A program made the translations under genes and the position numbers. From Nitrosopumilus sp. (GTDB lineage: Archaea; Thermoproteota; Nitrososphaeria; Nitrososphaerales; Nitrosopumilaceae): 64,000 nucleotides of DNA. Location: positions 62,001-126,000 of the forward strand of contig NZ_JAILWM010000004.1 in the NCBI RefSeq assembly GCF_025698945.1, given 5' to 3'. Positions 1-64,000 of the stretch are shown piece by piece. The stretch's first letter is position 1, and each line of letters starts with the position of its first letter. The notes beneath the pieces are model-generated. The model had not been told where the DNA came from. It ran no database searches and was given only the letters and a program-made list of their open reading frames with translations.

Positions 1-1382
1 ATACTCTTAACGAACCATATTGTGTAAAATGTAAGAGAAAGGCTCAGGCTCATTCACATAAAGAATTCCCACTAAAAGCAAAACTACTCTCAGCTCAAGA
101 AAAAATTGGATTACGTGCACAAGAACCATTCAAAGGAGTAAAAGAACTTATCAATCAAGATAGGATTGCAGAACCATTAGAGAAGGGACTAGTACGACAA
201 AACAATGGGCTAACCGTTTTCAAAGATGGAACCGTGAGATTTGACGCAACAAATTCACCTTTAACCCAATTCAAACCTTCTTGGATTGGAACATCAATTG
301 AGAAACTCAAGATGTTGGGTTACACTCATGATGTTGAAGGAAAACCTCTTGAAAACTCAGATCAAATTTTAGAACTTAGAATGCAAGACGTGATAATTCC
401 ATATGAGAGTGGAAAATATCTCGTTGCAACATGTAAATACATAGATACTCTTCTAGAGAAATTCTATGGAAATTCTCCATTCTATAAAGTAAAGAATATT
501 GAAGAACTAGTAGGACATCTAATAATTGGTCTTGCTCCACATACTTCAGTTGGAATTGTAGGGAGAATTATTGGTTATACTGAAACTCATGTTTGTTTTG
601 CAACACCAAATTGGCATTCAGCAAAAAGAAGAGATGCAGATGGTGATGCTGATTCAATAATGCTCTTAATGGATAGTCTTCTTAACTTCTCAAGGCAGTT
701 TCTTTCTGATAGAATTGGTGGATTAATGGATGCTCCATTACTAATCCAACCTCTCGTTTTGCCTCATGAATCCCAACCACAAGCACATAACCTTGAAGTA
801 ACAAAATCTTTACCCCTTGAATTCTTTGAATCAACTCTTCAACAAGTTAAAGCATCAGATGTAACAACAGTGGAAATTATTAAATCACGTCTTGAAACTG
901 AAAGACAATTTTATGATTACTTTTTTACTCATTCTACTACATCTTTAACCACTTCAAAATCACGTAGTGCATATTCTACACTTGGTTCAATGCTTGACAA
1001 ATTTGATATGCAAATTAAAAATGCTGAATTAATTGATGCTGTAAATACTTCAGAAATTGTTTCAAATGTGATTTCAACACATCTTGTTCCAGACATAATG
1101 GGAAATCTCAGAGCTTATGCTAGACAGAACTTTAGATGCACAGGATGTGGAAAATCATTTAGAAGAATGCCATTAATTCAAACATGTATTTGTGGCCATA
1201 AACTAATTCCTACTATAACCAGAGGCTCTGTGGAAAAATATCTAAAACTAGCTAAAAGACTAGTTGAAAAATACGATGTTAGTGAATATCAGAGAGGAAG
1301 AATTCATGCTCTATCTGATGAAATTGAATTAGTATTTGGAAAAAATCAAGGCGACCAATCACTTCTAACTGATTATGCCTAA
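1..1382 (+). CDS. polC: DNA polymerase D large subunit DP2, C-terminal part (5' end outside window)
   Basis: Catalytic subunit of the archaeal replicative DNA polymerase PolD. The frame is open from the left edge (an upstream CxxC element, PYCVKC, is visible around base 18-35), so the true start lies outside the window. The catalytic two-barrel core is recognisable from the acidic motif RRDADGDAD around base 624-653, where the family usually has NxDGDxD; these aspartates bind catalytic Mg. A zinc finger follows (CTGCGKSF then CICG, about base 1138-1195). The extreme C-terminus, QSLLTDYA, resembles a PCNA-interacting peptide, which is inference. PCNA and GINS are also in the window. The gene ends 2 bp before the convergent glyA. 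Confidence 0.95.
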   Translation, partial: TLNEPYCVKCKRKAQAHSHKEFPLKAKLLSAQEKIGLRAQEPFKGVKELINQDRIAEPLEKGLVRQNNGLTVFKDGTVRFDATNSPLTQFKPSWIGTSIEKLKMLGYTHDVEGKPLENSDQILELRMQDVIIPYESGKYLVATCKYIDTLLEKFYGNSPFYKVKNIEELVGHLIIGLAPHTSVGIVGRIIGYTETHVCFATPNWHSAKRRDADGDADSIMLLMDSLLNFSRQFLSDRIGGLMDAPLLIQPLVLPHESQPQAHNLEVTKSLPLEFFESTLQQVKASDVTTVEIIKSRLETERQFYDYFFTHSTTSLTTSKSRSAYSTLGSMLDKFDMQIKNAELIDAVNTSEIVSNVISTHLVPDIMGNLRAYARQNFRCTGCGKSFRRMPLIQTCICGHKLIPTITRGSVEKYLKLAKRLVEKYDVSEYQRGRIHALSDEIELVFGKNQGDQSLLTDYA

Positions 1383-1384
1383 TT

Positions 1385-2707
1385 CTATCTTAATTTTACG
1401 TACTCATAAGCACCCAATTTATTATCAAAACAGAATTTTACTTTTTGATAATTTTTTCTGAGAGCCTTTACTTTTGGAAGAATCTTTTTTGGATCTTTTT
1501 TCTCAATTACAACCTCTTTAATGAAAGAAGCAATCTCTTGCATCTCATTCTTTTTCATTCCAAGACGTGTAATCTCTGAAACTCCTAACCTAATTCCACC
1601 CGGATGGAAATAATTTCGTCCTGCCTTAATATCTCCTGGAATTAATTGTCTATTAACAATAATGTTGGCTTTTTCTAAATCTGCTTCTACCTTTCCACCA
1701 TCAGAATAATCTAAAACATTAACTGCAATTTGATGAGATTGTGTAAAGCCTTTACTTTCTCCTAAAACTTTGAAACCCATATTATTTAGTGCCTCAGCAA
1801 ATAACTTTGCATTTTTAATTACCTGTGTAGCGTAATCTTTTCCAAACTCTAATGCTTCTGCAAAAGCAACAGCTTTTGCAGCCATATGATGAATATGATG
1901 ACTACTTGTTAATCCTGGAAATGTTGCTTTCTTAATTCCTTCTTCATGTTCTTTAGATCCTAACACAAGTCCTCCTTGAGGTCCAAACAATGTTTTATGA
2001 GTACTCATAGTCATTGTATCGACTCCCTCTCGAAGCGGATCTTGAAACTTACCTCCAGCAATTAAACCTGCAACATGAGCTGCATCATAATTTATGTGCA
2101 TATCATAACTCTTTAGAAAATCTGATAATTCTTTTACTGGATGAGGAAACAAGAATAATGAACCACCAAACATTGCCATTTTTGGAAGTCGATTTTTTTG
2201 TTTTAGTTCTTTGACTTTTTGTTTTGTTTTATCGACATCAATCGTCATCTCTTCTGCATCAAATGGATAGAACTCAATTTCCAAACCATGAACTAATCCC
2301 GCAGTTCCAGAATGTTCTTTTTTCCCATGAGAAATATGGCCTCCTGCAGGAATTGATGGAGCTAACATTATGTCACCCGGATTTGTAAAAGCTGAATAAA
2401 TTGCTAAATTTGCAACCACGCCCGAAATTGGTCTAACATCAGCAAATTTTGCTTTGTAAAGTTTTTTGGCTAATTTCATGCACTCGAATTCTACATCATC
2501 AATGTAGACACATCCAGCATAAACTCTCTCCCCAGGCCAACCTTCAGCATATCTGTTACCAAAATCAGAAATTATGGCCTCTCTTACTGCTGGACTTGGA
2601 ATATTTTCACTGGCAATTAATGGAATAGAATTTTCAAACCACTTGTGGTGTTCTTTTAATTTACTGAAAATTTTATCATAAGATTCCTTATTAGCTGATT
2701 TAGCCAT
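1385..2707 (-). CDS. glyA: Serine hydroxymethyltransferase
   Basis: PLP enzyme converting serine to glycine while passing a one-carbon unit to the tetrahydropterin carrier. Fold-type I aminotransferase family, about 440 residues. The PLP lysine is in STHKTLFGPQGG (about residue 238), and YDAAHVAGL carries the cofactor-binding Asp and His. The N-terminal IPLIASENIPSP element is diagnostic of SHMT. The ATG at 2707 is preferred over a TTG at 2716 because an AT-rich TATA-like element (tttttaaat on the minus strand, near 2734) sits about 26 bp upstream, matching leaderless transcription. It is divergent from the thermosome gene. Confidence 0.95.
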   Translation of the reverse strand: MAKSANKESYDKIFSKLKEHHKWFENSIPLIASENIPSPAVREAIISDFGNRYAEGWPGERVYAGCVYIDDVEFECMKLAKKLYKAKFADVRPISGVVANLAIYSAFTNPGDIMLAPSIPAGGHISHGKKEHSGTAGLVHGLEIEFYPFDAEEMTIDVDKTKQKVKELKQKNRLPKMAMFGGSLFLFPHPVKELSDFLKSYDMHINYDAAHVAGLIAGGKFQDPLREGVDTMTMSTHKTLFGPQGGLVLGSKEHEEGIKKATFPGLTSSHHIHHMAAKAVAFAEALEFGKDYATQVIKNAKLFAEALNNMGFKVLGESKGFTQSHQIAVNVLDYSDGGKVEADLEKANIIVNRQLIPGDIKAGRNYFHPGGIRLGVSEITRLGMKKNEMQEIASFIKEVVIEKKDPKKILPKVKALRKNYQKVKFCFDNKLGAYEYVKLR

Positions 2708-2780
2708 ATTTGGCAACTTTATTTTCCCAATTTAAAAACACCGATGATTACTTTCTAATTTCTTCTTATGATCTGGAAGG

Positions 2781-2788
2781 TATAAAAG
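2781..2788 (+). promoter_or_regulatory. TATA box of the thermosome gene
   Basis: The motif tataaaag is centred about 26 bp before the ATG at 2812. Transcription would therefore begin at or within a base or two of that ATG, giving a leaderless mRNA. This argues against the longer in-frame reading from the TTG at 2710, which would place the promoter inside the coding sequence. Confidence 0.75.
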
Positions 2789-2811
2789 GGGAATCTGGAG
2801 TTTTTGCATCT

Positions 2812-4527
2812 ATGGGCATGCAAGCAACATCAAAAGGAACTATGCCGGTTGTTCTTCTAAAAGAAGGCGGTTCTGAGACAAAAGGCAGAGATGCACAAAA
2901 AAACAATATCGCTGCTGCTAAAATAATTGCTGAAATTGTCCATACTAGTCTAGGACCAAGAGGCATGGATAAAATGCTAGTTGACTCTCTAGGTGATGTT
3001 ACAATTACAAATGATGGTGCTACTATTTTAAAAGAAATTGACGTTCAACACCCAGCTGCCAAAATGCTTGTTGAAATTTCTAAAACCACAGACAATGAGG
3101 TTGGAGATGGAACTACCTCAGCTGTTGTTTTAGCTGGTGCACTTCTTGCAAATGCTGAGTCTCTAATTGATCAAAATGTACATCCAACAATAATTGTAGA
3201 TGGATATAGAAAAGCTGCAAAAAAGGCAAAACAATTTCTTGAAAGTATTGCAGATACAATCACTCCAAATGATAAGAATATTCTTACAAAAATTGCAAAA
3301 ACCTCAATGCAGACTAAACTTGTAAGAAAAGATTCTGATTTACTTGCTGAAATTATTGTAAAATCTATTCTTGCAGTTGCTGAAAAAGAAGGTGAAAAGT
3401 TTGATGTTGATATTGATGATATTAAAGTTGAAAAGAAGGCAGGCGGATCTATCAAAGATTCAATGATTATTCAGGGTATCGTTCTTGACAAAGAAGTTGT
3501 TCATGGAGGCATGCCTAGAAAAATTTCTGAGGCCAAAATTGCATTAATTAACACTGCACTTGAAATCAATAAAACTGAAACTGATGCTAAAATTAACATT
3601 TCAAATCCACAACAACTAAAATCATTTTTAGATGAAGAAAACAGAATGCTCAAAACAATGGTTGACAAAGTTATTGGTTCAGGAGCAAATGTGGTTTTAT
3701 GTCAAAAAGGAATTGATGATATGGCACAGCATTATCTTGCAAAAGCTGGAATTATTGCAGTTAGAAGAATAAAAGAAAGTGATCTTACAAAACTAGCAAA
3801 AGCAACTGGTGGTAGAATTGTCACTAATTTAGATGATCTTTATGAAAAAGATCTTGGTGGTGCAGAGATTGTTGAAGAAAGAAAAATTGAAGAAGACAAA
3901 TGGGTTTTCATTGAAGGGTGCAAACATCCAAAGTCAGTTACTTTACTTCTTCGTGGAGGCTCACAAAGAGTAGTTGATGAAGTAGAACGATCAGTACATG
4001 ATGCTTTAATGGTTGTAAAAGATGTAATTGAAAAACCACAAATTGTTGCTGGTGGTGGAGCACCTGAAACTTATGCAGCAACCAAACTAAGATCTTGGGC
4101 AAAATCATTAGAAGGAAGAGAACAATTAGCTGCAGAAAAATTTGCCGAATCTTTAGAATCAATACCTTTAGCACTTTCAGAAAATGCTGGAATGGATCCT
4201 ATTGATACACTAACACTTCTTCGTTCAAAACAACAAAAAGGAGAAAAATGGACTGGTATTGACGTAATGAAAGGTAAAATTGCAAATATGAAATCAAGTG
4301 ATATTATTGAACCATTAGTTGTTAAATTACAAATTGTTTCTGCAGCTGCAGAAGCTGCATGTATGATACTTAGAATTGATGATGTAATTGCTACTCAAAA
4401 ATCAGGTGGAGGACCACCTGGTGGAGGAGAAGGTGGAATGCCACCTGGAATGGGTGGAATGCCACCTGGAATGGGTGGAATGCCACCTGGAATGGGTGGA
4501 ATGCCTGACATGGGCGGAATGATGTAA
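2812..4527 (+). CDS. ths: Thermosome subunit (group II chaperonin)
   Basis: ATP-driven cytosolic protein-folding chamber subunit, CCT/thermosome family, about 571 residues. Family signatures are [12 protein letters not shown] near the N-terminus, [10 protein letters not shown] and the nucleotide-binding [12 protein letters not shown] motif. The apical domain occupies the middle and the equatorial domain returns at the C-terminus (VAGGGAPE). The tail is a Gly-Met-Pro-rich repeat typical of chaperonin C-termini that project into the cavity. The frame extends upstream to a TTG at 2710, but those 34 residues are unlike the family and lie over the TATA box, so the ATG at 2812 is chosen. Single subunit gene in this window. 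Confidence 0.96.
4432..4494 (+). repeat. Three tandem 21-bp units encoding GGMPPGM
   Basis: Three perfect copies of a 21-bp unit (ggtggaatgccacctggaatg), followed by a partial fourth, encode the thermosome C-terminal tail. The units are identical at DNA level, not only at protein level, so copy number may vary by replication slippage between strains. Confidence 0.9.
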
Positions 4528-4580
4528 AATTTTTGGATAGATTTCAAAAGTTTATTTGATAACTGAATTTACGAAAAACA

Positions 4581-4859
4581 TTGAATAAAATTTCTTCAAA
4601 ATTATTAACTGGATTCAAATACATTTACTTGGTTGCATTTTTTGCATTACTTGCTGGATTCTTTCATCCATTAATTACTAACACAAGTTTTGATGGAGTA
4701 GTAGTTGGGGTTTTGGTTCTATTTGTTGGTCTATCTGGAGCAGTTTTATTGTACAGGGCTGCAACATCTGAGAAGAAAAGAGAGATTTATCTTGGAATAG
4801 GATTTGGACTAATTGCTATTTCATTATACTATATCTTCCAACTTACTGGAAGAACCTAA
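4581..4859 (+). CDS. Small membrane protein, function unknown
   Basis: A 92-residue protein with three predicted hydrophobic segments (about residues 13-30, 37-58 and 70-88). A basic/polar loop (YRAATSEKKREIY) lies between the second and third. TTG start at 4581. It follows the thermosome gene and overlaps the stop of the convergent glnA by 4 bp. I do not recognise a family. Small three-helix membrane proteins of this sort are common in Nitrosopumilus-like genomes. Confidence 0.7.
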   Translation: MNKISSKLLTGFKYIYLVAFFALLAGFFHPLITNTSFDGVVVGVLVLFVGLSGAVLLYRAATSEKKREIYLGIGFGLIAISLYYIFQLTGRT

Positions 4860-6316
4860 ACATCAAAGTATAGATAAAATTCATGTGGATGGGGTCTAAT
4901 TGCTATTTCACGTTGATCTCTTCTTTCTAATTCTATAATTTTATCTACCACGTCATTTGTAAAAATAGGGTTAAGGAATTTTCTATCACTTTCTAATTCG
5001 TCTAATGCTTCACCAAGACTCTTAGGAAGTACACCTATTCCTCTTTTTGTTCTATCTGATTTAGTCATCTTAAAGATATCATCACGTACTTGTTCTCCAG
5101 GATCCATTTTCTTTTTAATTCCATCCATACCAGCAGCTGTTACTGCTGCAAAAACTAGATATGGATTTGATGAAGGATCAGGTGCTCTAAATTCAAGTCT
5201 TTTTAGATGTGCATATTCTTTACCCGTAAGATGTTTTGGAACTCTTACTATTGCAGATCTGTTTCCTGAACTCCATGCAATATATGCAGGTGCCTCATAT
5301 CCTGGCACTAATCTATGATACGAATTAGTAGTAGGATTACAAATTGCTGAAAGTGCTTTTGCATGATTAATAATTCCACCACAAAAATATCTTCCAACTT
5401 GACTTAATTCAATCTCATCATCTGGATCAAAGAATGCATTCTCTTTACCTTTCCATAAACTAACATTAACATGCATTCCTGAACCTGAATCCATAGCAAT
5501 TGGTTTTGGCATCATAGTTGCTACTTTTCCATATTTCTGAGCAACATTTCTAATCACATACTTGTAAGATTGTGCAGCATCAGCAGCATTTGTCATGTAA
5601 TCATATTTGATATCAATCTCACATTGGCCTGCAGTAGCAACTTCATGATGATGGTTATCACAAAGTATACCAAAATTATTTTTCAGTATGTTTACACATT
5701 CGTTTCTATAGGGTGTAAGAGTATCCGATGGTGTACTTGGATAATATCCTTCTTGTAATCCCATTGGATATCCATTCCCTTCTTGACTCCATGGAGCTTC
5801 TTTAGATTCAATTGAATATGATTGTCCTTTGTATGGTGTTAAAACATCCCAATGCACCTTATCAAAAACAAAAAACTCGACTTCTGGACCCCAAGTACTA
5901 AAATCATATCCCTGACTCTTGATAAATTCTTCAGCTTTTTGAGAAATACCTCGTGGATCCCGAGATAATCTTCCTCTATTTTCTCCCCAATAAACATCAC
6001 AAAGCATTCTAGCAGTTTTATTTTCAGTCATCCATGGAATTATTGCAAATGTATTTGGGTCTGGCTTTAAGAGTAAATCTGAATCATCAATGGTAGTAAA
6101 TCCAACAATTGATGAACCATCTAATTTAGGTAACCCATCTCTCATTTGTTCAGGTGTAAATGTATCAGCTGAAATTGTAGTATGATGAAAATGACCTGTT
6201 AAACCTGTAAATTGTAAATCGATAAATTGTATTCCCTCATGTTGTATTCTCGAGAAAACTTCATCAGGTGAGTATGTTACTTGTATTGCTTTTCCATGAC
6301 TAACTTTATAGGGCAA
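4856..6316 (-). CDS. glnA: Glutamine synthetase, type I (copy 1)
   Basis: ATP-dependent condensation of glutamate and ammonium to glutamine, the main ammonium-assimilation step, in the cytosol; dodecameric GSI family. Signatures include GPEVEFFVFD (metal ligands), HHHEVATAGQCEID, SGSGMHVNVSLW, NPTTNSYHRLVPGYEAP and the RLEFRAPDPSSNPY segment. At the position equivalent to the adenylylated Tyr of GSI-beta enzymes (NLY) this copy has DIF, so adenylylation is not expected. The start is a TTG at 6316; no ATG or GTG is close. A second paralogue lies at 21.0 kb. Confidence 0.94.
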   Translation of the reverse strand: MPYKVSHGKAIQVTYSPDEVFSRIQHEGIQFIDLQFTGLTGHFHHTTISADTFTPEQMRDGLPKLDGSSIVGFTTIDDSDLLLKPDPNTFAIIPWMTENKTARMLCDVYWGENRGRLSRDPRGISQKAEEFIKSQGYDFSTWGPEVEFFVFDKVHWDVLTPYKGQSYSIESKEAPWSQEGNGYPMGLQEGYYPSTPSDTLTPYRNECVNILKNNFGILCDNHHHEVATAGQCEIDIKYDYMTNAADAAQSYKYVIRNVAQKYGKVATMMPKPIAMDSGSGMHVNVSLWKGKENAFFDPDDEIELSQVGRYFCGGIINHAKALSAICNPTTNSYHRLVPGYEAPAYIAWSSGNRSAIVRVPKHLTGKEYAHLKRLEFRAPDPSSNPYLVFAAVTAAGMDGIKKKMDPGEQVRDDIFKMTKSDRTKRGIGVLPKSLGEALDELESDRKFLNPIFTNDVVDKIIELERRDQREIAIRPHPHEFYLYFDV

Positions 6317-6370
6317 TTCTGTTCTTCAATCAAACACAAATACATCGGGGATTTAAGGATTAGGTAAGAA

Positions 6371-6928
6371 ATGTCTGAATCAAATCAAATTGATATCAAC
6401 TCATTACATCATTTAGTTTTAAGAGAAACTGAAAATGATTCCTTATTAGAAATTGAACCAACTTTTTACATTGATCTTGCCGATTTTATTGGAAATTTAA
6501 GAAAACAAGAATTTGATGGAGTAGAAAGCAAAATTAAAGACACTATGATTGAAATGGCAACTGAACTAACTTCATTACTAATTCAAATTAGACTGGACAA
6601 AATTTCAAAATCAGAAGATTTTGAAATGGCATTTCTTCTTGATGAAGAAAAATACATTCTAGATTCTCAAGAAGAACAAAAAGAAAGAATTGAAATGATT
6701 CTCTCAGCTACAATTAATGGTAAATCAAAATTTCTTGAATCTTTATCACAAAATCATAAAACAAAAAAAATTGTCGTAAGATTTCTCAAAGAAACAGATG
6801 AAATTGTAGGCGCAGATCTAGAAAAATATGGTCCTTTCAAAACTGAAGATATTGCTACAATTCCATATGAAAATGCTCAGGCACTAATTTCTAAAAATAT
6901 TGCAACCAAGGTACGTTGGGAAGATTAG
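6371..6928 (+). CDS. GINS replication complex subunit, Gins51 type
   Basis: GINS links the MCM helicase to other replisome parts (with Cdc45/GAN) during archaeal DNA replication. The 185-residue protein has a mostly helical N-terminal A domain (about 1-120) and a small beta-rich C-terminal B domain (VRFLKETDEIVGADLEKYGP to KVRWED). The A-then-B order is that of the Sld5/Psf1 group, called Gins51 in archaea. ATG start. It is divergent from glnA and followed by a small membrane protein. The identification rests on the B-domain pattern and the overall layout. Confidence 0.85.
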   Translation: MSESNQIDINSLHHLVLRETENDSLLEIEPTFYIDLADFIGNLRKQEFDGVESKIKDTMIEMATELTSLLIQIRLDKISKSEDFEMAFLLDEEKYILDSQEEQKERIEMILSATINGKSKFLESLSQNHKTKKIVVRFLKETDEIVGADLEKYGPFKTEDIATIPYENAQALISKNIATKVRWED

Positions 6929-6959
6929 ATAAAAATTACACCAACAAAGTTAGCCTATT

Positions 6960-7244
6960 ATGTCCCATACTGGAGTTGATGTGATTGATTTTCTTTTCTA
7001 TACTATTTATCCAGTAATTGGAATTTTTGTCGTTGAAGTAATTAGTAGATTAATCAAAGTACCAAAATGGGCAAAACTTTGGACACAAGCAATTGTATCT
7101 ATTGGGTTTGGAATTTATTATTGGTTTATCTTACCTGCACCACAAAATTTCCCATTAACTGCAATGGTCATGTTTGCTCTTGCAATTGCTTTGATTTATC
7201 AGGGAAGACGTGCAAAAATATCACCAGACAAAAGTCCTTACTAA
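6960..7244 (+). CDS. Small membrane protein, function unknown
   Basis: A 94-residue protein with three hydrophobic segments (about 9-26, 40-57 and 64-81) and a basic C-terminus (QGRRAKISPDKSPY). It lies 31 bp after the GINS gene on the same strand and ends 2 bp before the convergent AN1-finger gene. An overlapping frame in the same region has no family resemblance. No family recognised. Confidence 0.7.
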   Translation: MSHTGVDVIDFLFYTIYPVIGIFVVEVISRLIKVPKWAKLWTQAIVSIGFGIYYWFILPAPQNFPLTAMVMFALAIALIYQGRRAKISPDKSPY

Positions 7245-7246
7245 TT

Positions 7247-7468
7247 TTAAAATCTACCAAAAAATCGTTTAAGTATATTTGGTCGGTTTCTTCCCCCATC
7301 TCTAATTACTTTTCTCTCACCAAATCTTTTTGCTCTGATTTGGCTAAGTTTAACACATCTGTGTTCTTCTGGAAGTCTGTGTTCTGAACAAAATGGGTCT
7401 TTACAATAATTACATTGAAAAGGTAAATCAGTTAAATCTCCACAATAAGCACATTTTTCTGATTTCAC
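7247..7468 (-). CDS. AN1-type zinc-finger protein
   Basis: A 73-residue protein that is almost entirely one AN1-like zinc finger: CAYCGDLTDLPFQC, CKDPFCSEHR, then HRC. The spacing of Cys pairs, the final Cys and the His residues matches the two-zinc AN1 fold known mainly from eukaryotic stress and ubiquitin-linked proteins and also found in archaea. The C-terminus is strongly basic (RAKRFGERKVIRDGGRNRP), suggesting nucleic-acid or ribosome contact (inference). ATG start. Confidence 0.88.
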   Translation of the reverse strand: MKSEKCAYCGDLTDLPFQCNYCKDPFCSEHRLPEEHRCVKLSQIRAKRFGERKVIRDGGRNRPNILKRFFGRF

Positions 7469-7569
7469 AACTTAAGTAATCTTTTTTCTTTTAATAACCT
7501 TGTTAGAAATTCTAAAATTTATCTAAACATTTTTACCATGATTAAATTGAAATTATTTTAGTGATTTAA

Positions 7570-8310
7570 TTGATTAAAGATAAAGTTGCAATAATTACTG
7601 GGGCAAGTAGTGGAATAGGATTTGCTACCGCACTTACATTATCTAAAGCCGGAGCAAAGGTTGCAATTGGTGCAAGACGAGTTGATAGATTAGAAGAACT
7701 TGCAAAAAAAATAACTGAAAATGGCGGTCAAGTTTTTTATCAAAAATTAGATGTCACTAAAAGAGAAGAATGTGATAATTTTGCCAAGGCTGTTTTGGAT
7801 AAATGGGGCACAATTGACATTCTTGTTAATAATGCCGGATTGATGCCTTTGAGTTTTTTCAAAAACCTCAAGGTTGATGAATGGGATAGAATGATTGATG
7901 TGAACATTAAAGGAGTATTGTATTCCACAGGCTCAGTAATCAATCATATGAAAGAGAAAAAATCTGGTCATATAGTAAATCTCTCATCAGTAGCTGGCAG
8001 AATAGTTTTTCCAGCGGGAAGTGTTTATTGTGCAACTAAACATGCAGTTGCTGCATTTAGTGAAGGTCTAAGACAAGAATTTAGTGTCAGATCAAACATT
8101 AGAGTCACAAGCATTGAACCTGGAGTTGTTGCAACAGAACTAAATGATACAATTACAGATGAATCTTTACAAGGATTTGTTGAAAATGCAAAAAAAATGG
8201 AAGCATTACAAGCAGATGATATAGCAAATGCAATATTATTTGCAGTTGATTCTCCTTCACATGTAAATGTAAATGAAATTTTGATTAGACCAACTACACA
8301 AGAACGTTAA
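7570..8310 (+). CDS. Short-chain dehydrogenase/reductase (SDR)
   Basis: NAD(P)-dependent oxidoreductase of the classical SDR family, 246 residues. The sequence has the Rossmann glycine motif TGASSGIG (about 10-17), NNAG, the catalytic Ser in NLSSVAG and the YCATK catalytic pair. GARR after the second beta strand, with basic residues, suggests NADP preference. Its closest overall look is to YdfG-type 3-hydroxy acid/serine dehydrogenases; the substrate cannot be told. TTG start. The stop is one base before the next gene's start, so co-transcription with the flavoprotein is likely. Confidence 0.92.
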   Translation: MIKDKVAIITGASSGIGFATALTLSKAGAKVAIGARRVDRLEELAKKITENGGQVFYQKLDVTKREECDNFAKAVLDKWGTIDILVNNAGLMPLSFFKNLKVDEWDRMIDVNIKGVLYSTGSVINHMKEKKSGHIVNLSSVAGRIVFPAGSVYCATKHAVAAFSEGLRQEFSVRSNIRVTSIEPGVVATELNDTITDESLQGFVENAKKMEALQADDIANAILFAVDSPSHVNVNEILIRPTTQER

Positions 8311-8311
8311 G

Positions 8312-9460
8312 TTGACAAATATTCCACATGTTGTAATTTTAGGAGGAGGTTTTGGAGGACTTGCTTCTGCAAATGAATTAAGAAATTCGCTAAGTTCTTC
8401 TCAATTAAAAATTACAATAATAGATAAAAAAGATTGGTTTATGGTTGGATTTGCAAAATTATGGATTATTAATGGAACACGAACTTTTGAAAACTCAGTA
8501 GGTTCTCTAAATAATTTAGGAAAAAAAGAAATAACTTTCATAAAAGAAGAAATATTGTCAATTGATCCTAAAACCAAAAATATCAAAACTAATTCCCAAA
8601 CAATTTCTTATGATTATTTGATAATTTCAATGGGGGCTGTTTTAGCACCTGAAAAAATACCTGGTCTTAAAGAACATGGATTCAATCTTTATGATCATGA
8701 TCATCTTTCACAAATTCATGAAAAACTAATGTCGATAAAATCTGGAAAAATTGCTATCTCAATAATGGGGATGCCATACAAATGTCCCCCAGCACCATTT
8801 GAGGCTAGTTTACTCATAGATGCTATGCTTAGAAAACGTGGTGTTCGTGATTCCATTCAAATTGATTTCTATAGTCCTGCACCAATTACATTGCCAGCAG
8901 CTGGACCTGATGTAAGTAAGAAAATTCTTGAATTAGTAAATTCTGAACAAATTGTTTTCCATAATTCTTCAAAAATAAAATCTGTTGAACCACACAAATT
9001 AATTTTTGAAAATTCTCAAACTGATTTTGATCTATTGTTAGCAATTCCACCTCATATTGCTCCAAAAGTTATCTATGATTCAGGTTTAGCAAAAGAATCA
9101 GGGTTTATTCTAATCAACCGAGATTGTAAAACAAAGTTTGAAAATGTTTTTGCTATAGGTGATGTAACAAGTTTACCTGTAACTGAATCAATGGCAGTTC
9201 CAAAAGCTGGAATATTTGCAGAGGGTGAAGGCATTACCGTTGCAAAAAACATAATTTCTAAAATTCTGTCAAAGGAAGAAGAAGTATACTTTGATGGTAA
9301 AGGTGGCTGTTTCTTAGAATCAGGTAGGGATACAGCTTCAGTAATTGAAGTTAATATGTTTTCAAATCCAAAACCAACAACAAATCTTACAGAATCTAAT
9401 GAAGACAACCTTGTTAAAAAACAACAATTTGAAAAAGAAAGATTAAGTAATTGGTTATGA
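8312..9460 (+). CDS. FAD-dependent pyridine nucleotide-disulfide oxidoreductase, sulfide:quinone reductase-like
   Basis: A 382-residue flavoprotein with an N-terminal FAD Rossmann motif (ILGGGFGGLASANEL) and the second FAD motif FAIGDVTSLP. It carries a cysteine in YKCPPAPFE and another in GGKGGCFLESG, positions reminiscent of the redox Cys pair of sulfide:quinone reductases and flavocytochrome c sulfide dehydrogenases. The physiological donor and acceptor are unknown; SQR, type-2 NADH dehydrogenase or another reductase are possible. TTG start directly after the SDR gene. The 3' end overlaps the next, convergent gene by 6 bp. Confidence 0.85.
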   Translation: MTNIPHVVILGGGFGGLASANELRNSLSSSQLKITIIDKKDWFMVGFAKLWIINGTRTFENSVGSLNNLGKKEITFIKEEILSIDPKTKNIKTNSQTISYDYLIISMGAVLAPEKIPGLKEHGFNLYDHDHLSQIHEKLMSIKSGKIAISIMGMPYKCPPAPFEASLLIDAMLRKRGVRDSIQIDFYSPAPITLPAAGPDVSKKILELVNSEQIVFHNSSKIKSVEPHKLIFENSQTDFDLLLAIPPHIAPKVIYDSGLAKESGFILINRDCKTKFENVFAIGDVTSLPVTESMAVPKAGIFAEGEGITVAKNIISKILSKEEEVYFDGKGGCFLESGRDTASVIEVNMFSNPKPTTNLTESNEDNLVKKQQFEKERLSNWL

Positions 9461-9664
9461 TTCTTCGTCTTTTTCTTTTGTAAGATGTTCTAAAATAGCT
9501 CTAACTTCAACTCCTAAGGCTTGATTATCTTTTGATAAATTCAACTTTTCAGGAATTTGATTTTTAAAATTTTCATCTTCTAATTCAATACTTCTTTTTT
9601 GGATACAATCAAGATGATCTTGATCCGTTGCAGAAATCTTATGACAAATATTACATATCTTCAT
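9455..9664 (-). CDS. Small zinc-binding protein, function unknown
   Basis: About 69 residues from the ATG at 9664. The start MKICNICHK has a CxxC pair and a later DHLDC, which could form a single zinc site; the rest is charged and helical. An in-frame GTG lies four codons upstream at 9676. The 14 bases around the start (tcataattattctc on the plus strand) recur exactly at the start of another zinc-ribbon gene at 46574. The 3' end overlaps the flavoprotein gene by 6 bp. Confidence 0.7.
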   Translation of the reverse strand: MKICNICHKISATDQDHLDCIQKRSIELEDENFKNQIPEKLNLSKDNQALGVEVRAILEHLTKEKDEES

Positions 9665-9687
9665 AATTATTCTCACTCAATACGACG

Positions 9688-9697
9688 ATTTAATAAT
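9688..9697 (+). promoter_or_regulatory. TATA-like box of tRNA-Pro
   Basis: The AT-rich element atttaataat is centred about 26-28 bp before the tRNA 5' end at 9721, the normal archaeal TATA distance. Confidence 0.5.
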
Positions 9698-9720
9698 TTC
9701 ATTTTGTGCCTCAGTGATGA

Positions 9721-9794
9721 GGGATCGTAGTCTAGCTTGGTATGATACTAGTCTGGGGGACTAGTGGTCGCAGGTTCAAATCCTGCCGGTCCCG
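9721..9794 (+). tRNA. tRNA-Pro (GGG)
   Basis: A full cloverleaf can be folded: acceptor GGGATCG with CGGTCCC, anticodon stem CTAGT/ACTAG around loop CTGGGGG (anticodon GGG, with U33), T stem GCAGG/CCTGC around TTCAAAT. The discriminator is G and no CCA is encoded, so it depends on the CCA-adding enzyme encoded just downstream. The 3' end touches the stop codon of the opposite-strand kinase gene with no gap. Confidence 0.95.
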
Positions 9795-10556
9795 TTAAAG
9801 TTTTAAAATTTTCAATAAATAATCAAAATTTTCTCTTGTTTTCTCTTGCTTGTATAGTTGCAAGGCTCTGATAATTTCATTTTTTGATGGGTTTTTGTAT
9901 AATTTCTGAGCTTTTTTTGCAATTCCAGATCCAATAAAAAATGCTTGAGTAATTGATGTTACATTTGATGATCTTCTATTTGTGCTTGAACTCTCAAAAT
10001 CAATTATTGTAGAATTAGTTTTTCCAACAATAACATGTTTTGATATATTACTTAGTTCTCCATGATCAAAACCTATCTCATCTAATCTATAACAATCTTC
10101 TAAAATTTTTTTTAGTGTGTTTTTAAATTTTTTTACACTACCAGTTCCTTGTAGTGTGTTTATCCACTGACTTATTTTTACACCTTCAAGGTATTCCATT
10201 ACAACAAAATTTTTTGAAAATGCTATCATTTTTGGACCAACTTTTACCTGATTAACTAAATTTAGTAATTTTGCTTCATTCCTCATTTCTTTTCTCTGAG
10301 AATCTGTTCTTCGAATTTTTAATGCAACTAGTTTATTATTTTTTTTTGCTAAAACTACAACACCCACATACCCTTTACCTAAAACTTTCACATTTTCAAT
10401 AGTAGTTGGACCTGTAAATGATATTGATTTGATTTTTAATTTTTCTAACTCTTTGATTCTTGACTTAATCTGAGTTTTAGTTGATTTAGGATATCCCAGA
10501 ATTTTAGAGTATGGTTCATTGGTAAGTTTCTTAATTGAAATAAAGGATTGTTGCAT
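9795..10556 (-). CDS. Predicted Ser/Thr protein kinase (COG2112-like, RIO/Bud32-type)
   Basis: A 253-residue minimal kinase. It has an N-terminal alpha-helical stretch, a Gly-rich loop (LGKGYVGVVVLA, about 60-71), the ATP-binding Lys in VALKIRR, FVVMEYLEG hinge, a catalytic-loop-like DHGELSNISKHV and a metal-binding IIDFESS in place of DFG. This matches the small archaeal kinases related to RIO and Bud32. The target is unknown. The gene start overlaps the 3' end of cca by 26 bp, and ThpR precedes cca, so the kinase sits in an RNA-processing operon. Confidence 0.8.
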   Translation of the reverse strand: MQQSFISIKKLTNEPYSKILGYPKSTKTQIKSRIKELEKLKIKSISFTGPTTIENVKVLGKGYVGVVVLAKKNNKLVALKIRRTDSQRKEMRNEAKLLNLVNQVKVGPKMIAFSKNFVVMEYLEGVKISQWINTLQGTGSVKKFKNTLKKILEDCYRLDEIGFDHGELSNISKHVIVGKTNSTIIDFESSSTNRRSSNVTSITQAFFIGSGIAKKAQKLYKNPSKNEIIRALQLYKQEKTRENFDYLLKILKL

Positions 10557-11862
10557 CAGTTGAAATCAATTTATTTGCTGCCTCTTTAATTGATTTGCTT
10601 AAATTTTTACTTCCAACAGAAATGACAAAACCCCGTTCTAAATCAGACTGAATACCGTTTGGGATTCCTGTTTTAAGATTATTCTTCAGAAAATTAGTTA
10701 AAAATTTGCTTGCATCGGGAAACGTTCTTTTCTCTAATGAAATAATTTTTTTATTTTTTCCTATCCACATAAGTTCAGAATTTTTTATATTTTTGCTAAC
10801 AAAACTCTTAGAATCTTCTTCTCTGAAAAATTCTGGACCATTTTTTATGTAGGTTGGCGATATTTTCATTGATTCTAAAAAGAAGAACAAATAGGCGTCA
10901 TTCTCTTGATCAGTAAAGGAATTACTACGTAATACTCGAAAACCTCCTAATTCTAACTGTGTTGATAAGGACGTTGAGGCTCTTTTAATCTGACCCCAGA
11001 TAATATCTGGACTTCTTTTCTTAAAATTAAATTTTACAACCAACAAATTTTCCCAATGTTTTTTTGAAATTCTAATACTTCTTTTCTTAAAAAATTCTAG
11101 TTTAGCTTTTTCTTTAAATGCTCTTGCAGTAAGAATAAATTTTCCAATATTTTCATCTGAAATCGCTGCAGCTAAATTCCTATTATTATCTATAGGATCC
11201 ATTATTACAATTGATGTGTCAAACTTCTTTTTTGCATTTCCAATGTTTTGATTTTCTTTAATTTTTGAAATTGATTTTATTACATTTTCAAAACTTCCAT
11301 AATGTAATATCAATACTTCAGATACATATCCACTAAAACCTTGCTTTGCAATTTCAGCACCATAAATTTCGTTAGCTTTAAGAAATGTCTTTAGAATTCT
11401 AACCTCGTTTTTCATTTTATCTGTTAATGATTTTTTCATAAATTTTGTATGAAATGGAGATCTATCAGCAGAACTTTTCCATTGACCTGATTTGACATCA
11501 AAAAATGGAACAACATTTATCTTTGTATTTTTAATTTTTGCCTCAACATATGGATGCTCAGAATATCGAACATAAGGAGAATATTTTTTTAATGATTCAA
11601 ATCCTATTTTCCTAGAAATTTTCTCAAATCTATCATCTGAAACAGACTTTTTAAATCTAACAAAAATGTCTACATCAGCATCTTGTTTTAACCATGTTCC
11701 TTTTGCATACGAGCCTCCAAATTCTATTCCTATTACTTCTGAGAATTTTTTAATTTCATTTTTTACTAAATTAAAAGCTAGTTCTGCAGTTTCCTGTTTA
11801 GCTTTTTCTAATGATGTGGATGGAACAACTAATTTCTCTATTTTTGAAATTATTTTTTTCAT
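10531..11862 (-). CDS. cca: CCA-adding enzyme (archaeal class I tRNA nucleotidyltransferase)
   Basis: Adds or repairs the 3' CCA of tRNAs without a nucleic-acid template. 443 residues, normal for the archaeal class. The polymerase-beta-type signature GGSYAKGTWLKQDADVDIFV contains the GS and the DxD metal ligands (about residues 49-68). It overlaps thpR by 4 bp (ATGA) and the kinase start downstream by 26 bp, a tight operon. The tRNA genes in this window do not encode CCA, consistent with need for this enzyme. Confidence 0.95.
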   Translation of the reverse strand: MKKIISKIEKLVVPSTSLEKAKQETAELAFNLVKNEIKKFSEVIGIEFGGSYAKGTWLKQDADVDIFVRFKKSVSDDRFEKISRKIGFESLKKYSPYVRYSEHPYVEAKIKNTKINVVPFFDVKSGQWKSSADRSPFHTKFMKKSLTDKMKNEVRILKTFLKANEIYGAEIAKQGFSGYVSEVLILHYGSFENVIKSISKIKENQNIGNAKKKFDTSIVIMDPIDNNRNLAAAISDENIGKFILTARAFKEKAKLEFFKKRSIRISKKHWENLLVVKFNFKKRSPDIIWGQIKRASTSLSTQLELGGFRVLRSNSFTDQENDAYLFFFLESMKISPTYIKNGPEFFREEDSKSFVSKNIKNSELMWIGKNKKIISLEKRTFPDASKFLTNFLKNNLKTGIPNGIQSDLERGFVISVGSKNLSKSIKEAANKLISTDATILYFN

Positions 11863-12401
11863 CTAGCTGTTATCACCTCTAAATCAGAATAAATTGGTCC
11901 ATTTGGAGTTAGCTCACTTTTTTTCAATTTTATACTATTGACTTCTTGAATTCCAAAATTCAATGCTTTTTGTTTTTCCAACTCCTCAGTAATATCTCCA
12001 ATCTTCTTTTTAATCCTAAATACTGTCATATGAGGCTTGAATGGTTTATCTTGATGAAATCCCAAGGGTTCTAATATTTTTCCAACCTCCTTTGATAATG
12101 CAACTAATCTATTTCCTCCATCATTATCTGTACCAATCCAAACCACTCTTGGAAATTTTGGCTTAGGAAACGCTCCAACACCTCTTAAATTCACTTTAAA
12201 ATTGGAAAATTCTATCTTTCTAAGAGCCAAAATAGTTTTCTTTGAGACATCATCTGAAATTTCACCTAAAAACTGTAATGTAAAATGAAAATTTTTTGGT
12301 TCTACTGATTTTGCATCAATATTCATTTGGAATTGAAATTCTTCAATAGATTTGATTACACCTGTATTTGTTATTTCAACTGCTACAAAAACACGCATCA
12401 T
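11859..12401 (-). CDS. thpR: RNA 2',3'-cyclic phosphodiesterase (ThpR/LigT)
   Basis: 2H phosphoesterase family, 180 residues. The two catalytic HxT motifs are HFTLQFLG (about residue 40) and HMTVFRIK (about residue 128). Family members open 2',3'-cyclic phosphate RNA ends, and early members were named 2'-5' RNA ligases. First gene of the thpR-cca-kinase operon. Two adjacent ATGs (12401, 12398) are possible starts. Confidence 0.92.
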   Translation of the reverse strand: MMRVFVAVEITNTGVIKSIEEFQFQMNIDAKSVEPKNFHFTLQFLGEISDDVSKKTILALRKIEFSNFKVNLRGVGAFPKPKFPRVVWIGTDNDGGNRLVALSKEVGKILEPLGFHQDKPFKPHMTVFRIKKKIGDITEELEKQKALNFGIQEVNSIKLKKSELTPNGPIYSDLEVITAR

Positions 12402-12469
12402 AACATTCTTTGAATAATCTTTATAATAATTTCCGGTAGCTTCATAGACCTGAGTTTTTTTTCTATATT

Positions 12470-13018
12470 ATGACAAAACTTATTGTATGTTTAACAGGCA
12501 TGCCAGGAGCAGGAAAATCTACAATTGCTGATGGTCTAAAGTTAAAAGGATATGATGTTATCAATATGGGAAATGCAGTAAGAAATGAAGCAAAAAAAAG
12601 AAACATAGAGGCAACCCGTTCAAATCTTGGAAAACTAATGCTTGAATTAAGAGAAAAAAATGGTCCTGGAGCAATTGCTGAATTGATTAAACCAGAAATA
12701 GAATCATCATCTGCAAATGTAATCTTAATTGATGGTGTAAGATCTAATGATGAGATCAAAGTACTAAGAAAATTTGGAATTGTAAAATTATTAGCAGTTC
12801 ATGCATCAACAGATCGTAGATTTAATTTTTTACAAAAAAGAGGAAGAACAGACGATCCACAAACAAAAGAACATTTTGAGGAACGAGATAATCGTGAATT
12901 AGGAGTTGGCATCAGTAATTCAATTGCTTTATCTGATTATGCAATAACAAATATTGATTTAACCAAAGAGCAATTAATTGAAAATGCGTATAAAATTATT
13001 CAAAGCTGGCTAAAATGA
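12470..13018 (+). CDS. UPF0200-family P-loop nucleotide kinase
   Basis: A 182-residue P-loop protein with Walker A GMPGAGKST (about 10-18), a DGVRS segment resembling a Walker B region, and an RGRTDDP lid-like segment, giving an adenylate kinase-like layout. Matches the archaeal UPF0200 family, whose substrate has not been settled to my knowledge. ATG start. It overlaps the next gene by 4 bp (ATGA), and the UPF0200-UPF0201 pair is known as neighbours or fusions in archaea. Confidence 0.85.
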   Translation: MTKLIVCLTGMPGAGKSTIADGLKLKGYDVINMGNAVRNEAKKRNIEATRSNLGKLMLELREKNGPGAIAELIKPEIESSSANVILIDGVRSNDEIKVLRKFGIVKLLAVHASTDRRFNFLQKRGRTDDPQTKEHFEERDNRELGVGISNSIALSDYAITNIDLTKEQLIENAYKIIQSWLK

Positions 13019-13416
13019 AAATACCTAACATTAGGTGTAAAATTGAAATGTTTTCATCAATTAATCCTTCAGAGGATTCTCAAAAAATACATAAAGCCAT
13101 CTCAAATATTTTTCCATTCTCAAAAATAGAAATTCAAAACTATTCTGTCAATGCAGTATCAAACGATTTGAGATCATTTGAAAAAATTTATGAAACAATT
13201 CATTCTAAACGTTCTCAAAAAACCTATAGACGTTATCTTGAAAAAAACCTATTAGATAATTCCACATGGTTTTATCTGAATAAGCAGGCAGCCTTTGTTG
13301 AAAAAATAGCAATTTGTGAAGAAGCAGAAGAGTCTCCACTTGGCCCGATTAAAGTGGTTATTTCTTCACCAAACATCGACAGAATTATTGAGTGGATATC
13401 ATTTGGTAATGATTAG
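13015..13416 (+). CDS. UPF0201-family protein (COG1325)
   Basis: 133 residues. An RNA-binding-like alpha/beta protein of the UPF0201 family, once predicted as an exosome-associated subunit. Visible features are the RRYLEKNLLDNSTWFYLNKQAA segment (12 to 20 residue motif around 73-92) and SPLGPI near the C-terminus, both typical of the family. Translationally coupled to the UPF0200 kinase by an ATGA overlap, so the two likely act together. Confidence 0.8.
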   Translation: MKIPNIRCKIEMFSSINPSEDSQKIHKAISNIFPFSKIEIQNYSVNAVSNDLRSFEKIYETIHSKRSQKTYRRYLEKNLLDNSTWFYLNKQAAFVEKIAICEEAEESPLGPIKVVISSPNIDRIIEWISFGND

Positions 13417-13489
13417 TTAAGAAAATTCAATCATTATTGACTATTTTTTTTAGTTTGAATGTAAAATCTGTTTTTTAGAACTTTATGAT

Positions 13490-14224
13490 ATGTTCATTAA
13501 ATTAGGCATAATTGCGGGAATAATTATTCTTGCAGGCATGATTTTCTCAAATGAAATCGATGTTCTGTTCCCTTCAACCTCTGCCTCGGTTTTTGATTCT
13601 CTAAAGGAAGATGTATCCAATATTGGTACTAAAACTACAGATTCCGTAGAGAAAAGACTTGATGATTCAATTGATAATATTATAGATAAAACTAGCAAAA
13701 GCGTAACTAATGAAATAAGTGAAGTTGGTGAAAAAATAAGTGATCAAATTAGTGATGCAAAAGATTCTTCACAAAAAACAATAAATGAAGAAATTTCAAA
13801 CTTTGATCCACTAAAAGCTGTTAAAAATATTTTTACAGATAACTCAAAAGCTAAATTCCAGACTGAATCAACTGAAATATCCTCTAGTACAAACCCAGTT
13901 TCTCAAAATACTGATCCTATAATCTATGAGACATTATCGTTATCAACAATACAGGAATCAGATAATGATATTCTGCTTCGATATTATGATTCAAGTGGAA
14001 AAACAACTAGTGTAAATGTAAAAATTAGAACAGATCATAAAGAAATTTTTTCAGGAACATTTTACACATCAATGTTTGAAACAATTGTAAATGATGCTTC
14101 AGGTATTCCCTATTATGTTGACATGATTGTTGATCATCAAGAATATGGTATCGTAAATTCTTCAGTTTTTAATCCTGGCGATAATTCAGATTCAAAAATA
14201 AATGGAATGTTCTCACAATCCTGA
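13490..14224 (+). CDS. Membrane-anchored coiled-coil protein, function unknown
   Basis: 244 residues. One N-terminal hydrophobic segment (about 4-19) is followed by a Ser/Asp/Lys-rich helical stretch with repeated amphipathic patterns (about 35-105), then a low-complexity Ser/Thr linker and a beta-rich C-terminal domain (about 145-230). Likely extracytoplasmic, anchored by the N-terminus. The stop abuts the stop of the convergent sirtuin gene with zero spacing. No family recognised. Confidence 0.65.
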   Translation: MFIKLGIIAGIIILAGMIFSNEIDVLFPSTSASVFDSLKEDVSNIGTKTTDSVEKRLDDSIDNIIDKTSKSVTNEISEVGEKISDQISDAKDSSQKTINEEISNFDPLKAVKNIFTDNSKAKFQTESTEISSSTNPVSQNTDPIIYETLSLSTIQESDNDILLRYYDSSGKTTSVNVKIRTDHKEIFSGTFYTSMFETIVNDASGIPYYVDMIVDHQEYGIVNSSVFNPGDNSDSKINGMFSQS

Positions 14225-14953
14225 TTATTTTTCTTTAAACAATGATAGAAATTTTGGTAGTGCATTTGCACTAGTATCTCTAATCACTAAATCCATTTCT
14301 GATGACATTTCGGTATCTTTAGGATTGACTTCAATTAGAAATGCTTTATTTTGTTTTGCATATATTGGAAGTATATTTGCTGGGGATACAACTAAGGATG
14401 TTCCTGCAATAACCATTAGATCGCATTGATTGATATGTTTAATTGATTCCTGCCAGACATCTTGTGGTAGTGGTTCCCCAAACCAAACTACTTCTGGTCT
14501 AAGTAAATTACCACATTTGCAATAGGGAGGATTCTCAGAAAATTCAGTTAGTATTTCTTCTCTAAAATCACAAACTGTACATTTGATTTTAAGAATACTA
14601 CCATGTAATTCTAACACTCTGGAACTTCCTGATTTTTGATGAAGACCATCAATATTTTGCGTAACTACTACTACCTCAGCATATTTTTCTAATTCTGTAA
14701 TTGCTATATGTCCAAAATTAGGCTCTGCAGCTATGATATTCTTTCTTCTTTCATTATACCATTCCCATACTAATTTTGGATTTTGATAAAATGCATCTAT
14801 TGTTGCTAATTGCATAGCGTCATAATTTCTCCATAAACCATCTTTTCCTCTAAAAGTTGGAATTCCACTTTCTTGAGAAATTCCAGCACCAGTAACAAAT
14901 ACAATTTTTCTAAAATCTTTAATCTGTTCCCTTATAGGTTCAAACATATTCAT
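14225..14953 (-). CDS. cobB: NAD-dependent protein deacylase (sirtuin, class III type)
   Basis: Removes acyl groups from lysines using NAD. Motifs are [16 protein letters not shown] (NAD loop), [10 protein letters not shown], catalytic His in LELHGS, and a zinc site from CTVC and CKCG. The EWYNERRKN element places Tyr and Arg three apart, as in SIRT5 and E. coli CobB, which recognise succinyl- and malonyl-lysine, so desuccinylase activity is plausible. It overlaps rnz by 4 bp (ATGA). Confidence 0.92.
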
Positions 14954-15849
14954 TTAATCTCTAATTCTAAAAGATCTTTAGCAGTAACTACTGAATTATG
15001 AATTTCTTGAGCTTCTTGTAAATGACCAACTTCATCTTTATACCTTGCAGAAAAATGTGTTAAAATCAAATTCTTGACATTTGCATTCTTTGCTAATGTT
15101 GCAGCTTGTTTAGCTGTTGAATGTGATGTATCTTGAGCCTTTTGTTTCTCTTCATCTAAAAATGTTGAATCAAAAACCAAATAATCACATTTCGAAAAAA
15201 ATTCTTCTAATTCTTTAGTAGGCATGGTATCTCCTGAAATTCCTATTTTTTTGCCAGGACGTTTTTCACCTAATACTTCTTGAGATAATATTTCCTTCCC
15301 TTCTATGATTATACTCTCACCACTTTGCAATTTATTCCATAATTCTCCTTCAGGTATTCTCAATTCTTTTGCTTTTTCAACATTAAATCTTCCTGGCTTA
15401 TCTTTCTCTACAAATAGATATGAAAATGCAGTAACTGAGTGATTAGCTTTGCATACATACATTGAATATTTGTTATTCTCTATAATTTTTCCTTCTTTAA
15501 TTATATTTATCAAAACTGGAAATGTCAATCCAAAATTTAATACTTTGATATTTGCAGCAATAAATTCTTCAATTCCACTTGGACCAAAAATTTCTAATTT
15601 CTCAGTTCTTTTTTGCATAGACATAGTTTGCAATAATCCTAAAATTCCAACACAATGATCACCATGAAGATGTGTAACAAAAATTGTCATTTTTTTATTC
15701 CAACCCAAACCTGATTTCATATAAGAAATCTGTGCAGATTCTCCAGCATCAAACATTAGAATTTCTCCATCTCTTTCTAAACAAATACATGACAATCCTC
15801 TATTTTCAGTGGGCTGCGCAGCTGAAGTTCCCAAAAACACAAGTTTCAT
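14950..15849 (-). CDS. rnz: Ribonuclease Z (tRNA 3' endonuclease)
   Basis: Metallo-beta-lactamase nuclease that trims tRNA 3' trailers so that CCA can be added. 299 residues, short form. Zinc motif [10 protein letters not shown] (about 59-68), a His in CKANHSV, Asp in GISGDT and His in LTHFSARY. Overlaps the upstream methyltransferase gene and the downstream sirtuin gene by 4 bp each. Confidence 0.95.
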
Positions 15850-16793
15850 TTTATCAAAATTGTCCTAGTCAAGCTTTTATGCCTATAGATTTCATATTTT
15901 TTTAATCCTTTTAATTTTAAATTCTGTCCTAGTTCTTTTTTGTACATAACTGCTAATTTCTTTCTCTTTGGTAATATTGTAAAGAATTTTTTTATAATTT
16001 TCTCAGGATTATCAGAAACTTTTGATGCCCTCCCATAAGGCAAATCTGTAACAATCCCATCAAATTTTTCAGAAATCTTTGTCATTTCTTGAAAATCTGA
16101 ATTTATTACCTCTGATTTGTATCGATTTGCTTTGAGATTTTGCTTTGAGATTTCACACATTTTTTCATCAAAATCTATACCAATCGCATGAATACCCATT
16201 GATTCAGCCTCTAAAAGGGTAGTTCCTGTTCCACAAAATGGGTCGCAAACTGTTTCTCCTTCTTTTAATCCAACAAGGTTGAGCATCAATCTAGTCATTT
16301 TTCTATCTAATTCATGAGGATGATTTTTTATTTTTTTAGGAATGTGTTTATTGCCATCTTTTTTAGAAAATCCAAAAAAATTCTCTTCATTTGTAAATAT
16401 TAGATATACTGTGATATCAGGATCCTCAAGTTCAACTTTTGCATGAGAAAATTTTGATATCATATCTCCCATTGAATTTTCTAATTCTGGAACATTGAAT
16501 TGATTTGAAGATAAATTAATAATTCTACAAACAAAACTTTTTGCATTTTTTAAAACTTCAAAATTGTCTTCATCTAAAAACAATCCTGACATTTTTCTTA
16601 ATATTTGCCCAGATATTTTTACAAATGAAGCACGTTTTTCAATTTCAGTCCAATTTATTTTAGATTGAACAATTACTAAGTTAGATAATACCTTTATCTT
16701 AGAAAATCTATCATACATTTTTGCTAAAGCAGTAATTTCATCTATTGCAAGCTCTAGATGATCTTTTGATAAAACAAAAAAACTTTCTGGCAT
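15846..16793 (-). CDS. tRNA (guanine-N2)-methyltransferase, Trm-G10/Trm11 type
   Basis: 315 residues: an N-terminal THUMP-containing RNA-binding part (about 1-145) and a C-terminal Rossmann methyltransferase with [13 protein letters not shown] (SAM-binding) and the DLPYG catalytic motif, which marks N2-guanine or N6-adenine exocyclic amino methylation. The archaeal Trm-G10 family makes m2,2G10 in tRNA. Overlaps prs by one base and rnz by 4 bp. Confidence 0.9.
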
Positions 16794-17674
16794 TATATTA
16801 TTGCCTTTGCAATTGTCTTAGAAACATCCACCAATGATGTTTTATTAGGAATTGTATTTGCACTAACAATTCTTGTTACTCCTGATTTCTTTATTCTTTC
16901 TTCTGCATTATTCATTAGCAACGCATGTGTACATGCAACATAAACCCGGTTACATTTTTGTTTTTTTAGAAATTGTGTTGCTTTGATAATACTTCCTCCA
17001 GTACTAATCATATCATCAACTAAGATTACATCTCTTCCTGAAACTTTATCAATATTTTTTGTTTTAATTTTTACTTTTCCTGTTTTTCTATCTCTGTTTT
17101 TTTTTAGTGCGATATATTCTGAATCAAATTTTAATGCAAATTCTTTTGCCCTATTTTTGCCACCTTGATCAGGGGAGATCACAATAGGGTTTTTTAGGCT
17201 CATTTTTTTGAAATATGCCACAAGATCAGGTACTGCAGATACATTTTTTGTTTTAATTGAGAAGTATTTAAGGCCAATTTGACTGTGAATATCTACAACA
17301 ATAATCTTTGATGCACCTGCAGCTGCAAACAACTTTCCTAGAACTTTCATAGTGATTATTTCACCTGGTAAAAACTCTCTATCTTGTCTGGCATATCCCA
17401 TATACGGAATCACAGCAATTACTTGTGATGATATCTCTTTGGCTTTTGAAATTAATGATAATGCATGAAGTAAATTGGTATCCACTGGAGGATAAATTGA
17501 TTGAACAATTATTGATTTCTTTTTTGATAACTTACCTGTAATGGTAATCTTACTCTCCCCATCTGGAAATATTCTGATCTCTGATTTAACAAGATTTGCT
17601 TTGATTCTTTTTGCTAAACTTTTTGCTAAACTTTCAGATGGTTTTCCAGATATTACTGATAAATTACTCAACAA
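16793..17674 (-). CDS. prs: Ribose-phosphate pyrophosphokinase (PRPP synthetase)
   Basis: Makes PRPP from ribose 5-phosphate and ATP for nucleotide, histidine and NAD synthesis. 293 residues. Motifs: RIFPDGES, PYMGYARQDREFLPGE (ATP-binding flexible region), VDIHS (metal site) and the PRPP loop VDDMISTGGS. TTG start (two in tandem at 17674 and 17671). It shares 1 bp with the downstream tRNA methyltransferase gene. Confidence 0.95.
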   Translation of the reverse strand: MLSNLSVISGKPSESLAKSLAKRIKANLVKSEIRIFPDGESKITITGKLSKKKSIIVQSIYPPVDTNLLHALSLISKAKEISSQVIAVIPYMGYARQDREFLPGEIITMKVLGKLFAAAGASKIIVVDIHSQIGLKYFSIKTKNVSAVPDLVAYFKKMSLKNPIVISPDQGGKNRAKEFALKFDSEYIALKKNRDRKTGKVKIKTKNIDKVSGRDVILVDDMISTGGSIIKATQFLKKQKCNRVYVACTHALLMNNAEERIKKSGVTRIVSANTIPNKTSLVDVSKTIAKAII

Positions 17675-17713
17675 TGAAATGTGATTTGATGGGATTCTTA
17701 AGTTTTGAGAAAA

Positions 17714-19450
17714 CTAATCGTCTCCACCTTTAGAGAGATCGCCCACTCCAAACTCATCTATTACTTTGTTTCTGATATCATCTAGACTACCAATTTCTTT
17801 AGCTTCTCTCTTTTCATCTCCTTGGTAAACAGTCCTAATTGGCCATGGAATTCTAATATCATATCTTTTAAACTCTTCATACATCATCATTCTCATTTCT
17901 GTTTGTACTTTGAATTGCGCACCATAATCTGTCACATAAACCCATAATGCAAAATCAAGAGATGAATCATTAAATTGGTTAAATCTCACAACTGGCTGAT
18001 TCAAATCTTCTAAAATTTCTTTATCACATCCACAACTTGGTAGATTTTGATCCAAATTTGGACATCTGTTTTGTACTACCATGTGTTTTCCTCTTTCATC
18101 AACTATTTCTTTCATGGCTCTTTTTCCAATTTTTACAAGAATTGCTGCAACCTGTTTTGGATTGTTCAAATATGATACCCCTACTTTTACAATTGCAGGT
18201 ACAGTTTTGAGTTCTTTTGAATAGTTAATTATCTGAGAATTTACCAAATTCCTTGTAGGAATTACTGCATATGACTCATTTAGAGCATGCCTGATATAGG
18301 TTACCCTGGGAGTAATTTTATGAACATATCCATTAAAATTAGTTTCTAATTGAATTCTATCTCCTTCAACAAATATCTTATCTTTTCTAATCATTATGTA
18401 AGCAAAATAATTCTGCATTGTTTCTTGTAATGCAAGTCCAACACCTATGGCAAATCCACCAGTTGCAGTAGCTAATACAAAAAGATCTACACCCCACCAA
18501 CTGACAATTCCTAAAACAACTGCAACAAAAATTCCTATTGGAAGAATTTGTTTATATGATTTAGGAAGATCTTTTCTTTTTCTTTCAGCATATCCAGCTG
18601 GACGACCTCCTGGAATTATTGGATCATAGTGATTAAGTCTTTTTTCTTCTCTCCACATATCAATTTGATATATTTCCTCAGGATCTTTTCCAGGAAGTAA
18701 TTTTTTTCCAGATTCATTATTTCCAGTTATGCAAAAATTGTAATACTCGTTGTATTTTCTTCTCTCTGATTCTTTGAATTTTTCAAATGGATTCTTCACC
18801 AAATTTTCAAATCCACCAATTGGATATCCTTTCTTGGTACGAAGAGACTCAAGTTTTCTTATACCTTCAGAAGTTTTTAATAATTTTTGAAATTCTGATT
18901 CATCTAATCCATCGGGTGGATGCTTTGGTGGAACCCATTTAAATAATTTATGAAACAAATCATCTTTATCGTCTTTAAAACCACGTAGTTCTTTCCAATT
19001 CAGATAATCCTCCTTTTCAAGATTGGATTTTTCTAACTTATCAAGAAAAATTGGAATTAAATGTGCTATTGAATAACCAATTACTAAAATATTGATTGTA
19101 TTGAGTGTTTTTGCAAACGTCTCAGAAGCATTAAATTCTTCAACAGTTTGTTCTGAGTCATTAAATAATTCTGTAGTTTGAATATACACATTTGTAGAAG
19201 AAACTAAGGCGATTGCAAAGAAAGGTAAAACTCCTACACGCATAAATCGGGCAAAATGTGGTCTGGTATAGGAAAACTTTTGTTTTTTTGTCCAATTTGC
19301 AAAACTTCTATATGCAATTACAATTCCAATTATTCCTACAATTAATACAGTTAGTGCAATTTGTAGAGATGGAGATGACGCAATAAGTTGGGGGAGTGCA
19401 TCGAACTTACTAACTTGATCTGAAACTACATTTAACACTTCTTCTGCCAT
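17714..19450 (-). CDS. Mechanosensitive channel, MscS family, large form
   Basis: 578 residues. Hydrophobic segments near the N-terminus (about 28-48, 68-88 and 112-135) are followed by a long hydrophilic insertion, then the pore region (GIFVAVVLGIVSW through GGFAIGVGLALQETMQN), beta domain and a C-terminal alpha/beta domain. The GFAIGVGLALQ pore helix is the clearest MscS mark. Oddity: an expanded loop before the VRFNQFNDSS strand carries three cysteines (C463, C473, C475). Expected role: membrane tension relief. ATG start. Confidence 0.9.
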   Translation of the reverse strand: MAEEVLNVVSDQVSKFDALPQLIASSPSLQIALTVLIVGIIGIVIAYRSFANWTKKQKFSYTRPHFARFMRVGVLPFFAIALVSSTNVYIQTTELFNDSEQTVEEFNASETFAKTLNTINILVIGYSIAHLIPIFLDKLEKSNLEKEDYLNWKELRGFKDDKDDLFHKLFKWVPPKHPPDGLDESEFQKLLKTSEGIRKLESLRTKKGYPIGGFENLVKNPFEKFKESERRKYNEYYNFCITGNNESGKKLLPGKDPEEIYQIDMWREEKRLNHYDPIIPGGRPAGYAERKRKDLPKSYKQILPIGIFVAVVLGIVSWWGVDLFVLATATGGFAIGVGLALQETMQNYFAYIMIRKDKIFVEGDRIQLETNFNGYVHKITPRVTYIRHALNESYAVIPTRNLVNSQIINYSKELKTVPAIVKVGVSYLNNPKQVAAILVKIGKRAMKEIVDERGKHMVVQNRCPNLDQNLPSCGCDKEILEDLNQPVVRFNQFNDSSLDFALWVYVTDYGAQFKVQTEMRMMMYEEFKRYDIRIPWPIRTVYQGDEKREAKEIGSLDDIRNKVIDEFGVGDLSKGGDD

Positions 19451-19529
19451 TCTACTTCACTAAGTAACGATCACAAATACAAAGGTTAAGAAACTTTACA
19501 TTTTTTATAAAAAAATCACTTTTGAGATT

Positions 19530-19545
19530 TAATTATATAAAAAAT
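19530..19545 (+). promoter_or_regulatory. TATA box region for the KamA-like gene in a 135-bp divergent spacer
   Basis: The spacer between mscS and the KamA-like gene holds two AT-rich boxes: ttttttataaaaa at 19501-19513 (suited to the minus-strand mscS) and taattatataaaaaat at 19530-19545 (suited to the plus-strand gene). The second would start transcription about 20 nt before the ATG at 19586. Confidence 0.5.
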
Positions 19546-19585
19546 ATGTGTAACCTTTAACAAGGGTATCTGCGTTATTTACTGA

Positions 19586-20950
19586 ATGACCTATCAGGCA
19601 ACTATATGGGATGATTCTCCATCACTAAAATCCTATACTTTATCAAATTTCCGCCAAATTCCACAAATTCAGAAACTTTCTGAAGAAACTCAATTTGAGA
19701 TGGAAGTAGTTGGTAATGTATTGCCCTTCAAAGCAAATAACTATGTTGTAGAGCAACTTATTGATTGGAATAATATTCCAAATGATCCAATGTATGTTTT
19801 AACATTTCCTCAAAAAGGAATGCTAAAACCAGATCATTATGATAGAATGGCAACTGCATTAAAAAATAATGCAGATAAAAAAGAAATTGCATCCATTGCA
19901 AATGAAATTCGTCTTCAACTAAATCCACATCCAGCAGGTCAAATGGAACTTAATGTTCCAACACTAAAAGATGGTACCAAATTATTTGGAATGCAGCACA
20001 AATATAATGAAACATGTTTGTTTTTTCCAAGCCAAAGTCAAACATGTCATGCATATTGTAGCTTTTGTTTTAGATGGCCACAATTTGTTGGAATGGATGA
20101 AATGAAGTTTGCTATGCAAGAAGGTGATCAACTTGTTCAATATCTGAGAGAACACCCTGAAATTTCTGATGTTCTCTTTACTGGAGGAGATCCAATGATC
20201 ATGAAAGCAAAAATGTTTTCAAAATATATTGATATTTTAATAGATGCAAAACTTCCAAATCTTAAAACAATTAGAATTGGAACAAAATCTCTCTCATATT
20301 GGCCTTACAAATTTTTGACAGATTCTGATTCTCAGGAAATGTTAGATGTATTTAGAAAAATAACTAAAAATGGATTACATCTTGCATTTATGGCTCACTT
20401 TAATCATCTAAATGAATTATCTACAAGTGCTGTTGTTGATGCAATTAATGCAGTAAGATCAACAGGTGCTCAAATTAGAACACAATCTCCACTACTGGCA
20501 CATATCAATGACGATGCAGATATGTGGGCAAAAATGTGGACAAAACAGGTTCAGTTAGGATGTATTCCGTATTACATGTTTGTAGTAAGAGATACAGGAG
20601 CTCAACATTATTTTGGCGTTCCTCTAGTCAAGGCATATGAAATATTTAAAAAAGCATACTCATCTGTGAGTGGATTAGCAAGAACTGTTCGGGGACCAAG
20701 TATGTCTGCTACTCCAGGAAAAGTTCATGTTATTGGAACAGCAGATCTTCAAGATCAAAAAGTCATTGTTCTCCGATTCTTACAAGGAAGAAATCCAAAT
20801 TGGGTTCAAGTTCCATTTTTTGCAAAGTATGACGAAAATGCTATTTGGTTAGATGATCTAAAACCTGCACTAACTGATAAATTCTTCTTTGAAGATGAAT
20901 TAAAGAATTTCAAAAAAACAAATCCAATCGAAGATTATCCAGAATCCTAA
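19586..20950 (+). CDS. KamA-family radical SAM aminomutase-like enzyme
   Basis: 454 residues. The radical-SAM CxxxCxxC cluster motif is CHAYCSFC (C154, C158, C161), and FTGGDPMIM follows as the SAM-binding GGDP motif. The C-terminal TPGKVHV contains a Lys (K379) aligning with the PLP lysine of lysine 2,3-aminomutase. However, where that enzyme has Asp seven residues before the Lys (one of the two substrate-amine aspartates), this protein has Ser372, so lysine may not be the substrate. Upstream of glutamine synthetase 2 on the same strand (72 bp). Confidence 0.82.
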   Translation: MTYQATIWDDSPSLKSYTLSNFRQIPQIQKLSEETQFEMEVVGNVLPFKANNYVVEQLIDWNNIPNDPMYVLTFPQKGMLKPDHYDRMATALKNNADKKEIASIANEIRLQLNPHPAGQMELNVPTLKDGTKLFGMQHKYNETCLFFPSQSQTCHAYCSFCFRWPQFVGMDEMKFAMQEGDQLVQYLREHPEISDVLFTGGDPMIMKAKMFSKYIDILIDAKLPNLKTIRIGTKSLSYWPYKFLTDSDSQEMLDVFRKITKNGLHLAFMAHFNHLNELSTSAVVDAINAVRSTGAQIRTQSPLLAHINDDADMWAKMWTKQVQLGCIPYYMFVVRDTGAQHYFGVPLVKAYEIFKKAYSSVSGLARTVRGPSMSATPGKVHVIGTADLQDQKVIVLRFLQGRNPNWVQVPFFAKYDENAIWLDDLKPALTDKFFFEDELKNFKKTNPIEDYPES

Positions 20951-21022
20951 AAACTTTACATGACTATATTGACAATTCTGCTTTACTAACTATTATTAGT
21001 AAAGTGATTTTAAAGTATTGTA

Positions 21023-22468
21023 ATGGATGCAGACGCTGCCCTAAAAAAAATTCAGGCAGAAAATATTACTTTTGTTAATTTATGGTTTGTAGATATTTTT
21101 GGAGAACTACATCGACTTGGAATGCCAAGCTATGCAATTGATAAAAATAGTTTTGAAAATGGTTTAGAAAAACTAGATGCAAGCTCAATCGTCGGGTTCA
21201 AATCTGTTAATAAATCAGATATGATCTTAAAACCAGATCCTAATTCATTTAGAATTCTACCAAGTGATTATGATCAAGGAAACAGAAAAAATGCTGTCTT
21301 CTATTGTGATTTGTATGAAGGAAATTCTGTAGATGAAATTAGATATAATCGTGATTCTAGGGGAATTGCTCAAAAAGCCTCTAAAAAACTCAAAGAATTT
21401 GGTTTGACTCATACTAATTGGGGACCTGAGATTGAATTTTTTGTTTTTGATACTATTAACGTCTATCCGTCTCCATATGGAGCAACTCAGTCTTATGGTG
21501 GTTCGGGATATTCCATTGAATCAAAAGAATCTCCTTGGGCTAAAGGTAATGTAAGTACTGCAATTAATCTAAAAGAAGGATACTATCCAGCTCAACCAAA
21601 AGATACACTTGAAACATTTAGAAAAGACATTTGTGAAGATCTATACAATCATTTTGGTATTAAAATAGAGGCTGAACATCATGAAGTTGCAACATCTGGT
21701 CAATGTGAAATTAATTTAGTTTATGATGAAATGATTAAAATGGCAGATAGTGTTGTTGCGGTCAAAAATATTGTTAAAGTTAAAGCAAAACGAAAAAACA
21801 AGGTTGCTACATTTATGCCAAAACCAATTTTTGGTGATAACGCATCAGCAATGCATACTCATCAAAGTTTATGGAATGATAAAATCAATGTCATGTTTGA
21901 TCCAAATGATGAAGTTGCCCAACTAAGTCAACTAGGGCGTTATTATGTAGGGGGAATCTTAGAACATGCATCAGCATTATGTGCAATTACAAATCCAACA
22001 ACAAACTCATACAAACGTCTTGTTCCTGGTTTTGAGGCTCCTGTAAATGTTTGTTGGGGAATGGGAAACCGTTCTGCTGCAATACGTGTACCTATGTATT
22101 ATAGAAATCAAGAAAAAAGTAAAAGAATAGAATATCGTGTTCCTGATCCAACTGCAAATATCTATCTGCTTGAAGCTGCTTTGTTATTAGCTGGATTGGA
22201 TGGCATTAAAAATAAAATCGATCCAGGAGATCCAGTTGAAGAAAATGTATACAAGCTTTCTGCAGAAAAGAAAAGAGAGTATAAAATTGGTTCTCTTCCT
22301 GTTTCATTAAAAGGTGCATTAAATTCATTACAAAGTGATTCTGGTTTCCTAGAAGAAATTTTCACAAAAGATTTTCTTGATATATATTGCGAATTAAAAA
22401 ATAAAGAATATACTGCATTTGCACAAACTCCTACTGCTTGGGAAGTTTCAATGTATGCTGATGCCTAA
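21023..22468 (+). CDS. glnA: Glutamine synthetase, type I (copy 2)
   Basis: 481-residue GSI enzyme with GPEIEFFVFD, HHEVATSGQCEIN, NASAMHTHQSLW, NPTTNSYKRLVPGFEAP and IEYRVPDPTANIY. Compared with the copy at 4.9 kb it has substitutions in conserved pockets (VNVCWGMGNRS instead of AYIAWSSGNRS, and AMHTHQSLW instead of GMHVNVSLW). It retains Tyr in ENVYKLS at the position corresponding to the modified tyrosine. Both could be true glutamine synthetases, or this one could act on another amine. ATG start. Confidence 0.88.
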   Translation: MDADAALKKIQAENITFVNLWFVDIFGELHRLGMPSYAIDKNSFENGLEKLDASSIVGFKSVNKSDMILKPDPNSFRILPSDYDQGNRKNAVFYCDLYEGNSVDEIRYNRDSRGIAQKASKKLKEFGLTHTNWGPEIEFFVFDTINVYPSPYGATQSYGGSGYSIESKESPWAKGNVSTAINLKEGYYPAQPKDTLETFRKDICEDLYNHFGIKIEAEHHEVATSGQCEINLVYDEMIKMADSVVAVKNIVKVKAKRKNKVATFMPKPIFGDNASAMHTHQSLWNDKINVMFDPNDEVAQLSQLGRYYVGGILEHASALCAITNPTTNSYKRLVPGFEAPVNVCWGMGNRSAAIRVPMYYRNQEKSKRIEYRVPDPTANIYLLEAALLLAGLDGIKNKIDPGDPVEENVYKLSAEKKREYKIGSLPVSLKGALNSLQSDSGFLEEIFTKDFLDIYCELKNKEYTAFAQTPTAWEVSMYADA

Positions 22469-22530
22469 TATTAACTTCAATTAACGAAAGCAACTATAAC
22501 ATTTTTAAAATCATTTTAACTTTTTTTAGT

Positions 22531-23169
22531 ATGAAATTTCATTTTATGTTTTTAATTTTGATACTTGTACCTGGGTTTATTGGAATTGCATTTGCACATA
22601 CTGTAGATTCAGTTGGTGAATACAGAGTAGAAATTGGTTGGATGAATGAACCAGTTGTTTCTGGAGAGACTAATGCAATTGAATTCTATGTTAGTCCACT
22701 TGAGCCTGGATTGGAACTTGAAGAACAAGTATTCAAAAATGGAATTACTGGATTAAAAAATACAGTTAAGATTCAACTAATATACAAAGATGAAAGCATA
22801 ATTCTTCCATTGTCCCCTGATCATGATGTTACTGGAAAATATTATGCATTTGTTAATCCTACCATTGCTGGATTCTATCAAGCTAACATATTGGGAACAA
22901 TCAATGATACTCCAATTAGCCTATCAATGCATCCACCAAAGGTAGAAGAAAGAGAATGGATAGAATTTCCTGAACCATCTAATCTAACTCTAATGCAAAT
23001 CATTGATGGTCATACATCGTTAATTGCAGAAATTCATGATCTTAAAGAATCAATTAATAATTTAGAAAATCCAAATTCTCAATTTAATTTTGGAATTACT
23101 GGACTTGTCTTTGGAATAATTGGAATCATTATTGCCATCTTTGCATTAATTAAATCAAAGAAAAATTAA
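22531..23169 (+). CDS. Secreted membrane-anchored protein, copper-resistance-like domain
   Basis: 212 residues: a signal peptide (about 1-22, ending IAFA-HTVD), a beta-rich external domain and a C-terminal membrane helix (about 187-206). The start of the mature part, HTVDSVGEYRVEIGWMNEP, resembles small periplasmic domains often found beside copper-handling genes. The exact function is not established. It is convergent with the permease gene, 1 bp apart. Confidence 0.65.
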   Translation: MKFHFMFLILILVPGFIGIAFAHTVDSVGEYRVEIGWMNEPVVSGETNAIEFYVSPLEPGLELEEQVFKNGITGLKNTVKIQLIYKDESIILPLSPDHDVTGKYYAFVNPTIAGFYQANILGTINDTPISLSMHPPKVEEREWIEFPEPSNLTLMQIIDGHTSLIAEIHDLKESINNLENPNSQFNFGITGLVFGIIGIIIAIFALIKSKKN

Positions 23170-23170
23170 T

Positions 23171-24460
23171 TTATTTAATTTCCACTTTTCTTCTTCCATA
23201 TGACAAATAGAAAATTATACCAACAACAATTATTCCTATTCCTACTGCTACCACTTCAAGATCAAATTGTAATGCCATATATCCAGAAATAATTAATCCA
23301 ATTAATGGAAGAACTGGAAATTTCCCAATATTGATTGGCACCTTGAATTTTCTCTCGATATCAGGTTGTGTATATCGTAAAACAATTACAGCTAAATTGA
23401 CAGCTGCAAATGTAATTACAATTGCAAAAACTGTAATGTTTGCAACAACTACAATATCCCCAAATGTTGTAAAAATTATAGATGTAATCATTATAACTAT
23501 AATTGATAACCATGGAGTTTTTGTTTTGAAATGAACTTTCTCTAGAATCTTTGGGAATACATTCTCTTTTGCCATGCCATAAAATATTCTAGAACCTGCA
23601 ATGAGAGTAATTAGTACAGTATTAGTAATTGCAAACAATGCTATTGCTGATAAAATAATATGTGCCTCTGAACCTAGTCCTCGTTCCGCAACCATGGCCA
23701 TTGGAGCTGATGAGGTAGCAAGTTCCTCCCAATTTACCACTCTAACTACTGCTAAAGAAACTAGAATGTATATTATCCCAGAAATTATGACTGAAAGAAT
23801 TATTGCTCGCGGAAGAGTTTTTCTTGGTTTTTTTACCTCTTCGGCTATATTTGCCATATCTTCAAACCCAATAAAAGCAAAAAATATCAGTACAAAGGCA
23901 ATAGCAATTCCTGAAATTCCGGTAGGACTTTCCATATAATTTACAGGTTCTGGATTTGCAAATGTAAAACCGATTATTATTATTAGTATCAATCCAGCCG
24001 CTTCAATAATTGTAAAAATAGTATTAGTCCAAGCTGATTCTCTAATTCCTATAAAATTTACAATTGATAAAATTACTAGTAATCCTATTGCAGAAATAAT
24101 TATTGGAATGTCTACAAATTCAATAAAATAACCTCCAAATCCTAATGCAACTGTTGCTGCAGTTATTATTGATGTAATTGCTGTCAACCATCCAATTACA
24201 AAAGCAAAAAAATTATTTTTAAAAGAATTTTTAATAAAAACATATTCTGCAGCTGCCTTTGGAAAAATTGATGTTAATTCAGCATAACTAAATCCTGCAA
24301 ACAAAGCTACAATAGATCCTAAAACAAATGCAATCCATACTGCATCTCCAGCAAATCCAGCTGCCTCACCAATTAGTACATAAATTCCAGCACCAAGAAT
24401 TAATCCAACTCCGTACATTGTGAGTTGAAAAAGACCCATGTGATGCTTTAATTCAGACAT
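23171..24460 (-). CDS. Amino acid permease (APC superfamily)
   Basis: 429 residues with about 12 hydrophobic segments. The first helix carries GVGLILGAGIYVLIGEAAG, the unwound substrate-binding helix of APC transporters. FAFIGFEDMANIAEEVKKPRKTLP is the conserved helix 6 and following loop. Imports amino acids or amines by cation coupling; the substrate is not deducible. The next upstream gene on this strand encodes the VIT-type transporter (6 bp away). Confidence 0.92.
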   Translation of the reverse strand: MSELKHHMGLFQLTMYGVGLILGAGIYVLIGEAAGFAGDAVWIAFVLGSIVALFAGFSYAELTSIFPKAAAEYVFIKNSFKNNFFAFVIGWLTAITSIITAATVALGFGGYFIEFVDIPIIISAIGLLVILSIVNFIGIRESAWTNTIFTIIEAAGLILIIIIGFTFANPEPVNYMESPTGISGIAIAFVLIFFAFIGFEDMANIAEEVKKPRKTLPRAIILSVIISGIIYILVSLAVVRVVNWEELATSSAPMAMVAERGLGSEAHIILSAIALFAITNTVLITLIAGSRIFYGMAKENVFPKILEKVHFKTKTPWLSIIVIMITSIIFTTFGDIVVVANITVFAIVITFAAVNLAVIVLRYTQPDIERKFKVPINIGKFPVLPLIGLIISGYMALQFDLEVVAVGIGIIVVGIIFYLSYGRRKVEIK

Positions 24461-24466
24461 ACCATG

Positions 24467-25150
24467 CTATCCTATCAACAAATGTAGACCATACCCAACA
24501 GTATAAGCAACTATTGCAGCTCCACCACCTATTACTAGCGTATTAATTCCAGAATTAATCAAACATTTTTTAACAATTTTTCCCTTTATCATTCCAACAA
24601 TAAAAAATGCAGAAATTACTGATATTACTGAGTAAAGAAAAGCCTGTGAATTCAATTCAATTCCAATTGTAAAAAAAATCATAAATGGAATTAATGGAAT
24701 TATTCCAATTAAATTAAAACCAACAAATGTACTTATAGAACTGTGAATTGGATTTTTGGAATCTTCAATTAAACCTAATTCTTCTTTCATCATAGTATCA
24801 ATCCATACTTTTTTCCTTGATGTGATTATTCTAACTACATCTTCTAACAATTCATCTTTGAATCCTTTTTTCCTGTAAATCTCTCTGATTTCTTCTCTCT
24901 CATCATCTTCTAAATTCTCAATCTCCCATTCTTCTTGACGTTTTTTCATTGCAACAAATTCATTTCTGGCCTTTGATGCTTGATAATTAGATACTGCCAT
25001 TGAAAATCCATCAGCAAATAGATTTGCAAAACCCAAAATCAGTATAATGCCTGCAGGTAAAGAGGCACCCATTACACCTGCTACTACTGCAAATGTAGTG
25101 ACAGCTCCATCAATTGAACCATAAATAAAATCATCAAAATACCATTTCAT
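24467..25150 (-). CDS. VIT1/CCC1-family metal transporter
   Basis: 227 residues with N-terminal IYGSIDGAVTTFAVVAGVMGA and FANLFADGFSMAVSNY, the hallmark helices of the VIT/CCC1 iron-manganese family. A hydrophilic metal-binding-type helical domain (about 60-135, rich in Glu and Arg) and three C-terminal helices follow. Likely exports or sequesters Fe2+ or Mn2+. It is 6 bp upstream of the permease gene and probably co-transcribed with it. Confidence 0.88.
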   Translation of the reverse strand: MKWYFDDFIYGSIDGAVTTFAVVAGVMGASLPAGIILILGFANLFADGFSMAVSNYQASKARNEFVAMKKRQEEWEIENLEDDEREEIREIYRKKGFKDELLEDVVRIITSRKKVWIDTMMKEELGLIEDSKNPIHSSISTFVGFNLIGIIPLIPFMIFFTIGIELNSQAFLYSVISVISAFFIVGMIKGKIVKKCLINSGINTLVIGGGAAIVAYTVGYGLHLLIG

Positions 25151-25221
25151 TTTTCTCTTTTATTGTAAATTCACATTATTTGATTAGAATGAATAATACC
25201 AACATTGAAAATCATCGCTGT

Positions 25222-25229
25222 TTTTTATA
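25222..25229 (+). promoter_or_regulatory. TATA box of the universal stress protein gene
   Basis: The motif ttttatat is centred about 26 bp before the ATG at 25253, which predicts transcription starting at that ATG and argues against an in-frame TTG at 25241. Confidence 0.6.
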
Positions 25230-25252
25230 TTGAATAGTTTTTGAATTATTTT

Positions 25253-25675
25253 ATGGCAAAACTCCAAAAAATTCTCGTACCACTTGATGGCTCTCCAAAT
25301 GCCATGCGTGGTCTAGATAGAGCAATTGAAATTGCTAAGGGAAGTGGTGCTGAGATTACCGGATTTTATGTATTTCATTTACCTCTTGCCGCAGGAATAA
25401 AGTATACTAAAAAAATGAAAGATGACGCTCAAAACAAAGCAGTCAAAGCAATTGGTCCTGCAATGAATAGAGTTCAAAAAGCCGGTGCTACATTCAAATA
25501 CAAAACTGGCGGTGGCCACACTGGATCAGAGATTGTTAATTTTGCACAAAAAGGAAAATTTGACATGATTGTTATTGGTGCAAGAGGTGTGGGTGGAGCA
25601 AAAGAAGCATTTCTAGGTAGTACATCTAACTATGTAATGCACAAAACAAAGATCCCTGTTTTAATTGTCAAATAA
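25253..25675 (+). CDS. Universal stress protein (UspA family)
   Basis: 140 residues, one Usp domain. KILVPLDGSPNAMRGLDRA opens the fold, and GARGVGGAKEAFLGSTSNYVMH is the ATP-binding G-2x-G-9x-G(S/T) motif, so an ATP-binding UspA member is expected. Cytosolic stress or energy-state protein. The ATG at 25253 fits the TATA spacing. Confidence 0.92.
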   Translation: MAKLQKILVPLDGSPNAMRGLDRAIEIAKGSGAEITGFYVFHLPLAAGIKYTKKMKDDAQNKAVKAIGPAMNRVQKAGATFKYKTGGGHTGSEIVNFAQKGKFDMIVIGARGVGGAKEAFLGSTSNYVMHKTKIPVLIVK

Positions 25676-25758
25676 TAAACAACATAGAATTCTCCTTGTT
25701 TTTCACAATTTGATTATTATATAATTAATAAAAATAGTATGATCAATTTGATATATTA

Positions 25759-26229
25759 ATGAAAGATAGAAGTTTTATTCTAATTGGTTTAGTAATTGGT
25801 ATTATTGGTTTTGCATCTTTTATTGCAGTTATTGGACAAGGAAATATTAGACATGTAGAAATTTTTTGGCCAGAAAAAGTTCAACAAACTGTTGCATTCA
25901 AAGACATTGATGATCAAACCATTCTTGTAGGAATTTTAGGGACTGCTGAAGAAAATAATCCTACATTAATCATGAGAACAAGTTTTGCATATGTGTTAAC
26001 AGTTGAAAATCATGGTAACAAACATCATCGATTATACATTGATGATTTTAATGTTCAAACAGATTTATTGGAACCTGGACAGAAAGACATCATCACAATA
26101 TATCCTGACAAGGAAGGAACTTTCAATTATTATGATAAACGAGAAAAATTACAATTTTTAGGGCAATTAAGATCAGTCGAAGTTGTGCCATCTGATGGTT
26201 TTACTGGTTTTCTGAAAGATTTGATATAG
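25759..26229 (+). CDS. Membrane-anchored cupredoxin-like protein without obvious copper ligands
   Basis: 156 residues with one N-terminal membrane helix (about 5-26) and an external beta domain resembling a cupredoxin or cytochrome oxidase subunit II fold (VLTVENHGNKHHRLYIDDF, EPGQKDIITIYPDKEGTFNYYDK). The C-terminal loop that normally has Cys-His-Met is YDKREKLQFLGQ with no Cys or Met pair, so type I copper binding is doubtful. Function unknown. Confidence 0.6.
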   Translation: MKDRSFILIGLVIGIIGFASFIAVIGQGNIRHVEIFWPEKVQQTVAFKDIDDQTILVGILGTAEENNPTLIMRTSFAYVLTVENHGNKHHRLYIDDFNVQTDLLEPGQKDIITIYPDKEGTFNYYDKREKLQFLGQLRSVEVVPSDGFTGFLKDLI

Positions 26230-26318
26230 AACAAATAAGAATCCTTGATATTTTATAATGTAAAAAACTAGAAGTATAAGAAAATGAAAAAATTAAAGGG
26301 AAAACACAAGAGATAGGC

Positions 26319-27485
26319 ATGGTTGAAAGTAATTATGATATTTTAGGCATAGTTGAAGGCTCTTCTGAGAAAGAAATTAGAGACGCATTTCGAAGATTAG
26401 CACTTCAGTATCATTCAGATCGTGGGGGAGAAAATGAACAATTTATCAAAATAAAGCAAGCATACGAAGATCTAAAAATTGGAAAAAAATATCCAGAAAC
26501 TGATTTTGAAAAGATAAAAAATTCTAGAGTATATTCTGGGGATTCTGAAAGTGATGTGAGAAGAAAAAATCAGATTCTTGGTCAAGAATTATCAAAAGAA
26601 ATGAAAACTGCAGAAGAATGGGCAGCAGCATTGAATCGAGCAAATTCTACTGCAACGAGATTATTTGGTTCGAAAACTTTAGGTGAAATTGAATTAGAAA
26701 GAAAAGCTAATGGTGCATTATCAATAAAAGGAAATTTCATGGCAGGAACACTTACTTATGATGGTCCAATAATTATGCAGGGAAATATTACAAGTCCATC
26801 ATGGACAAAAGAATTTCAGACAAACATTCATCTGACAAATGGTGATTTTAAATTTCTTAATCCATTAGAGAACAAATACAAAATTGAAAATGGTGCTAGA
26901 TTAATTGTTGATAATGGAAATATTGTTGTAGGAAATATTTTTGGCAGGAAATTTAGAGTTGAAGATCCTGATGGTAGAGTTGGAATCTTTCAGATCCAAG
27001 AACACCGAACACATGTTTCTGCACCCAATGGAAAAATTATTGCAGAAAATGTGGTTAACACGGTTCGCCTTGAAGCAGACACAATTGTTGTACTTAATGT
27101 AGAAGATGATGTAATCCTCTCAGCACGAGAAATTTTATTTTATGGAGGAAAATTAACTTATGATTCAGTAATAGAACTAAAGCAATGTGGCAGTATACGA
27201 TTCTTTGAAACATTTTCAATTCAAGGATTAAGTGGAGATGCAATCATAAAACTTGAAAATGGTAAAAAAATTCGATTATTTGATTTAAAAACCAAAAAAA
27301 TCAAGGATTTAGCAGATGAATTTGTGCCTGATAAAACACAATATGCCAAAGATGCAACTATGGTTGGACATGGTTTTACAATTACATATGAAATGCTGGA
27401 AAATCTTTCTAAGAAATCCAACAAAAAACAAAATAATGGTTGGGCATCAAAATTTAGTTTTAAAAAAAATAATCAAACCAATTGA
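26319..27485 (+). CDS. J-domain protein with C-terminal beta-helix-like domain
   Basis: 388 residues. The N-terminal J domain (about 5-55) has the right helices (YDILGIVEGSSEKEIRDAFRR, LALQYHSDRGG), but the essential HPD tripeptide is HSD (32-34). A Lys/Glu-rich linker (about 55-110) and a long run of short beta repeats (about 120-300) follow, with NG and DG turns, resembling a bactofilin or polymer-type beta-helix. The tail is basic. The end overlaps the convergent cyclase gene by 13 bp. Co-chaperone activity on DnaK is uncertain. Confidence 0.75.
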   Translation: MVESNYDILGIVEGSSEKEIRDAFRRLALQYHSDRGGENEQFIKIKQAYEDLKIGKKYPETDFEKIKNSRVYSGDSESDVRRKNQILGQELSKEMKTAEEWAAALNRANSTATRLFGSKTLGEIELERKANGALSIKGNFMAGTLTYDGPIIMQGNITSPSWTKEFQTNIHLTNGDFKFLNPLENKYKIENGARLIVDNGNIVVGNIFGRKFRVEDPDGRVGIFQIQEHRTHVSAPNGKIIAENVVNTVRLEADTIVVLNVEDDVILSAREILFYGGKLTYDSVIELKQCGSIRFFETFSIQGLSGDAIIKLENGKKIRLFDLKTKKIKDLADEFVPDKTQYAKDATMVGHGFTITYEMLENLSKKSNKKQNNGWASKFSFKKNNQTN

Positions 27486-29224
27486 TTTTTAGATACAGAA
27501 TAGCCAATGTATACCTCTTCTGTTGAAACTATTTTACTTTCAATCTTCTCAAATTTGTATTCTTCAAAATCTTTTACTTGATCATAAAAACTCTCTCCAA
27601 TAATAACTCCATTAGGGGGAGAATTTCTATTCAATTTAGCACATCTGTTTACTGTACTTCCAAAAATATCATTAACAGAAGATGTTGATGCTCTTGCTAT
27701 TCTAACAATTCCATATGTAGCACTAATTCTATAATCTAAGGTTGGCAGATTAATTTTTTTTAATTTCTTTACTATTTCATCGTGTGCATTACTTAATGCT
27801 AGACAACAATCTAAACATTTTTTCAAAGTATCTTTCTCATTTCCATTTTCAAATGAAAAATAGAATAATAATGCGTCACCAATATTTTTTACGACAATTC
27901 CTCCAAATTTATTAATTATTGCAGCAATAGAATTAATAAAAATATTATAAAATTCACTTGTTTCGGTCTCTGATAGATTTGAACATATTTTTGTAGAATC
28001 CATAATATCTATCATTCCTACACAATATTTTTCACTTTGATCAGAGAATTGTAACAAAATATCTTCTTGTTGCCTAATTACTTCTTCTTTCTCTTTGATT
28101 TCAAATAGTGATTCTTGAAGCTTCTCTGCCATTGAATCAAATGCAAAAGAAAGTTCTCCTATTTCATCTCTAGTTTTAATATTTGTTCTAACATCAAAAT
28201 CTCCACTTGCTATTTTATTTGCAGCATTTTTCAATTTAATTATGGGTCTTGAAAGAGATTTTGAAATTAGAAAAGCTGCAACTCCCATTCCTAATGTAAT
28301 TAAAATTCCTGTCTGAAAAATTCTACTTTGTAGAATATCTATTGGTTTTTCTACCTCAGCCTGATCAATTTCTACAAGCAAAACTATTCCTAAATCATTT
28401 GCACAATAAGATGAACCATAAATCGGTGTCTTCCTATAATCTGTATAAAATCCAACAAAATCTATTCCTTCATTTAGACATTTTTGGACTGCTAAAGAAT
28501 CCACTCTTTGTTGAAATACTGCATTTTCTAAAAATCTAGACTCTGATAACATCAAATAATTACTGTTAACAATATAGACCTCGCCTGTTTCTCCTAGTCC
28601 ACTTCTGTTAATCAGTATGTTATCTAATGTAGCAGTTCTCATTTTAGATATAATTACACCAATAGCCTGCTCTCCCCTTTTGCTATCTTTGGCAAACACT
28701 GGTGATACAACCAACATTTTTTTACCATTTTCTGTTGGCGTGAATTCAATAAATGATGAAGTTAGACCCTTTTGGAATAGTGGATCATCTGAATAATCTT
28801 CATTTGTAATTCGCTCAAGTGAAAAGTAAACCTTACCAGAGGAACCAATTATCTTTACATCTTCAAGTCCTATTGAAAATCCAACTGATTCTTGGAATGC
28901 CTGAACTTGAATTAAAAAATCTCTACGATTAAGTTCTCTGTTCTCTTTTATTTTTTCTTCCGAAACTTCATTCATCTTTGCTAACAATAATTGAATCATA
29001 GGATCATTTGCAAGAATATTATTTTGTTCAATTCTTGATTCAAAAAGTAATCTTAGAGTCTCCCCACGTACTGTAGATTCTCCTATTAATTGATCACCTG
29101 TTCTCTCCTTTAGAATCTGATCTGCATAATTGAAACTAAGAATACCTGTAATTGATAATGCGACAACTGATACTAGCATTACCAAAAAAATTAGTTTTTT
29201 ATCAAGATTAAATGTGATTGACAA
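27473..29224 (-). CDS. Membrane class III adenylate/guanylate cyclase with extracellular sensor and HAMP
   Basis: 583 residues: membrane helix (about 10-32), external sensor of dCache type (about 35-300), second helix (about 302-322), HAMP (about 323-376), short coiled coil, cyclase domain (about 398-570). Catalytic metal aspartates are D406 (MIDIMDST) and D450 (NIGD); K446 and D519 match base-selecting positions. The transition-state pair is N526 but K530 instead of Arg, so activity may be weakened or altered. A signalling receptor producing cAMP or cGMP, or a degenerate effector. Confidence 0.85.
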   Translation of the reverse strand: MSITFNLDKKLIFLVMLVSVVALSITGILSFNYADQILKERTGDQLIGESTVRGETLRLLFESRIEQNNILANDPMIQLLLAKMNEVSEEKIKENRELNRRDFLIQVQAFQESVGFSIGLEDVKIIGSSGKVYFSLERITNEDYSDDPLFQKGLTSSFIEFTPTENGKKMLVVSPVFAKDSKRGEQAIGVIISKMRTATLDNILINRSGLGETGEVYIVNSNYLMLSESRFLENAVFQQRVDSLAVQKCLNEGIDFVGFYTDYRKTPIYGSSYCANDLGIVLLVEIDQAEVEKPIDILQSRIFQTGILITLGMGVAAFLISKSLSRPIIKLKNAANKIASGDFDVRTNIKTRDEIGELSFAFDSMAEKLQESLFEIKEKEEVIRQQEDILLQFSDQSEKYCVGMIDIMDSTKICSNLSETETSEFYNIFINSIAAIINKFGGIVVKNIGDALLFYFSFENGNEKDTLKKCLDCCLALSNAHDEIVKKLKKINLPTLDYRISATYGIVRIARASTSSVNDIFGSTVNRCAKLNRNSPPNGVIIGESFYDQVKDFEEYKFEKIESKIVSTEEVYIGYSVSKNQLV

Positions 29225-29369
29225 TGTACTTCATAATTTATTTTCTATTAATATCAAGTCTTCTAATTTTTACTATATTATACTTTAAGTAATTCTATAA
29301 CTTGATAATTACTTGCCATTATTGAAATTAATGATATTCATTTAATTATTGATTTTATTATAAAAATAT

Positions 29370-30356
29370 ATGAAATTTTTATTTCTTCTTTCAATATTGC
29401 TGCTCATAGGCATAATCCCTCTTGTTGACGCAGAGGAATACATCATTGATATTCCATTTGGAGCCTATAATCCTGAATTAAATACACCTACAGAAGTTTG
29501 GTATGATCCACCCCAAATGTTTCTCAAAGTTGGTGATACTATAACTTGGTATAATGACGATATTGAAGGTCATACTGTAACAAGTGGTGAGGGCTCTGGA
29601 AGATTTGGATGGATGAGTGATAATTTTGGTACCCCTGATGGTATTTTTGATAGTGATAGAATACTTCCGGGAGAATCTTGGTCTTACAAATTTGAAGAAT
29701 CTGGAACATTTTCTTATTTTTGTACAATTCATCCGTGGATGGATGGAATTTTAATTGTTGAAAAACAAATACCTGATTATCCACATGATGCAACTGGTAA
29801 GAAATTAAATTTTCCTTTACTACAATACACTCCTGATCTAGCCATTGAAGTAAACTTATCGTGGGATCCGCCAGTTATCAAAACCCATGAAAAAATTCAA
29901 TTTGTATATCAATTCTATGATCCACAAACAAATTCTAATCTAGCTGAAATGAAATATAATTTTATAATATTTCAAAATGGAAAAGAAATTTTTCGTGATG
30001 AAGGTCTAAGTCAGATTGGAGGGGATTATAGAAATTTTGTTTTTAGTGATTCAGGTTCAATCATTATAAGAATAGAAGGAATTCACTCCCCATCTATTTT
30101 TGCTGAAGAAAGTGTTACAGTATCTGGTGATGTACAAAGTAAAGAACAAAGATCAGTTGATTTTACTACTGCAGTTTATGATAATCCCGAAAAAACTTCA
30201 CATGAAACATATCACATAAAACCTGCTCAAAGACTTACAACATACTATGAATTAATGTTAATCATAATTTTAGTTCCAGGAATAATGTTCATTGCTGCAT
30301 TGCTTTGGCTAAAGAAAAAACCAAAGATTCCTGAAGCGTCATCAGGCGCTGTTTAA
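29370..30356 (+). CDS. Plastocyanin-like blue copper protein, membrane anchored
   Basis: 328 residues: signal peptide (about 1-21, VDA-EE), a cupredoxin domain with copper ligands His in EGHTVTSG and the Cys-His-Met loop YFCTIHPWMDG, then a second beta domain (about 145-250) and a C-terminal membrane helix (about 287-310). In ammonia-oxidising archaea such proteins are thought to carry electrons outside the cell in place of cytochromes c. ATG start. Confidence 0.9.
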   Translation: MKFLFLLSILLLIGIIPLVDAEEYIIDIPFGAYNPELNTPTEVWYDPPQMFLKVGDTITWYNDDIEGHTVTSGEGSGRFGWMSDNFGTPDGIFDSDRILPGESWSYKFEESGTFSYFCTIHPWMDGILIVEKQIPDYPHDATGKKLNFPLLQYTPDLAIEVNLSWDPPVIKTHEKIQFVYQFYDPQTNSNLAEMKYNFIIFQNGKEIFRDEGLSQIGGDYRNFVFSDSGSIIIRIEGIHSPSIFAEESVTVSGDVQSKEQRSVDFTTAVYDNPEKTSHETYHIKPAQRLTTYYELMLIIILVPGIMFIAALLWLKKKPKIPEASSGAV

Positions 30357-30397
30357 ATTTAAAATAAGAAAAAGAAATTAAAAATGATTGAACTAAT

Positions 30398-30697
30398 CTA
30401 ATCGATTAATTCAGTCCAACCTTTGACGAAGACTGAGTTCTTGTAGAGTGGAACTGGTTGTCCAACGGTAAAGTCCATTGGTCTCATCCAAAAGATTGCT
30501 TTTGTTGGGCATACACCAATGCATGCACCATCTGAAATACATCTTTCTGGGTAGAAAACAAATGCTTTACCTCTCTTCCAGCCTTCAACTGGTTTTACTC
30601 TAAGTACATCTGGTCCCAATGTTGTACAGATTTCTACACATAGTGCACATCCGATACACATCTGTTCGCTGATGTCTGGAATAATTCCTACTGGCAT
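30398..30697 (-). CDS. Ferredoxin with CxxDxxC cluster (7Fe/8Fe type)
   Basis: 99 residues, two iron-sulfur motifs. The first is C14xxC17xxC20xxxC24. The second is C53xxD56xxC59xxxC63-P, where the middle cysteine is Asp. Such Asp-containing sites hold [3Fe-4S] or an Asp-ligated [4Fe-4S] cluster in Pyrococcus and Sulfolobus ferredoxins. Cytosolic electron carrier for low-potential enzymes. ATG at 30697, with an AT-rich box about 30 bp upstream and a tandem 20-bp repeat further up. Confidence 0.93.
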   Translation of the reverse strand: MPVGIIPDISEQMCIGCALCVEICTTLGPDVLRVKPVEGWKRGKAFVFYPERCISDGACIGVCPTKAIFWMRPMDFTVGQPVPLYKNSVFVKGWTELID

Positions 30698-30721
30698 AAC
30701 AAAAGTAATTCTTGTTTTGCT

Positions 30722-30733
30722 CTTAATATAATT
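30722..30733 (-). promoter_or_regulatory. TATA box of the ferredoxin gene
   Basis: On the minus strand the element attatattaaga lies about 25-35 bp before the ferredoxin ATG, suggesting a leaderless or very short-leader transcript. The tandem repeat begins about 18 bp further upstream, in position to bind a regulator next to the basal promoter. Confidence 0.55.
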
Positions 30734-30750
30734 TGCCTAAAAATATGATG

Positions 30751-30788
30751 TTATAACGGCGTTTGAAATTTTATAACGGCGTTTGAAA
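30751..30788. repeat. Two tandem direct repeats upstream of the ferredoxin promoter
   Basis: The 18-bp sequence ttataacggcgtttgaaa occurs twice without mismatch (30751-30768 and 30771-30788), with period 20 bp, two helical turns. No third copy is seen nearby. It lies between the ferredoxin promoter and the end of the next minus-strand gene (8 bp away). The GC-containing core stands out in the AT-rich spacer. Confidence 0.9.
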
Positions 30789-30796
30789 ACTGATCG

Positions 30797-31426
30797 CTAA
30801 AAATTATTTCTTTCTTTTTTTATCTTAAATGACTTTGAAAATATATTATTCTCATCTAAAATATTGATTACTATATCATCTTTAGATTTTTTTAGGAAAT
30901 ATACTCCTGTTTTTCCTGATTTAATGACATGTTTTCCTCCTGGAGATATTACCCATTCCCCATTCTCTTTCTTTCTAGCCATTGCAGTAACTACAACTGA
31001 AGAATTTACTTGTCTTGATATTGATGAAAGCAACATTATACAAGAATTGATGAATCTAGCTGATTCTAGATCATCAAACATATTGTAAACCCCATTAAAT
31101 GAATCAATTATTACTAGAAAATTTTCTTTTGAAATTTTTGATATGATTTCTGATAACTTCTCTTTCCAATCTGTCTTATCAGGATGAAATAATATTATAT
31201 TTTCTTTTTTTGGTATCATTTTAGATTCCACATATCCAGTGTATAACAAATCCATATCGACAAAAATTATTGGCATTTCTAAAGAATTGATTAGTCTATC
31301 TAGAAATTCCATTTTATGAAATGGCTCTGAGCATAAAATTATACTGGGAACGTGATTTTGAAATTCATTTTTAATATGGACTAAATTATCATCTAAAACT
31401 TGGTCAGGACTTTTATCCAACAACAT
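30797..31426 (-). CDS. RecA/KaiC-fold-like protein lacking a Walker A motif
   Basis: 209 residues. The layout recalls a RecA-type core: an N-terminal strand SIILCSEPFHKMEF where a P-loop would be, a hydrophobic strand ending in Asp-Ser (FLVIIDSFNGVY, Walker-B-like, about 109-120), and a late SPGGKHVIKSGKTGVYFLK segment like the L2/beta region of RadA paralogues. No GxxxxGK[ST] is present, so ATP hydrolysis is not expected. Possibly a regulatory or structural paralogue. Divergent from the PLP-enzyme gene by 23 bp. Confidence 0.55.
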   Translation of the reverse strand: MLLDKSPDQVLDDNLVHIKNEFQNHVPSIILCSEPFHKMEFLDRLINSLEMPIIFVDMDLLYTGYVESKMIPKKENIILFHPDKTDWKEKLSEIISKISKENFLVIIDSFNGVYNMFDDLESARFINSCIMLLSSISRQVNSSVVVTAMARKKENGEWVISPGGKHVIKSGKTGVYFLKKSKDDIVINILDENNIFSKSFKIKKERNNF

Positions 31427-31449
31427 TTTAGCATTTTACAGATATAATA

Positions 31450-32601
31450 ATGAATTTAGTTTCAAAAGATATTTCTGATGATTTTCCACAAACAGATAAA
31501 ATCTATCTAAATAATGCTTCAGTTTCCCTTATGCCTAATCAAAGCATACAAGCAATGAATGATTTTTTAATTACCTACAATTCTATTGGCCCTGATTCAA
31601 ATGAATCTAAATCCTTTATTGAGGAAAAACTTCGAAACGTCAGAAAAATTATTTCAACAATTATTTCCTGCCAACCTGATGAAATTGTTCTAACCCAAAG
31701 TACATCTGATGGAATCAATATAGTGGCAAATGGATTATCATATGGAAAAAATTCGAACATAATAATTCGTGGAATGACACATGAGCATCATTCTAATTTG
31801 TATCCTTGGCTAAAACTTAAAGAGAAAACTACGATAAGAAATTTACCTATAGACAATAATGGATTTTTTCAAATAGATGATCTAAAAACTAATCTAGATG
31901 ATAATACAAAATTAGTTGCACTTAGTCATGCATTATACAATACAGGTTCAATCTTACCTGTAGAACAAGTAGGAAAAATTCTAGATAATAAGATTCCATT
32001 TTTTATTGATAGCGCACAAACTATAGGATGTATAGATAATGTTGATGTATCAAAGATAAAGTGTAGCTTCATGTCTTTTAATGGATCAAAATGGCTTTGC
32101 GGTCCAATGGGAACTGGATTGTTTTATTGTAGTAGAAGTTCTAGTGAACTATTAGAGCCTAGAACAATTGGTGGTGAGTCTGCAATGATATATGAAAATG
32201 AAAAACTTGCCTACAAAGAATTACCAGACAAATTTCAAACTGGTTTTAGAAACTATGTTGGAATTGTTGGATTAGAATCATCTACTAAATACCTCCAAAA
32301 CTTTGGCATGAAAAATATTCGAGAAAAAAACATTCATCTATCAAGTTTATTCAGAGACGAGTTATCTAAAATTCCAAATGTAGAGTTGTATGGACCTGAA
32401 GATCCAAAGGATAGAACAAGCATCATATCTTTTAATATTGATGGCTTTGGTGCACAAGAAATAGTTGACAAACTTGAAAAACAAAATATCATTTTAGCAG
32501 TTAGAGAAATAATGGAAAAAAAGATTGTTAGAGTCTCTCCTCACTTTTTTAATAAAGAATCTGAAATCCTTCAGGTAGTTGATGCAATTAAAAAATTATA
32601 G
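31450..32601 (+). CDS. Class V aminotransferase-fold PLP enzyme (cysteine desulfurase-like)
   Basis: 383 residues. PLP-binding features: TQSTSDGIN, MTHEHHSN, FIDSAQTIGC and the Schiff-base Lys in SFNGSKWLCGPMGTG. The SufS active-site cysteine loop (RxGxHCAxP) is not present at the corresponding C-terminal position (ILAVREIMEKKIVRVSP), so it may be a selenocysteine-lyase-like, epimerase-like or other PLP enzyme rather than a cysteine desulfurase. ATG start. The 3' end overlaps the RAM-domain gene by 6 bp. Confidence 0.82.
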   Translation: MNLVSKDISDDFPQTDKIYLNNASVSLMPNQSIQAMNDFLITYNSIGPDSNESKSFIEEKLRNVRKIISTIISCQPDEIVLTQSTSDGINIVANGLSYGKNSNIIIRGMTHEHHSNLYPWLKLKEKTTIRNLPIDNNGFFQIDDLKTNLDDNTKLVALSHALYNTGSILPVEQVGKILDNKIPFFIDSAQTIGCIDNVDVSKIKCSFMSFNGSKWLCGPMGTGLFYCSRSSSELLEPRTIGGESAMIYENEKLAYKELPDKFQTGFRNYVGIVGLESSTKYLQNFGMKNIREKNIHLSSLFRDELSKIPNVELYGPEDPKDRTSIISFNIDGFGAQEIVDKLEKQNIILAVREIMEKKIVRVSPHFFNKESEILQVVDAIKKL

Positions 32602-32874
32602 ATTTTCTTGCTCTTCTATAACCATCATAGTCAAAGTTGATTGTACTTTGCTAATTTTTCTGACTTTGTTTGTGATAATTGAGCGAAGTTTTTCAGCATC
32701 ATCTGAAGATAGTTTGAGGACAATATCATATACACCGTATACCCCTTGAACCTCAAATGATATTTTTTCTTCAGCAAGAATTTGCTTTACCTCGCTAATT
32801 ATTGACTCATCTGATCCAAGATCAGAATTCAATAGAACATATGCAGTTGGCACATGAAAATTTTCATCAATCAC
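32596..32874 (-). CDS. Stand-alone Lrp/AsnC ligand-binding (RAM) domain
   Basis: 92 residues forming only the C-terminal regulatory domain of Lrp/AsnC proteins, with no HTH: TAYVLLNSDLG, VQGVYGVYDIVLKL, KVRKISKVQSTLTMMV. Stand-alone RAM proteins bind amino acids and may modulate partner Lrp regulators or enzymes. GTG start at 32874. Convergent with the PLP-enzyme gene. Confidence 0.85.
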   Translation of the reverse strand: MIDENFHVPTAYVLLNSDLGSDESIISEVKQILAEEKISFEVQGVYGVYDIVLKLSSDDAEKLRSIITNKVRKISKVQSTLTMMVIEEQENL

Positions 32875-32928
32875 TATTTAACCTTTGATAGCTCAAAAAC
32901 TGATTAATTACTATTCTATTGTATTTAT

Positions 32929-33591
32929 GTGAAACCAATAGATCTTACACTAACAATATCTGAATCTATTCCCAGTTTTCCAGGTTCTCCAAAACCAATC
33001 TTCATTGATTGGTCCAATATCAGAGATGATGGATATAATCTTGAACTGCTTTTCTTAAGTTCCCATACAGGAACCCATCTTGATGCACCTTTTCATTTTA
33101 TTAAAAACGGAATCAAAATACACCAAATTCCAATAAATCGACTAGTTGGAAACGCCTTCTTAATCAAAATTCCAAAATCAAAGAATTCATCAATTACAAA
33201 ACAAGATATTATCTCATTTGAAAAAAAGAATAGGAAAATTCCTAATGGCTCATCAGTATTCTTTTTTACTGGTTGGCAAAAAAATCTAAAAAAACCAAAT
33301 TATTTCACTGAAAATCCTGGATTAGATACTTTGGCATCAAAATATCTTTCATCAAAAAAACTCAATCTAGTTGGAATCGATTCACCTAGTATTGATCTTG
33401 GAAAAGCAAAATCATTTGCTGTACATCATCTTTTATCACAAAATAATATCTTAATTGTTGAAAATTTGGCAAACTTGAACAAAATTTCATCAAATGAATT
33501 TAATTTCACTATTTTACCTCTAAAACTAAAAGATGCAACTGGTTCTCCTGTAAGAGCTATTGCAACAGTCTTACACTCAAAAAATTCGTAA
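32929..33591 (+). CDS. Cyclase-family metal hydrolase (kynurenine formamidase-like)
   Basis: 220 residues, PF04199-type. The metal-binding HTGTHLDAPFHF motif (about 46-57) is intact, as is IDLTLTISESIPSFPGSP-like N-terminal patterning (first 20 residues, DLTLTIS...FPG). Family members include arylformamidases and isatin hydrolases, and the substrate here is unknown. GTG start. The stop overlaps the ATG of the phosphatase frame by 1 bp, so the two are coupled. Confidence 0.85.
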   Translation: MKPIDLTLTISESIPSFPGSPKPIFIDWSNIRDDGYNLELLFLSSHTGTHLDAPFHFIKNGIKIHQIPINRLVGNAFLIKIPKSKNSSITKQDIISFEKKNRKIPNGSSVFFFTGWQKNLKKPNYFTENPGLDTLASKYLSSKKLNLVGIDSPSIDLGKAKSFAVHHLLSQNNILIVENLANLNKISSNEFNFTILPLKLKDATGSPVRAIATVLHSKNS

Positions 33592-34118
33592 TGCTAAAAA
33601 TACAGGTAATATCAATCCAAACTATGAGCAAGCCTGGAAATATTTGGAGAAAGGTTCATGGTAAAATTACCAAGAAACCAACCAATTTCTCATGGTTAAT
33701 TGAAGACAAGCTTGCAGGTTCTGGAATGCCAACTAGTTATGATGAATTTCAATGGCTTGTAAACCAGGGAGTAAAATCAATTGTTACTATGACTGAGAAT
33801 GCTCTGCCTGAAAATTGGACACAATCAATTGATTATCTTCATGTACCAACACCTGATCTTACTGCTCCTGATATGGAGAAAATAGATTCTGCAGTAGAAT
33901 TTATTCATCAACAAATTTCAAAAGATTCTTCAGTAATGGTTCATTGCGCTGCAGGAATGGGAAGAGCAGGAACAATCCTTGCATGCTATTTTGTAAAGTA
34001 TAAAAAATTATCAGCAAAAGATGCCATTAAAAAAATTCGTGATGAAAGACCAGGCTCAATACAATCTGAAGTACAAGAATTAGCAATTACTTTTTATGAA
34101 AAACACGTAAGAAATTAA
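33591..34118 (+). CDS. Dual-specificity protein phosphatase
   Basis: 175 residues with the cysteine phosphatase loop VHCAAGMGRAGT (HCx5R, about 119-130) and a preceding general-acid candidate Asp in TPDLTAPD. Similar to archaeal small dual-specificity phosphatases. The start is uncertain: ATG at 33591 (overlapping the upstream stop) or the ATG at 33624 (MSKPGN), which gives 164 residues. The 3' end overlaps a miniprotein gene by 4 bp. Confidence 0.85.
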   Translation: MLKIQVISIQTMSKPGNIWRKVHGKITKKPTNFSWLIEDKLAGSGMPTSYDEFQWLVNQGVKSIVTMTENALPENWTQSIDYLHVPTPDLTAPDMEKIDSAVEFIHQQISKDSSVMVHCAAGMGRAGTILACYFVKYKKLSAKDAIKKIRDERPGSIQSEVQELAITFYEKHVRN

Positions 34119-34261
34119 ATAAATTCAGAAACTAGTTTACCATCAACAATTTTTATTTTTAATTTTTTATCTCCTTGAAAAATCATTGTCATATCGCCGT
34201 CTGCATCAGGCTCTTCAACCTTTACAAGTTCAGCCATTTTGATATCATCAAATTTTGCCAT
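34115..34261 (-). CDS. 48-residue miniprotein, paralogue A
   Basis: An intact frame, MAKFDDIKMAELVKVEEPDA at the N-terminus, then IFQGDKKLKIKIVDGKLVS and a stop. It aligns with the neighbouring 50-residue frame: MAK-D, the shared VEEPD box, an IF-strand, then IK-VDGK near the end. The shared protein pattern across two consecutive frames argues that both are real. It lies 9 bp after paralogue B on the same strand and overlaps the phosphatase stop by 4 bp. Predicted all-beta. Function unknown. Confidence 0.7.
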   Translation of the reverse strand: MAKFDDIKMAELVKVEEPDADGDMTMIFQGDKKLKIKIVDGKLVSEFI

Positions 34262-34270
34262 TTATGTCAC

Positions 34271-34423
34271 CTATTCAGGAATTGAAACAGTCTCAATTTT
34301 ACCATCCACTGCTTTTATGAACAAAAATCTATTGTCTTTAAAGATAAATGTAATTCCATCTTCCTTATCAGGCTCTTCAACTTCAAGTATTGGCTGTCCT
34401 AAAAGACCATCATATTTTGCCAT
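34271..34423 (-). CDS. 50-residue miniprotein, paralogue B
   Basis: An intact frame beginning MAKYDGLLGQPILEVEEPDK, followed by ITFIFKDNRFLFIKAVDGK and ending SIPE. It is a paralogue of the frame just downstream (VEEPD and VDGK boxes in register). A clean TATA box (ggatataagg on the minus strand) is centred 26 bp before its ATG, supporting an independent leaderless transcript for the pair. No known family recognised. Confidence 0.75.
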   Translation of the reverse strand: MAKYDGLLGQPILEVEEPDKEDGITFIFKDNRFLFIKAVDGKIETVSIPE

Positions 34424-34443
34424 AATGATTCCACAAAAAAGTT

Positions 34444-34453
34444 CCTTATATCC
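34444..34453 (-). promoter_or_regulatory. TATA box of the miniprotein pair
   Basis: Minus-strand ggatataagg is centred about 26 bp upstream of the ATG at 34423 and abuts the stop codon of the preceding gene (34454). The position is ideal for a leaderless transcript. Confidence 0.65.
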
Positions 34454-34990
34454 CTAATTGATTGTGATTTCAATTTCAGGGGAACTATTTTTTACGTTTC
34501 CTGGCTCTGTGTAATCATGTTTTTGCCATGATGCAAAAGCTTCTGCGCTTATCTTGTGCTTTCCCTTTCCTAAATCTGATGCTTTGAATACAAATTTTTC
34601 ATTAAAGTCAAATAATTCCTGTCTTACTTCCTCTTCTGATAGTCTGATAAATGGCTCAAAGTTTTTAGCTACCTGAACCCAAATCCTTCTATCTTTCATT
34701 GGATTGACAAGTTTTGGATTTCTAGTCCAAAAAATTGATGCCTTTCTGTACGTATCAATGGTTCTTCCCAGTTCTTTCTTCCTAAATCCACCTGTTGTCA
34801 GTTTAATACCGTATTTCATTTTGAATGAAACATCATTGTTATTGTATGCCTTTGTCCAATTTGCTTCATTGAACGCATTTCTAAGGTCACCTTCAAGTGA
34901 AAATTGGACATTTATCTCCACATTTTCATCAGATGAATATTCATCCTTTGATTTTACTAATTCTATTGCTGAAATCTTACTTTCTCCCAT
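34454..34990 (-). CDS. Conserved-looking cytosolic protein, function unknown
   Basis: 178 residues, no signal peptide or membrane helix. A beta-sandwich-like start (ISAIELVKSKDEYSSDENVEINVQF) and end (GKHKISAEAFASWQKH, SPEIEITIN) bracket a charged helical centre with many Trp and Arg residues. This resembles an Ig-like or arrestin-like arrangement, but I recognise no family. Divergent from rpoL by 51 bp. Confidence 0.65.
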   Translation of the reverse strand: MGESKISAIELVKSKDEYSSDENVEINVQFSLEGDLRNAFNEANWTKAYNNNDVSFKMKYGIKLTTGGFRKKELGRTIDTYRKASIFWTRNPKLVNPMKDRRIWVQVAKNFEPFIRLSEEEVRQELFDFNEKFVFKASDLGKGKHKISAEAFASWQKHDYTEPGNVKNSSPEIEITIN

Positions 34991-35008
34991 TCTAACCGCT
35001 CATAATGA

Positions 35009-35015
35009 TTTATAT
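35009..35015 (+). promoter_or_regulatory. TATA box of rpoL
   Basis: The motif tttatat is centred about 30 bp before the rpoL ATG at 35042, within the 51-bp divergent spacer. Confidence 0.55.
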
Positions 35016-35041
35016 CCACAATAAGTGCTTTTTCCGAATAC

Positions 35042-35320
35042 ATGAATGCCCAAGTGATCAGCTCAGAACCCAAAGAAATTAGCCTTTCAATCACCGAGAC
35101 TGATATAGGAATCTTATACATTATTCAACATGAGCTCCTAAAGGGGTCAAATATCGATTTTGCAGGTGTTATAGTCAAACACCCACTTACAAACGAATGT
35201 TGGATGAGAATTAATTCTAGTACAAAACCACTCGGTGAAATACAAAAAGCAACAGATTCAGCAATAAAGATGGCAGACGAATTAAAGCAATTGTTTAATT
35301 CGAAAATCAAGGTAAATTAG
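35042..35320 (+). CDS. rpoL: RNA polymerase subunit L (Rpb11/RpoL)
   Basis: 92 residues. Forms the Rpo3-Rpo11 platform of archaeal RNA polymerase. Family patterns: ILYIIQHELLKGSNIDFAG (dimerising helix region) and VKHPLTNECWMRI. ATG start just downstream of a TATA box. Followed 2 bp later by tfs, so transcription genes are grouped. Confidence 0.93.
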   Translation: MNAQVISSEPKEISLSITETDIGILYIIQHELLKGSNIDFAGVIVKHPLTNECWMRINSSTKPLGEIQKATDSAIKMADELKQLFNSKIKVN

Positions 35321-35322
35321 CA

Positions 35323-35640
35323 TTGAAGTTTTGCCCCAAATGTGAGGTCAAATTAAAAAAGAGTGGGTCTGGTCTCCAATGTACAAAATGTGGATATTCT
35401 GAGGGACAAGTAGGAAAAACTATTTCAAAAAAAATTAATGAAGACGAACCAGACTTTTCACTTCTTGCTTTTGAAGGAAATGAAGGAGAAGACACAAATC
35501 CAACGATCAAATTAGATTGTGAAAAATGTGGTCATGATGAGGCAATATGGTGGATGTTTCAAACCAGAAGTGCAGATGAACCTACAACTAGATTTTATCG
35601 TTGTACAAAATGTAAACATACTTGGCGAGATTACGCATAA
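35323..35640 (+). CDS. tfs: Transcription factor S (TFS/TFIIS-like)
   Basis: 105 residues with two zinc ribbons: N-terminal CPKCEVKL...CTKC and C-terminal CEKCGH...CTKCKHTW. The loop RSADEPTTRFYRC contains the acidic DE dipeptide that stimulates RNA cleavage by backtracked polymerase. TTG start 2 bp after rpoL. Confidence 0.95.
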   Translation: MKFCPKCEVKLKKSGSGLQCTKCGYSEGQVGKTISKKINEDEPDFSLLAFEGNEGEDTNPTIKLDCEKCGHDEAIWWMFQTRSADEPTTRFYRCTKCKHTWRDYA

Positions 35641-35674
35641 CGTTTAACTGGTACTGGTAGTCAAGAAAGTTAAA

Positions 35675-36421
35675 TTGACTTTTGGTGCAAAAACAAGTGG
35701 CTCAGACGATCTAAAGGCAATCATCTCTGCAATTTCAACATTAGTTGAAGAAGCTACTTTTGTTGCAACAGCTGAAGGAATTACCTTTAGAGGAATGGAT
35801 CCTTCACATGTAGCATTAATTGATATCTCTTGGCCAAATTCAGCTTTTGAAAAATATGAATGCGATAGTGACATAAAATTTGGTGTACGAATTGATGAAT
35901 TCTCAAAACTGATCAAGCGAGCAGACAAAAAAGACAGTATAGAGATTAGCATCTCTGAGCAAAACATGTTGCTTGTTACAGTTGGTAAAAATAAAAAATA
36001 CAAAATGCGATTAATTGAAAGTTCAGCTACTGACACACCATTACCAAAAATTCCTTATGATTCTAAAATAATCTTATCCTCTTCAAAGTTTGATAAAATT
36101 CTTGGTGATGTCCAAGTAGTATCTGATTATCTAACTATAAGCACAGCTGATTCTAAAGGAGAATTTTCAGGAAAAGGTGATTCAGGTGAAGTAACAATTG
36201 AGCTTGACAAAGCAGATGAAGATATTGAAGAGATATCATCAAAAGATGATAGTACTGGAACTTACAGTCTTGAATATCTAAATCCAGTAGTAAAAGCAGT
36301 AGGCTCTACTGCAGGCTTTATTACATGTGAGTTTTCAAGCGCAAAACCACTTAGAATTGAATTCAAAGTAGCAAATATTGGTAGAATTCACTTTTACTTG
36401 GCTCCACGCGTGGAAAGTTAA
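35675..36421 (+). CDS. pcn: DNA sliding clamp (PCNA)
   Basis: 248 residues. Trimeric clamp for PolD and other replication and repair enzymes. FRGMDPSHVALIDISW and the C-terminal FYLAPRVES are characteristic; the interdomain connecting loop is around LPKIPYDSK. TTG start, since no ATG or GTG is suitably placed upstream. The upstream tfs gene ends 34 bp earlier. Confidence 0.95.
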   Translation: MTFGAKTSGSDDLKAIISAISTLVEEATFVATAEGITFRGMDPSHVALIDISWPNSAFEKYECDSDIKFGVRIDEFSKLIKRADKKDSIEISISEQNMLLVTVGKNKKYKMRLIESSATDTPLPKIPYDSKIILSSSKFDKILGDVQVVSDYLTISTADSKGEFSGKGDSGEVTIELDKADEDIEEISSKDDSTGTYSLEYLNPVVKAVGSTAGFITCEFSSAKPLRIEFKVANIGRIHFYLAPRVES

Positions 36422-36456
36422 AGCATTTAAAGATTAACTAATTCAGGTATTTTGAA

Positions 36457-37860
36457 TTGAGACTTGTTTTAAAATATGGTGGAACTTCAATCTCTGCCAC
36501 TAAAGATATCCAAACTGTAGCTAAACACATCAATTCGTTATCAAAAGAAAATCAAATTGTAGTTGTTTGTTCTGCAATAAGTGGCACTACTGATGATCTT
36601 ATAGAAATATCTGAATCAATAAAAAAAGAAAATAAATCAAAAGCAGATCAACTAGCAGCAAAGATTACTAATCGTCATAAACAATTAGCAAAACAAACTA
36701 TAAAAAAATCTGATGTTAGAAAAAAATTACTTTCAAAACTTGAAGAAGACTTTACAGAACTCTTTGCATTAATTGATGGAATGGTTCTGTTAGGTGAAGT
36801 AACCCCAAGATCCATGGATTATCTCATCTCATTTGGTGAGCGACTATCAATAAAATTAGTATCTGCTGCAATAAATGATTCCGGTAAAAAATCAATTCCA
36901 TTAACTGGAAAAGAAGTAGGAATAGTTACTGATTCAAATTTTGGTGAATCAAGACCACTAATTGATACAACCAGATTACGAGTATTAAAAACAGTGGAAG
37001 CATTATTCACAAAGAAAACAATACCAGTTGTTGGTGGATTTGCAGGAGCAGATCAACATGGACATGTAACTACATTTGGTAGAGGAGGCTCTGATTATTC
37101 AGCATCTACAATTGGTTCTTGTATAAAGGCTGATGAAATTTGGTTAATGAGTGATGTTGATGGATTAATGACTGCAGATCCAAAGATAGTAAAGAATGCA
37201 AAATTACTCAAGGAAGTATCTTATGTTGAAGCAATAGAGATGGCTATGTTTGGCGCAAAGCAAATTCATCCACGAACCTTTGAGCCTCTATTATCAAAAA
37301 AAATACCAATGAAGATTAGAAATTCTTTCAATTTGAAAAATGAAGGAACTCTAGTAACTGCTGTACCATCGCCATCAACAAAAAATACTGTAAAATGTGT
37401 AAGCTACGTAAAAAATAATGGATTAATTGATATCCGAGGGGGTAGTATGGTTGGAACTCCAGGAACTGCAGCTAAAATCTTTGCAACCTTAGCAAAGGCT
37501 GGAATCAATGTAATGATGATTTCACAAAATCCCTCAGAATCTAGTATCACAATAGTTGTAAAAAATACTGATCTTGACAAAGCAGTAGGTGCACTTGAAA
37601 TGGAATTATTAGGAAAAATAATCAAAAAATTAGAAATTACTACCGATGTAGCAATTATTGCGTTAATTGGTTCAGGAATGAGAGGAACTGTTGGCGTAGC
37701 ATCAAAAGTTTTTGGAGCAATTGAGAAAAATAAGGTAAATGTTTCTATGATTACTCAAGGTTCATCTGAACTTAATCTTGCATTTGTTGTTAAAAATTCT
37801 GATACAAATGCTGCAGTTCGTTCATTACATGATGCGTTTAAGCTTGATAAAATCAACTAG
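36457..37860 (+). CDS. lysC: Aspartate kinase
   Basis: Phosphorylates aspartate in the pathway to threonine, methionine and lysine-family amino acids. 467 residues: kinase domain (KYGGTS at 6-11, GFAGADQHGHVTTFGRGGSD) and two ACT domains at the C-terminus (IDIRGGSMVGTPG and IGSGMRGTVGVA) for allosteric control. TTG start. Confidence 0.95.
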   Translation: MRLVLKYGGTSISATKDIQTVAKHINSLSKENQIVVVCSAISGTTDDLIEISESIKKENKSKADQLAAKITNRHKQLAKQTIKKSDVRKKLLSKLEEDFTELFALIDGMVLLGEVTPRSMDYLISFGERLSIKLVSAAINDSGKKSIPLTGKEVGIVTDSNFGESRPLIDTTRLRVLKTVEALFTKKTIPVVGGFAGADQHGHVTTFGRGGSDYSASTIGSCIKADEIWLMSDVDGLMTADPKIVKNAKLLKEVSYVEAIEMAMFGAKQIHPRTFEPLLSKKIPMKIRNSFNLKNEGTLVTAVPSPSTKNTVKCVSYVKNNGLIDIRGGSMVGTPGTAAKIFATLAKAGINVMMISQNPSESSITIVVKNTDLDKAVGALEMELLGKIIKKLEITTDVAIIALIGSGMRGTVGVASKVFGAIEKNKVNVSMITQGSSELNLAFVVKNSDTNAAVRSLHDAFKLDKIN

Positions 37861-37892
37861 AACAAAATCATTTAAAGGAATAACTTCAATCT

Positions 37893-39362
37893 GTGTCATT
37901 GAAAAAACTCTTCGTTGTTTTATCTATAGTCCTATTCATTTCAGGTATTCTTTCTGTTTCTCTAGTATCTGATCAATTCGTTGATGCAGGTTCTCGTAAA
38001 AAAATCCACTTTACAGAAACCATTACATCTACCCAAGATCTTGGATTGGGTCATGAAAATCATCAATTGGCTTTAATACTATCTCCAAATAAGGGAACTC
38101 TTTATGATGGTTCCATGACCTTTACTTCAAGTGAGCCTGTACAACTTGTTGTACTACATGAAATTATTCCTCAGCAAGCAAAAGGACAGGCTACATGGAG
38201 CGTTGATGGAAAAACAGTTTATGGCTTGTCTCTAATTGATCTTGATAAAAAATCTGGCTCCTTTGAGTTTACAGGTGCTGCATTGGCATTGCATTCATCA
38301 AATTCCAAAGAATTTACAGCAACTGTAAGTGTTGATGGTTGGATTAGAGGACAACCAACTGAAGTCATTATGCAAAAAATAGAACTTGAAAAAGAAGAAC
38401 CATCATTAATGCTCTCTAGAACAAATGTTGCAGCTACAATTCCAATGCACAAAGGAATCTATAATGGAAATCAAGTTCTATACATAATTACTGATGGAAG
38501 TGATGAAAATTTTACAAAATTACTTTCTGAACAACAAGGATGGAAAGTAGAACTTGCACCAGTTTTGGGAACAATTCCAGATAATTCATTACAAAAATTA
38601 TTCATTTTTAAAAATGGGATAAAGGGAGATGGAATTTATGGATTTCAAGATGAAGTATTATCTTCTACACCTTCACAACAATCAGAATACAGTGCACTTA
38701 GTTCTGTAATTGAGGTAAAATGGAAAACCGGTCAAAAAGAAATAGTCTTTTCATCAGCTGAAGAAATTATTGCTGCAAAGGAAGCTGGTAGAGTTGAATT
38801 TAATGAAACAGGTATTGTTCTAAATACTCCTCAAATTGTTTGGCCTGATGGACAAATGAAAATTCGTTCTGAAAAAGAAATTACAAATGATATGCCATAC
38901 AATGGAGGACAAATAACTGAAATAAATAAAAAAGAATTAACAGTAACTTTTGTTGCACATAGGGGTTGGGGTCCTCAAGGAGAAACTATCTACTATATTG
39001 TAACTGATGCAACACCATCAGGACCTGCTGAAACTATGGGTGTGGCATCCTCTCCAAAATCTGCAAATCTTATAGCTCATGCTGGAGCAGTAGACTTGTT
39101 TCAATTCAAAAATGGAATAAAGGGAACAGGCCCACTTGGATTCCAGCCTGGAATTGCAGGTGCATCATTAGGTGATGCAAATTATAGTCCAATGTGGAGA
39201 ATTTACTTAGTTGAATGGAATGATGCAAAATCTGCACAAATTCTTGAGACAAAATCTGATATTGATTCCTTTAAGATAGACAAATTGGTCACGGTCAGTA
39301 TTGCTCGCCCAACAAACAGTGATCATATAGTTAATTGTCCATTCATAGATCCTTTCCAATAA
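37893..39362 (+). CDS. Secreted protein with two DUF7482-like repeats
   Basis: 489 residues with a signal peptide (about 1-28). After a beta-rich N-terminal part, two similar modules follow (about 180-320 and 340-485), sharing FxFKNGIKGxGxxGFQ and a tryptophan-bearing strand (VEVKWKTG or YLVEWNDA). The repeat was recognised by eye. Likely exposed on the cell surface; function unknown. GTG start. Confidence 0.75.
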   Translation: MSLKKLFVVLSIVLFISGILSVSLVSDQFVDAGSRKKIHFTETITSTQDLGLGHENHQLALILSPNKGTLYDGSMTFTSSEPVQLVVLHEIIPQQAKGQATWSVDGKTVYGLSLIDLDKKSGSFEFTGAALALHSSNSKEFTATVSVDGWIRGQPTEVIMQKIELEKEEPSLMLSRTNVAATIPMHKGIYNGNQVLYIITDGSDENFTKLLSEQQGWKVELAPVLGTIPDNSLQKLFIFKNGIKGDGIYGFQDEVLSSTPSQQSEYSALSSVIEVKWKTGQKEIVFSSAEEIIAAKEAGRVEFNETGIVLNTPQIVWPDGQMKIRSEKEITNDMPYNGGQITEINKKELTVTFVAHRGWGPQGETIYYIVTDATPSGPAETMGVASSPKSANLIAHAGAVDLFQFKNGIKGTGPLGFQPGIAGASLGDANYSPMWRIYLVEWNDAKSAQILETKSDIDSFKIDKLVTVSIARPTNSDHIVNCPFIDPFQ

Positions 39363-39407
39363 ATTCTATAAACGGATAAATTACTTGATTAAAAAATTAT
39401 TTTTAAA

Positions 39408-40202
39408 TTGACTGGTAAACTATACATCGTCGGCGTTGGTCCTGGGCATCACGATCATATGACATTTAGAGCAAAAGAAGTAATTTTAGAAAGCGATACA
39501 ATTGTTGGATACGAAACTTATGTGAATCTAGTTCAAGATCTTATTGAAGGTAAAACAGTCTATCGTTATGCTATGACTCAAGAAGTAGAGCGAGCTCATC
39601 AATGTATTGATCTTGCTAAATCAGGAAAAATTGTTTCTCTTGTATCAAGTGGTGATCCAGGAATTTATGGAATGGCAGGATTAATTTATGAAACACTTGC
39701 TGAAGGAGGATGGAATCCTAAAGATGGTCTTCAAGTAGAAATAGTTCCTGGCGTATCAGCATTAAACTCATGTGCATCAATAGTTGGTTCACCATTAATG
39801 ACTGATTTTGCAGTTGTTAGTATGAGCGATTTATTAGTTCCTTGGGAAATTATTGAAAAAAGAGTAGAAGCTGCAGCACAAGGAGATTTTGTTATTGTAA
39901 TTTATAATCCTGCAAGCAAAAAAAGAATTCATCAATTACAAGATACAAGAAAAATTCTTTTAAAATATAGAAAACCTACAACTCCTGTTGCAATTATTAA
40001 AGGTGCATTTAGAGAATCTGAAACAATTGTTATGACTGATTTAGAGAACTTGCCAAATCATTCAGACAAATTAGGCATGATCAGTACAGTAATTATAGGA
40101 AATTCATCTACATACACCTACAAAGATTTGATGATCAATCCAAGAGGTTACAAATCAAAATACAATCTAGAAGAACAAACTAATCCAAATCTTAAAGTCT
40201 AA
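39408..40202 (+). CDS. cobJ: Precorrin-3B / cobalt-precorrin-3 C17-methyltransferase
   Basis: 264 residues, SAM-dependent tetrapyrrole methylase of the corrin ring-contraction step. GVGPGHHDHMTFRAKE, SSGDPGIYGMAGL and EIVPGVSALNSCASIVGSPL are diagnostic of CobJ/CbiH. TTG start. It stands alone here, with no other corrin-ring genes beside it. The 3' end overlaps tyrS by 4 bp. Confidence 0.93.
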   Translation: MTGKLYIVGVGPGHHDHMTFRAKEVILESDTIVGYETYVNLVQDLIEGKTVYRYAMTQEVERAHQCIDLAKSGKIVSLVSSGDPGIYGMAGLIYETLAEGGWNPKDGLQVEIVPGVSALNSCASIVGSPLMTDFAVVSMSDLLVPWEIIEKRVEAAAQGDFVIVIYNPASKKRIHQLQDTRKILLKYRKPTTPVAIIKGAFRESETIVMTDLENLPNHSDKLGMISTVIIGNSSTYTYKDLMINPRGYKSKYNLEEQTNPNLKV

Positions 40203-41236
40203 TAGCTCTTCTTTATTGCCTCACTTAGTTCTTCACTAAGATTAATCTTATCTCGAATTGGAGAAATTATTTTTGTCAAGTAATTTCCAACAGTTTGCTT
40301 TAGATCTCCTGGATGTAATTTCTTTTCAGCAAAATCTGATTCTAGCTGTGAAAAATTACCATATGATACATTGCCACCAAATTTTTCTGGTCTTTCAACA
40401 TTCATTTCTTTGAATTCATGAAAAATTATTGTTCTTGCAATTTCTAATAATGGATTGTTTAGAATATTTGCCTCCTCACACCATGCTTTGCTAATTTTCT
40501 TCTTTATCTCATCATCAGAATTATGAATAAAAACGCCTGAATTTGGATCTGACTTGCTCATTTTTGCAAGTATTTGAGAATTACTTGTATCTACTGGTTT
40601 TGTAAGTCCAGGTAGAAGTTTATGATGAACTGCAACAGGAACCTTCCATTTCATTTTTGGAAATATCTCCCTAACTAACATGTGGATCTTTCTTTGATCC
40701 ATTCCAGCATGAGCAATATCCACATCCAATGAATGAATATCAACTGCTTGCATAGGTGGATAAAGCAACTTTGCCAGCTCTATCTTATCTTCATTTTCTG
40801 AACGACCCATTATAGTAAGAGTCCTCATTGTTCTAGCAAGTGACATATGTTTTGTAAATTTGACAAGTTCAGACCAATATTCTGTTTTTTCCTCATAAAG
40901 TTTTGAGCCAAAAACAATTTGTGCATCAGGACATACTAGTTTGAATGCATCTTGATAATATTGAGAAACTTTTGAAATGGTATCCCAATCTCCACCTAGT
41001 TTATCATTGATCAAAGTATGCCAATCTGCAAGAAAAACTGTACATTTTACTCCGGCCTTTACAAAATCATTAATCTTGAAACCTGTACTGATCAAACTTC
41101 CTAAATGTAAGAATCCCGAAATCTCTAAACCAATGTAGTGTTTTGGTGAAGAATTTGTTTTGAATAATTCTATTAATTCATCATGTGTAACAACTTCTTC
41201 AGTTGGAGGCTTTTCAATTAACTCAACTTTCTCCAT
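40199..41236 (-). CDS. tyrS: Tyrosyl-tRNA synthetase, archaeal/eukaryal type
   Basis: 345 residues, class I. YIGLEISGFLHLGSL contains the HIGH-equivalent HLG, and KMSKSDP is the KMSKS loop. ATG at 41236 chosen over a TTG at 41245. Convergent with cobJ, 4 bp overlap. Confidence 0.94.
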   Translation of the reverse strand: MEKVELIEKPPTEEVVTHDELIELFKTNSSPKHYIGLEISGFLHLGSLISTGFKINDFVKAGVKCTVFLADWHTLINDKLGGDWDTISKVSQYYQDAFKLVCPDAQIVFGSKLYEEKTEYWSELVKFTKHMSLARTMRTLTIMGRSENEDKIELAKLLYPPMQAVDIHSLDVDIAHAGMDQRKIHMLVREIFPKMKWKVPVAVHHKLLPGLTKPVDTSNSQILAKMSKSDPNSGVFIHNSDDEIKKKISKAWCEEANILNNPLLEIARTIIFHEFKEMNVERPEKFGGNVSYGNFSQLESDFAEKKLHPGDLKQTVGNYLTKIISPIRDKINLSEELSEAIKKSY

Positions 41237-41339
41237 AATATCCAAATCAAATCAGCTTTTGGGATCTAAACCTATAAAGTTATTCAAACAAGTTTAATGA
41301 ATTTGGAAGGTTTGAATATTGGATTTATTTACATTGATT

Positions 41340-41549
41340 ATGACTCTAGAAGAAGGACTAGAACTGATTGAACATTACAAGAAAGGATTGAAAAAATTTT
41401 TAGAAACTTTACCTGAGCAATCTGTACAATTAGGATCAGAAATGATTAATGCACTAACTTTGAATTCCAAAAATGAAATTTCAAACCTAGAATCTATTGA
41501 AAAAGCACTAAAACGACCTGCAAAATATGAATCAGGATTATCTGAATAA
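41340..41549 (+). CDS. Small helical protein, function unknown
   Basis: 69 residues from the ATG at 41340 (an in-frame TTG at 41319 would add 7). Highly helical: TLEEGLELIEHYKKGLKKFL then KNEISNLESIEKALKRP, possibly forming a helical hairpin. No family recognised. Same strand and spacing do not suggest an operon. Confidence 0.55.
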   Translation: MTLEEGLELIEHYKKGLKKFLETLPEQSVQLGSEMINALTLNSKNEISNLESIEKALKRPAKYESGLSE

Positions 41550-41561
41550 TTTTCTATAATT

Positions 41562-41750
41562 CTATTTACAATTTTTTTTATGTTTTCTTAAATCCTCTTG
41601 AGTATCAAACTCAGTATTGCATACTCTGCATTTTTCTTTTTTCTTGTTATGGGCCACCTCTTGATGTCTCTTTAATCGTTCAGAATCTGATAGAACAGTA
41701 CCGCATTTTTTACATTTTAAATCGTTTTTACTGGATCCAAAGAGTCCCAT
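41562..41750 (-). CDS. Small C2H2-type zinc-finger protein
   Basis: 62 residues from the ATG at 41750 (a TTG two codons upstream is possible). Two tandem fingers: CKKCGTVLSDSERLKRHQEVAH and CRVCNTEFDTQEDLRKHKKNC, with C-x2-C-x12-H spacing typical of classical fingers. Small multi-finger C2H2 proteins occur in archaea and may bind DNA. Name and target unknown. Confidence 0.85.
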   Translation of the reverse strand: MGLFGSSKNDLKCKKCGTVLSDSERLKRHQEVAHNKKKEKCRVCNTEFDTQEDLRKHKKNCK

Positions 41751-41829
41751 ACCCAATCCATTATCTATACTAAGAGAAATAGTTTCTATGCAAAATTAAA
41801 GAAAAATCTAAATTTTCTTGATTATTCAA

Positions 41830-42408
41830 CTACTCATCTAAGCTTTTTCTGGGTTTGATGCTTAGATAAAATGCATGAGTACTAATGATAAATGCTGCAA
41901 GAAAAACTTTGGTTGCAAAAACTAAATTCCATGGCCGATCTGGATCTGGATAGGCAACTGATAATCTATCAATGTCTGGTACTATTCCATCCACAATTCC
42001 TGCAGTGATTTGTGCATTTAGAACTGTAAAATTGTATAATACTTCATAGAGTGTAATGATAGAAAATCCTAACAACATTAACTGAAGTAGAGCCATTCTT
42101 GTTCCGACTAACTTATTTCCTGCAGTTCGTCTCCACCCAATTCTAGAAACACAATACCATCCAATTATTGTTGAAAAAAATATCCAAGTTGAAACTCTAG
42201 CAAAATTTTCAAATGGAATTGTTGTATTGTGTATAGCTTCACCCATAACATAAGTGCCATTTTCTAACCATTCAACAGTGGTTACATAAACTCCAAAAAT
42301 TAGTGATGATATCATAATAAATCCACATACATAGAAAATATACAGATAAACTCTATATCCTGAATCTGTTTTTTCAAGATGACGTGGTTTCATAATGCCG
42401 TTTGCCAA
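41830..42408 (-). CDS. Four-helix membrane protein, function unknown
   Basis: 192 residues with about four membrane helices (roughly 22-44, 70-88, 105-128 and 160-180) and a basic C-terminus. ATG at 42408 (another at codon 6). Extracytoplasmic loops carry NGTY and NTT N-glycosylation-type sequons. No family recognised. Confidence 0.65.
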   Translation of the reverse strand: MANGIMKPRHLEKTDSGYRVYLYIFYVCGFIMISSLIFGVYVTTVEWLENGTYVMGEAIHNTTIPFENFARVSTWIFFSTIIGWYCVSRIGWRRTAGNKLVGTRMALLQLMLLGFSIITLYEVLYNFTVLNAQITAGIVDGIVPDIDRLSVAYPDPDRPWNLVFATKVFLAAFIISTHAFYLSIKPRKSLDE

Positions 42409-42475
42409 ATTTTGAAATATAAAAATTCATGTTTACTTGACGAGATTTATAGAGTAGTTATTAACAGAATTACTA

Positions 42476-43558
42476 ATGAAAATTGCAATTAATGTCCCAT
42501 TAGTAGGCAAAGAAGAGATTGCTGAAGTAACTTCTATTCTTAAAAATGGAGCATTAACCTCGTCAGCAAATCAAGGGGGTAAATATGTCCAGAAATTTGA
42601 AAAATCTGCATCCTCTTTTGTAAAATCAAAATATGCAATTGCAGTCAACTCTGGTACAGCTGCTCTTCAAGCAGCACTATATGCATTAGATATCAAAAGA
42701 GGTGATGAGGTAATAGTTCCATCATTTACCTTTGTAGCAACTGCAAATGCGGTTATTTCAACTGGAGCAAAACCTGTTTTTGCTGATATACTAAAAGAGA
42801 ATTATACATTAGATCCTGCTGACGTTAAGAAAAAAATTACTAAAAAAACTCGTGCAATAATCCCTGTTCATCTTTATGGACACGTAGCAGATATAGAAGA
42901 ATTCTCAGAAATTTCTAACAAGAATAACATTCCAATTATAGAAGATGCTGCACAATCTTTAGGTTCAACTTACAAAGGAAAACACACTGGTACATTTTTT
43001 GAAATGGGATGTTATAGCATGTATCCAGCAAAAGTTATGACCGCAGGAGAAGGAGGATTTATTGTAACAAACAACAAAATGCTTAGAGATAAACTATTGA
43101 TGATCAGAAATCATGGAATGGTTAATGGTTATGATACCAAAATATTTGGTCTAAATTTACGATTACCAGAAATTAATGCTGCAATTGCAAATATACAAAT
43201 AAAAAAACTTCCAAAATTTTTGAAGATAAGAAAAAGTAATGCAACTTTATTATCAAAATTATTATCTGAACTTAAAATACAGCTTCCTTTATCACGAAAA
43301 AATGAAAATGTAAATTGGTATCTTTACACGATTGGAACTAACAAACAAACTCAGCTACTAAAAAAATTAAATCAAAAAGGAATTGGTGCAGCATCATATT
43401 ACCCCACACCGGTTCACAAAACTCCATTTTACAAATTAAAATCTAAACTTCCTGTTACTGACTGGGCAGCATCTCATGTAGTATCTTTACCAATTCATCC
43501 AAAAGTAACTGAAAAAAATATTGAATATATTGCAAAAACTGTTAGTGAAATACTTTGA
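42476..43558 (+). CDS. DegT/DnrJ/EryC1-family sugar aminotransferase
   Basis: 360 residues. PLP enzyme of nucleotide-sugar or surface-polysaccharide synthesis. NSGTAALQAALYALDI, EDAAQSLGSTYKG and the PLP Lys in SMYPAKVMTAGEGG are diagnostic. The C-terminal VVSLPIHPKVTE is normal. Its stop overlaps the TTG start of the MtrA-like gene by 4 bp, so the two are translationally coupled. Confidence 0.93.
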   Translation: MKIAINVPLVGKEEIAEVTSILKNGALTSSANQGGKYVQKFEKSASSFVKSKYAIAVNSGTAALQAALYALDIKRGDEVIVPSFTFVATANAVISTGAKPVFADILKENYTLDPADVKKKITKKTRAIIPVHLYGHVADIEEFSEISNKNNIPIIEDAAQSLGSTYKGKHTGTFFEMGCYSMYPAKVMTAGEGGFIVTNNKMLRDKLLMIRNHGMVNGYDTKIFGLNLRLPEINAAIANIQIKKLPKFLKIRKSNATLLSKLLSELKIQLPLSRKNENVNWYLYTIGTNKQTQLLKKLNQKGIGAASYYPTPVHKTPFYKLKSKLPVTDWAASHVVSLPIHPKVTEKNIEYIAKTVSEIL

Positions 43559-44031
43559 ATTCTCTAGGAGAAGCTATAGGAGAACTTTGTAAGGTAATTT
43601 TACCCATACCTGAGCACTATTTTATAGGAAATTCTGATTCATCTGTCTGTGTTTGCACGCTCTCAAGCATAGATCTTCTCAAAAAATTTGAAAATTCTGA
43701 AATTTTAAACCATATTTTCATGGTTGGAAGATTACTTTCTGAGAATAAAGGAATAGATTCCATTATTGAATTTGTAAATAAAAATCAAAAAATCAAAACA
43801 ATTATTGTTTGTGGAAAAGAAGTTTGGGGACACAAAGCAGGACACTCATTATTTGAATTACACAAAAATGGAATTGATGGTAATCAAAGAATCATTAATT
43901 CAACTAGTCCTGATCCAATCCTAACAGTTTCAAAATCTAAAATAAAACACTTTCAAGATAAAATTGAATTAGTAAATCTAATTAATGAAACAAATTTTGA
44001 AAAAATTATTCAAAGAATAAAAAATTACTAG
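43555..44031 (+). CDS. MtrA-like (tetrahydromethanopterin S-methyltransferase subunit A) domain protein
   Basis: 158 residues. The core GKEVWGHKAGHSLFELHKNG (20 residues, about 87-106) matches the corrinoid-binding region of methanogen MtrA (GxEVxGHxxGQ...LHxNG), including the His (H93) that ligates cobalt. The later RIINSTSPDPIL corresponds to MtrA's RIIGAxGxxP stretch. No other mtr subunits or methanogenesis genes are nearby. Soluble, without the C-terminal MtrA membrane helix. TTG start coupled to the DegT gene. Confidence 0.7.
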   Translation: MNSLGEAIGELCKVILPIPEHYFIGNSDSSVCVCTLSSIDLLKKFENSEILNHIFMVGRLLSENKGIDSIIEFVNKNQKIKTIIVCGKEVWGHKAGHSLFELHKNGIDGNQRIINSTSPDPILTVSKSKIKHFQDKIELVNLINETNFEKIIQRIKNY

Positions 44032-44381
44032 TATCCATTTCTCTGTCTTTCTCTGTTAATTTCGTTTTTTTTCTTGTATTCATCTAATATGTCATCTGGA
44101 GAAAGTTTCAATTCAAGTGATGCTTGTACAACAAAATGCCAAATATCTATCAATTCTTCTCTTGCTTCTGCCTCATCAAACTTTATTGGAGTTTTCCACC
44201 ATTTCCAATTTGTTGTACGCTGTAACTCAACTGCTTCATGCATAATTGCAGTACATAATGCAGAAACTCTTCCCTCCGTATCTTTTGGATATCTATCAAG
44301 TTTCATCATTTCAGAAAGTCCTTTTTGAAGTTTGAATATTTCTTCTAACCGATCTAATTTTTCAGACATTTCTTGAGACAA
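44028..44381 (-). CDS. Dimeric all-alpha dUTPase-like NTP pyrophosphatase
   Basis: 117 residues. HEAVELQ, WKWWKTPI, REELIDIWHF and YKKKNEINRERQRNGY give the metal-binding and substrate motifs of the dimeric dUTPase/MazG superfamily, which removes pyrophosphate from dUTP or related nucleotides. ATG start. Convergent overlap of 4 bp with the MtrA-like gene. Confidence 0.85.
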   Translation of the reverse strand: MSQEMSEKLDRLEEIFKLQKGLSEMMKLDRYPKDTEGRVSALCTAIMHEAVELQRTTNWKWWKTPIKFDEAEAREELIDIWHFVVQASLELKLSPDDILDEYKKKNEINRERQRNGY

Positions 44382-44421
44382 TGATAAATTAATTTGAATA
44401 ATTACTGAACTTAAGTCTTTT

Positions 44422-45315
44422 TTAAAACCTAATCATCTTTTCATAAATTTTTACTCGTTTTGCTATATCGCCTTTTTTGATTTTTAGTAATCCGTCTAAT
44501 CCATATCTTTCAACTGCAAAAGAACCTAAAACATTTCCATAAACTACTGCTTTTTTAATCTCTGATATACTGGTTGAATTTTTACTTGCAAGATATCCTA
44601 TCATGGCTCCTGCAAAGGAATCTCCTGCACCTGTTGGATCTACCACATCCTCTAAGGAAAATCCAGCAGTAGGGAAAATTACCTCATCATAAAACATCAA
44701 TGATCCGTGCTCCCCTTTTTTAATTATAACATATTTTGCTCCCCATTGCATCATTTTTTTAGCACATTTTATCAGATTGAATTCTTTTGTGAGGAGTTTA
44801 GCTTCTTCGTCATTTATTACGACTGCATCAACTGCTTTAATCATTTTAATCACAGCTTCTCGTTTAGTTGATATCCAAAAGTCTATTGTATCACACATTG
44901 AAAATTTTACTTTATCAAATTCTTTGATTAACTTTGTATTTTGTTCAGGATCATTATTAGCTAGATATACAAATTGTGATTTTTTGTAAGCTTCTGGGAC
45001 TTTTGGTTTAAAATCTCCCAATACATTTAATTCTGTTTTTAAAGTTGATCTGGTACTTAGTGTATCGTCATACTTACCATCATAACGAAATGTTTTTCCG
45101 TCTTTTATCGTAAATCCCTGCAAATCAAGATATTTGGATAATATATCATGATGCTTCTTTGGAAAATCTTTTCCAACTACGGCAATTAATCCTGTATCTA
45201 CAAAATTACTTGCTGAAATGGCAGCAAAAGTTGCAGCTCCACCTAATACATTTCTTAATGTTTTCTTTGGTGTTCTAATAGTATCTAGTGCTGTTGAACC
45301 AAAAACAGTAAGCAT
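44422..45315 (-). CDS. PfkB-family sugar or nucleoside kinase
   Basis: 297 residues with the C-terminal anion hole VDPTGAGDSFAGAMIG and N-terminal GGAATFAAISAS. Ribokinase-fold ATP-dependent kinase; adenosine, ribose or another sugar is possible and the sequence does not decide. Transcribed from 45315 (ATG). Confidence 0.9.
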   Translation of the reverse strand: MLTVFGSTALDTIRTPKKTLRNVLGGAATFAAISASNFVDTGLIAVVGKDFPKKHHDILSKYLDLQGFTIKDGKTFRYDGKYDDTLSTRSTLKTELNVLGDFKPKVPEAYKKSQFVYLANNDPEQNTKLIKEFDKVKFSMCDTIDFWISTKREAVIKMIKAVDAVVINDEEAKLLTKEFNLIKCAKKMMQWGAKYVIIKKGEHGSLMFYDEVIFPTAGFSLEDVVDPTGAGDSFAGAMIGYLASKNSTSISEIKKAVVYGNVLGSFAVERYGLDGLLKIKKGDIAKRVKIYEKMIRF

Positions 45316-45326
45316 TTGTGTAAAAC

Positions 45327-45779
45327 TTAACTTTCATGTATAAATTCTCTTGCTTGCTCTTCTGTTGGATAATATACAAATGGTACGTTAATTGATGCAA
45401 ATAACACGTCATACTTTGTTTCTCCTGTAATCTTTACTGAGTTTGTTTTTCCATCAGAATTTGAATAGGTTTGAAATGTTCCTTTAACATTACTACTATC
45501 TAAAGGCTGTAATGTGAATGGTTCCAATTGACCTATTCCAATAATTTCATCCTTAGAGATTACATAGAATTCAGTTTCGCCAGCAGATAATATTAAGACT
45601 GATGGATTTTGAAATTTTAATTCTATATTATAAAATGAACTCTCTTCATTCTCACTTAGTAGTTCGCTACTAGAAATGCTTACACCAATCTGTGAAGCGG
45701 AAGCATATTGTGAATAACCAAAAATACTCATGGCTAATACAAAGAGAACTATTAGACCTCCTTTTTTAGATGATTTCAC
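45327..45779 (-). CDS. Secreted/anchored LEA14-like small protein
   Basis: 150 residues with an N-terminal signal or anchor helix (about 8-26) and a beta-sandwich (GVSISSSELL, NIELKFQNPSVLILSAG, VKGTFQTYSN) resembling LEA14/WHy domains. The protein at 51213 looks similar in type. GTG start. Function unknown; such domains are thought to bind water-stress or surface components. Confidence 0.65.
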   Translation of the reverse strand: MKSSKKGGLIVLFVLAMSIFGYSQYASASQIGVSISSSELLSENEESSFYNIELKFQNPSVLILSAGETEFYVISKDEIIGIGQLEPFTLQPLDSSNVKGTFQTYSNSDGKTNSVKITGETKYDVLFASINVPFVYYPTEEQAREFIHES

Positions 45780-45910
45780 GACTAGTTATTACAAAATTAC
45801 ATTTTAACTCAGGAGGAAAAAATTCCAAATAAATTGTGTAAAAGTTTTGATCTAATCTTAAAGCACATTAGAGCTAACAGGATAAATCAAAATTGGTCAA
45901 GTATTAGTCA

Positions 45911-46393
45911 GTGGCTAGAATTAAACTCAAGCTAGGTGAAAATGAAATTGAAGTCGACTCTAGAGACTTCTATGTAGATAATCAAACATTAAGTGAAGTA
46001 ATTGACAGTCTTTCTCAACATCTACCTGAAAATCAAGCAAAACTAGTCTATGAGCCTGAATCTACTCAAAATTTACAAGTTGAGCATCCAGCAAAATATG
46101 GCTTAGAATATCTTGATGATGCTGAAGCATTTGAACCAGAATTTAATGAACCTAAACATATCCAATCACATGAAATCAAATCTAAATTAAGAATTTTAGA
46201 GACAAGTAGATTCTTTGATTCTCCTAGAACTGTTACTGAAACAGTTGAACAATTACGAGAATATGGTTGGGCTGCAAGTCCATTAGATGTATCAAAAGCT
46301 TTAGCAAAAATGGCATCAAACAAAGAAATTCTAAAAAATTCTAGTGAGAATAGAACACATTATTTTATTCAAGAACCCTTAGTAGCTAATTAG
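45911..46393 (+). CDS. Protein with C-terminal winged-helix-like region, function unknown
   Basis: 160 residues, acidic. The N-terminal RIKLKLGENEIEVDSRDFYVD may be a small beta domain. The C-terminal part (EIKSKLRILETSRFFDSPRT, ETVEQLREYGWAASPLDVSKAL) is like a winged helix without a clear DNA motif. GTG start. Resembles regulators seen in this lineage, but no family is recognised. The 3' end overlaps the convergent ribbon gene by 8 bp. Confidence 0.6.
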   Translation: MARIKLKLGENEIEVDSRDFYVDNQTLSEVIDSLSQHLPENQAKLVYEPESTQNLQVEHPAKYGLEYLDDAEAFEPEFNEPKHIQSHEIKSKLRILETSRFFDSPRTVTETVEQLREYGWAASPLDVSKALAKMASNKEILKNSSENRTHYFIQEPLVAN

Positions 46394-46574
46394 AAAAATC
46401 ACATTTTTCACAATTTGGAAAAGTTTCTCCATCTAAATGATCAAAATGGGTATTGCATTGATTGCAGGTGTGATGCATATCAAAATATCCATCCTTTTCT
46501 ATTTGTCCAATTCTATTTGATTCAAGATCTGTACTCTTACATTTGATACAGTGACAACCACATTCTATTTTCAT
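46386..46574 (-). CDS. Zinc-ribbon protein, 62 residues
   Basis: Eight cysteines in CxCxCxxC (C5, C7, C9, C12), then CNQC (37, 40) and CEKC (55, 58), with several His, giving at least one, probably two, zinc sites. ATG at 46574. Its start context matches that of the small gene at 9664 (tcataattattctc). It is divergent from another small Cys-containing gene 48 bp away. No specific family recognised. Confidence 0.75.
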   Translation of the reverse strand: MKIECGCHCIKCKSTDLESNRIGQIEKDGYFDMHHTCNQCNTHFDHLDGETFPNCEKCDFSN

Positions 46575-46592
46575 AATTATTCTCCGATAATG

Positions 46593-46600
46593 TATGTATA
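46593..46600 (+). promoter_or_regulatory. TATA box of the 51-residue Cys protein gene
   Basis: The motif tatgtata is centred about 26 bp before the TTG at 46623, as expected for leaderless transcription of the miniprotein gene. Confidence 0.55.
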
Positions 46601-46622
46601 GTTCACATGAGTATACAAATCA

Positions 46623-46778
46623 TTGGAAAAGAAAAGAGAGATCCCTTTAGAAATTGATGATCACTTCAAACTTTATGGTAAAGAACCATGGGAAGTAGAA
46701 TATGGTGAAAAATGCCCAATATGTGAAGTCAGAATTGACGAATATGGATTTTGTTCATGTGGTTCTGGTGGAGATTAA
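46623..46778 (+). CDS. 51-residue zinc-binding miniprotein
   Basis: TTG start, 51 residues, CPIC then CSCG (C31, C34, C44, C46). The first half is charged and has FKLYGKEPWEVEYGEK. A TATA box lies at the right distance. The last 50 bases overlap, on the opposite strand, the 3' end of the membrane protein gene at 46729. No known family recognised; the ribbon is consistent with a zinc finger. Confidence 0.72.
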   Translation: MEKKREIPLEIDDHFKLYGKEPWEVEYGEKCPICEVRIDEYGFCSCGSGGD

Positions 46779-47655
46779 TTTTTTTAAATAATGGAATTAT
46801 CAGTATTATTAAAAATCCTATGACTAATGGAGCTACTGGGAATTCAGGAATTACCGTAGTCCCTACAATCATTATTTCTCCTGGTTCTTCAGGTTCAAAG
46901 TTGAGCCAAACATGTGTTCCATTGTTGTAATCTCTAAAGAAAATTTTTCCATCATCATGAAACAAAGTATATGGCTCCCATAACAATTCTAATGGAATAA
47001 TTACATTGACAAAATTTGTACCATCTAGATCTCTAAATGTAATACTCTTAGTTGGTTGATCAAAAACAAATTCTTCTATGTTTGAATGACTTTTAATCTC
47101 TACAATGAATTCGTTATCTTTCCATTTTACATTTTTAAAAATTTGTGGTTCATTAGTTGAATATTTCAAAAGTATTTGACAACCATGACATGTTATTCCT
47201 CTCTTTTCATCTAGAAAGACTGTTCTTTCATTAGCATATATCAGATCAACTTGTTCTGGAAATAAAAAATCAGTTGTTTCTAAATATAAGAAACTCCAAG
47301 TCCATACATTATCTTTTTGGGTTAATACGTGATCAAGATCATATTCAATTACAGAATTTGTGTCTGATGGAAGAATCAGAACAGATGTATTATCTCCTAT
47401 TATTGAGAATTGCTTTTCTTCACCTTCATTATTCGTGACTGAAATATTAGAAACAGTCCCATATATCAGATCAACTTGTTTTGGTAAATTTGATTTAACT
47501 ATGACATGTTTTACATGAACGTCTCCATCTAAACTAATGAATACTTCCACAGACTTTTGTGTAGCTTTTTCTCCAATTGACAATTGAGCATTGGCTACTG
47601 GAATTATTGTTAATAGTGTAAAAATTACTAAAAATCCTAAAATCTTTGTATCCAT
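46729..47655 (-). CDS. Secreted membrane-anchored protein of the archaeal PEFPVA type
   Basis: 308 residues: signal peptide (about 1-23, VANA-QLS), beta-rich external domain, then PEFPVAPLVIGFLIILIIPLF membrane anchor. The short IPEFPVA motif before the final helix is common in surface proteins of ammonia-oxidising archaea. The 16-residue tail after the anchor (INLHQNHMNKIHIRQF) lies in the overlap with the opposite miniprotein gene. ATG start. Confidence 0.75.
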   Translation of the reverse strand: MDTKILGFLVIFTLLTIIPVANAQLSIGEKATQKSVEVFISLDGDVHVKHVIVKSNLPKQVDLIYGTVSNISVTNNEGEEKQFSIIGDNTSVLILPSDTNSVIEYDLDHVLTQKDNVWTWSFLYLETTDFLFPEQVDLIYANERTVFLDEKRGITCHGCQILLKYSTNEPQIFKNVKWKDNEFIVEIKSHSNIEEFVFDQPTKSITFRDLDGTNFVNVIIPLELLWEPYTLFHDDGKIFFRDYNNGTHVWLNFEPEEPGEIMIVGTTVIPEFPVAPLVIGFLIILIIPLFKKINLHQNHMNKIHIRQF

Positions 47656-48132
47656 TTATTCCACAGTAACTCGAAGCATTTTTGCCTCTTCTAGTGGGCA
47701 ATCATTTTGATCACGTTGAAGTTTTACAATCTTATCTGCCACATCCATCCCTTCAGTAACTTCTCCAAATACGGTATATTGCCTGTCAAGAAATGTACTA
47801 TCTGAGGTTACAATGAAAAACTGTGACCCTGCGCTATCTGGATCTTGCGCTCTTGCCATAGAAACAATTCCTCGTAAATGGGATCTAGAACTAAACTCAG
47901 CCTTTATTGTATGACCCGGTCCTCCCATTCCCCATGAACTTTTGTTATCTGTTTTAGTATTTGGATCTCCACCCTGAATCATAAATCCAGGAATGACTCT
48001 ATGGAAAAGTGTACCGTCATAGAATCCATCTTTAGCTAATTTCTCAAAATTTCTTACTGTCTCTGGTGCAAGTTCAGGAAGAAGTTTAAATGAAATATTT
48101 CCATGATTGGTTTCAATCTTAACTGTAGCCAT
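47656..48132 (-). CDS. Cyclophilin-type peptidyl-prolyl isomerase
   Basis: 158 residues. FHRVIPGFMIQGGD, GSQFFIVT and VFGEVTEGMDV are the cyclophilin active site and core. The ATG at 48132 is preferred; an ATG at 48150 is also in frame. Cytosolic, with no signal peptide. Follows the membrane-protein gene directly (stop 48132 side to 47655). Confidence 0.93.
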   Translation of the reverse strand: MATVKIETNHGNISFKLLPELAPETVRNFEKLAKDGFYDGTLFHRVIPGFMIQGGDPNTKTDNKSSWGMGGPGHTIKAEFSSRSHLRGIVSMARAQDPDSAGSQFFIVTSDSTFLDRQYTVFGEVTEGMDVADKIVKLQRDQNDCPLEEAKMLRVTVE

Positions 48133-48334
48133 TAAAATTTTTTCTAACATTATATCATAAGAGTCTTTTGCGAGATCACTGGAAATTTCTTATAGAAATT
48201 TTAAGTATGTTGAAAAATCCATAACTATCAGTACGTTTTTCGTTGTTAGCTATATCTATGAAGACTTTGAAAAATTTTATTTTTTTAATATGAAATTTTT
48301 ATAAATGACATTTTGAAAATCTAAAAGTTATAGT

Positions 48335-48343
48335 CTTATATAG
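48335..48343 (+). promoter_or_regulatory. TATA box of the small HTH gene
   Basis: The motif cttatatag is centred about 27 bp before the TTG at 48366, consistent with leaderless transcription. The remainder of the 233-bp spacer (48133-48365) shows no further gene. Confidence 0.55.
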
Positions 48344-48365
48344 AACAACTAAAACTTAGAATTCG

Positions 48366-48596
48366 TTGAATCGTACAAACCAGAGCACGATCATTAAAGA
48401 AGCAATTAATTCTTATCTTGACAAAGGGGTAACCGATAAGCAGGATATCTATACAAAAGTTGTAGATGAACTTGGTGTTCCACGACCAACCGTAAGAAGG
48501 GTTGCAAGAGATCTGCGAACAGAACTATTACAAAAAATCCAAATTCTACAATCAGATATGCCAAAAGCATCTGCTACCTCTGAAGAAGACGAATAA
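48366..48596 (+). CDS. Small HTH DNA-binding protein
   Basis: 76 residues. The segment IYTKVVDELGVPRPTVRRVA forms a helix-turn-helix with a basic second helix (RRVARDLR), and the C-terminus is charged and helical. TTG start. Resembles small HTH regulators of this lineage; target unknown. Followed 84 bp later by a membrane coiled-coil gene. Confidence 0.72.
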   Translation: MNRTNQSTIIKEAINSYLDKGVTDKQDIYTKVVDELGVPRPTVRRVARDLRTELLQKIQILQSDMPKASATSEEDE

Positions 48597-48680
48597 ACTC
48601 GGCTCCTTTTTCTTTTTAATTTATACCACTTTCTGAGTATCAGCATTAACATTATAAACAATGAATTTTTCAAATTATTT

Positions 48681-49151
48681 ATGGGATATTTGGGAAATCA
48701 TTTAGCTACTGTAACAACTGGTATCTTTGCAGCAGTACTTACAGGATTATGGCCATATTTTATTGACTTTGCACCAATTCTTAATTTCATATTCATTATG
48801 GCAGTACCAATTACATGGTTTTTGACATTTACATGTTGGATTTCACAAAAAAGTGCTGATTACATGCACAAACATGCACCGAATCATGCTCATTCTGAAA
48901 AAAAAAGCTTGAGTAGTACACAAACAATTCAAACAACAACCACTGGTACTCAAATCAGTCTTTCAGAAATAAAACAAGTTCAAAACGAATTATCTTCAGA
49001 ACTTGTAAATCTAAAAGAATCGGTAAAACTAAAAGATAGTGAAATTGAACGATTAAATCAAGAGATCTCTAATTTACAAACTTTAGTGCAGATCGAATCA
49101 TTAAAAACTGAATTAGCTAATTTAAAGATGCTAGCTTCTAAAAGAAAATAA
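48681..49151 (+). CDS. Membrane protein with C-terminal coiled coil, function unknown
   Basis: 156 residues: two hydrophobic segments (about 10-30 and 33-55), a His-rich stretch (MHKHAPNHAHSEKK), and a Leu/Glu-rich coiled coil (about 95-152). The arrangement suggests a membrane scaffold with a cytosolic coiled-coil rod. ATG start. No family recognised. Confidence 0.7.
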   Translation: MGYLGNHLATVTTGIFAAVLTGLWPYFIDFAPILNFIFIMAVPITWFLTFTCWISQKSADYMHKHAPNHAHSEKKSLSSTQTIQTTTTGTQISLSEIKQVQNELSSELVNLKESVKLKDSEIERLNQEISNLQTLVQIESLKTELANLKMLASKRK

Positions 49152-49153
49152 AA

Positions 49154-49273
49154 TTAATCTTTACAATGACAACATTCTATTCCATGATTGTTCTTACAAC
49201 TAGGACAACTTTCTGCTCCTCCAAAATGACATTTACAGGAACATAATTCAGTAGGATCTTTTTTCAAACTCAA
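49154..49273 (-). CDS. 39-residue Cys-rich miniprotein
   Basis: TTG start at 49273 (alternative TTG at 49267). Eight cysteines in 39 residues: CSCKC (11, 13, 15), CPSC (23, 26) and CCHC (34, 35, 37), plus His16, 30 and 36. An AT-rich box (aaatatca on the minus strand, near 49299) lies about 26 bp before the start. The dense Cys/His content is metallothionein- or zinc-knuckle-like. The stop is 2 bp from the convergent gene's stop. No known family recognised. Confidence 0.68.
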   Translation of the reverse strand: MSLKKDPTELCSCKCHFGGAESCPSCKNNHGIECCHCKD

Positions 49274-49640
49274 TGTAATACTTGTTAATCATCTTGATAT
49301 TTGTATTTTGCATAATTAGATGAAAGAACTCGATTTACAAGCAATATTTTACGAATATTCAAAAATTATTTTTTTAAATTTGAATATTGGAATTACTAAA
49401 CTAATCATTTTTTCTATCTAGTAAAAATAAAAAATATTTATCTGTGTTTGAAAAATTAATTATTTCTAAATATTAGTATGATAATATCATACTATTTTTT
49501 TCATTATTATATAATTAGAAATTTAATTTAAAAAATAAAAAATTAATTGTGCTCTTTAAATTTTTAAAATTTCTTAAATTTAAAATATAAAATTAATTAA
49601 AAATACGATTTAATGACACTCATTAATTATTTTTGAAAAA
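49274..49640. other. 367-bp AT-rich gene-free spacer
   Basis: The only spacer above 300 bp in the window. Extremely AT-rich, with short AT tracts. It holds the 21-bp palindrome described separately and the promoter box of the Cys-rich gene near 49299. No open frame with a start, coding bias or RNA fold stands out. Confidence 0.7.
49474..49494. repeat. 21-bp perfect palindrome with a T run
   Basis: tagtatgata-a-tatcatacta, arms of 10 bp around one base, followed on the plus strand by a run of T residues (49495-49501). Could be an operator for a dimeric regulator or a terminator-like hairpin. No gene starts next to it. Confidence 0.7.
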
Positions 49641-50168
49641 CTAGTTTTGTTGAATTTTTGAAGAAAGCCCCAAAGTTTCATCAACCATTTCTTTGAGCCT
49701 ATTTTGTGCATCCTCTAGAATACCAGCTGATGATACGGATTCTATAGTTAAAAAAACAGCCTTTGGGTTTGTTATAACTCTGAAATAAGATAACAGTTGG
49801 GTAAGTAACGTTTGAACATCAACGAAACCGATATTTCCGGCAGCTAAAATTGCCATTCCTGCAACTTTTCCTGGTGTTTTTTTGTAATCTATATACTCAA
49901 AGAGGTTTTTTAATGCTGAACTAAAAAATGAATTATAGATTGGTGAACCAATTAGCCATACATCTGCATCCATAATATCAACTGCAGCATTCTTTGTTTC
50001 TTCATTATATTCTTCGGTCGGACCTCTATAACATTCAATTTTACCTTCTGAAAGATTGATAAATTTTGTATCTGGATTTTTTGTTTTCGTATATTCGTAA
50101 ACATAATTCATCATTACCTCTGTGTTTGCATTTTTTCTTGGACTACCAGATATTACTACAACTTTCAC
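49641..50168 (-). CDS. NADPH-dependent FMN reductase (flavodoxin-like)
   Basis: 175 residues. ISGSPRKNANT is the FMN phosphate-binding loop, and GSPIYNSFFSSALKN is the second FMN motif. Reduces flavins, quinones or metal compounds. ATG start. Transcribed away from the tRNA-Arg and bluB genes on the same strand. Confidence 0.9.
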   Translation of the reverse strand: MKVVVISGSPRKNANTEVMMNYVYEYTKTKNPDTKFINLSEGKIECYRGPTEEYNEETKNAAVDIMDADVWLIGSPIYNSFFSSALKNLFEYIDYKKTPGKVAGMAILAAGNIGFVDVQTLLTQLLSYFRVITNPKAVFLTIESVSSAGILEDAQNRLKEMVDETLGLSSKIQQN

Positions 50169-50220
50169 ATCTTCAACCTACTGTCTTTGTATTTAAATTT
50201 CCTTTTTGATGAAAATTAAA

Positions 50221-50313
50221 CGGGCTTGGAGGGCTTCGATCCCTCGACCTGTAACTTAGGAGGCTACTGCGCTATCCATGTTGCGCGTCAATTTGACTCT
50301 GCGCTACAAGCCC
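50221..50313 (-). tRNA. tRNA-Arg (CCT) with an enlarged D-loop (probable intron)
   Basis: Cloverleaf: acceptor GGGCTTG/CAAGCCC, D stem GCGC/GCGC, anticodon stem GTAGC/GTTAC with loop CTCCTAA (anticodon CCT), T stem GAGGG/CCCTC. The D loop is 28 nt instead of about 10. GCGCA repeats at both ends, so removal of 18 nt restores a normal 75-nt tRNA. The inserted part contains a GTCA/TGAC hairpin. No CCA is encoded. T-loop begins A (ATCGAAG) instead of T. Length 93 nt. Confidence 0.88.
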
Positions 50314-50337
50314 AGCAAAAAAAATACTCTTAATTAT

Positions 50338-51048
50338 TTAAGCGTAATCAAGATCATCTTTGATCATTTCTTGAATACCATTCCAAGATTCATTTTTTTT
50401 ATCATCCCACTTTTCAAAATACACAACATCTTTCAAATCAAGTCTTGGTAACCATCCCGCAGTTTCAAGATCTGGTTTTTCTGCAAATTCATCAACATAA
50501 CCTAAACACAAGTATGCTACAGGAATTACATGTTCAGGTAATTCTAATGCATCCTTTAGTGCATCATTAGATAGAATACTTACCCATCCAAGTCCGACTC
50601 CTTCTGCTCTAGCTGATAGCCATAAGTTCTGAATTGCACAACAAACACTATACAATCCAGCCTCAGGAATACTAGATCTTCCTATAACAAATGGTCCAAA
50701 TTTAGTAGGATCATATGTTACACAAAGATTCACTGGAGATTCCAAAATTCCTTCTAATTTGAATGAAAGATATTTTGATCTCTTTGGTTCTTCAATTAAT
50801 TGTGATGAGCGATTCTTTTCTTCTTCAAATGATAATTTAATTTTCCTTTTTGTTTCTTCACTTTTTATTAAAATGAAATTCCATGGCTGTGAAAATCCTA
50901 CAGATGGAGCATGATGTGCTGCATGAAGGATTTTTGATAAAATTTCATCTTCTATGGGCTTTGATGTAAAATGAGTTCTAACATCTCTTCTTGAATAAAT
51001 TGCCTTATAGAAACCCCTTTTTTCATCTTCAGTAAAATCTTCAGTCAA
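50338..51048 (-). CDS. bluB: 5,6-dimethylbenzimidazole synthase-like protein (BluB)
   Basis: 236 residues, nitroreductase fold. FYKAIYSRRDVRTHF, AAHHAPSVGFSQPWNF and GLGWVSI are the BluB patterns. BluB converts reduced FMN to the lower ligand of cobalamin. Unlike many nitroreductases it keeps the SVGFSQPWN loop. Together with cobJ it fits cobalamin production by this organism. ATG start. Confidence 0.85.
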   Translation of the reverse strand: MTEDFTEDEKRGFYKAIYSRRDVRTHFTSKPIEDEILSKILHAAHHAPSVGFSQPWNFILIKSEETKRKIKLSFEEEKNRSSQLIEEPKRSKYLSFKLEGILESPVNLCVTYDPTKFGPFVIGRSSIPEAGLYSVCCAIQNLWLSARAEGVGLGWVSILSNDALKDALELPEHVIPVAYLCLGYVDEFAEKPDLETAGWLPRLDLKDVVYFEKWDDKKNESWNGIQEMIKDDLDYA

Positions 51049-51130
51049 TTATTATACGCCTTCATTCATTTATTCAATTCTTGCTTTTGTTAAACGTTAA
51101 TAATGTCTGCACCTAGACTTTTACTTCAAT

Positions 51131-51204
51131 GGGCCGGTAGTCTAGCTGGTTAGGATACCGCCTCGACACGGCGGTGATCGTGAGTTCGAATCTCACTCGG
51201 CCCA
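51131..51204 (+). tRNA. tRNA-Val (GAC) with C33
   Basis: Cloverleaf: acceptor GGGCCGG/TCGGCCC, anticodon stem CCGCC/GGCGG, loop TCGACAC. By position the anticodon is GAC (valine) and the nucleotide before it (33) is C where almost all tRNAs have U. T stem GTGAG/CTCAC with TTCGAAT. Discriminator A, no CCA. A TATA-like gttaataatg lies about 30 bp upstream and a T run follows the gene. Confidence 0.9.
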
Positions 51205-51212
51205 CTTTTTAA

Positions 51213-51707
51213 TTAAAAACCAGTCTTGAATTCTTTTTCAATAGTGCTCCAAGAAGTTTCTGTTGTTATACTTCCTTCTGCAATAAAACTAGTGATTTTG
51301 TTTTCTATTGCTGCCTGATAAATTTCTGAATTTGTTTCAGATTTACTTAGAACAAATGTATTTTTCAAAGGAATTTCTGCACCTCCATAAAATATTGCTC
51401 TACCTGGTAATGCTATATCTGCAGTAGAATATTGACCTGAACCAAGTAAAACCCCATCGCCATAAAGTTGGTAACCAATAACTGAAACTGTAAATGTTTT
51501 ATCGCTTGGATTCTTTACAAGAAAAGTAACATCAAATTTTGCCTGATTCTTAACTGTGCTCACATCTCTAAGTTCAACACTTTTTAATTCAATCTCAACT
51601 TGTTCAAGATCCACATTATCTAAACTAGCATAGTAAACAATACCTCCCATCAACGCTAATACTCCTGCAATTGCAGCATAAACTGTCATTTTATTTTGGA
51701 GAGTCAT
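51213..51707 (-). CDS. Membrane-anchored LEA14-like protein
   Basis: 164 residues: N-terminal anchor helix (about 9-27) and a beta-sandwich (LKSVELRDVST, FDVTFLVKNPSDKTFTVSVIG, LGSGQYSTADIALPGRA) typical of LEA14/WHy. Function in archaea unknown. It starts at 51707 (ATG), divergent from the CopD-like gene. Confidence 0.72.
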   Translation of the reverse strand: MTLQNKMTVYAAIAGVLALMGGIVYYASLDNVDLEQVEIELKSVELRDVSTVKNQAKFDVTFLVKNPSDKTFTVSVIGYQLYGDGVLLGSGQYSTADIALPGRAIFYGGAEIPLKNTFVLSKSETNSEIYQAAIENKITSFIAEGSITTETSWSTIEKEFKTGF

Positions 51708-51789
51708 TTCTATGGTATCAGATTATGTACAACTAAAAAACGTTGTTAAGATCCAAATACATAATATTTGATTTAAAATATCATAAACT

Positions 51790-52287
51790 ATGAGTGCAAT
51801 AGAGCAAGCAATTCTTACATTTATTCATCTTGTTGCAGCTGCAATTTGGATAGGAGGATCACTTTTCATTGGAATTGTTTTTTCTCCTCTTTTGAAAACA
51901 ATGACAGATTCATTAGAAGAAAGAATGCAAATAATGATTCGTGTTGGAAGAAGATTCAACAAAATTGCAGTTCCATCATTGATTGTTCTTATGGGAACTG
52001 GCTTGTATAGTTCATTTGCATTACTCAGTAAACCTGACTTACTTGTCGCAACAAGTTATGGAACCTATTTGATAATCAAAATAATTCTTGTTATTGCCTT
52101 AATTATTACGTACATTATTCATGTTAGAGTGATTAGAAAAGATGTTGAAGAAAAAATCATGTCAAAAAAAATGCCAGAGCATGAAATTCAAAAATTAAGA
52201 AAAAAAATTATCATACTTGGTGAAATTACAGTAGTTCTATCAATTGCAATCTTATTCTTTGCATCATTACTTGATGCCGGAGTCTGA
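51790..52287 (+). CDS. CopD-like membrane protein
   Basis: 165 residues, four helices (about 6-27, 55-76, 90-110 and 143-163). The first helix HLVAAAIWIGGSLFIG has the His and Trp-Ile-Gly-Gly of CopD domains. Copper transport or haem-copper assembly is possible. The 3' end overlaps rtcA by 21 bp, convergent. Confidence 0.72.
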   Translation: MSAIEQAILTFIHLVAAAIWIGGSLFIGIVFSPLLKTMTDSLEERMQIMIRVGRRFNKIAVPSLIVLMGTGLYSSFALLSKPDLLVATSYGTYLIIKIILVIALIITYIIHVRVIRKDVEEKIMSKKMPEHEIQKLRKKIIILGEITVVLSIAILFFASLLDAGV

Positions 52288-53292
52288 AATACCTTCAATT
52301 ATAACCTCAAATCCATGGGGAATTTTTCCTACCCCATATTTACATCCTGTAATTTTTGATGTCACAAACAAGTTAGTCTCTAAATGTTTAGATATTTTTC
52401 CAACATGAAAAATACTTTTTTTGTTAGTTAGACTTGCAGGTACTACCAACATATCTGCTAACTTATCATCAACTCCAAACATATTTCCCATAAATCCTTC
52501 AATATCTATATCAAAAACATGATTTTTCTTATCATATATGCTATCTACTCCAATTATTGAATTGTCATCTATACTACATATCAATAAGGATGCTCCAGAA
52601 TCCAAAGCATTCTGATTTTCTAAATGTACTTCAACTTGAAATTTTTCTTTAATTAATTTATTTTTAATTAGTGCAATTTCTTTTTCTATTTCATTGATAG
52701 ATATTTTTGAAAAAGTACAAATTATTTTTACGTTTTTCGTATTTCTTTTTGTTAAAAAAATTGGTTTAAGATTTGATGGATTAACTAATAAATTAATTTC
52801 TCCACCACCTTTTGGATAATAACCCTGTTTAATTACATTAAGAGAAAATTCAATTCCCATTTTTGAATATGCTTCTTTTAACACATTTTGTGTATATTCA
52901 ATTGTTGGACTCCATTGAACATTTGTTCCGCCTTTTAATGTTAAGTTAATTTTTTTTTGTGATATTGAAACTACTGGAATAATTACTTGTAAGATTAGTG
53001 AAATGCTACCTGCTGTTCCTACATCTTCTACTAGTTCTAAGCTTTCAATTTCTCCTGGAATAAATTTTAATTCTGTGGAGCCTATCTCTGCTCCAATAAC
53101 ATAAGCATTTGAAATTTTTTCAAGAATTTTTATCATTGTTAGATGTTGTGGTCGTAGTCCAGGAATTCTTCGATTCATTCTAATTTTTTCAATATGAATA
53201 GGTTGTTTTGTGATACATGATATGGTAATTGCTGAACGAATAATTTGTCCTCCACCTTCACCATATGCTCCATTGATTTTTAGAAATTCCAC
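52267..53292 (-). CDS. rtcA: RNA 3'-terminal phosphate cyclase
   Basis: 341 residues. GAYGEGGGQIIRSA at the N-terminus, and RPQHLTMIK, GTNVQWSPTIEY and the C-terminal HxE-like region are RtcA features. Forms 2',3'-cyclic phosphate at RNA 3' ends via an adenylated-histidine intermediate. ATG start. Confidence 0.93.
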   Translation of the reverse strand: MEFLKINGAYGEGGGQIIRSAITISCITKQPIHIEKIRMNRRIPGLRPQHLTMIKILEKISNAYVIGAEIGSTELKFIPGEIESLELVEDVGTAGSISLILQVIIPVVSISQKKINLTLKGGTNVQWSPTIEYTQNVLKEAYSKMGIEFSLNVIKQGYYPKGGGEINLLVNPSNLKPIFLTKRNTKNVKIICTFSKISINEIEKEIALIKNKLIKEKFQVEVHLENQNALDSGASLLICSIDDNSIIGVDSIYDKKNHVFDIDIEGFMGNMFGVDDKLADMLVVPASLTNKKSIFHVGKISKHLETNLFVTSKITGCKYGVGKIPHGFEVIIEGISDSGIK

Positions 53293-53353
53293 AAATCATT
53301 TGAATTTCTACTCTTTATGATAGTTTTTTAAAAAGAAATTTTCTAACTTTTGT

Positions 53354-53848
53354 ATGAATGGTTTGTTAATAGGGAGATTCCAACCTTTTCATTTAGGACA
53401 TCTAGAGGCATTGAAATTTGCTCTATCGAAGGTTGATAAATTATGGGTGGGATTGGGCAGTTCTAATAAACCACTAGAAAAAATCAATCCCTTTTCTGCT
53501 GAAGAACGAAAAGAAATGATTCTATCCTCTATAGATGATTCCATGAAAGAAAGAATTTCAATTTATTTTATTCCAGACTTGGATAATCATGTCAGATGGA
53601 TTGAAAAAATAGATACAATTGTTCCAAGATTTGATATTGTTTTTTCAAATGATGACTTGACAAAACATCTGTATTCTAAAAGATCAGTTCAGGTAATTCC
53701 TATTCCATTTTTGAAAAGGGATGAGTTATCTGGAACAAATATTAGGGATTTGATTATTAGCGATCAAAAATGGGAGAATCTAGTACCTGAGGGCACAAAA
53801 AATTTTCTAATAAAATCTAGTGCTATAGACCGATTAAAAAATCTCTAA
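53354..53848 (+). CDS. nadM: Nicotinamide-nucleotide adenylyltransferase
   Basis: 164 residues. GRFQPFHLGHLEALKFAL contains the HxGH nucleotidyl-transfer motif, and ELSGTNIRDLI is the ISSTxxR-type motif. Final step of NAD synthesis. ATG start. Confidence 0.94.
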   Translation: MNGLLIGRFQPFHLGHLEALKFALSKVDKLWVGLGSSNKPLEKINPFSAEERKEMILSSIDDSMKERISIYFIPDLDNHVRWIEKIDTIVPRFDIVFSNDDLTKHLYSKRSVQVIPIPFLKRDELSGTNIRDLIISDQKWENLVPEGTKNFLIKSSAIDRLKNL

Positions 53849-53889
53849 TTATAAATAAACCCCATATTACATTGAGAAATAGAATTCAA

Positions 53890-55035
53890 ATGGAATACCT
53901 CTCAATGCTTCCTGGTCCTACAAATGTACCTAATAGAGTAATGAGAGCAATGTTAGCACCAATTATCAATCATCGTAGTGATGATTTTGTTGAATTATAC
54001 ACTGATGTTGTTTCAAAAACACAACAAGTGTTTGAAACACAAAATGATATTGTAGCTTTGTCTGCATCTGGAACAGGTGCAGTTGAAGCAGGTGTAGTTA
54101 ATTTAGTTAAAAAAGGTGATAAAATTATCATACCTGTAAATGGAGAATTTAGTGGTAGATTAGCACAACTAATTGAAAATCAAGGATGCAATGTAGTAAA
54201 ACTTCAAACTCCTCCAGGACAAAATGCCACTTTTGATCAAGTAAAAGAAGCATTTGATAATAATAAAGATGTTAAAGCATTCTATGTTGTTCACAACGAA
54301 ACTTCTACAGGCACTATGGTAAATTATCTTGATAAAGTATCTGACTTGACATCAAGAAATGACGCATTCTATGTAGTTGATTCAGTTTCATTACTTGGTG
54401 GTGCTCAACTCCCAGTTGACAAATGGAATATTGATGTATGTATGACTGGTGCTCAGAAAGCTATTGCTGCCCCACCTGGAATCTCACCAATTTCTATAAG
54501 TCCAAGAGCTAAAAAATACATGATTGAAAATCCTCCACCTACAATGTATTTCAATTTAGCAAGATATTTCAAATATTATGATGAGGAAAAACATACTCCT
54601 TTCACACCTGCACTTCCATTACTTTATGCATATAGAGAAGCATTGTCTATAATGTTAGAAGAAGGATTACAGAATGTCTTTAAACGACATAAGGTATGTT
54701 CTGATGCATTATATTCCGGATTAAGTGCAATTGGTCTTACTCCATTTGCCAAAGAAGAAGATCGTTCAATCTCGATTGTTGCATTAAATTATCTTGATGG
54801 ACTAGAAGACAAAACATTCAGAAATACCTTGGCTAATAAATTCAAAGTTTTAGTTGCTGGCGGATTTGGTGATCTAAAAGGCAAAGTATTCAGAGTTGGA
54901 TGCATGGGAGAAGTTAGTCCATATCATGTAATGCGAACTATTTCTGCAATTTCATCTACATTAGCTATGATGGGATACGAAATAGATGCTCAAGCAGGAC
55001 TAAAAACTGCAGAAGAAAAACTTAAAGCTCTCTAA
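53890..55035 (+). CDS. Alanine-glyoxylate/serine-pyruvate-type aminotransferase (class V)
   Basis: 381 residues. MEYLSMLPGPTNVPNRVM is a typical start, with the PLP Lys in MTGAQKAIAAPPG. VHNETSTGTM and VVDSVSLLGG are class V motifs. Transfers amino groups between alanine or serine and glyoxylate. The ATG at 53890 is chosen; a TTG at 53872 is in frame. Whether it works in photorespiration-like C2 metabolism or in amino-acid synthesis is unknown. Confidence 0.88.
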   Translation: MEYLSMLPGPTNVPNRVMRAMLAPIINHRSDDFVELYTDVVSKTQQVFETQNDIVALSASGTGAVEAGVVNLVKKGDKIIIPVNGEFSGRLAQLIENQGCNVVKLQTPPGQNATFDQVKEAFDNNKDVKAFYVVHNETSTGTMVNYLDKVSDLTSRNDAFYVVDSVSLLGGAQLPVDKWNIDVCMTGAQKAIAAPPGISPISISPRAKKYMIENPPPTMYFNLARYFKYYDEEKHTPFTPALPLLYAYREALSIMLEEGLQNVFKRHKVCSDALYSGLSAIGLTPFAKEEDRSISIVALNYLDGLEDKTFRNTLANKFKVLVAGGFGDLKGKVFRVGCMGEVSPYHVMRTISAISSTLAMMGYEIDAQAGLKTAEEKLKAL

Positions 55036-55046
55036 ACCCTGTTAAC

Positions 55047-55055
55047 TTAATATAA
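55047..55055 (+). promoter_or_regulatory. TATA box of the FKBP gene
   Basis: The motif ttaatataa is centred about 26 bp before the TTG at 55077. Confidence 0.6.
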
Positions 55056-55076
55056 GGAAATTCGAGACCGATCACA

Positions 55077-55823
55077 TTGACTTTCAATAAAGGATCTTTA
55101 ATTTTAGTAGATTATACTGCTAAAGTAAAAGATAGTGAAGATGTTTTTGATACAACTATTGAAGAAGATGCAAAAAAATATTCTATTCATGAACAAAATG
55201 TCAAATATCAACCTAAACTAGTTTCAATTGGAGAAGTTTCATATCCAGTTCTCAAAGGATTAGATGAAGCACTTGCAAAAACTTCTGTTGGAGATAAGTT
55301 AACTGTAGAAGTAACACCAGACAAAGGCTTTGGTGAAAGAGATTCTGGAAAAGTTAGAATGATTCCAATTAGAAAATTAGGTGAAGATGCTGAAAAAGTT
55401 TCAGTAGGTGACACAATTGAAGTTGATAATAAAAGAGGAATAATTCGTTATATTGGTTCAGGTAGAGTCCAAGTTGACTACAATCATAGATACGCAGGTA
55501 AAACGATTCTTTTTGATGTTAATGTAATAAAATCTCTCGAGTCACCAAGTGACAAAATTGATGGAATTCTTAAAAATCGATTACCAGTTGAGGACTCAAA
55601 AATATCATTTGATTTAAAAGATAAAGAAGTAAACATCTCAATTCCTGAAGAAATTTTACGTGCTGATGGCTTACAAATCATGAAACATTTTATTCAATTA
55701 GATATTTTCAAATTTGTTCCAACTTTAGAAAAAGTAAGTTTTGTTGAAACACATATCAACAAACAATCTCAGGAAAAAAAACCTGAATCAAAAGAAAAAG
55801 TTGTTGAAGAAAAATCTGCATAA
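55077..55823 (+). CDS. FKBP-type peptidyl-prolyl isomerase (SlyD-like)
   Basis: 248 residues: FKBP core interrupted by an IF domain (FDTTIEEDAKKY..., PVLKGLDEALAKT, VTPDKGFGERD, YNHRYAGKTILFDV), then a C-terminal extension of about 100 residues with a charged tail (KPESKEKVVEEK). TTG start. Folding helper and possible metal-binding protein. Confidence 0.9.
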   Translation: MTFNKGSLILVDYTAKVKDSEDVFDTTIEEDAKKYSIHEQNVKYQPKLVSIGEVSYPVLKGLDEALAKTSVGDKLTVEVTPDKGFGERDSGKVRMIPIRKLGEDAEKVSVGDTIEVDNKRGIIRYIGSGRVQVDYNHRYAGKTILFDVNVIKSLESPSDKIDGILKNRLPVEDSKISFDLKDKEVNISIPEEILRADGLQIMKHFIQLDIFKFVPTLEKVSFVETHINKQSQEKKPESKEKVVEEKSA

Positions 55824-55824
55824 A

Positions 55825-56889
55825 TTAAATTACTTTGGTAATCTTTGCTAAATTCAAAGCTCTCTTTTCTGTCATTTCAATCTCTTTTAGAATAGTATAT
55901 CTTTCAGGTCTTAGATCTTGTGCAATCATTAGTGCATCTATGATCTGTTCTTTTGTTAAGCCAATTTGTTTAGCTGTAATAGGCGCTCCAAGTTCTTTGA
56001 GTGTTTTTGAGATTTTTTTCCAATCTTGTCCTTGCAGTTTTGCTATTAAAATAGAACCCAATCCACATTTTTCTCCATGTAATCCTTTACCTGGTGCAAT
56101 CTTATCTAATGCATGTGAAAAAAGATGTTCTGCTCCAGAACATGGTCTACTACTACCTGCTATACAAGATGCTACACCTGCACTAATCAAAGCTTCAACA
56201 ATTACTCGTGCATCAAGTCCTTTCTTTGCATATTGAGTAGAATTCTCCATTACAATATTTGCACTCATCAATGCTAAATCAGCTGAATATCTTCCATAAT
56301 ATTCCCCAGTTCTGTCTCTTCCTAACTGCCAGTCTTTTACAGCAATAATGTTTGCAATTAAATCTCCACAACCACTTGAAAGTAATCTTTTTGGGGCCTT
56401 TTTGATTATATCAATATCTACAAACACTCCTAATGGAGCAGTAGCTACTATTGAATGAGGTTTATCACTTTTGACTGAAACAAAAGGACTTGCCATTCCA
56501 TCATGTGATGCTGCAGTTGGAACACTGACAAATGGAATATTCAGGTTAAAAGAAACCATTTTTGCAGTATCTACTGAGCGACCCCCTCCAATACCAGCTA
56601 CTAGATCACTGTTATCCTTTTTTACATCTTTTTGAATTGTATTTAGTGTGGAAATTTGATTATCTATTGATGTATGCCATACAAATTTGATCTTTTTTGC
56701 TTTTAATGATTTTTCAATTTTCTGTTTAAGAATTTTTTTTACATGAATTCCTGAAATTAATGATACTTTTTTTGGTTTAGTTAAATTATAAAGAAATGAT
56801 CCAAATTCACCAATATTTTTTTCGCCTACTACAATTTGTCTTGGCAGTTCCATCGTATGTGATTTCATGCGATCCTGATTTTTTGACAT
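55825..56889 (-). CDS. egsA: sn-Glycerol-1-phosphate dehydrogenase
   Basis: 354 residues. Makes the G1P backbone of archaeal ether lipids. AGIGGGRSVDTAK, SVPTAASHDGMASPF, and the zinc His residues in CSGAEHLFSHAL and LHGEKCGLG identify it. Start at 56889 (ATG), alternatives at 56868 and 56853. Ends 1 bp from the convergent FKBP gene. Confidence 0.95.
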   Translation of the reverse strand: MSKNQDRMKSHTMELPRQIVVGEKNIGEFGSFLYNLTKPKKVSLISGIHVKKILKQKIEKSLKAKKIKFVWHTSIDNQISTLNTIQKDVKKDNSDLVAGIGGGRSVDTAKMVSFNLNIPFVSVPTAASHDGMASPFVSVKSDKPHSIVATAPLGVFVDIDIIKKAPKRLLSSGCGDLIANIIAVKDWQLGRDRTGEYYGRYSADLALMSANIVMENSTQYAKKGLDARVIVEALISAGVASCIAGSSRPCSGAEHLFSHALDKIAPGKGLHGEKCGLGSILIAKLQGQDWKKISKTLKELGAPITAKQIGLTKEQIIDALMIAQDLRPERYTILKEIEMTEKRALNLAKITKVI

Positions 56890-56916
56890 TATTTATGATT
56901 TCAAGGGATCAAAAAG

Positions 56917-56926
56917 TTATTTAAAA
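56917..56926. promoter_or_regulatory. AT-rich box shared by divergent egsA and psmB
   Basis: ttatttaaaa sits 28-37 bp from the egsA ATG on the minus strand and 40-49 bp from the psmB TTG on the plus strand. Both genes start in a 76-bp spacer, so one box or two overlapping boxes may serve both directions. Confidence 0.45.
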
Positions 56927-56965
56927 GGGTGAGATGCCAGTTACTTTATCTTAATAGGTGTATTT

Positions 56966-57598
56966 TTGTCAAATAATGTTGAAGAAAAAATTCTGCACGG
57001 GACTACCACTGTAGGTATCAAGGCTAAAGACGGTGTCGTATTATGCGCTGATATGAGAGCAAGTGCAGGTTACTTTATTGCAAATAACAATACTATGAAA
57101 ATCCAGAAAATTGACTTACATGCAGGTCTTACTTTGGCTGGAGGGGTTGCAGATGCACAAAATATTGTTGATATTCTTCGCTATCATTCTAATTTACACA
57201 GAGTTGAAAAACAAGGTCCGATTTCAATTCATTCTCTTGCAAGACTTTGCTCATTAATCTTCCATCAAAATAGAGGTTATCCATTCATGGCTGATATTTT
57301 GGTTGGTGGATATGATGCTGAAGGTCCTGCATTGTTTAACATCGATATGTTTGGATCAGTTGAAAAGAAATCATATGTTACAACCGGAAGCGGTTCTCCA
57401 GTAGCTTATGGTTTACTTGAAGAAGAATACCGAGATGACCTGACAATCGAGGAAGCAAAAAAAATAGCTCTACGAGCTGTTAAAGCAGCAATAGTTAGAA
57501 ACATTGGTACAGGTGATGGAATCAACATCGCTGTAATGGATAAAGATGGATTCCGTCTTTTAACCGATGAACAAAAGAAAGCTGTTATCGAACTTTAG
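56966..57598 (+). CDS. psmB: Proteasome beta subunit
   Basis: 210 residues. The propeptide (MSNNVEEKILHG) is removed to expose the catalytic Thr of TTTVGIKAKDG. With that Thr as residue 1, Asp17 (CADMRAS) and Lys33 fall at the expected positions, so the subunit should be active. TTG start. The next gene begins 7 bp downstream. Confidence 0.95.
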   Translation: MSNNVEEKILHGTTTVGIKAKDGVVLCADMRASAGYFIANNNTMKIQKIDLHAGLTLAGGVADAQNIVDILRYHSNLHRVEKQGPISIHSLARLCSLIFHQNRGYPFMADILVGGYDAEGPALFNIDMFGSVEKKSYVTTGSGSPVAYGLLEEEYRDDLTIEEAKKIALRAVKAAIVRNIGTGDGINIAVMDKDGFRLLTDEQKKAVIEL

Positions 57599-57605
57599 TG
57601 ATTTA

Positions 57606-59546
57606 ATGCAAAGAAAACAACAACAAAAAGAATTACCTCCTAGTAGCCAGAATATAATGGCAACCATACTGCAAAGTATTCCTAAAGAAGCAGGAGTTAC
57701 AAAAATAGAATATGAGGGACCAAGAATTGCACTTTATACAAACTCACCACGTTATCTAATGGAAAATAATGAAACAATTTCCAATCTTGTTAATATCATT
57801 AAGAAAAGAATTGTAGTTAGAACTGATGAATCCATTAGAAAACCAGAAGATGAAGCTAGAAAAATTCTTGCAGATTGTGTTCCACCAGAAGCTAAACTAG
57901 AAGGTACTCTATTTGATACTGCAACAGGAGAAGTATCCGTTGAAGCAAAACGACCTTGGTTATTACAGAGAAATGCACAAGAATTCAATCATGCTGAAAT
58001 TACTGAAAAAATAGGATGGAAATTACGTATTAGAAAAGCTACGACCATTCCTTCAAGGACAATTCAGACCATTAATGCAACTCTAAAACAGGCTTCAGCT
58101 GAGAGAAGTAAGCAACTCAAACAAGTCGGAGATGAAATCTTTAGACCAAGACTCTCTCAACGAACAGAAGTATCACTTTACACCCTTGGAGGATTTGGAC
58201 AAGTAGGAAGATCTTCTCTTTTACTATCAACTCCTGAAAGTAAGATCCTCATTGATTGTGGAATTAACCCTGGCGCTCGTTCTCCAATGGATGCATATCC
58301 CAGATTAGATTCACTAAATCTCACTTTGGATGAACTTGATGCAGTAGTAATTGGACATGCACATTTGGATCATACCGGATTTTTGCCTGCTTTGTGTAAA
58401 TATGGATACAAAGGTCCTATCTATTGTACTGAACCAACTTTACCTATGATGAATCTAATTCAGTTAGATGCAATCAAAGTAGCTGCAGCCCAAGGAAGAA
58501 CTCCAATTTATTCTGAACGTGATGTTAAACAAATTATGAGACAAACTATTACTTTGCCCTATGGAACTGTAACTGATATCTCCCCTGATATCAAATTGGT
58601 TCTTGCAAATGCAGGCCATATTCTTGGTTCAGCTTTATGTCACTTTCATATTGGAAATGGTGATCACAATTTTGTTTATTCAGGTGATATTAAATTTGGA
58701 AAAAGTATATTGTTTGAAGCTGCAAGTTGGAATTTTCCAAGAGTTGAAACTCTGTTAATTGAAAGTACGTATGGACTTAAGGAAGATATTCAGCCAAGCA
58801 GACAAGAAGTTGAATCTGCTTTCATTAATGCAGTAAACAATACTCTTGCCGATGGAGGAAAAGTCTTGATTCCAATTCCTGCAGTTGGGCGTGCACAAGA
58901 AATTATGATGGTAATTGATCATTACATGAAATCCGGAGAAATGATTGAAGCTCCAGTATTTACAGAAGGAATGATCTCTGAAGCATCAGCAATACATGAG
59001 TCATATCCAGAATATCTTGCAAGAGAACTTAAACAAAAGATACTAGAGACAGATGATAATCCGTTTGATTCTGAATATTTTACCAATATTGAACATGCAG
59101 ATGCTAGAGAAGAGCCAATGAGAGAAGATTCGCCATGTATTATTTTAGCAACATCAGGAATGTTAGAAGGAGGTCCAGTTTTAGAATACTTCAAAAATAT
59201 TGCACCTGATAAGAAGAGCAAAGTCTTGTTTGTATCATATCAAGTTAATGGAACTATGGGAAGAAGAGTTCTTGATGGTTCTAAACAGGTCTCCATGTTA
59301 GGTAAAGAAGGTAAAGTTGAAGTAGTATCAGTAAATTGTAGTGTTGAAAAACTTGATGGTTTTAGTGGACATAGTGATTATAATCAACTAATGTCATTCG
59401 TTCAAAGACTTAGACCTAAACTTCGAAGAGTTTTGGTTAATCATGGTGAACGTAAAAAATCTGAAAATCTTGCAATGAATATTAGACGAATGTATAAAGT
59501 ACCTGCACACTATCCGCAAATTCAAGAAGCAATAAAATTATTTTAG
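57606..59546 (+). CDS. fttA: Archaeal CPSF-like beta-CASP ribonuclease (FttA/aCPSF1)
   Basis: 646 residues: two KH-like domains at the N-terminus (about 1-140), metallo-beta-lactamase domain with HAHLDHTGFLP, a SGDIKFG motif and a beta-CASP region ending FSGHSDYNQL and LVNHGERKKSEN. In archaea this nuclease terminates transcription by cleaving nascent RNA. ATG at 57606 (an upstream in-frame TTG would overlap psmB). The 3' end overlaps sepF by 9 bp. Confidence 0.94.
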   Translation: MQRKQQQKELPPSSQNIMATILQSIPKEAGVTKIEYEGPRIALYTNSPRYLMENNETISNLVNIIKKRIVVRTDESIRKPEDEARKILADCVPPEAKLEGTLFDTATGEVSVEAKRPWLLQRNAQEFNHAEITEKIGWKLRIRKATTIPSRTIQTINATLKQASAERSKQLKQVGDEIFRPRLSQRTEVSLYTLGGFGQVGRSSLLLSTPESKILIDCGINPGARSPMDAYPRLDSLNLTLDELDAVVIGHAHLDHTGFLPALCKYGYKGPIYCTEPTLPMMNLIQLDAIKVAAAQGRTPIYSERDVKQIMRQTITLPYGTVTDISPDIKLVLANAGHILGSALCHFHIGNGDHNFVYSGDIKFGKSILFEAASWNFPRVETLLIESTYGLKEDIQPSRQEVESAFINAVNNTLADGGKVLIPIPAVGRAQEIMMVIDHYMKSGEMIEAPVFTEGMISEASAIHESYPEYLARELKQKILETDDNPFDSEYFTNIEHADAREEPMREDSPCIILATSGMLEGGPVLEYFKNIAPDKKSKVLFVSYQVNGTMGRRVLDGSKQVSMLGKEGKVEVVSVNCSVEKLDGFSGHSDYNQLMSFVQRLRPKLRRVLVNHGERKKSENLAMNIRRMYKVPAHYPQIQEAIKLF

Positions 59547-59816
59547 ATCGTACTCTGGTTTCCAGATTTTAATACTTGATGGAGCAACAATTATTCTCTC
59601 CTCACCTAATCTTGCAATATCTGCATCAGCAGCTTTTGCAATAGAATACAATTCTTCAACTACTTTACGAAGTTGTTCCACATCTTTTTGGGCTAATGGA
59701 GTTACTCGTAGAATCAATATCATCTCTTTTTTGATGTCTTCTTTTATAGAATGAACATCGCTGATGTCTCTGATTGTAATTGCTTTGAGATATGTGGGAT
59801 TTTCTTGTTTTTGCAT
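59538..59816 (-). CDS. sepF: SepF-like cell-division protein, short form
   Basis: 92 residues consisting only of the SepF core domain: TYLKAITIRDISDVHSIKED, ILRVTPLAQKDVEQL and DIARLGEERIIVAP. The usual N-terminal amphipathic membrane-targeting helix and linker are absent, and an in-frame TAG seven codons upstream rules out a longer start. SepF tethers FtsZ to membrane in other archaea. ATG start. Confidence 0.85.
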   Translation of the reverse strand: MQKQENPTYLKAITIRDISDVHSIKEDIKKEMILILRVTPLAQKDVEQLRKVVEELYSIAKAADADIARLGEERIIVAPSSIKIWKPEYDLK

Positions 59817-59889
59817 CCTTGTTAAAAATGAGATCTACTTCCTCAAAAACTCTTCCTTAGTTAGAACTAATTTTAGAAAAAATTCACGC

Positions 59890-60903
59890 CTAAATTCTGT
59901 ATTTTATGTAATACTCTTCTTCTACTTTTTCTGCTGAAATTTCTTCAGATATGTTATCTTTTTTTACAACAACAATTGATTGTTCGTTTTTTGGAGCGTC
60001 TGAATATCTTAATGTAACTGATGCTGCAAATTTTACATGCATTTTTGCATTTTTACCACGTAAAATTGAAACTGGTCCTACATGATCTTTAGCTTCAAGT
60101 AAAATATCATCAGGTAATGCAATTGCCTGAATCATTTCATTTTCATCCTTATTTCTTCCTACTACAAATTTCGTTTCTTCATCTAATCTGAAATGTCTTC
60201 CAATCTTTAACAAATCAATATCGTTAATCGTTGGTGTTTCAGTATGTGTAAACAAATCTTTAGCTTTAACACCAAATTGTGGATCAGTTAAAAGACAACC
60301 ACCTCCAGCATTTGGTGGGTTTTCAATACCATATTGTTTTGCCATCTCTAATTGATTCCTTCTTGTTCTTCCTTTAATCATTCCAAGATTTTCTCTTTTG
60401 ATCAACCCTTCTTTTTCTGGAATTGTTTCTGGTAACAATGCTGCTGATAATGGTCTGACAATTTTTCCAACTAATCCTGATTCTTTTTCAATAGTTCTTA
60501 ACGCTGGTGCATGTTGACTCATTGGTCTTTGTCCTAAAACTTCTCCTGAAATAATAAACTCTGCACCAATTTCTTCCATGTGTTTTTTTGCTGCATCAAA
60601 CATCATAGATCTGCAATCTACACATGGATTAAATCCTGCACCAATTCCATGTTTAGGATGCTTTAGCATTTCAATGTATTCATCGCCTAGATAAACAGTT
60701 TTTAAATTAACATTAAGATCATCAGCTCTTTCTCTAATTTCAAAACCACATCCTCGTCCACAATCAAAATCACAAAATGGAGTTTTAATTGCAACAGCTG
60801 ATACTTCAAAACCTTGTTCTTGCATCATTCTTACTGCAAGTTGACTATCTAGTCCACCAGACAATAAAGCAACTACTTTCTTCTTCTCTTTTTCTTCAGT
60901 CAC
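59890..60903 (-). CDS. PP-loop ATPase, predicted tRNA sulfurtransferase (MnmA/ThiI-related)
   Basis: 337 residues from the GTG at 60903. The PP-loop SGGLDS (about 15-20) binds ATP for substrate adenylation. CDFDCGRGCG and CVDCR provide further Cys for sulfur transfer or metal. The C-terminal NENEMIQ... region (DDILLEAKDHVGPVSILRG) resembles an RNA-binding NFACT-R-like domain. A longer frame to 61032 is excluded because it would overlap the divergent peptidase; a TATA box (gtatatgg, about 60927) supports the GTG. Confidence 0.75.
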   Translation of the reverse strand: MTEEKEKKKVVALLSGGLDSQLAVRMMQEQGFEVSAVAIKTPFCDFDCGRGCGFEIRERADDLNVNLKTVYLGDEYIEMLKHPKHGIGAGFNPCVDCRSMMFDAAKKHMEEIGAEFIISGEVLGQRPMSQHAPALRTIEKESGLVGKIVRPLSAALLPETIPEKEGLIKRENLGMIKGRTRRNQLEMAKQYGIENPPNAGGGCLLTDPQFGVKAKDLFTHTETPTINDIDLLKIGRHFRLDEETKFVVGRNKDENEMIQAIALPDDILLEAKDHVGPVSILRGKNAKMHVKFAASVTLRYSDAPKNEQSIVVVKKDNISEEISAEKVEEEYYIKYRI

Positions 60904-60974
60904 ATTATTTGGGATCAAAATTCCATATACAAACTTTGCATCATACATAAATTGAGAAACAGCGATATTTTTGT

Positions 60975-62039
60975 GTGAAGCAGCGCAGAAAAAATCTACT
61001 AAGATATGCACAAAAAATAGGCTGTGATACACTGGTTACATTTGAGCCTGAAAACCTGTATTATCTGACTGGGTTTTGGGGTGAAGCAATAGGATTACTA
61101 GAAAAAAATGGTAAAACTACAATTATTGCTCCAGAACTAGAGGTAGGCAGAGCAAAAGATGAATCAGAAGATTGTGATGTAATTACTTCTGAACGAGGAA
61201 TGGGGTTAATCTCATCATTGATTACAAAAATTAAAAAAAATGATGTTTGTACTGATTGCCAAAATTATTCTGTAATGATGTCATTAAAAAAATCAATTCC
61301 AAAAATAAAATCATCAACTGAACCATTTTACAGTGCACGGATAATCAAAGATGAAAATGAAATAAAAATTCTAAAAAAAGCTTCTAAAATCATTGATGAA
61401 ATGTTTGAATTGTGTTCAAAAAAGATGAAAGTAGGTCAAAAAGAATCAGAACTACAAACAATTTTGATGACATATGCTATGGAGCAAGAAATGTTTGATA
61501 CTGGCTACAAATCAACACTTAACCCTCTAATTATTGCTGGTGGACCAAATGGTGCATTACCTCATGCACAAGTTACACAAAGAAAATTCAAAAAAGGTGA
61601 TCTAGTAGTAACAGATCTTACATTGCGATACAAAGGATATGTATCTGATGCAACAAGAACATTTGCAATTGGAAAAATACCTTCTCAAGCAAATGAAGCA
61701 TATGAAATTGTTAAAGAATCTCAAATGCTTGGTTTAAAGTCTGTAAAACCAAATGTTGATTGTAAAGATGTTGATGCTGCTTGTAGAAAATACATTGATG
61801 AAAAAAAGTATGGCAAATACTTTATTCACTCAACAGGACATGGAATTGGATTAGAAGTTCATGAACTACCTACAATTTCTTATCGAAGTGATACAAAACT
61901 AAAAGAAAATATGGCAATTACAGTTGAACCTGGAATCTATATTGAAAATAAGTTTGGAATTAGAATAGAAGATTCTTTAATTGTAAAAGATCGTCCAATA
62001 ATTATGCACAAATTTACTAAAGATCTAGTTACAATTTGA
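60975..62039 (+). CDS. Xaa-Pro aminopeptidase (peptidase M24)
   Basis: 354 residues. Creatinase-type N-terminal domain, then the pita-bread catalytic domain with metal ligands VVTDLTLRYKGYVSDATRTF (two Asp), HSTGHGIG (His), VEPGIYIE and RIEDSLIV (Glu). Removes residues before proline. GTG at 60975. Divergent from the PP-loop gene. Confidence 0.92.
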   Translation: MKQRRKNLLRYAQKIGCDTLVTFEPENLYYLTGFWGEAIGLLEKNGKTTIIAPELEVGRAKDESEDCDVITSERGMGLISSLITKIKKNDVCTDCQNYSVMMSLKKSIPKIKSSTEPFYSARIIKDENEIKILKKASKIIDEMFELCSKKMKVGQKESELQTILMTYAMEQEMFDTGYKSTLNPLIIAGGPNGALPHAQVTQRKFKKGDLVVTDLTLRYKGYVSDATRTFAIGKIPSQANEAYEIVKESQMLGLKSVKPNVDCKDVDAACRKYIDEKKYGKYFIHSTGHGIGLEVHELPTISYRSDTKLKENMAITVEPGIYIENKFGIRIEDSLIVKDRPIIMHKFTKDLVTI

Positions 62040-62041
62040 GG

Positions 62042-62524
62042 CTAATCATAAAAATCAACCAAGTCTATGATGTATTTTGATTCTAAATTATTAGATGTAA
62101 TTTTTTTTGAATTAATATCAACTGTCCAATCAAAATTCATCTCTCCCTTATGTGATTTAAAATCTAACAAAACTTGATATTTTTCTGAATCAATCTTTGA
62201 GACAATCAAATTTACTGTAGTTTTTTTGTCATCAAAAATTTTTTCATTAGGATATTCTTCTACAATTTTATTAGATATTGCATCTAATACTGTTAACCCC
62301 GATTCATTTGGACCATTATAATTCATTAAAATCTCAACAGGGAGTTTTTGTTCTTCAGACAGTTCAGGAAAGTTGCTTTGTAAATCTCCTTTTGTTAATT
62401 CAGGAATTACAAACACAACAAATAGTGCAAGAATTGCTAGATAAATTGGAGCCCTCTTTTTTAGAAATGCCTTAAAATCTGATTTCTTTGGTTTTTCTTC
62501 CTTTCTCTTTTTGTCTTTGACCAA
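62042..62524 (-). CDS. Membrane-anchored protein, function unknown
   Basis: 160 residues: very basic N-terminus (KDKKRKEEKPKKSDFKAFLKK), one membrane helix (about 27-43), and an extracytoplasmic beta-rich domain ending VDINSKKITSNN. Type II orientation likely (basic side in). TTG start. No family recognised. Ends 2 bp from the convergent peptidase gene. Confidence 0.65.
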   Translation of the reverse strand: MVKDKKRKEEKPKKSDFKAFLKKRAPIYLAILALFVVFVIPELTKGDLQSNFPELSEEQKLPVEILMNYNGPNESGLTVLDAISNKIVEEYPNEKIFDDKKTTVNLIVSKIDSEKYQVLLDFKSHKGEMNFDWTVDINSKKITSNNLESKYIIDLVDFYD

Positions 62525-62540
62525 TTTATCTCCTAAATAA

Positions 62541-63377
62541 CTAGTGTTTTGCAGTTAAAATTAAAACTTGCCAAGGAAATAGAATGATTTCATTTTTCTT
62601 TGTATACTGAGTAGTCTTTTCTTTAACTAGCTGTTTTAGCTCTTTTCTTTTTAAATAATTTAATGAATCTAGTTTTTCTTTGAGTGGTTTTGCAATGTAT
62701 TTCATATAGTTTCTCCAGTAGTCTTCAAATTTTCCTGGACTATATTCAAAAACATATTCTTTTACTAATATTTTTGAAAATCCTGCTTTTTTAATTTCAG
62801 CATTTAATGCTGATTTTGTTCCAAATCTATCAAGATTTGGTGATCCGGGAGGAACATAATCTGGAATAAATTTTGTTACAGAATCTAAAATACTGCTAAA
62901 AAATGGAACTTTACTTCCATGAACAGAAATTCCAATTTTTCCATCTTTTTTGAGGCTATTTTTCATATTTTTTAATGCCTTTTGTGAATTAGGAAAAAAG
63001 AATAGTGCATATTGGCATGTGATGATATCAAATTTTTTTGTAAAACTGAAATTTTCTGCATCACTATTTAAAAAATCCAAATTTGATTTTTTTATATTCC
63101 ATTTTTTTGCAATTTTTATTGCAGTATTTGATGCATCAATTCCAATTACAGTACCTGAATTTCCTATTTTTTTGTGAATTTCTTTTGTTACTACTCCAGT
63201 TCCACATGCAACATCTAAAACAGAATTTCCTTTCTTAATATTTACAAGTTCAATTAGTTTTCTAGTACTTTGGAATGGTCCTTTGTTAATACTTGCCCAT
63301 CTTTTATGATAACGAGGAGCTACCTCATTCCATATTTTCATATTCCTTTGTTTGTATTCTGTTTGATTAAATCTCAT
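62541..63377 (-). CDS. SAM-dependent methyltransferase, UbiE/class I type
   Basis: 278 residues. VLDVACGTGVVTKEI is motif I, with GIDAS and SDAENFSF following, and ITCQYALFFFPN near motif IV. Resembles UbiE/COQ5-type enzymes that methylate quinone precursors, but other small molecules are possible. ATG start. Confidence 0.85.
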   Translation of the reverse strand: MRFNQTEYKQRNMKIWNEVAPRYHKRWASINKGPFQSTRKLIELVNIKKGNSVLDVACGTGVVTKEIHKKIGNSGTVIGIDASNTAIKIAKKWNIKKSNLDFLNSDAENFSFTKKFDIITCQYALFFFPNSQKALKNMKNSLKKDGKIGISVHGSKVPFFSSILDSVTKFIPDYVPPGSPNLDRFGTKSALNAEIKKAGFSKILVKEYVFEYSPGKFEDYWRNYMKYIAKPLKEKLDSLNYLKRKELKQLVKEKTTQYTKKNEIILFPWQVLILTAKH

Positions 63378-63405
63378 TTTATACTAACTACAATTATGAT
63401 GTATT

Positions 63406-63573
63406 TTATGTAATCTCTTCTGATTTAGCTTTTATTGAATTTCCTGTTTCATGAAAATATCTATGCTCAATTTGTTTTATTTTTTCTTGTAATTTTCTGT
63501 CATTAGATTTTTTTATTTTTAATTTTATTTGGTTATATTCTGCTATTAACATTCTAAGCTCTGATTTTTTCAT
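63406..63573 (-). CDS. 55-residue charged helical miniprotein
   Basis: An intact frame MKKSELRMLIAEYNQIKLKI onward, Lys/Glu/Gln-rich and ending AKSEEIT. Its ATG overlaps the CoaB stop (ATGA), so it is translationally coupled to coaB. Predicted to be a single long helix or a helical hairpin. No family recognised. Downstream (63378-63405) is only the spacer before the methyltransferase gene. Confidence 0.7.
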   Translation of the reverse strand: MKKSELRMLIAEYNQIKLKIKKSNDRKLQEKIKQIEHRYFHETGNSIKAKSEEIT

Positions 63574-64000
63574 TTTAATTTAAGTTCAATTTGCTTTCTA
63601 ATGAATTTTGCAATCTTTTCTTTACTTGTTCTAGTAGACACGATGATTTTTTTTGAATCCACGATTATTACTTGATTATTTTTTGGATTTTTCATATATT
63701 TTGTACCAATATCATTTGCAACTATCAAATCAGAAGATGATTCTTTTAATTTTTCTTGAGCTGATTTTATGAGTTGATTTTTTGTTAAATTAGTTTCTGC
63801 TTTAAAGCCTATCAGTAAAACATCTTTTTGAATTTTTTTGACAAGATCTATGATTTTAGGTGTCTTTTTGAGGCTAATTCTTAGTTCATTTTTTGAACTT
63901 TTAATTTTATTTTTACTTGAATTTATTGGAACATAGTCTGATATAGCTGCAGCCATAATTACAATATCAAATTTTTTCATTAATTCTTGTTTTACAGCAT
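63570..64000 (-). CDS. coaB: Phosphopantothenate-cysteine ligase domain of CoaBC (5' end outside window)
   Basis: The last 143 residues or so of CoaB, or of a fused CoaBC. AVKQELMKKFDIVIMAAAIS, VLLIGFKAET and SDLIVANDI identify the ligase step of coenzyme A synthesis. The frame is open to the right edge. The stop overlaps the ATG of the miniprotein by 4 bp. Confidence 0.9.
   Translation of the reverse strand, partial: AVKQELMKKFDIVIMAAAISDYVPINSSKNKIKSSKNELRISLKKTPKIIDLVKKIQKDVLLIGFKAETNLTKNQLIKSAQEKLKESSSDLIVANDIGTKYMKNPKNNQVIIVDSKKIIVSTRTSKEKIAKFIRKQIELKLK

Follow-up and report, generated by a model that had tools for sequence, protein, structure and literature searches.

The product of the open reading frame at 43555-44031 was confirmed as a soluble single-domain MtrA (PF04208) protein. 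According to the reading best supported by the data, to which we assign a probability of roughly 0.4, it would be a base-off/His-on cobamide carrier of ammonia-oxidizing archaea (AOA) that is kept reduced by an oxidoreductase of the PPOX class. The gene was investigated together with its surroundings in a window of 64,000 nucleotides, the whole stretch of DNA analysed, with the following features.

39408..40202, + strand: CobJ/CbiH precorrin-3B C17-methyltransferase (TIGR01466, 308 bits, cut-off 246)
42476..43558, + strand: DegT/DnrJ/EryC1 aminotransferase, the upstream neighbour (PF01041, E 5.4e-113)
43555..43558, + strand: 4-bp overlap (TTGA) of the DegT stop codon with the start of the MtrA-like gene
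43555..44031, + strand: MtrA-like gene, 158 aa, TTG start, single PF04208 domain
43741..43746, + strand: codons of Glu63 and Asn64, by alignment Glu54 and Asn55 of MtrA
43831..43833, + strand: codon of His93, by alignment the cobalt ligand His84 of MtrA
44028..44381, - strand: all-alpha dUTPase (dUTPase_2), the convergent neighbour (PF08761, E 3.2e-17)
50338..51048, - strand: BluB, 5,6-dimethylbenzimidazole synthase (TIGR02476, 241.6 bits, cut-off 150)

The 4-bp overlap between the frames of DegT (42476-43558) and the MtrA-like protein (43555-44031) is present as originally described, and the assignment of cobJ and bluB in the same window is confirmed by TIGR01466 and TIGR02476 scores above cut-off; cobJ, a gene of the cobalamin pathway, lies 3.3 kb upstream of the MtrA-like gene. 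The MtrA-like and dUTPase genes overlap tail-to-tail by 4 bp. The TTG start is supported by the orthologues, since many of them have ATG at the same position. Two further window genes, encoding a membrane-like protein of 192 aa (41830-42408, - strand) and a protein of 160 aa (45911-46393, + strand), are conserved in Nitrosopumilaceae and syntenic in nearly all loci, and neither gave a Pfam or NCBIfam match.

The MtrA signature with His93, which the original prediction had read from the sequence, was recovered by profile search: PF04208 is the only Pfam match (E 1.4e-24, 87.1 bits compared to a cut-off of 25), no different family being assigned, and His93 aligns with His84 of MtrA. In a phmmer search of the PDB, methanogen MtrA was found (5laa, E 7.5e-17, also 8q3v, 5l8x and 9qtq) and the rest was noise; a profile built from 71 orthologues reached PDB MtrA with 5e-27. 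The AlphaFold2 model (pLDDT 90, pTM 0.82) is of low confidence only in the N-terminal ~20 residues. With this model the top seven Foldseek matches were all MtrA, the best being 5l8x/5laa (E 3e-14 to 1e-13, TM 0.76–0.79), and cobalamin-bound MtrA 5laa was matched with a TM of 0.76–0.77 and a probability of 1.00, so that the predicted structure belongs to the Rossmann-type MtrA fold. The absence of a membrane anchor was likewise borne out: no membrane helix was found over the 158 aa (maximum 19-residue hydropathy 0.96), and the C-terminus coincides with the end of the MtrA soluble domain.

Fold and domain boundaries are the same as in MtrA of the Na+-pumping methyl-H4MPT:CoM methyltransferase of methanogens (PDB 5L8X, 5LAA, 8Q3V, 9QTQ), and the equivalents of His84, Glu54, Asn55 and Gly57 are common to both. 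In contrast, the AOA protein is only 25–33% identical to MtrA of the complex, is devoid of the C-terminal membrane helix and has the meander GAIPY replaced. The equivalog model for MtrA of the Mtr complex, TIGR01111, gave 77 bits compared to its cut-off of 249; the best NCBIfam model was NF002126 (PRK00964.1-4) with 143.8 bits, under the cut-off of 161. Comparable proteins are the cytoplasmic MtrA homologues such as that of Methanothermus fervidus (5LAA), which are likewise soluble, single-domain, shorter than 215 aa and equipped with the ligand histidine (PMC4915002). The AOA protein has this length, this histidine and no membrane segment, and belongs with these already known homologues as a variant. 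It differs from them in its aerobic host, in its PPOX partner in three families and in an identity of ~30%: the methanogen cytoplasmic members are 60–97% identical to methanogen membrane MtrA (PMC4915002), whereas 28–33% to 5LAA/5L8X was found here. The MtrA domain and the His/Glu pair are also shared with the MtrA-DUF4346 proteins (NF002128/PRK00964.1-6) found in bacteria and in Thermoproteota (e.g. L109), the identity being 37.5% for the MtrA domain of a Planococcus plasmid protein; these proteins have, in addition, a Cys-rich part at the N-terminus and a PterinBD-DUF4346 domain at the C-terminus, both missing in the AOA protein. Two such proteins with Cys-rich N-terminal part and His/Glu motif are encoded on plasmids of Planococcus kocurii (L190:464-1840) and Paraburkholderia (L191:5665-6846).

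The residues around the cobalt were compared in 71 AOA orthologues that are 37–83% identical to the window protein. In the crystal structure of MtrA, His84 is the cobalt ligand and is hydrogen-bonded by Glu54, a pair used in methyl transfer; Asn55 contacts a corrin propionamide, Thr53 and Gly57 contact the nucleotide tail, which is also held by Asn64 and a Tyr18/Val61 sandwich, and the meander reads 109-GAIPF/Y (PMC4915002). His93 (=84), Glu63 (=54), Asn64 (=55) and Gly66 (=57) are invariant in all 71 orthologues, and a loss of the ligand in orthologues, which would have spoken against the original prediction, was thus not observed. The equivalent of Thr53 is Ser or Thr throughout, with the hydroxyl kept. 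The equivalent of MtrA Asn64 is changed to Tyr, His or Phe and that of Tyr18 is variable; the meander is replaced by SPDP in most Nitrosopumilaceae and is still methanogen-like in some f3 sequences, e.g. GAKGPYPFL. Judged from the alignment, the cobalt end looks intact while the nucleotide-tail and energy-coupling ends look altered, which fits corrinoid binding without a sodium pump. Binding of a corrinoid by the protein is predicted to be likely.

To follow the distribution of the gene, 81 genomes of the order were analysed, with AmoA detected by PF12942. Archaeal AmoA was found in 30 of them, and it is present in each of four families: Nitrosopumilaceae (f1) and the other three AOA families f2, f3 and f56. 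Of these 30 genomes, 29 have the AOA-type MtrA, the exception being a genome of 67% completeness, and this type was not found in the AmoA-negative genomes of the sample. Five further MtrA matches came from AmoA-negative genomes (f64, f65); they are 256–259 aa long and much nearer to the Pfam profile, and the three of them included in the tree were placed outside the AOA clade. In the tree the AOA sequences all group in a single clade (support 99/97), so that the distribution reflects one inheritance and not repeated association with ammonia oxidation; a recent horizontal gain was rejected on the same grounds. The gene is under purifying selection, with dN/dS (NG86) values of 0.08–0.24 over twelve orthologue pairs. 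Pairs in which DegT is missing are included and still constrained (L039/L046, w 0.135; L020/L042, w 0.171). Since His93 and Glu63 are invariant in the 71 orthologues and dN/dS is this low, the ligand pattern is not due to chance. Among the sampled Nitrosopumilaceae, an intact gene was undetected in four genomes: G168 holds remnants only (L125:1387-1501), G295 a frameshifted pseudogene (L126:1095-1490), and G108 and G082 no MtrA-like copy at the locus. The pseudogene and the remnant represent natural losses inside the genus.

In 16 of the 18 f2, f3 and f56 loci a gene for a PPOX-class oxidoreductase of 130 aa lies directly upstream on the same strand, with a gap of -85 to +65 bp. The protein is a PNPOx-like split barrel (PF01243, E 1e-17); its model is nearest to 5jv4, 3db0 and 6eci, of which the top match is an F420-binding protein, with FMN and FAD binders scoring alike, and its scores are under all TIGR036xx/04023 cut-offs. 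The family includes F420H2-dependent enzymes, e.g. biliverdin reductase, and AOA make F420, with FDOR-family proteins reported as abundant in Nitrososphaera proteomes (PMC8498797). The Nitrosopumilaceae homologue, 53% identical to the f2 PPOX, is unlinked (G000:C1:565612-565998), while in G029 of the same family it is found 7 kb from the MtrA-like gene. Homologues also occur in relatives that have no MtrA-like gene, and a strict dependence of PPOX on MtrA was rejected for this reason. For the same two reasons, the unlinked f1 homologue and the MtrA-less relatives, the gene order is suggestive, and no more than that, of PPOX as the ancestral operon partner. Directly upstream of the PPOX-MtrA pair in f56, an ArsA/Get3-like ATPase is encoded (L176:6703-7878, L175:310-1485). 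The B12 adenosyltransferase CobO (PF02572) stands divergently beside the gene or the pair in seven of ten f3 loci and is confined to that family; in L097 it adjoins the MtrA-like gene without PPOX. MetK, CbiD, CbiG and CbiX are located within several kb in a subset of f3 loci.

Corrinoid proteins with a Co(I) state in their cycle undergo occasional oxidation, which is more frequent in aerobes, and depend on a reductant; Co(I) is likewise required for adenosylation by enzymes of the CobO type. Flavin-dependent corrinoid reductases, those of the CobR type among them, are small flavin-type enzymes that serve a corrinoid, and by functional analogy the PPOX-MtrA pair may work in the same way. The MtrA-like protein would bind the corrinoid base-off/His-on, with His93 as ligand and Glu63 supporting it in the manner of MtrA, and would carry cobamide in an aerobic cell outside any Mtr complex. 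It does not belong to such a complex, since it lacks the membrane anchor and the meander sequence of methanogens, and MtrH is absent as well. The PPOX-class enzyme (FDOR-B-like, with flavin or F420) would reduce the bound cobalt again, and the reduced corrinoid could then be passed to CobO, to MetH, or into a methyl transfer of its own.

The main rival to this reading is a methyl shuttle, in which a methyl group from methyl-tetrahydrofolate, delivered via MetH or another pterin-binding protein, would be transferred to cob(I)alamin and on to an acceptor, analogous to MtrA between MtrH and coenzyme M, with PPOX reactivating occasional Co(II). We consider it possible but doubtful. The His/Glu pair of the MtrA methyl transfer is kept without exception in the AOA protein, and core methionine synthases are predicted to take the methyl group from MtrA in methanogens (PMC7857596). 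However, a PF02007 search detected no MtrH in the window genome G000 or in the other sampled genomes of the four AOA families, so that for MtrH the statement that a Mtr partner is lacking in this non-methanogen holds, and an MtrA-MtrH methyltransferase was rejected. Pterin_bind occurs at two places only in the window genome, the C-terminal half of MetH and one dihydropteroate synthase. A MetE-type core methionine synthase (PF01717) was not found there, whereas a split MetH is present (S-methyl_trans in a protein of 320 aa, Pterin_bind in a frame of 840 aa); methionine synthesis hence proceeds without need for the MtrA-like protein, and an MtrA-MetE route was discarded as a requirement. With neither MtrH nor a MetE domain, the protein has no Mtr complex and no core methionine synthase to serve.

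Of the two uses initially considered, a corrinoid for another methyl transfer or the fold for something else, the second is made less likely by the invariance of His and Glu. A corrinoid-free role of the MtrA fold, as a structural or regulatory Rossmann domain, would agree with the partial loss of the nucleotide-tail contacts, and in L102/L122, from another lineage, a related MtrA domain that is joined to a thymidylate synthase domain is without the histidine, from which it follows that such reuse does occur in the family. A constant His93/Glu63/Asn64 set would, however, be superfluous for a purely structural role, and in f3 and f1 the gene is near cobalamin genes, making this role improbable in AOA. 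Fusions of this type, with the MtrA-fold domain N-terminal to the thymidylate synthase domain, were observed in non-AOA Thermoproteota (L102:7913-9412, L104:4517-5725); that of L102 also carries PterinBD-DUF4346. A thymidylate link, as the dUTPase neighbour and these fusions might indicate, was dropped, since AOA have their own ThyX-like protein. It is further weakened by the missing histidine of the fused domain and by the dUTPase gene, which is convergent and, within f3, adjoins the MtrA-like gene at no more than half of the loci (L094, L097, L170, L172, L173). The AOA ThyX (G000:C1:306714-308057) is one frame of 542–561 aa with two Thy1 (PF02511) matches in nine of nine genomes with a match; in G082 no ThyX was found.

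The proposed functional coupling to the DegT aminotransferase was not supported. In Nitrosopumilaceae synteny extends over the entire block cobJ-tyrS-TM192-DegT-MtrA-dUTPase-PfkB, and adjacency of DegT therefore carries little information. Examination of its conservation revealed that the DegT-MtrA pair hardly occurs outside this family and that DegT is not adjacent in f2 and f3. In six loci (L013, L020, L031, L039, L042, L046) DegT is lost or reduced to its ends with the MtrA-like gene kept; in L020:5790-6010 and L031:5770-6010 an internal deletion leaves the first and last stretches of DegT and an intact MtrA-like gene downstream. Conversely, in L125 and L128 DegT is kept and the MtrA-like gene lost. 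With these independent losses the coupling was rejected, and DegT is a secondary, dispensable association. The f56 locus L176, in which DegT is followed by an ArsA-like ATPase, PPOX and MtrA in this order, suggests a way in which DegT became the direct neighbour of MtrA in f1. Joint synthesis of a modified (e.g. N- or C-methylated) cell-surface amino sugar by both proteins, in line with the 4-bp overlap, the synteny across most Nitrosopumilaceae and the position of DegT two genes upstream of the PPOX-MtrA pair in L176, is highly improbable and already largely refuted by the loss of each gene without the other, the synteny being that of the region as a whole.

According to the literature, AOA are major marine producers of cobalamin, made by an anaerobic-type route, and the B12 enzymes named for them are methionine synthase, ribonucleotide reductase and methylmalonyl-CoA mutase, the MtrA-like protein being unmentioned in the passages considered (PMC4303638). 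A literature search, with subscription journals mostly outside its range, found no paper on an MtrA-like protein common to AOA or on its pairing with PPOX. As a candidate for a fourth corrinoid protein, nearly universal in AOA and with an ancestral redox partner, the MtrA-like protein would have consequences for our picture of how AOA use B12, and also F420, whose role in AOA is unsettled (PMC8498797). In its widest form, that a corrinoid system made up of PPOX and a stand-alone MtrA was inherited by all AOA, with a split-barrel enzyme dependent on F420H2 or flavin reducing or reactivating the carrier-held cobalamin under oxic conditions, the proposal is speculative and rather unlikely as a whole. 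If true, it would add a B12 protein beyond MetH, ribonucleotide reductase and methylmalonyl-CoA mutase, and an MtrA that is used without MtrH. A methanogenesis-type module survives in aerobic archaea.
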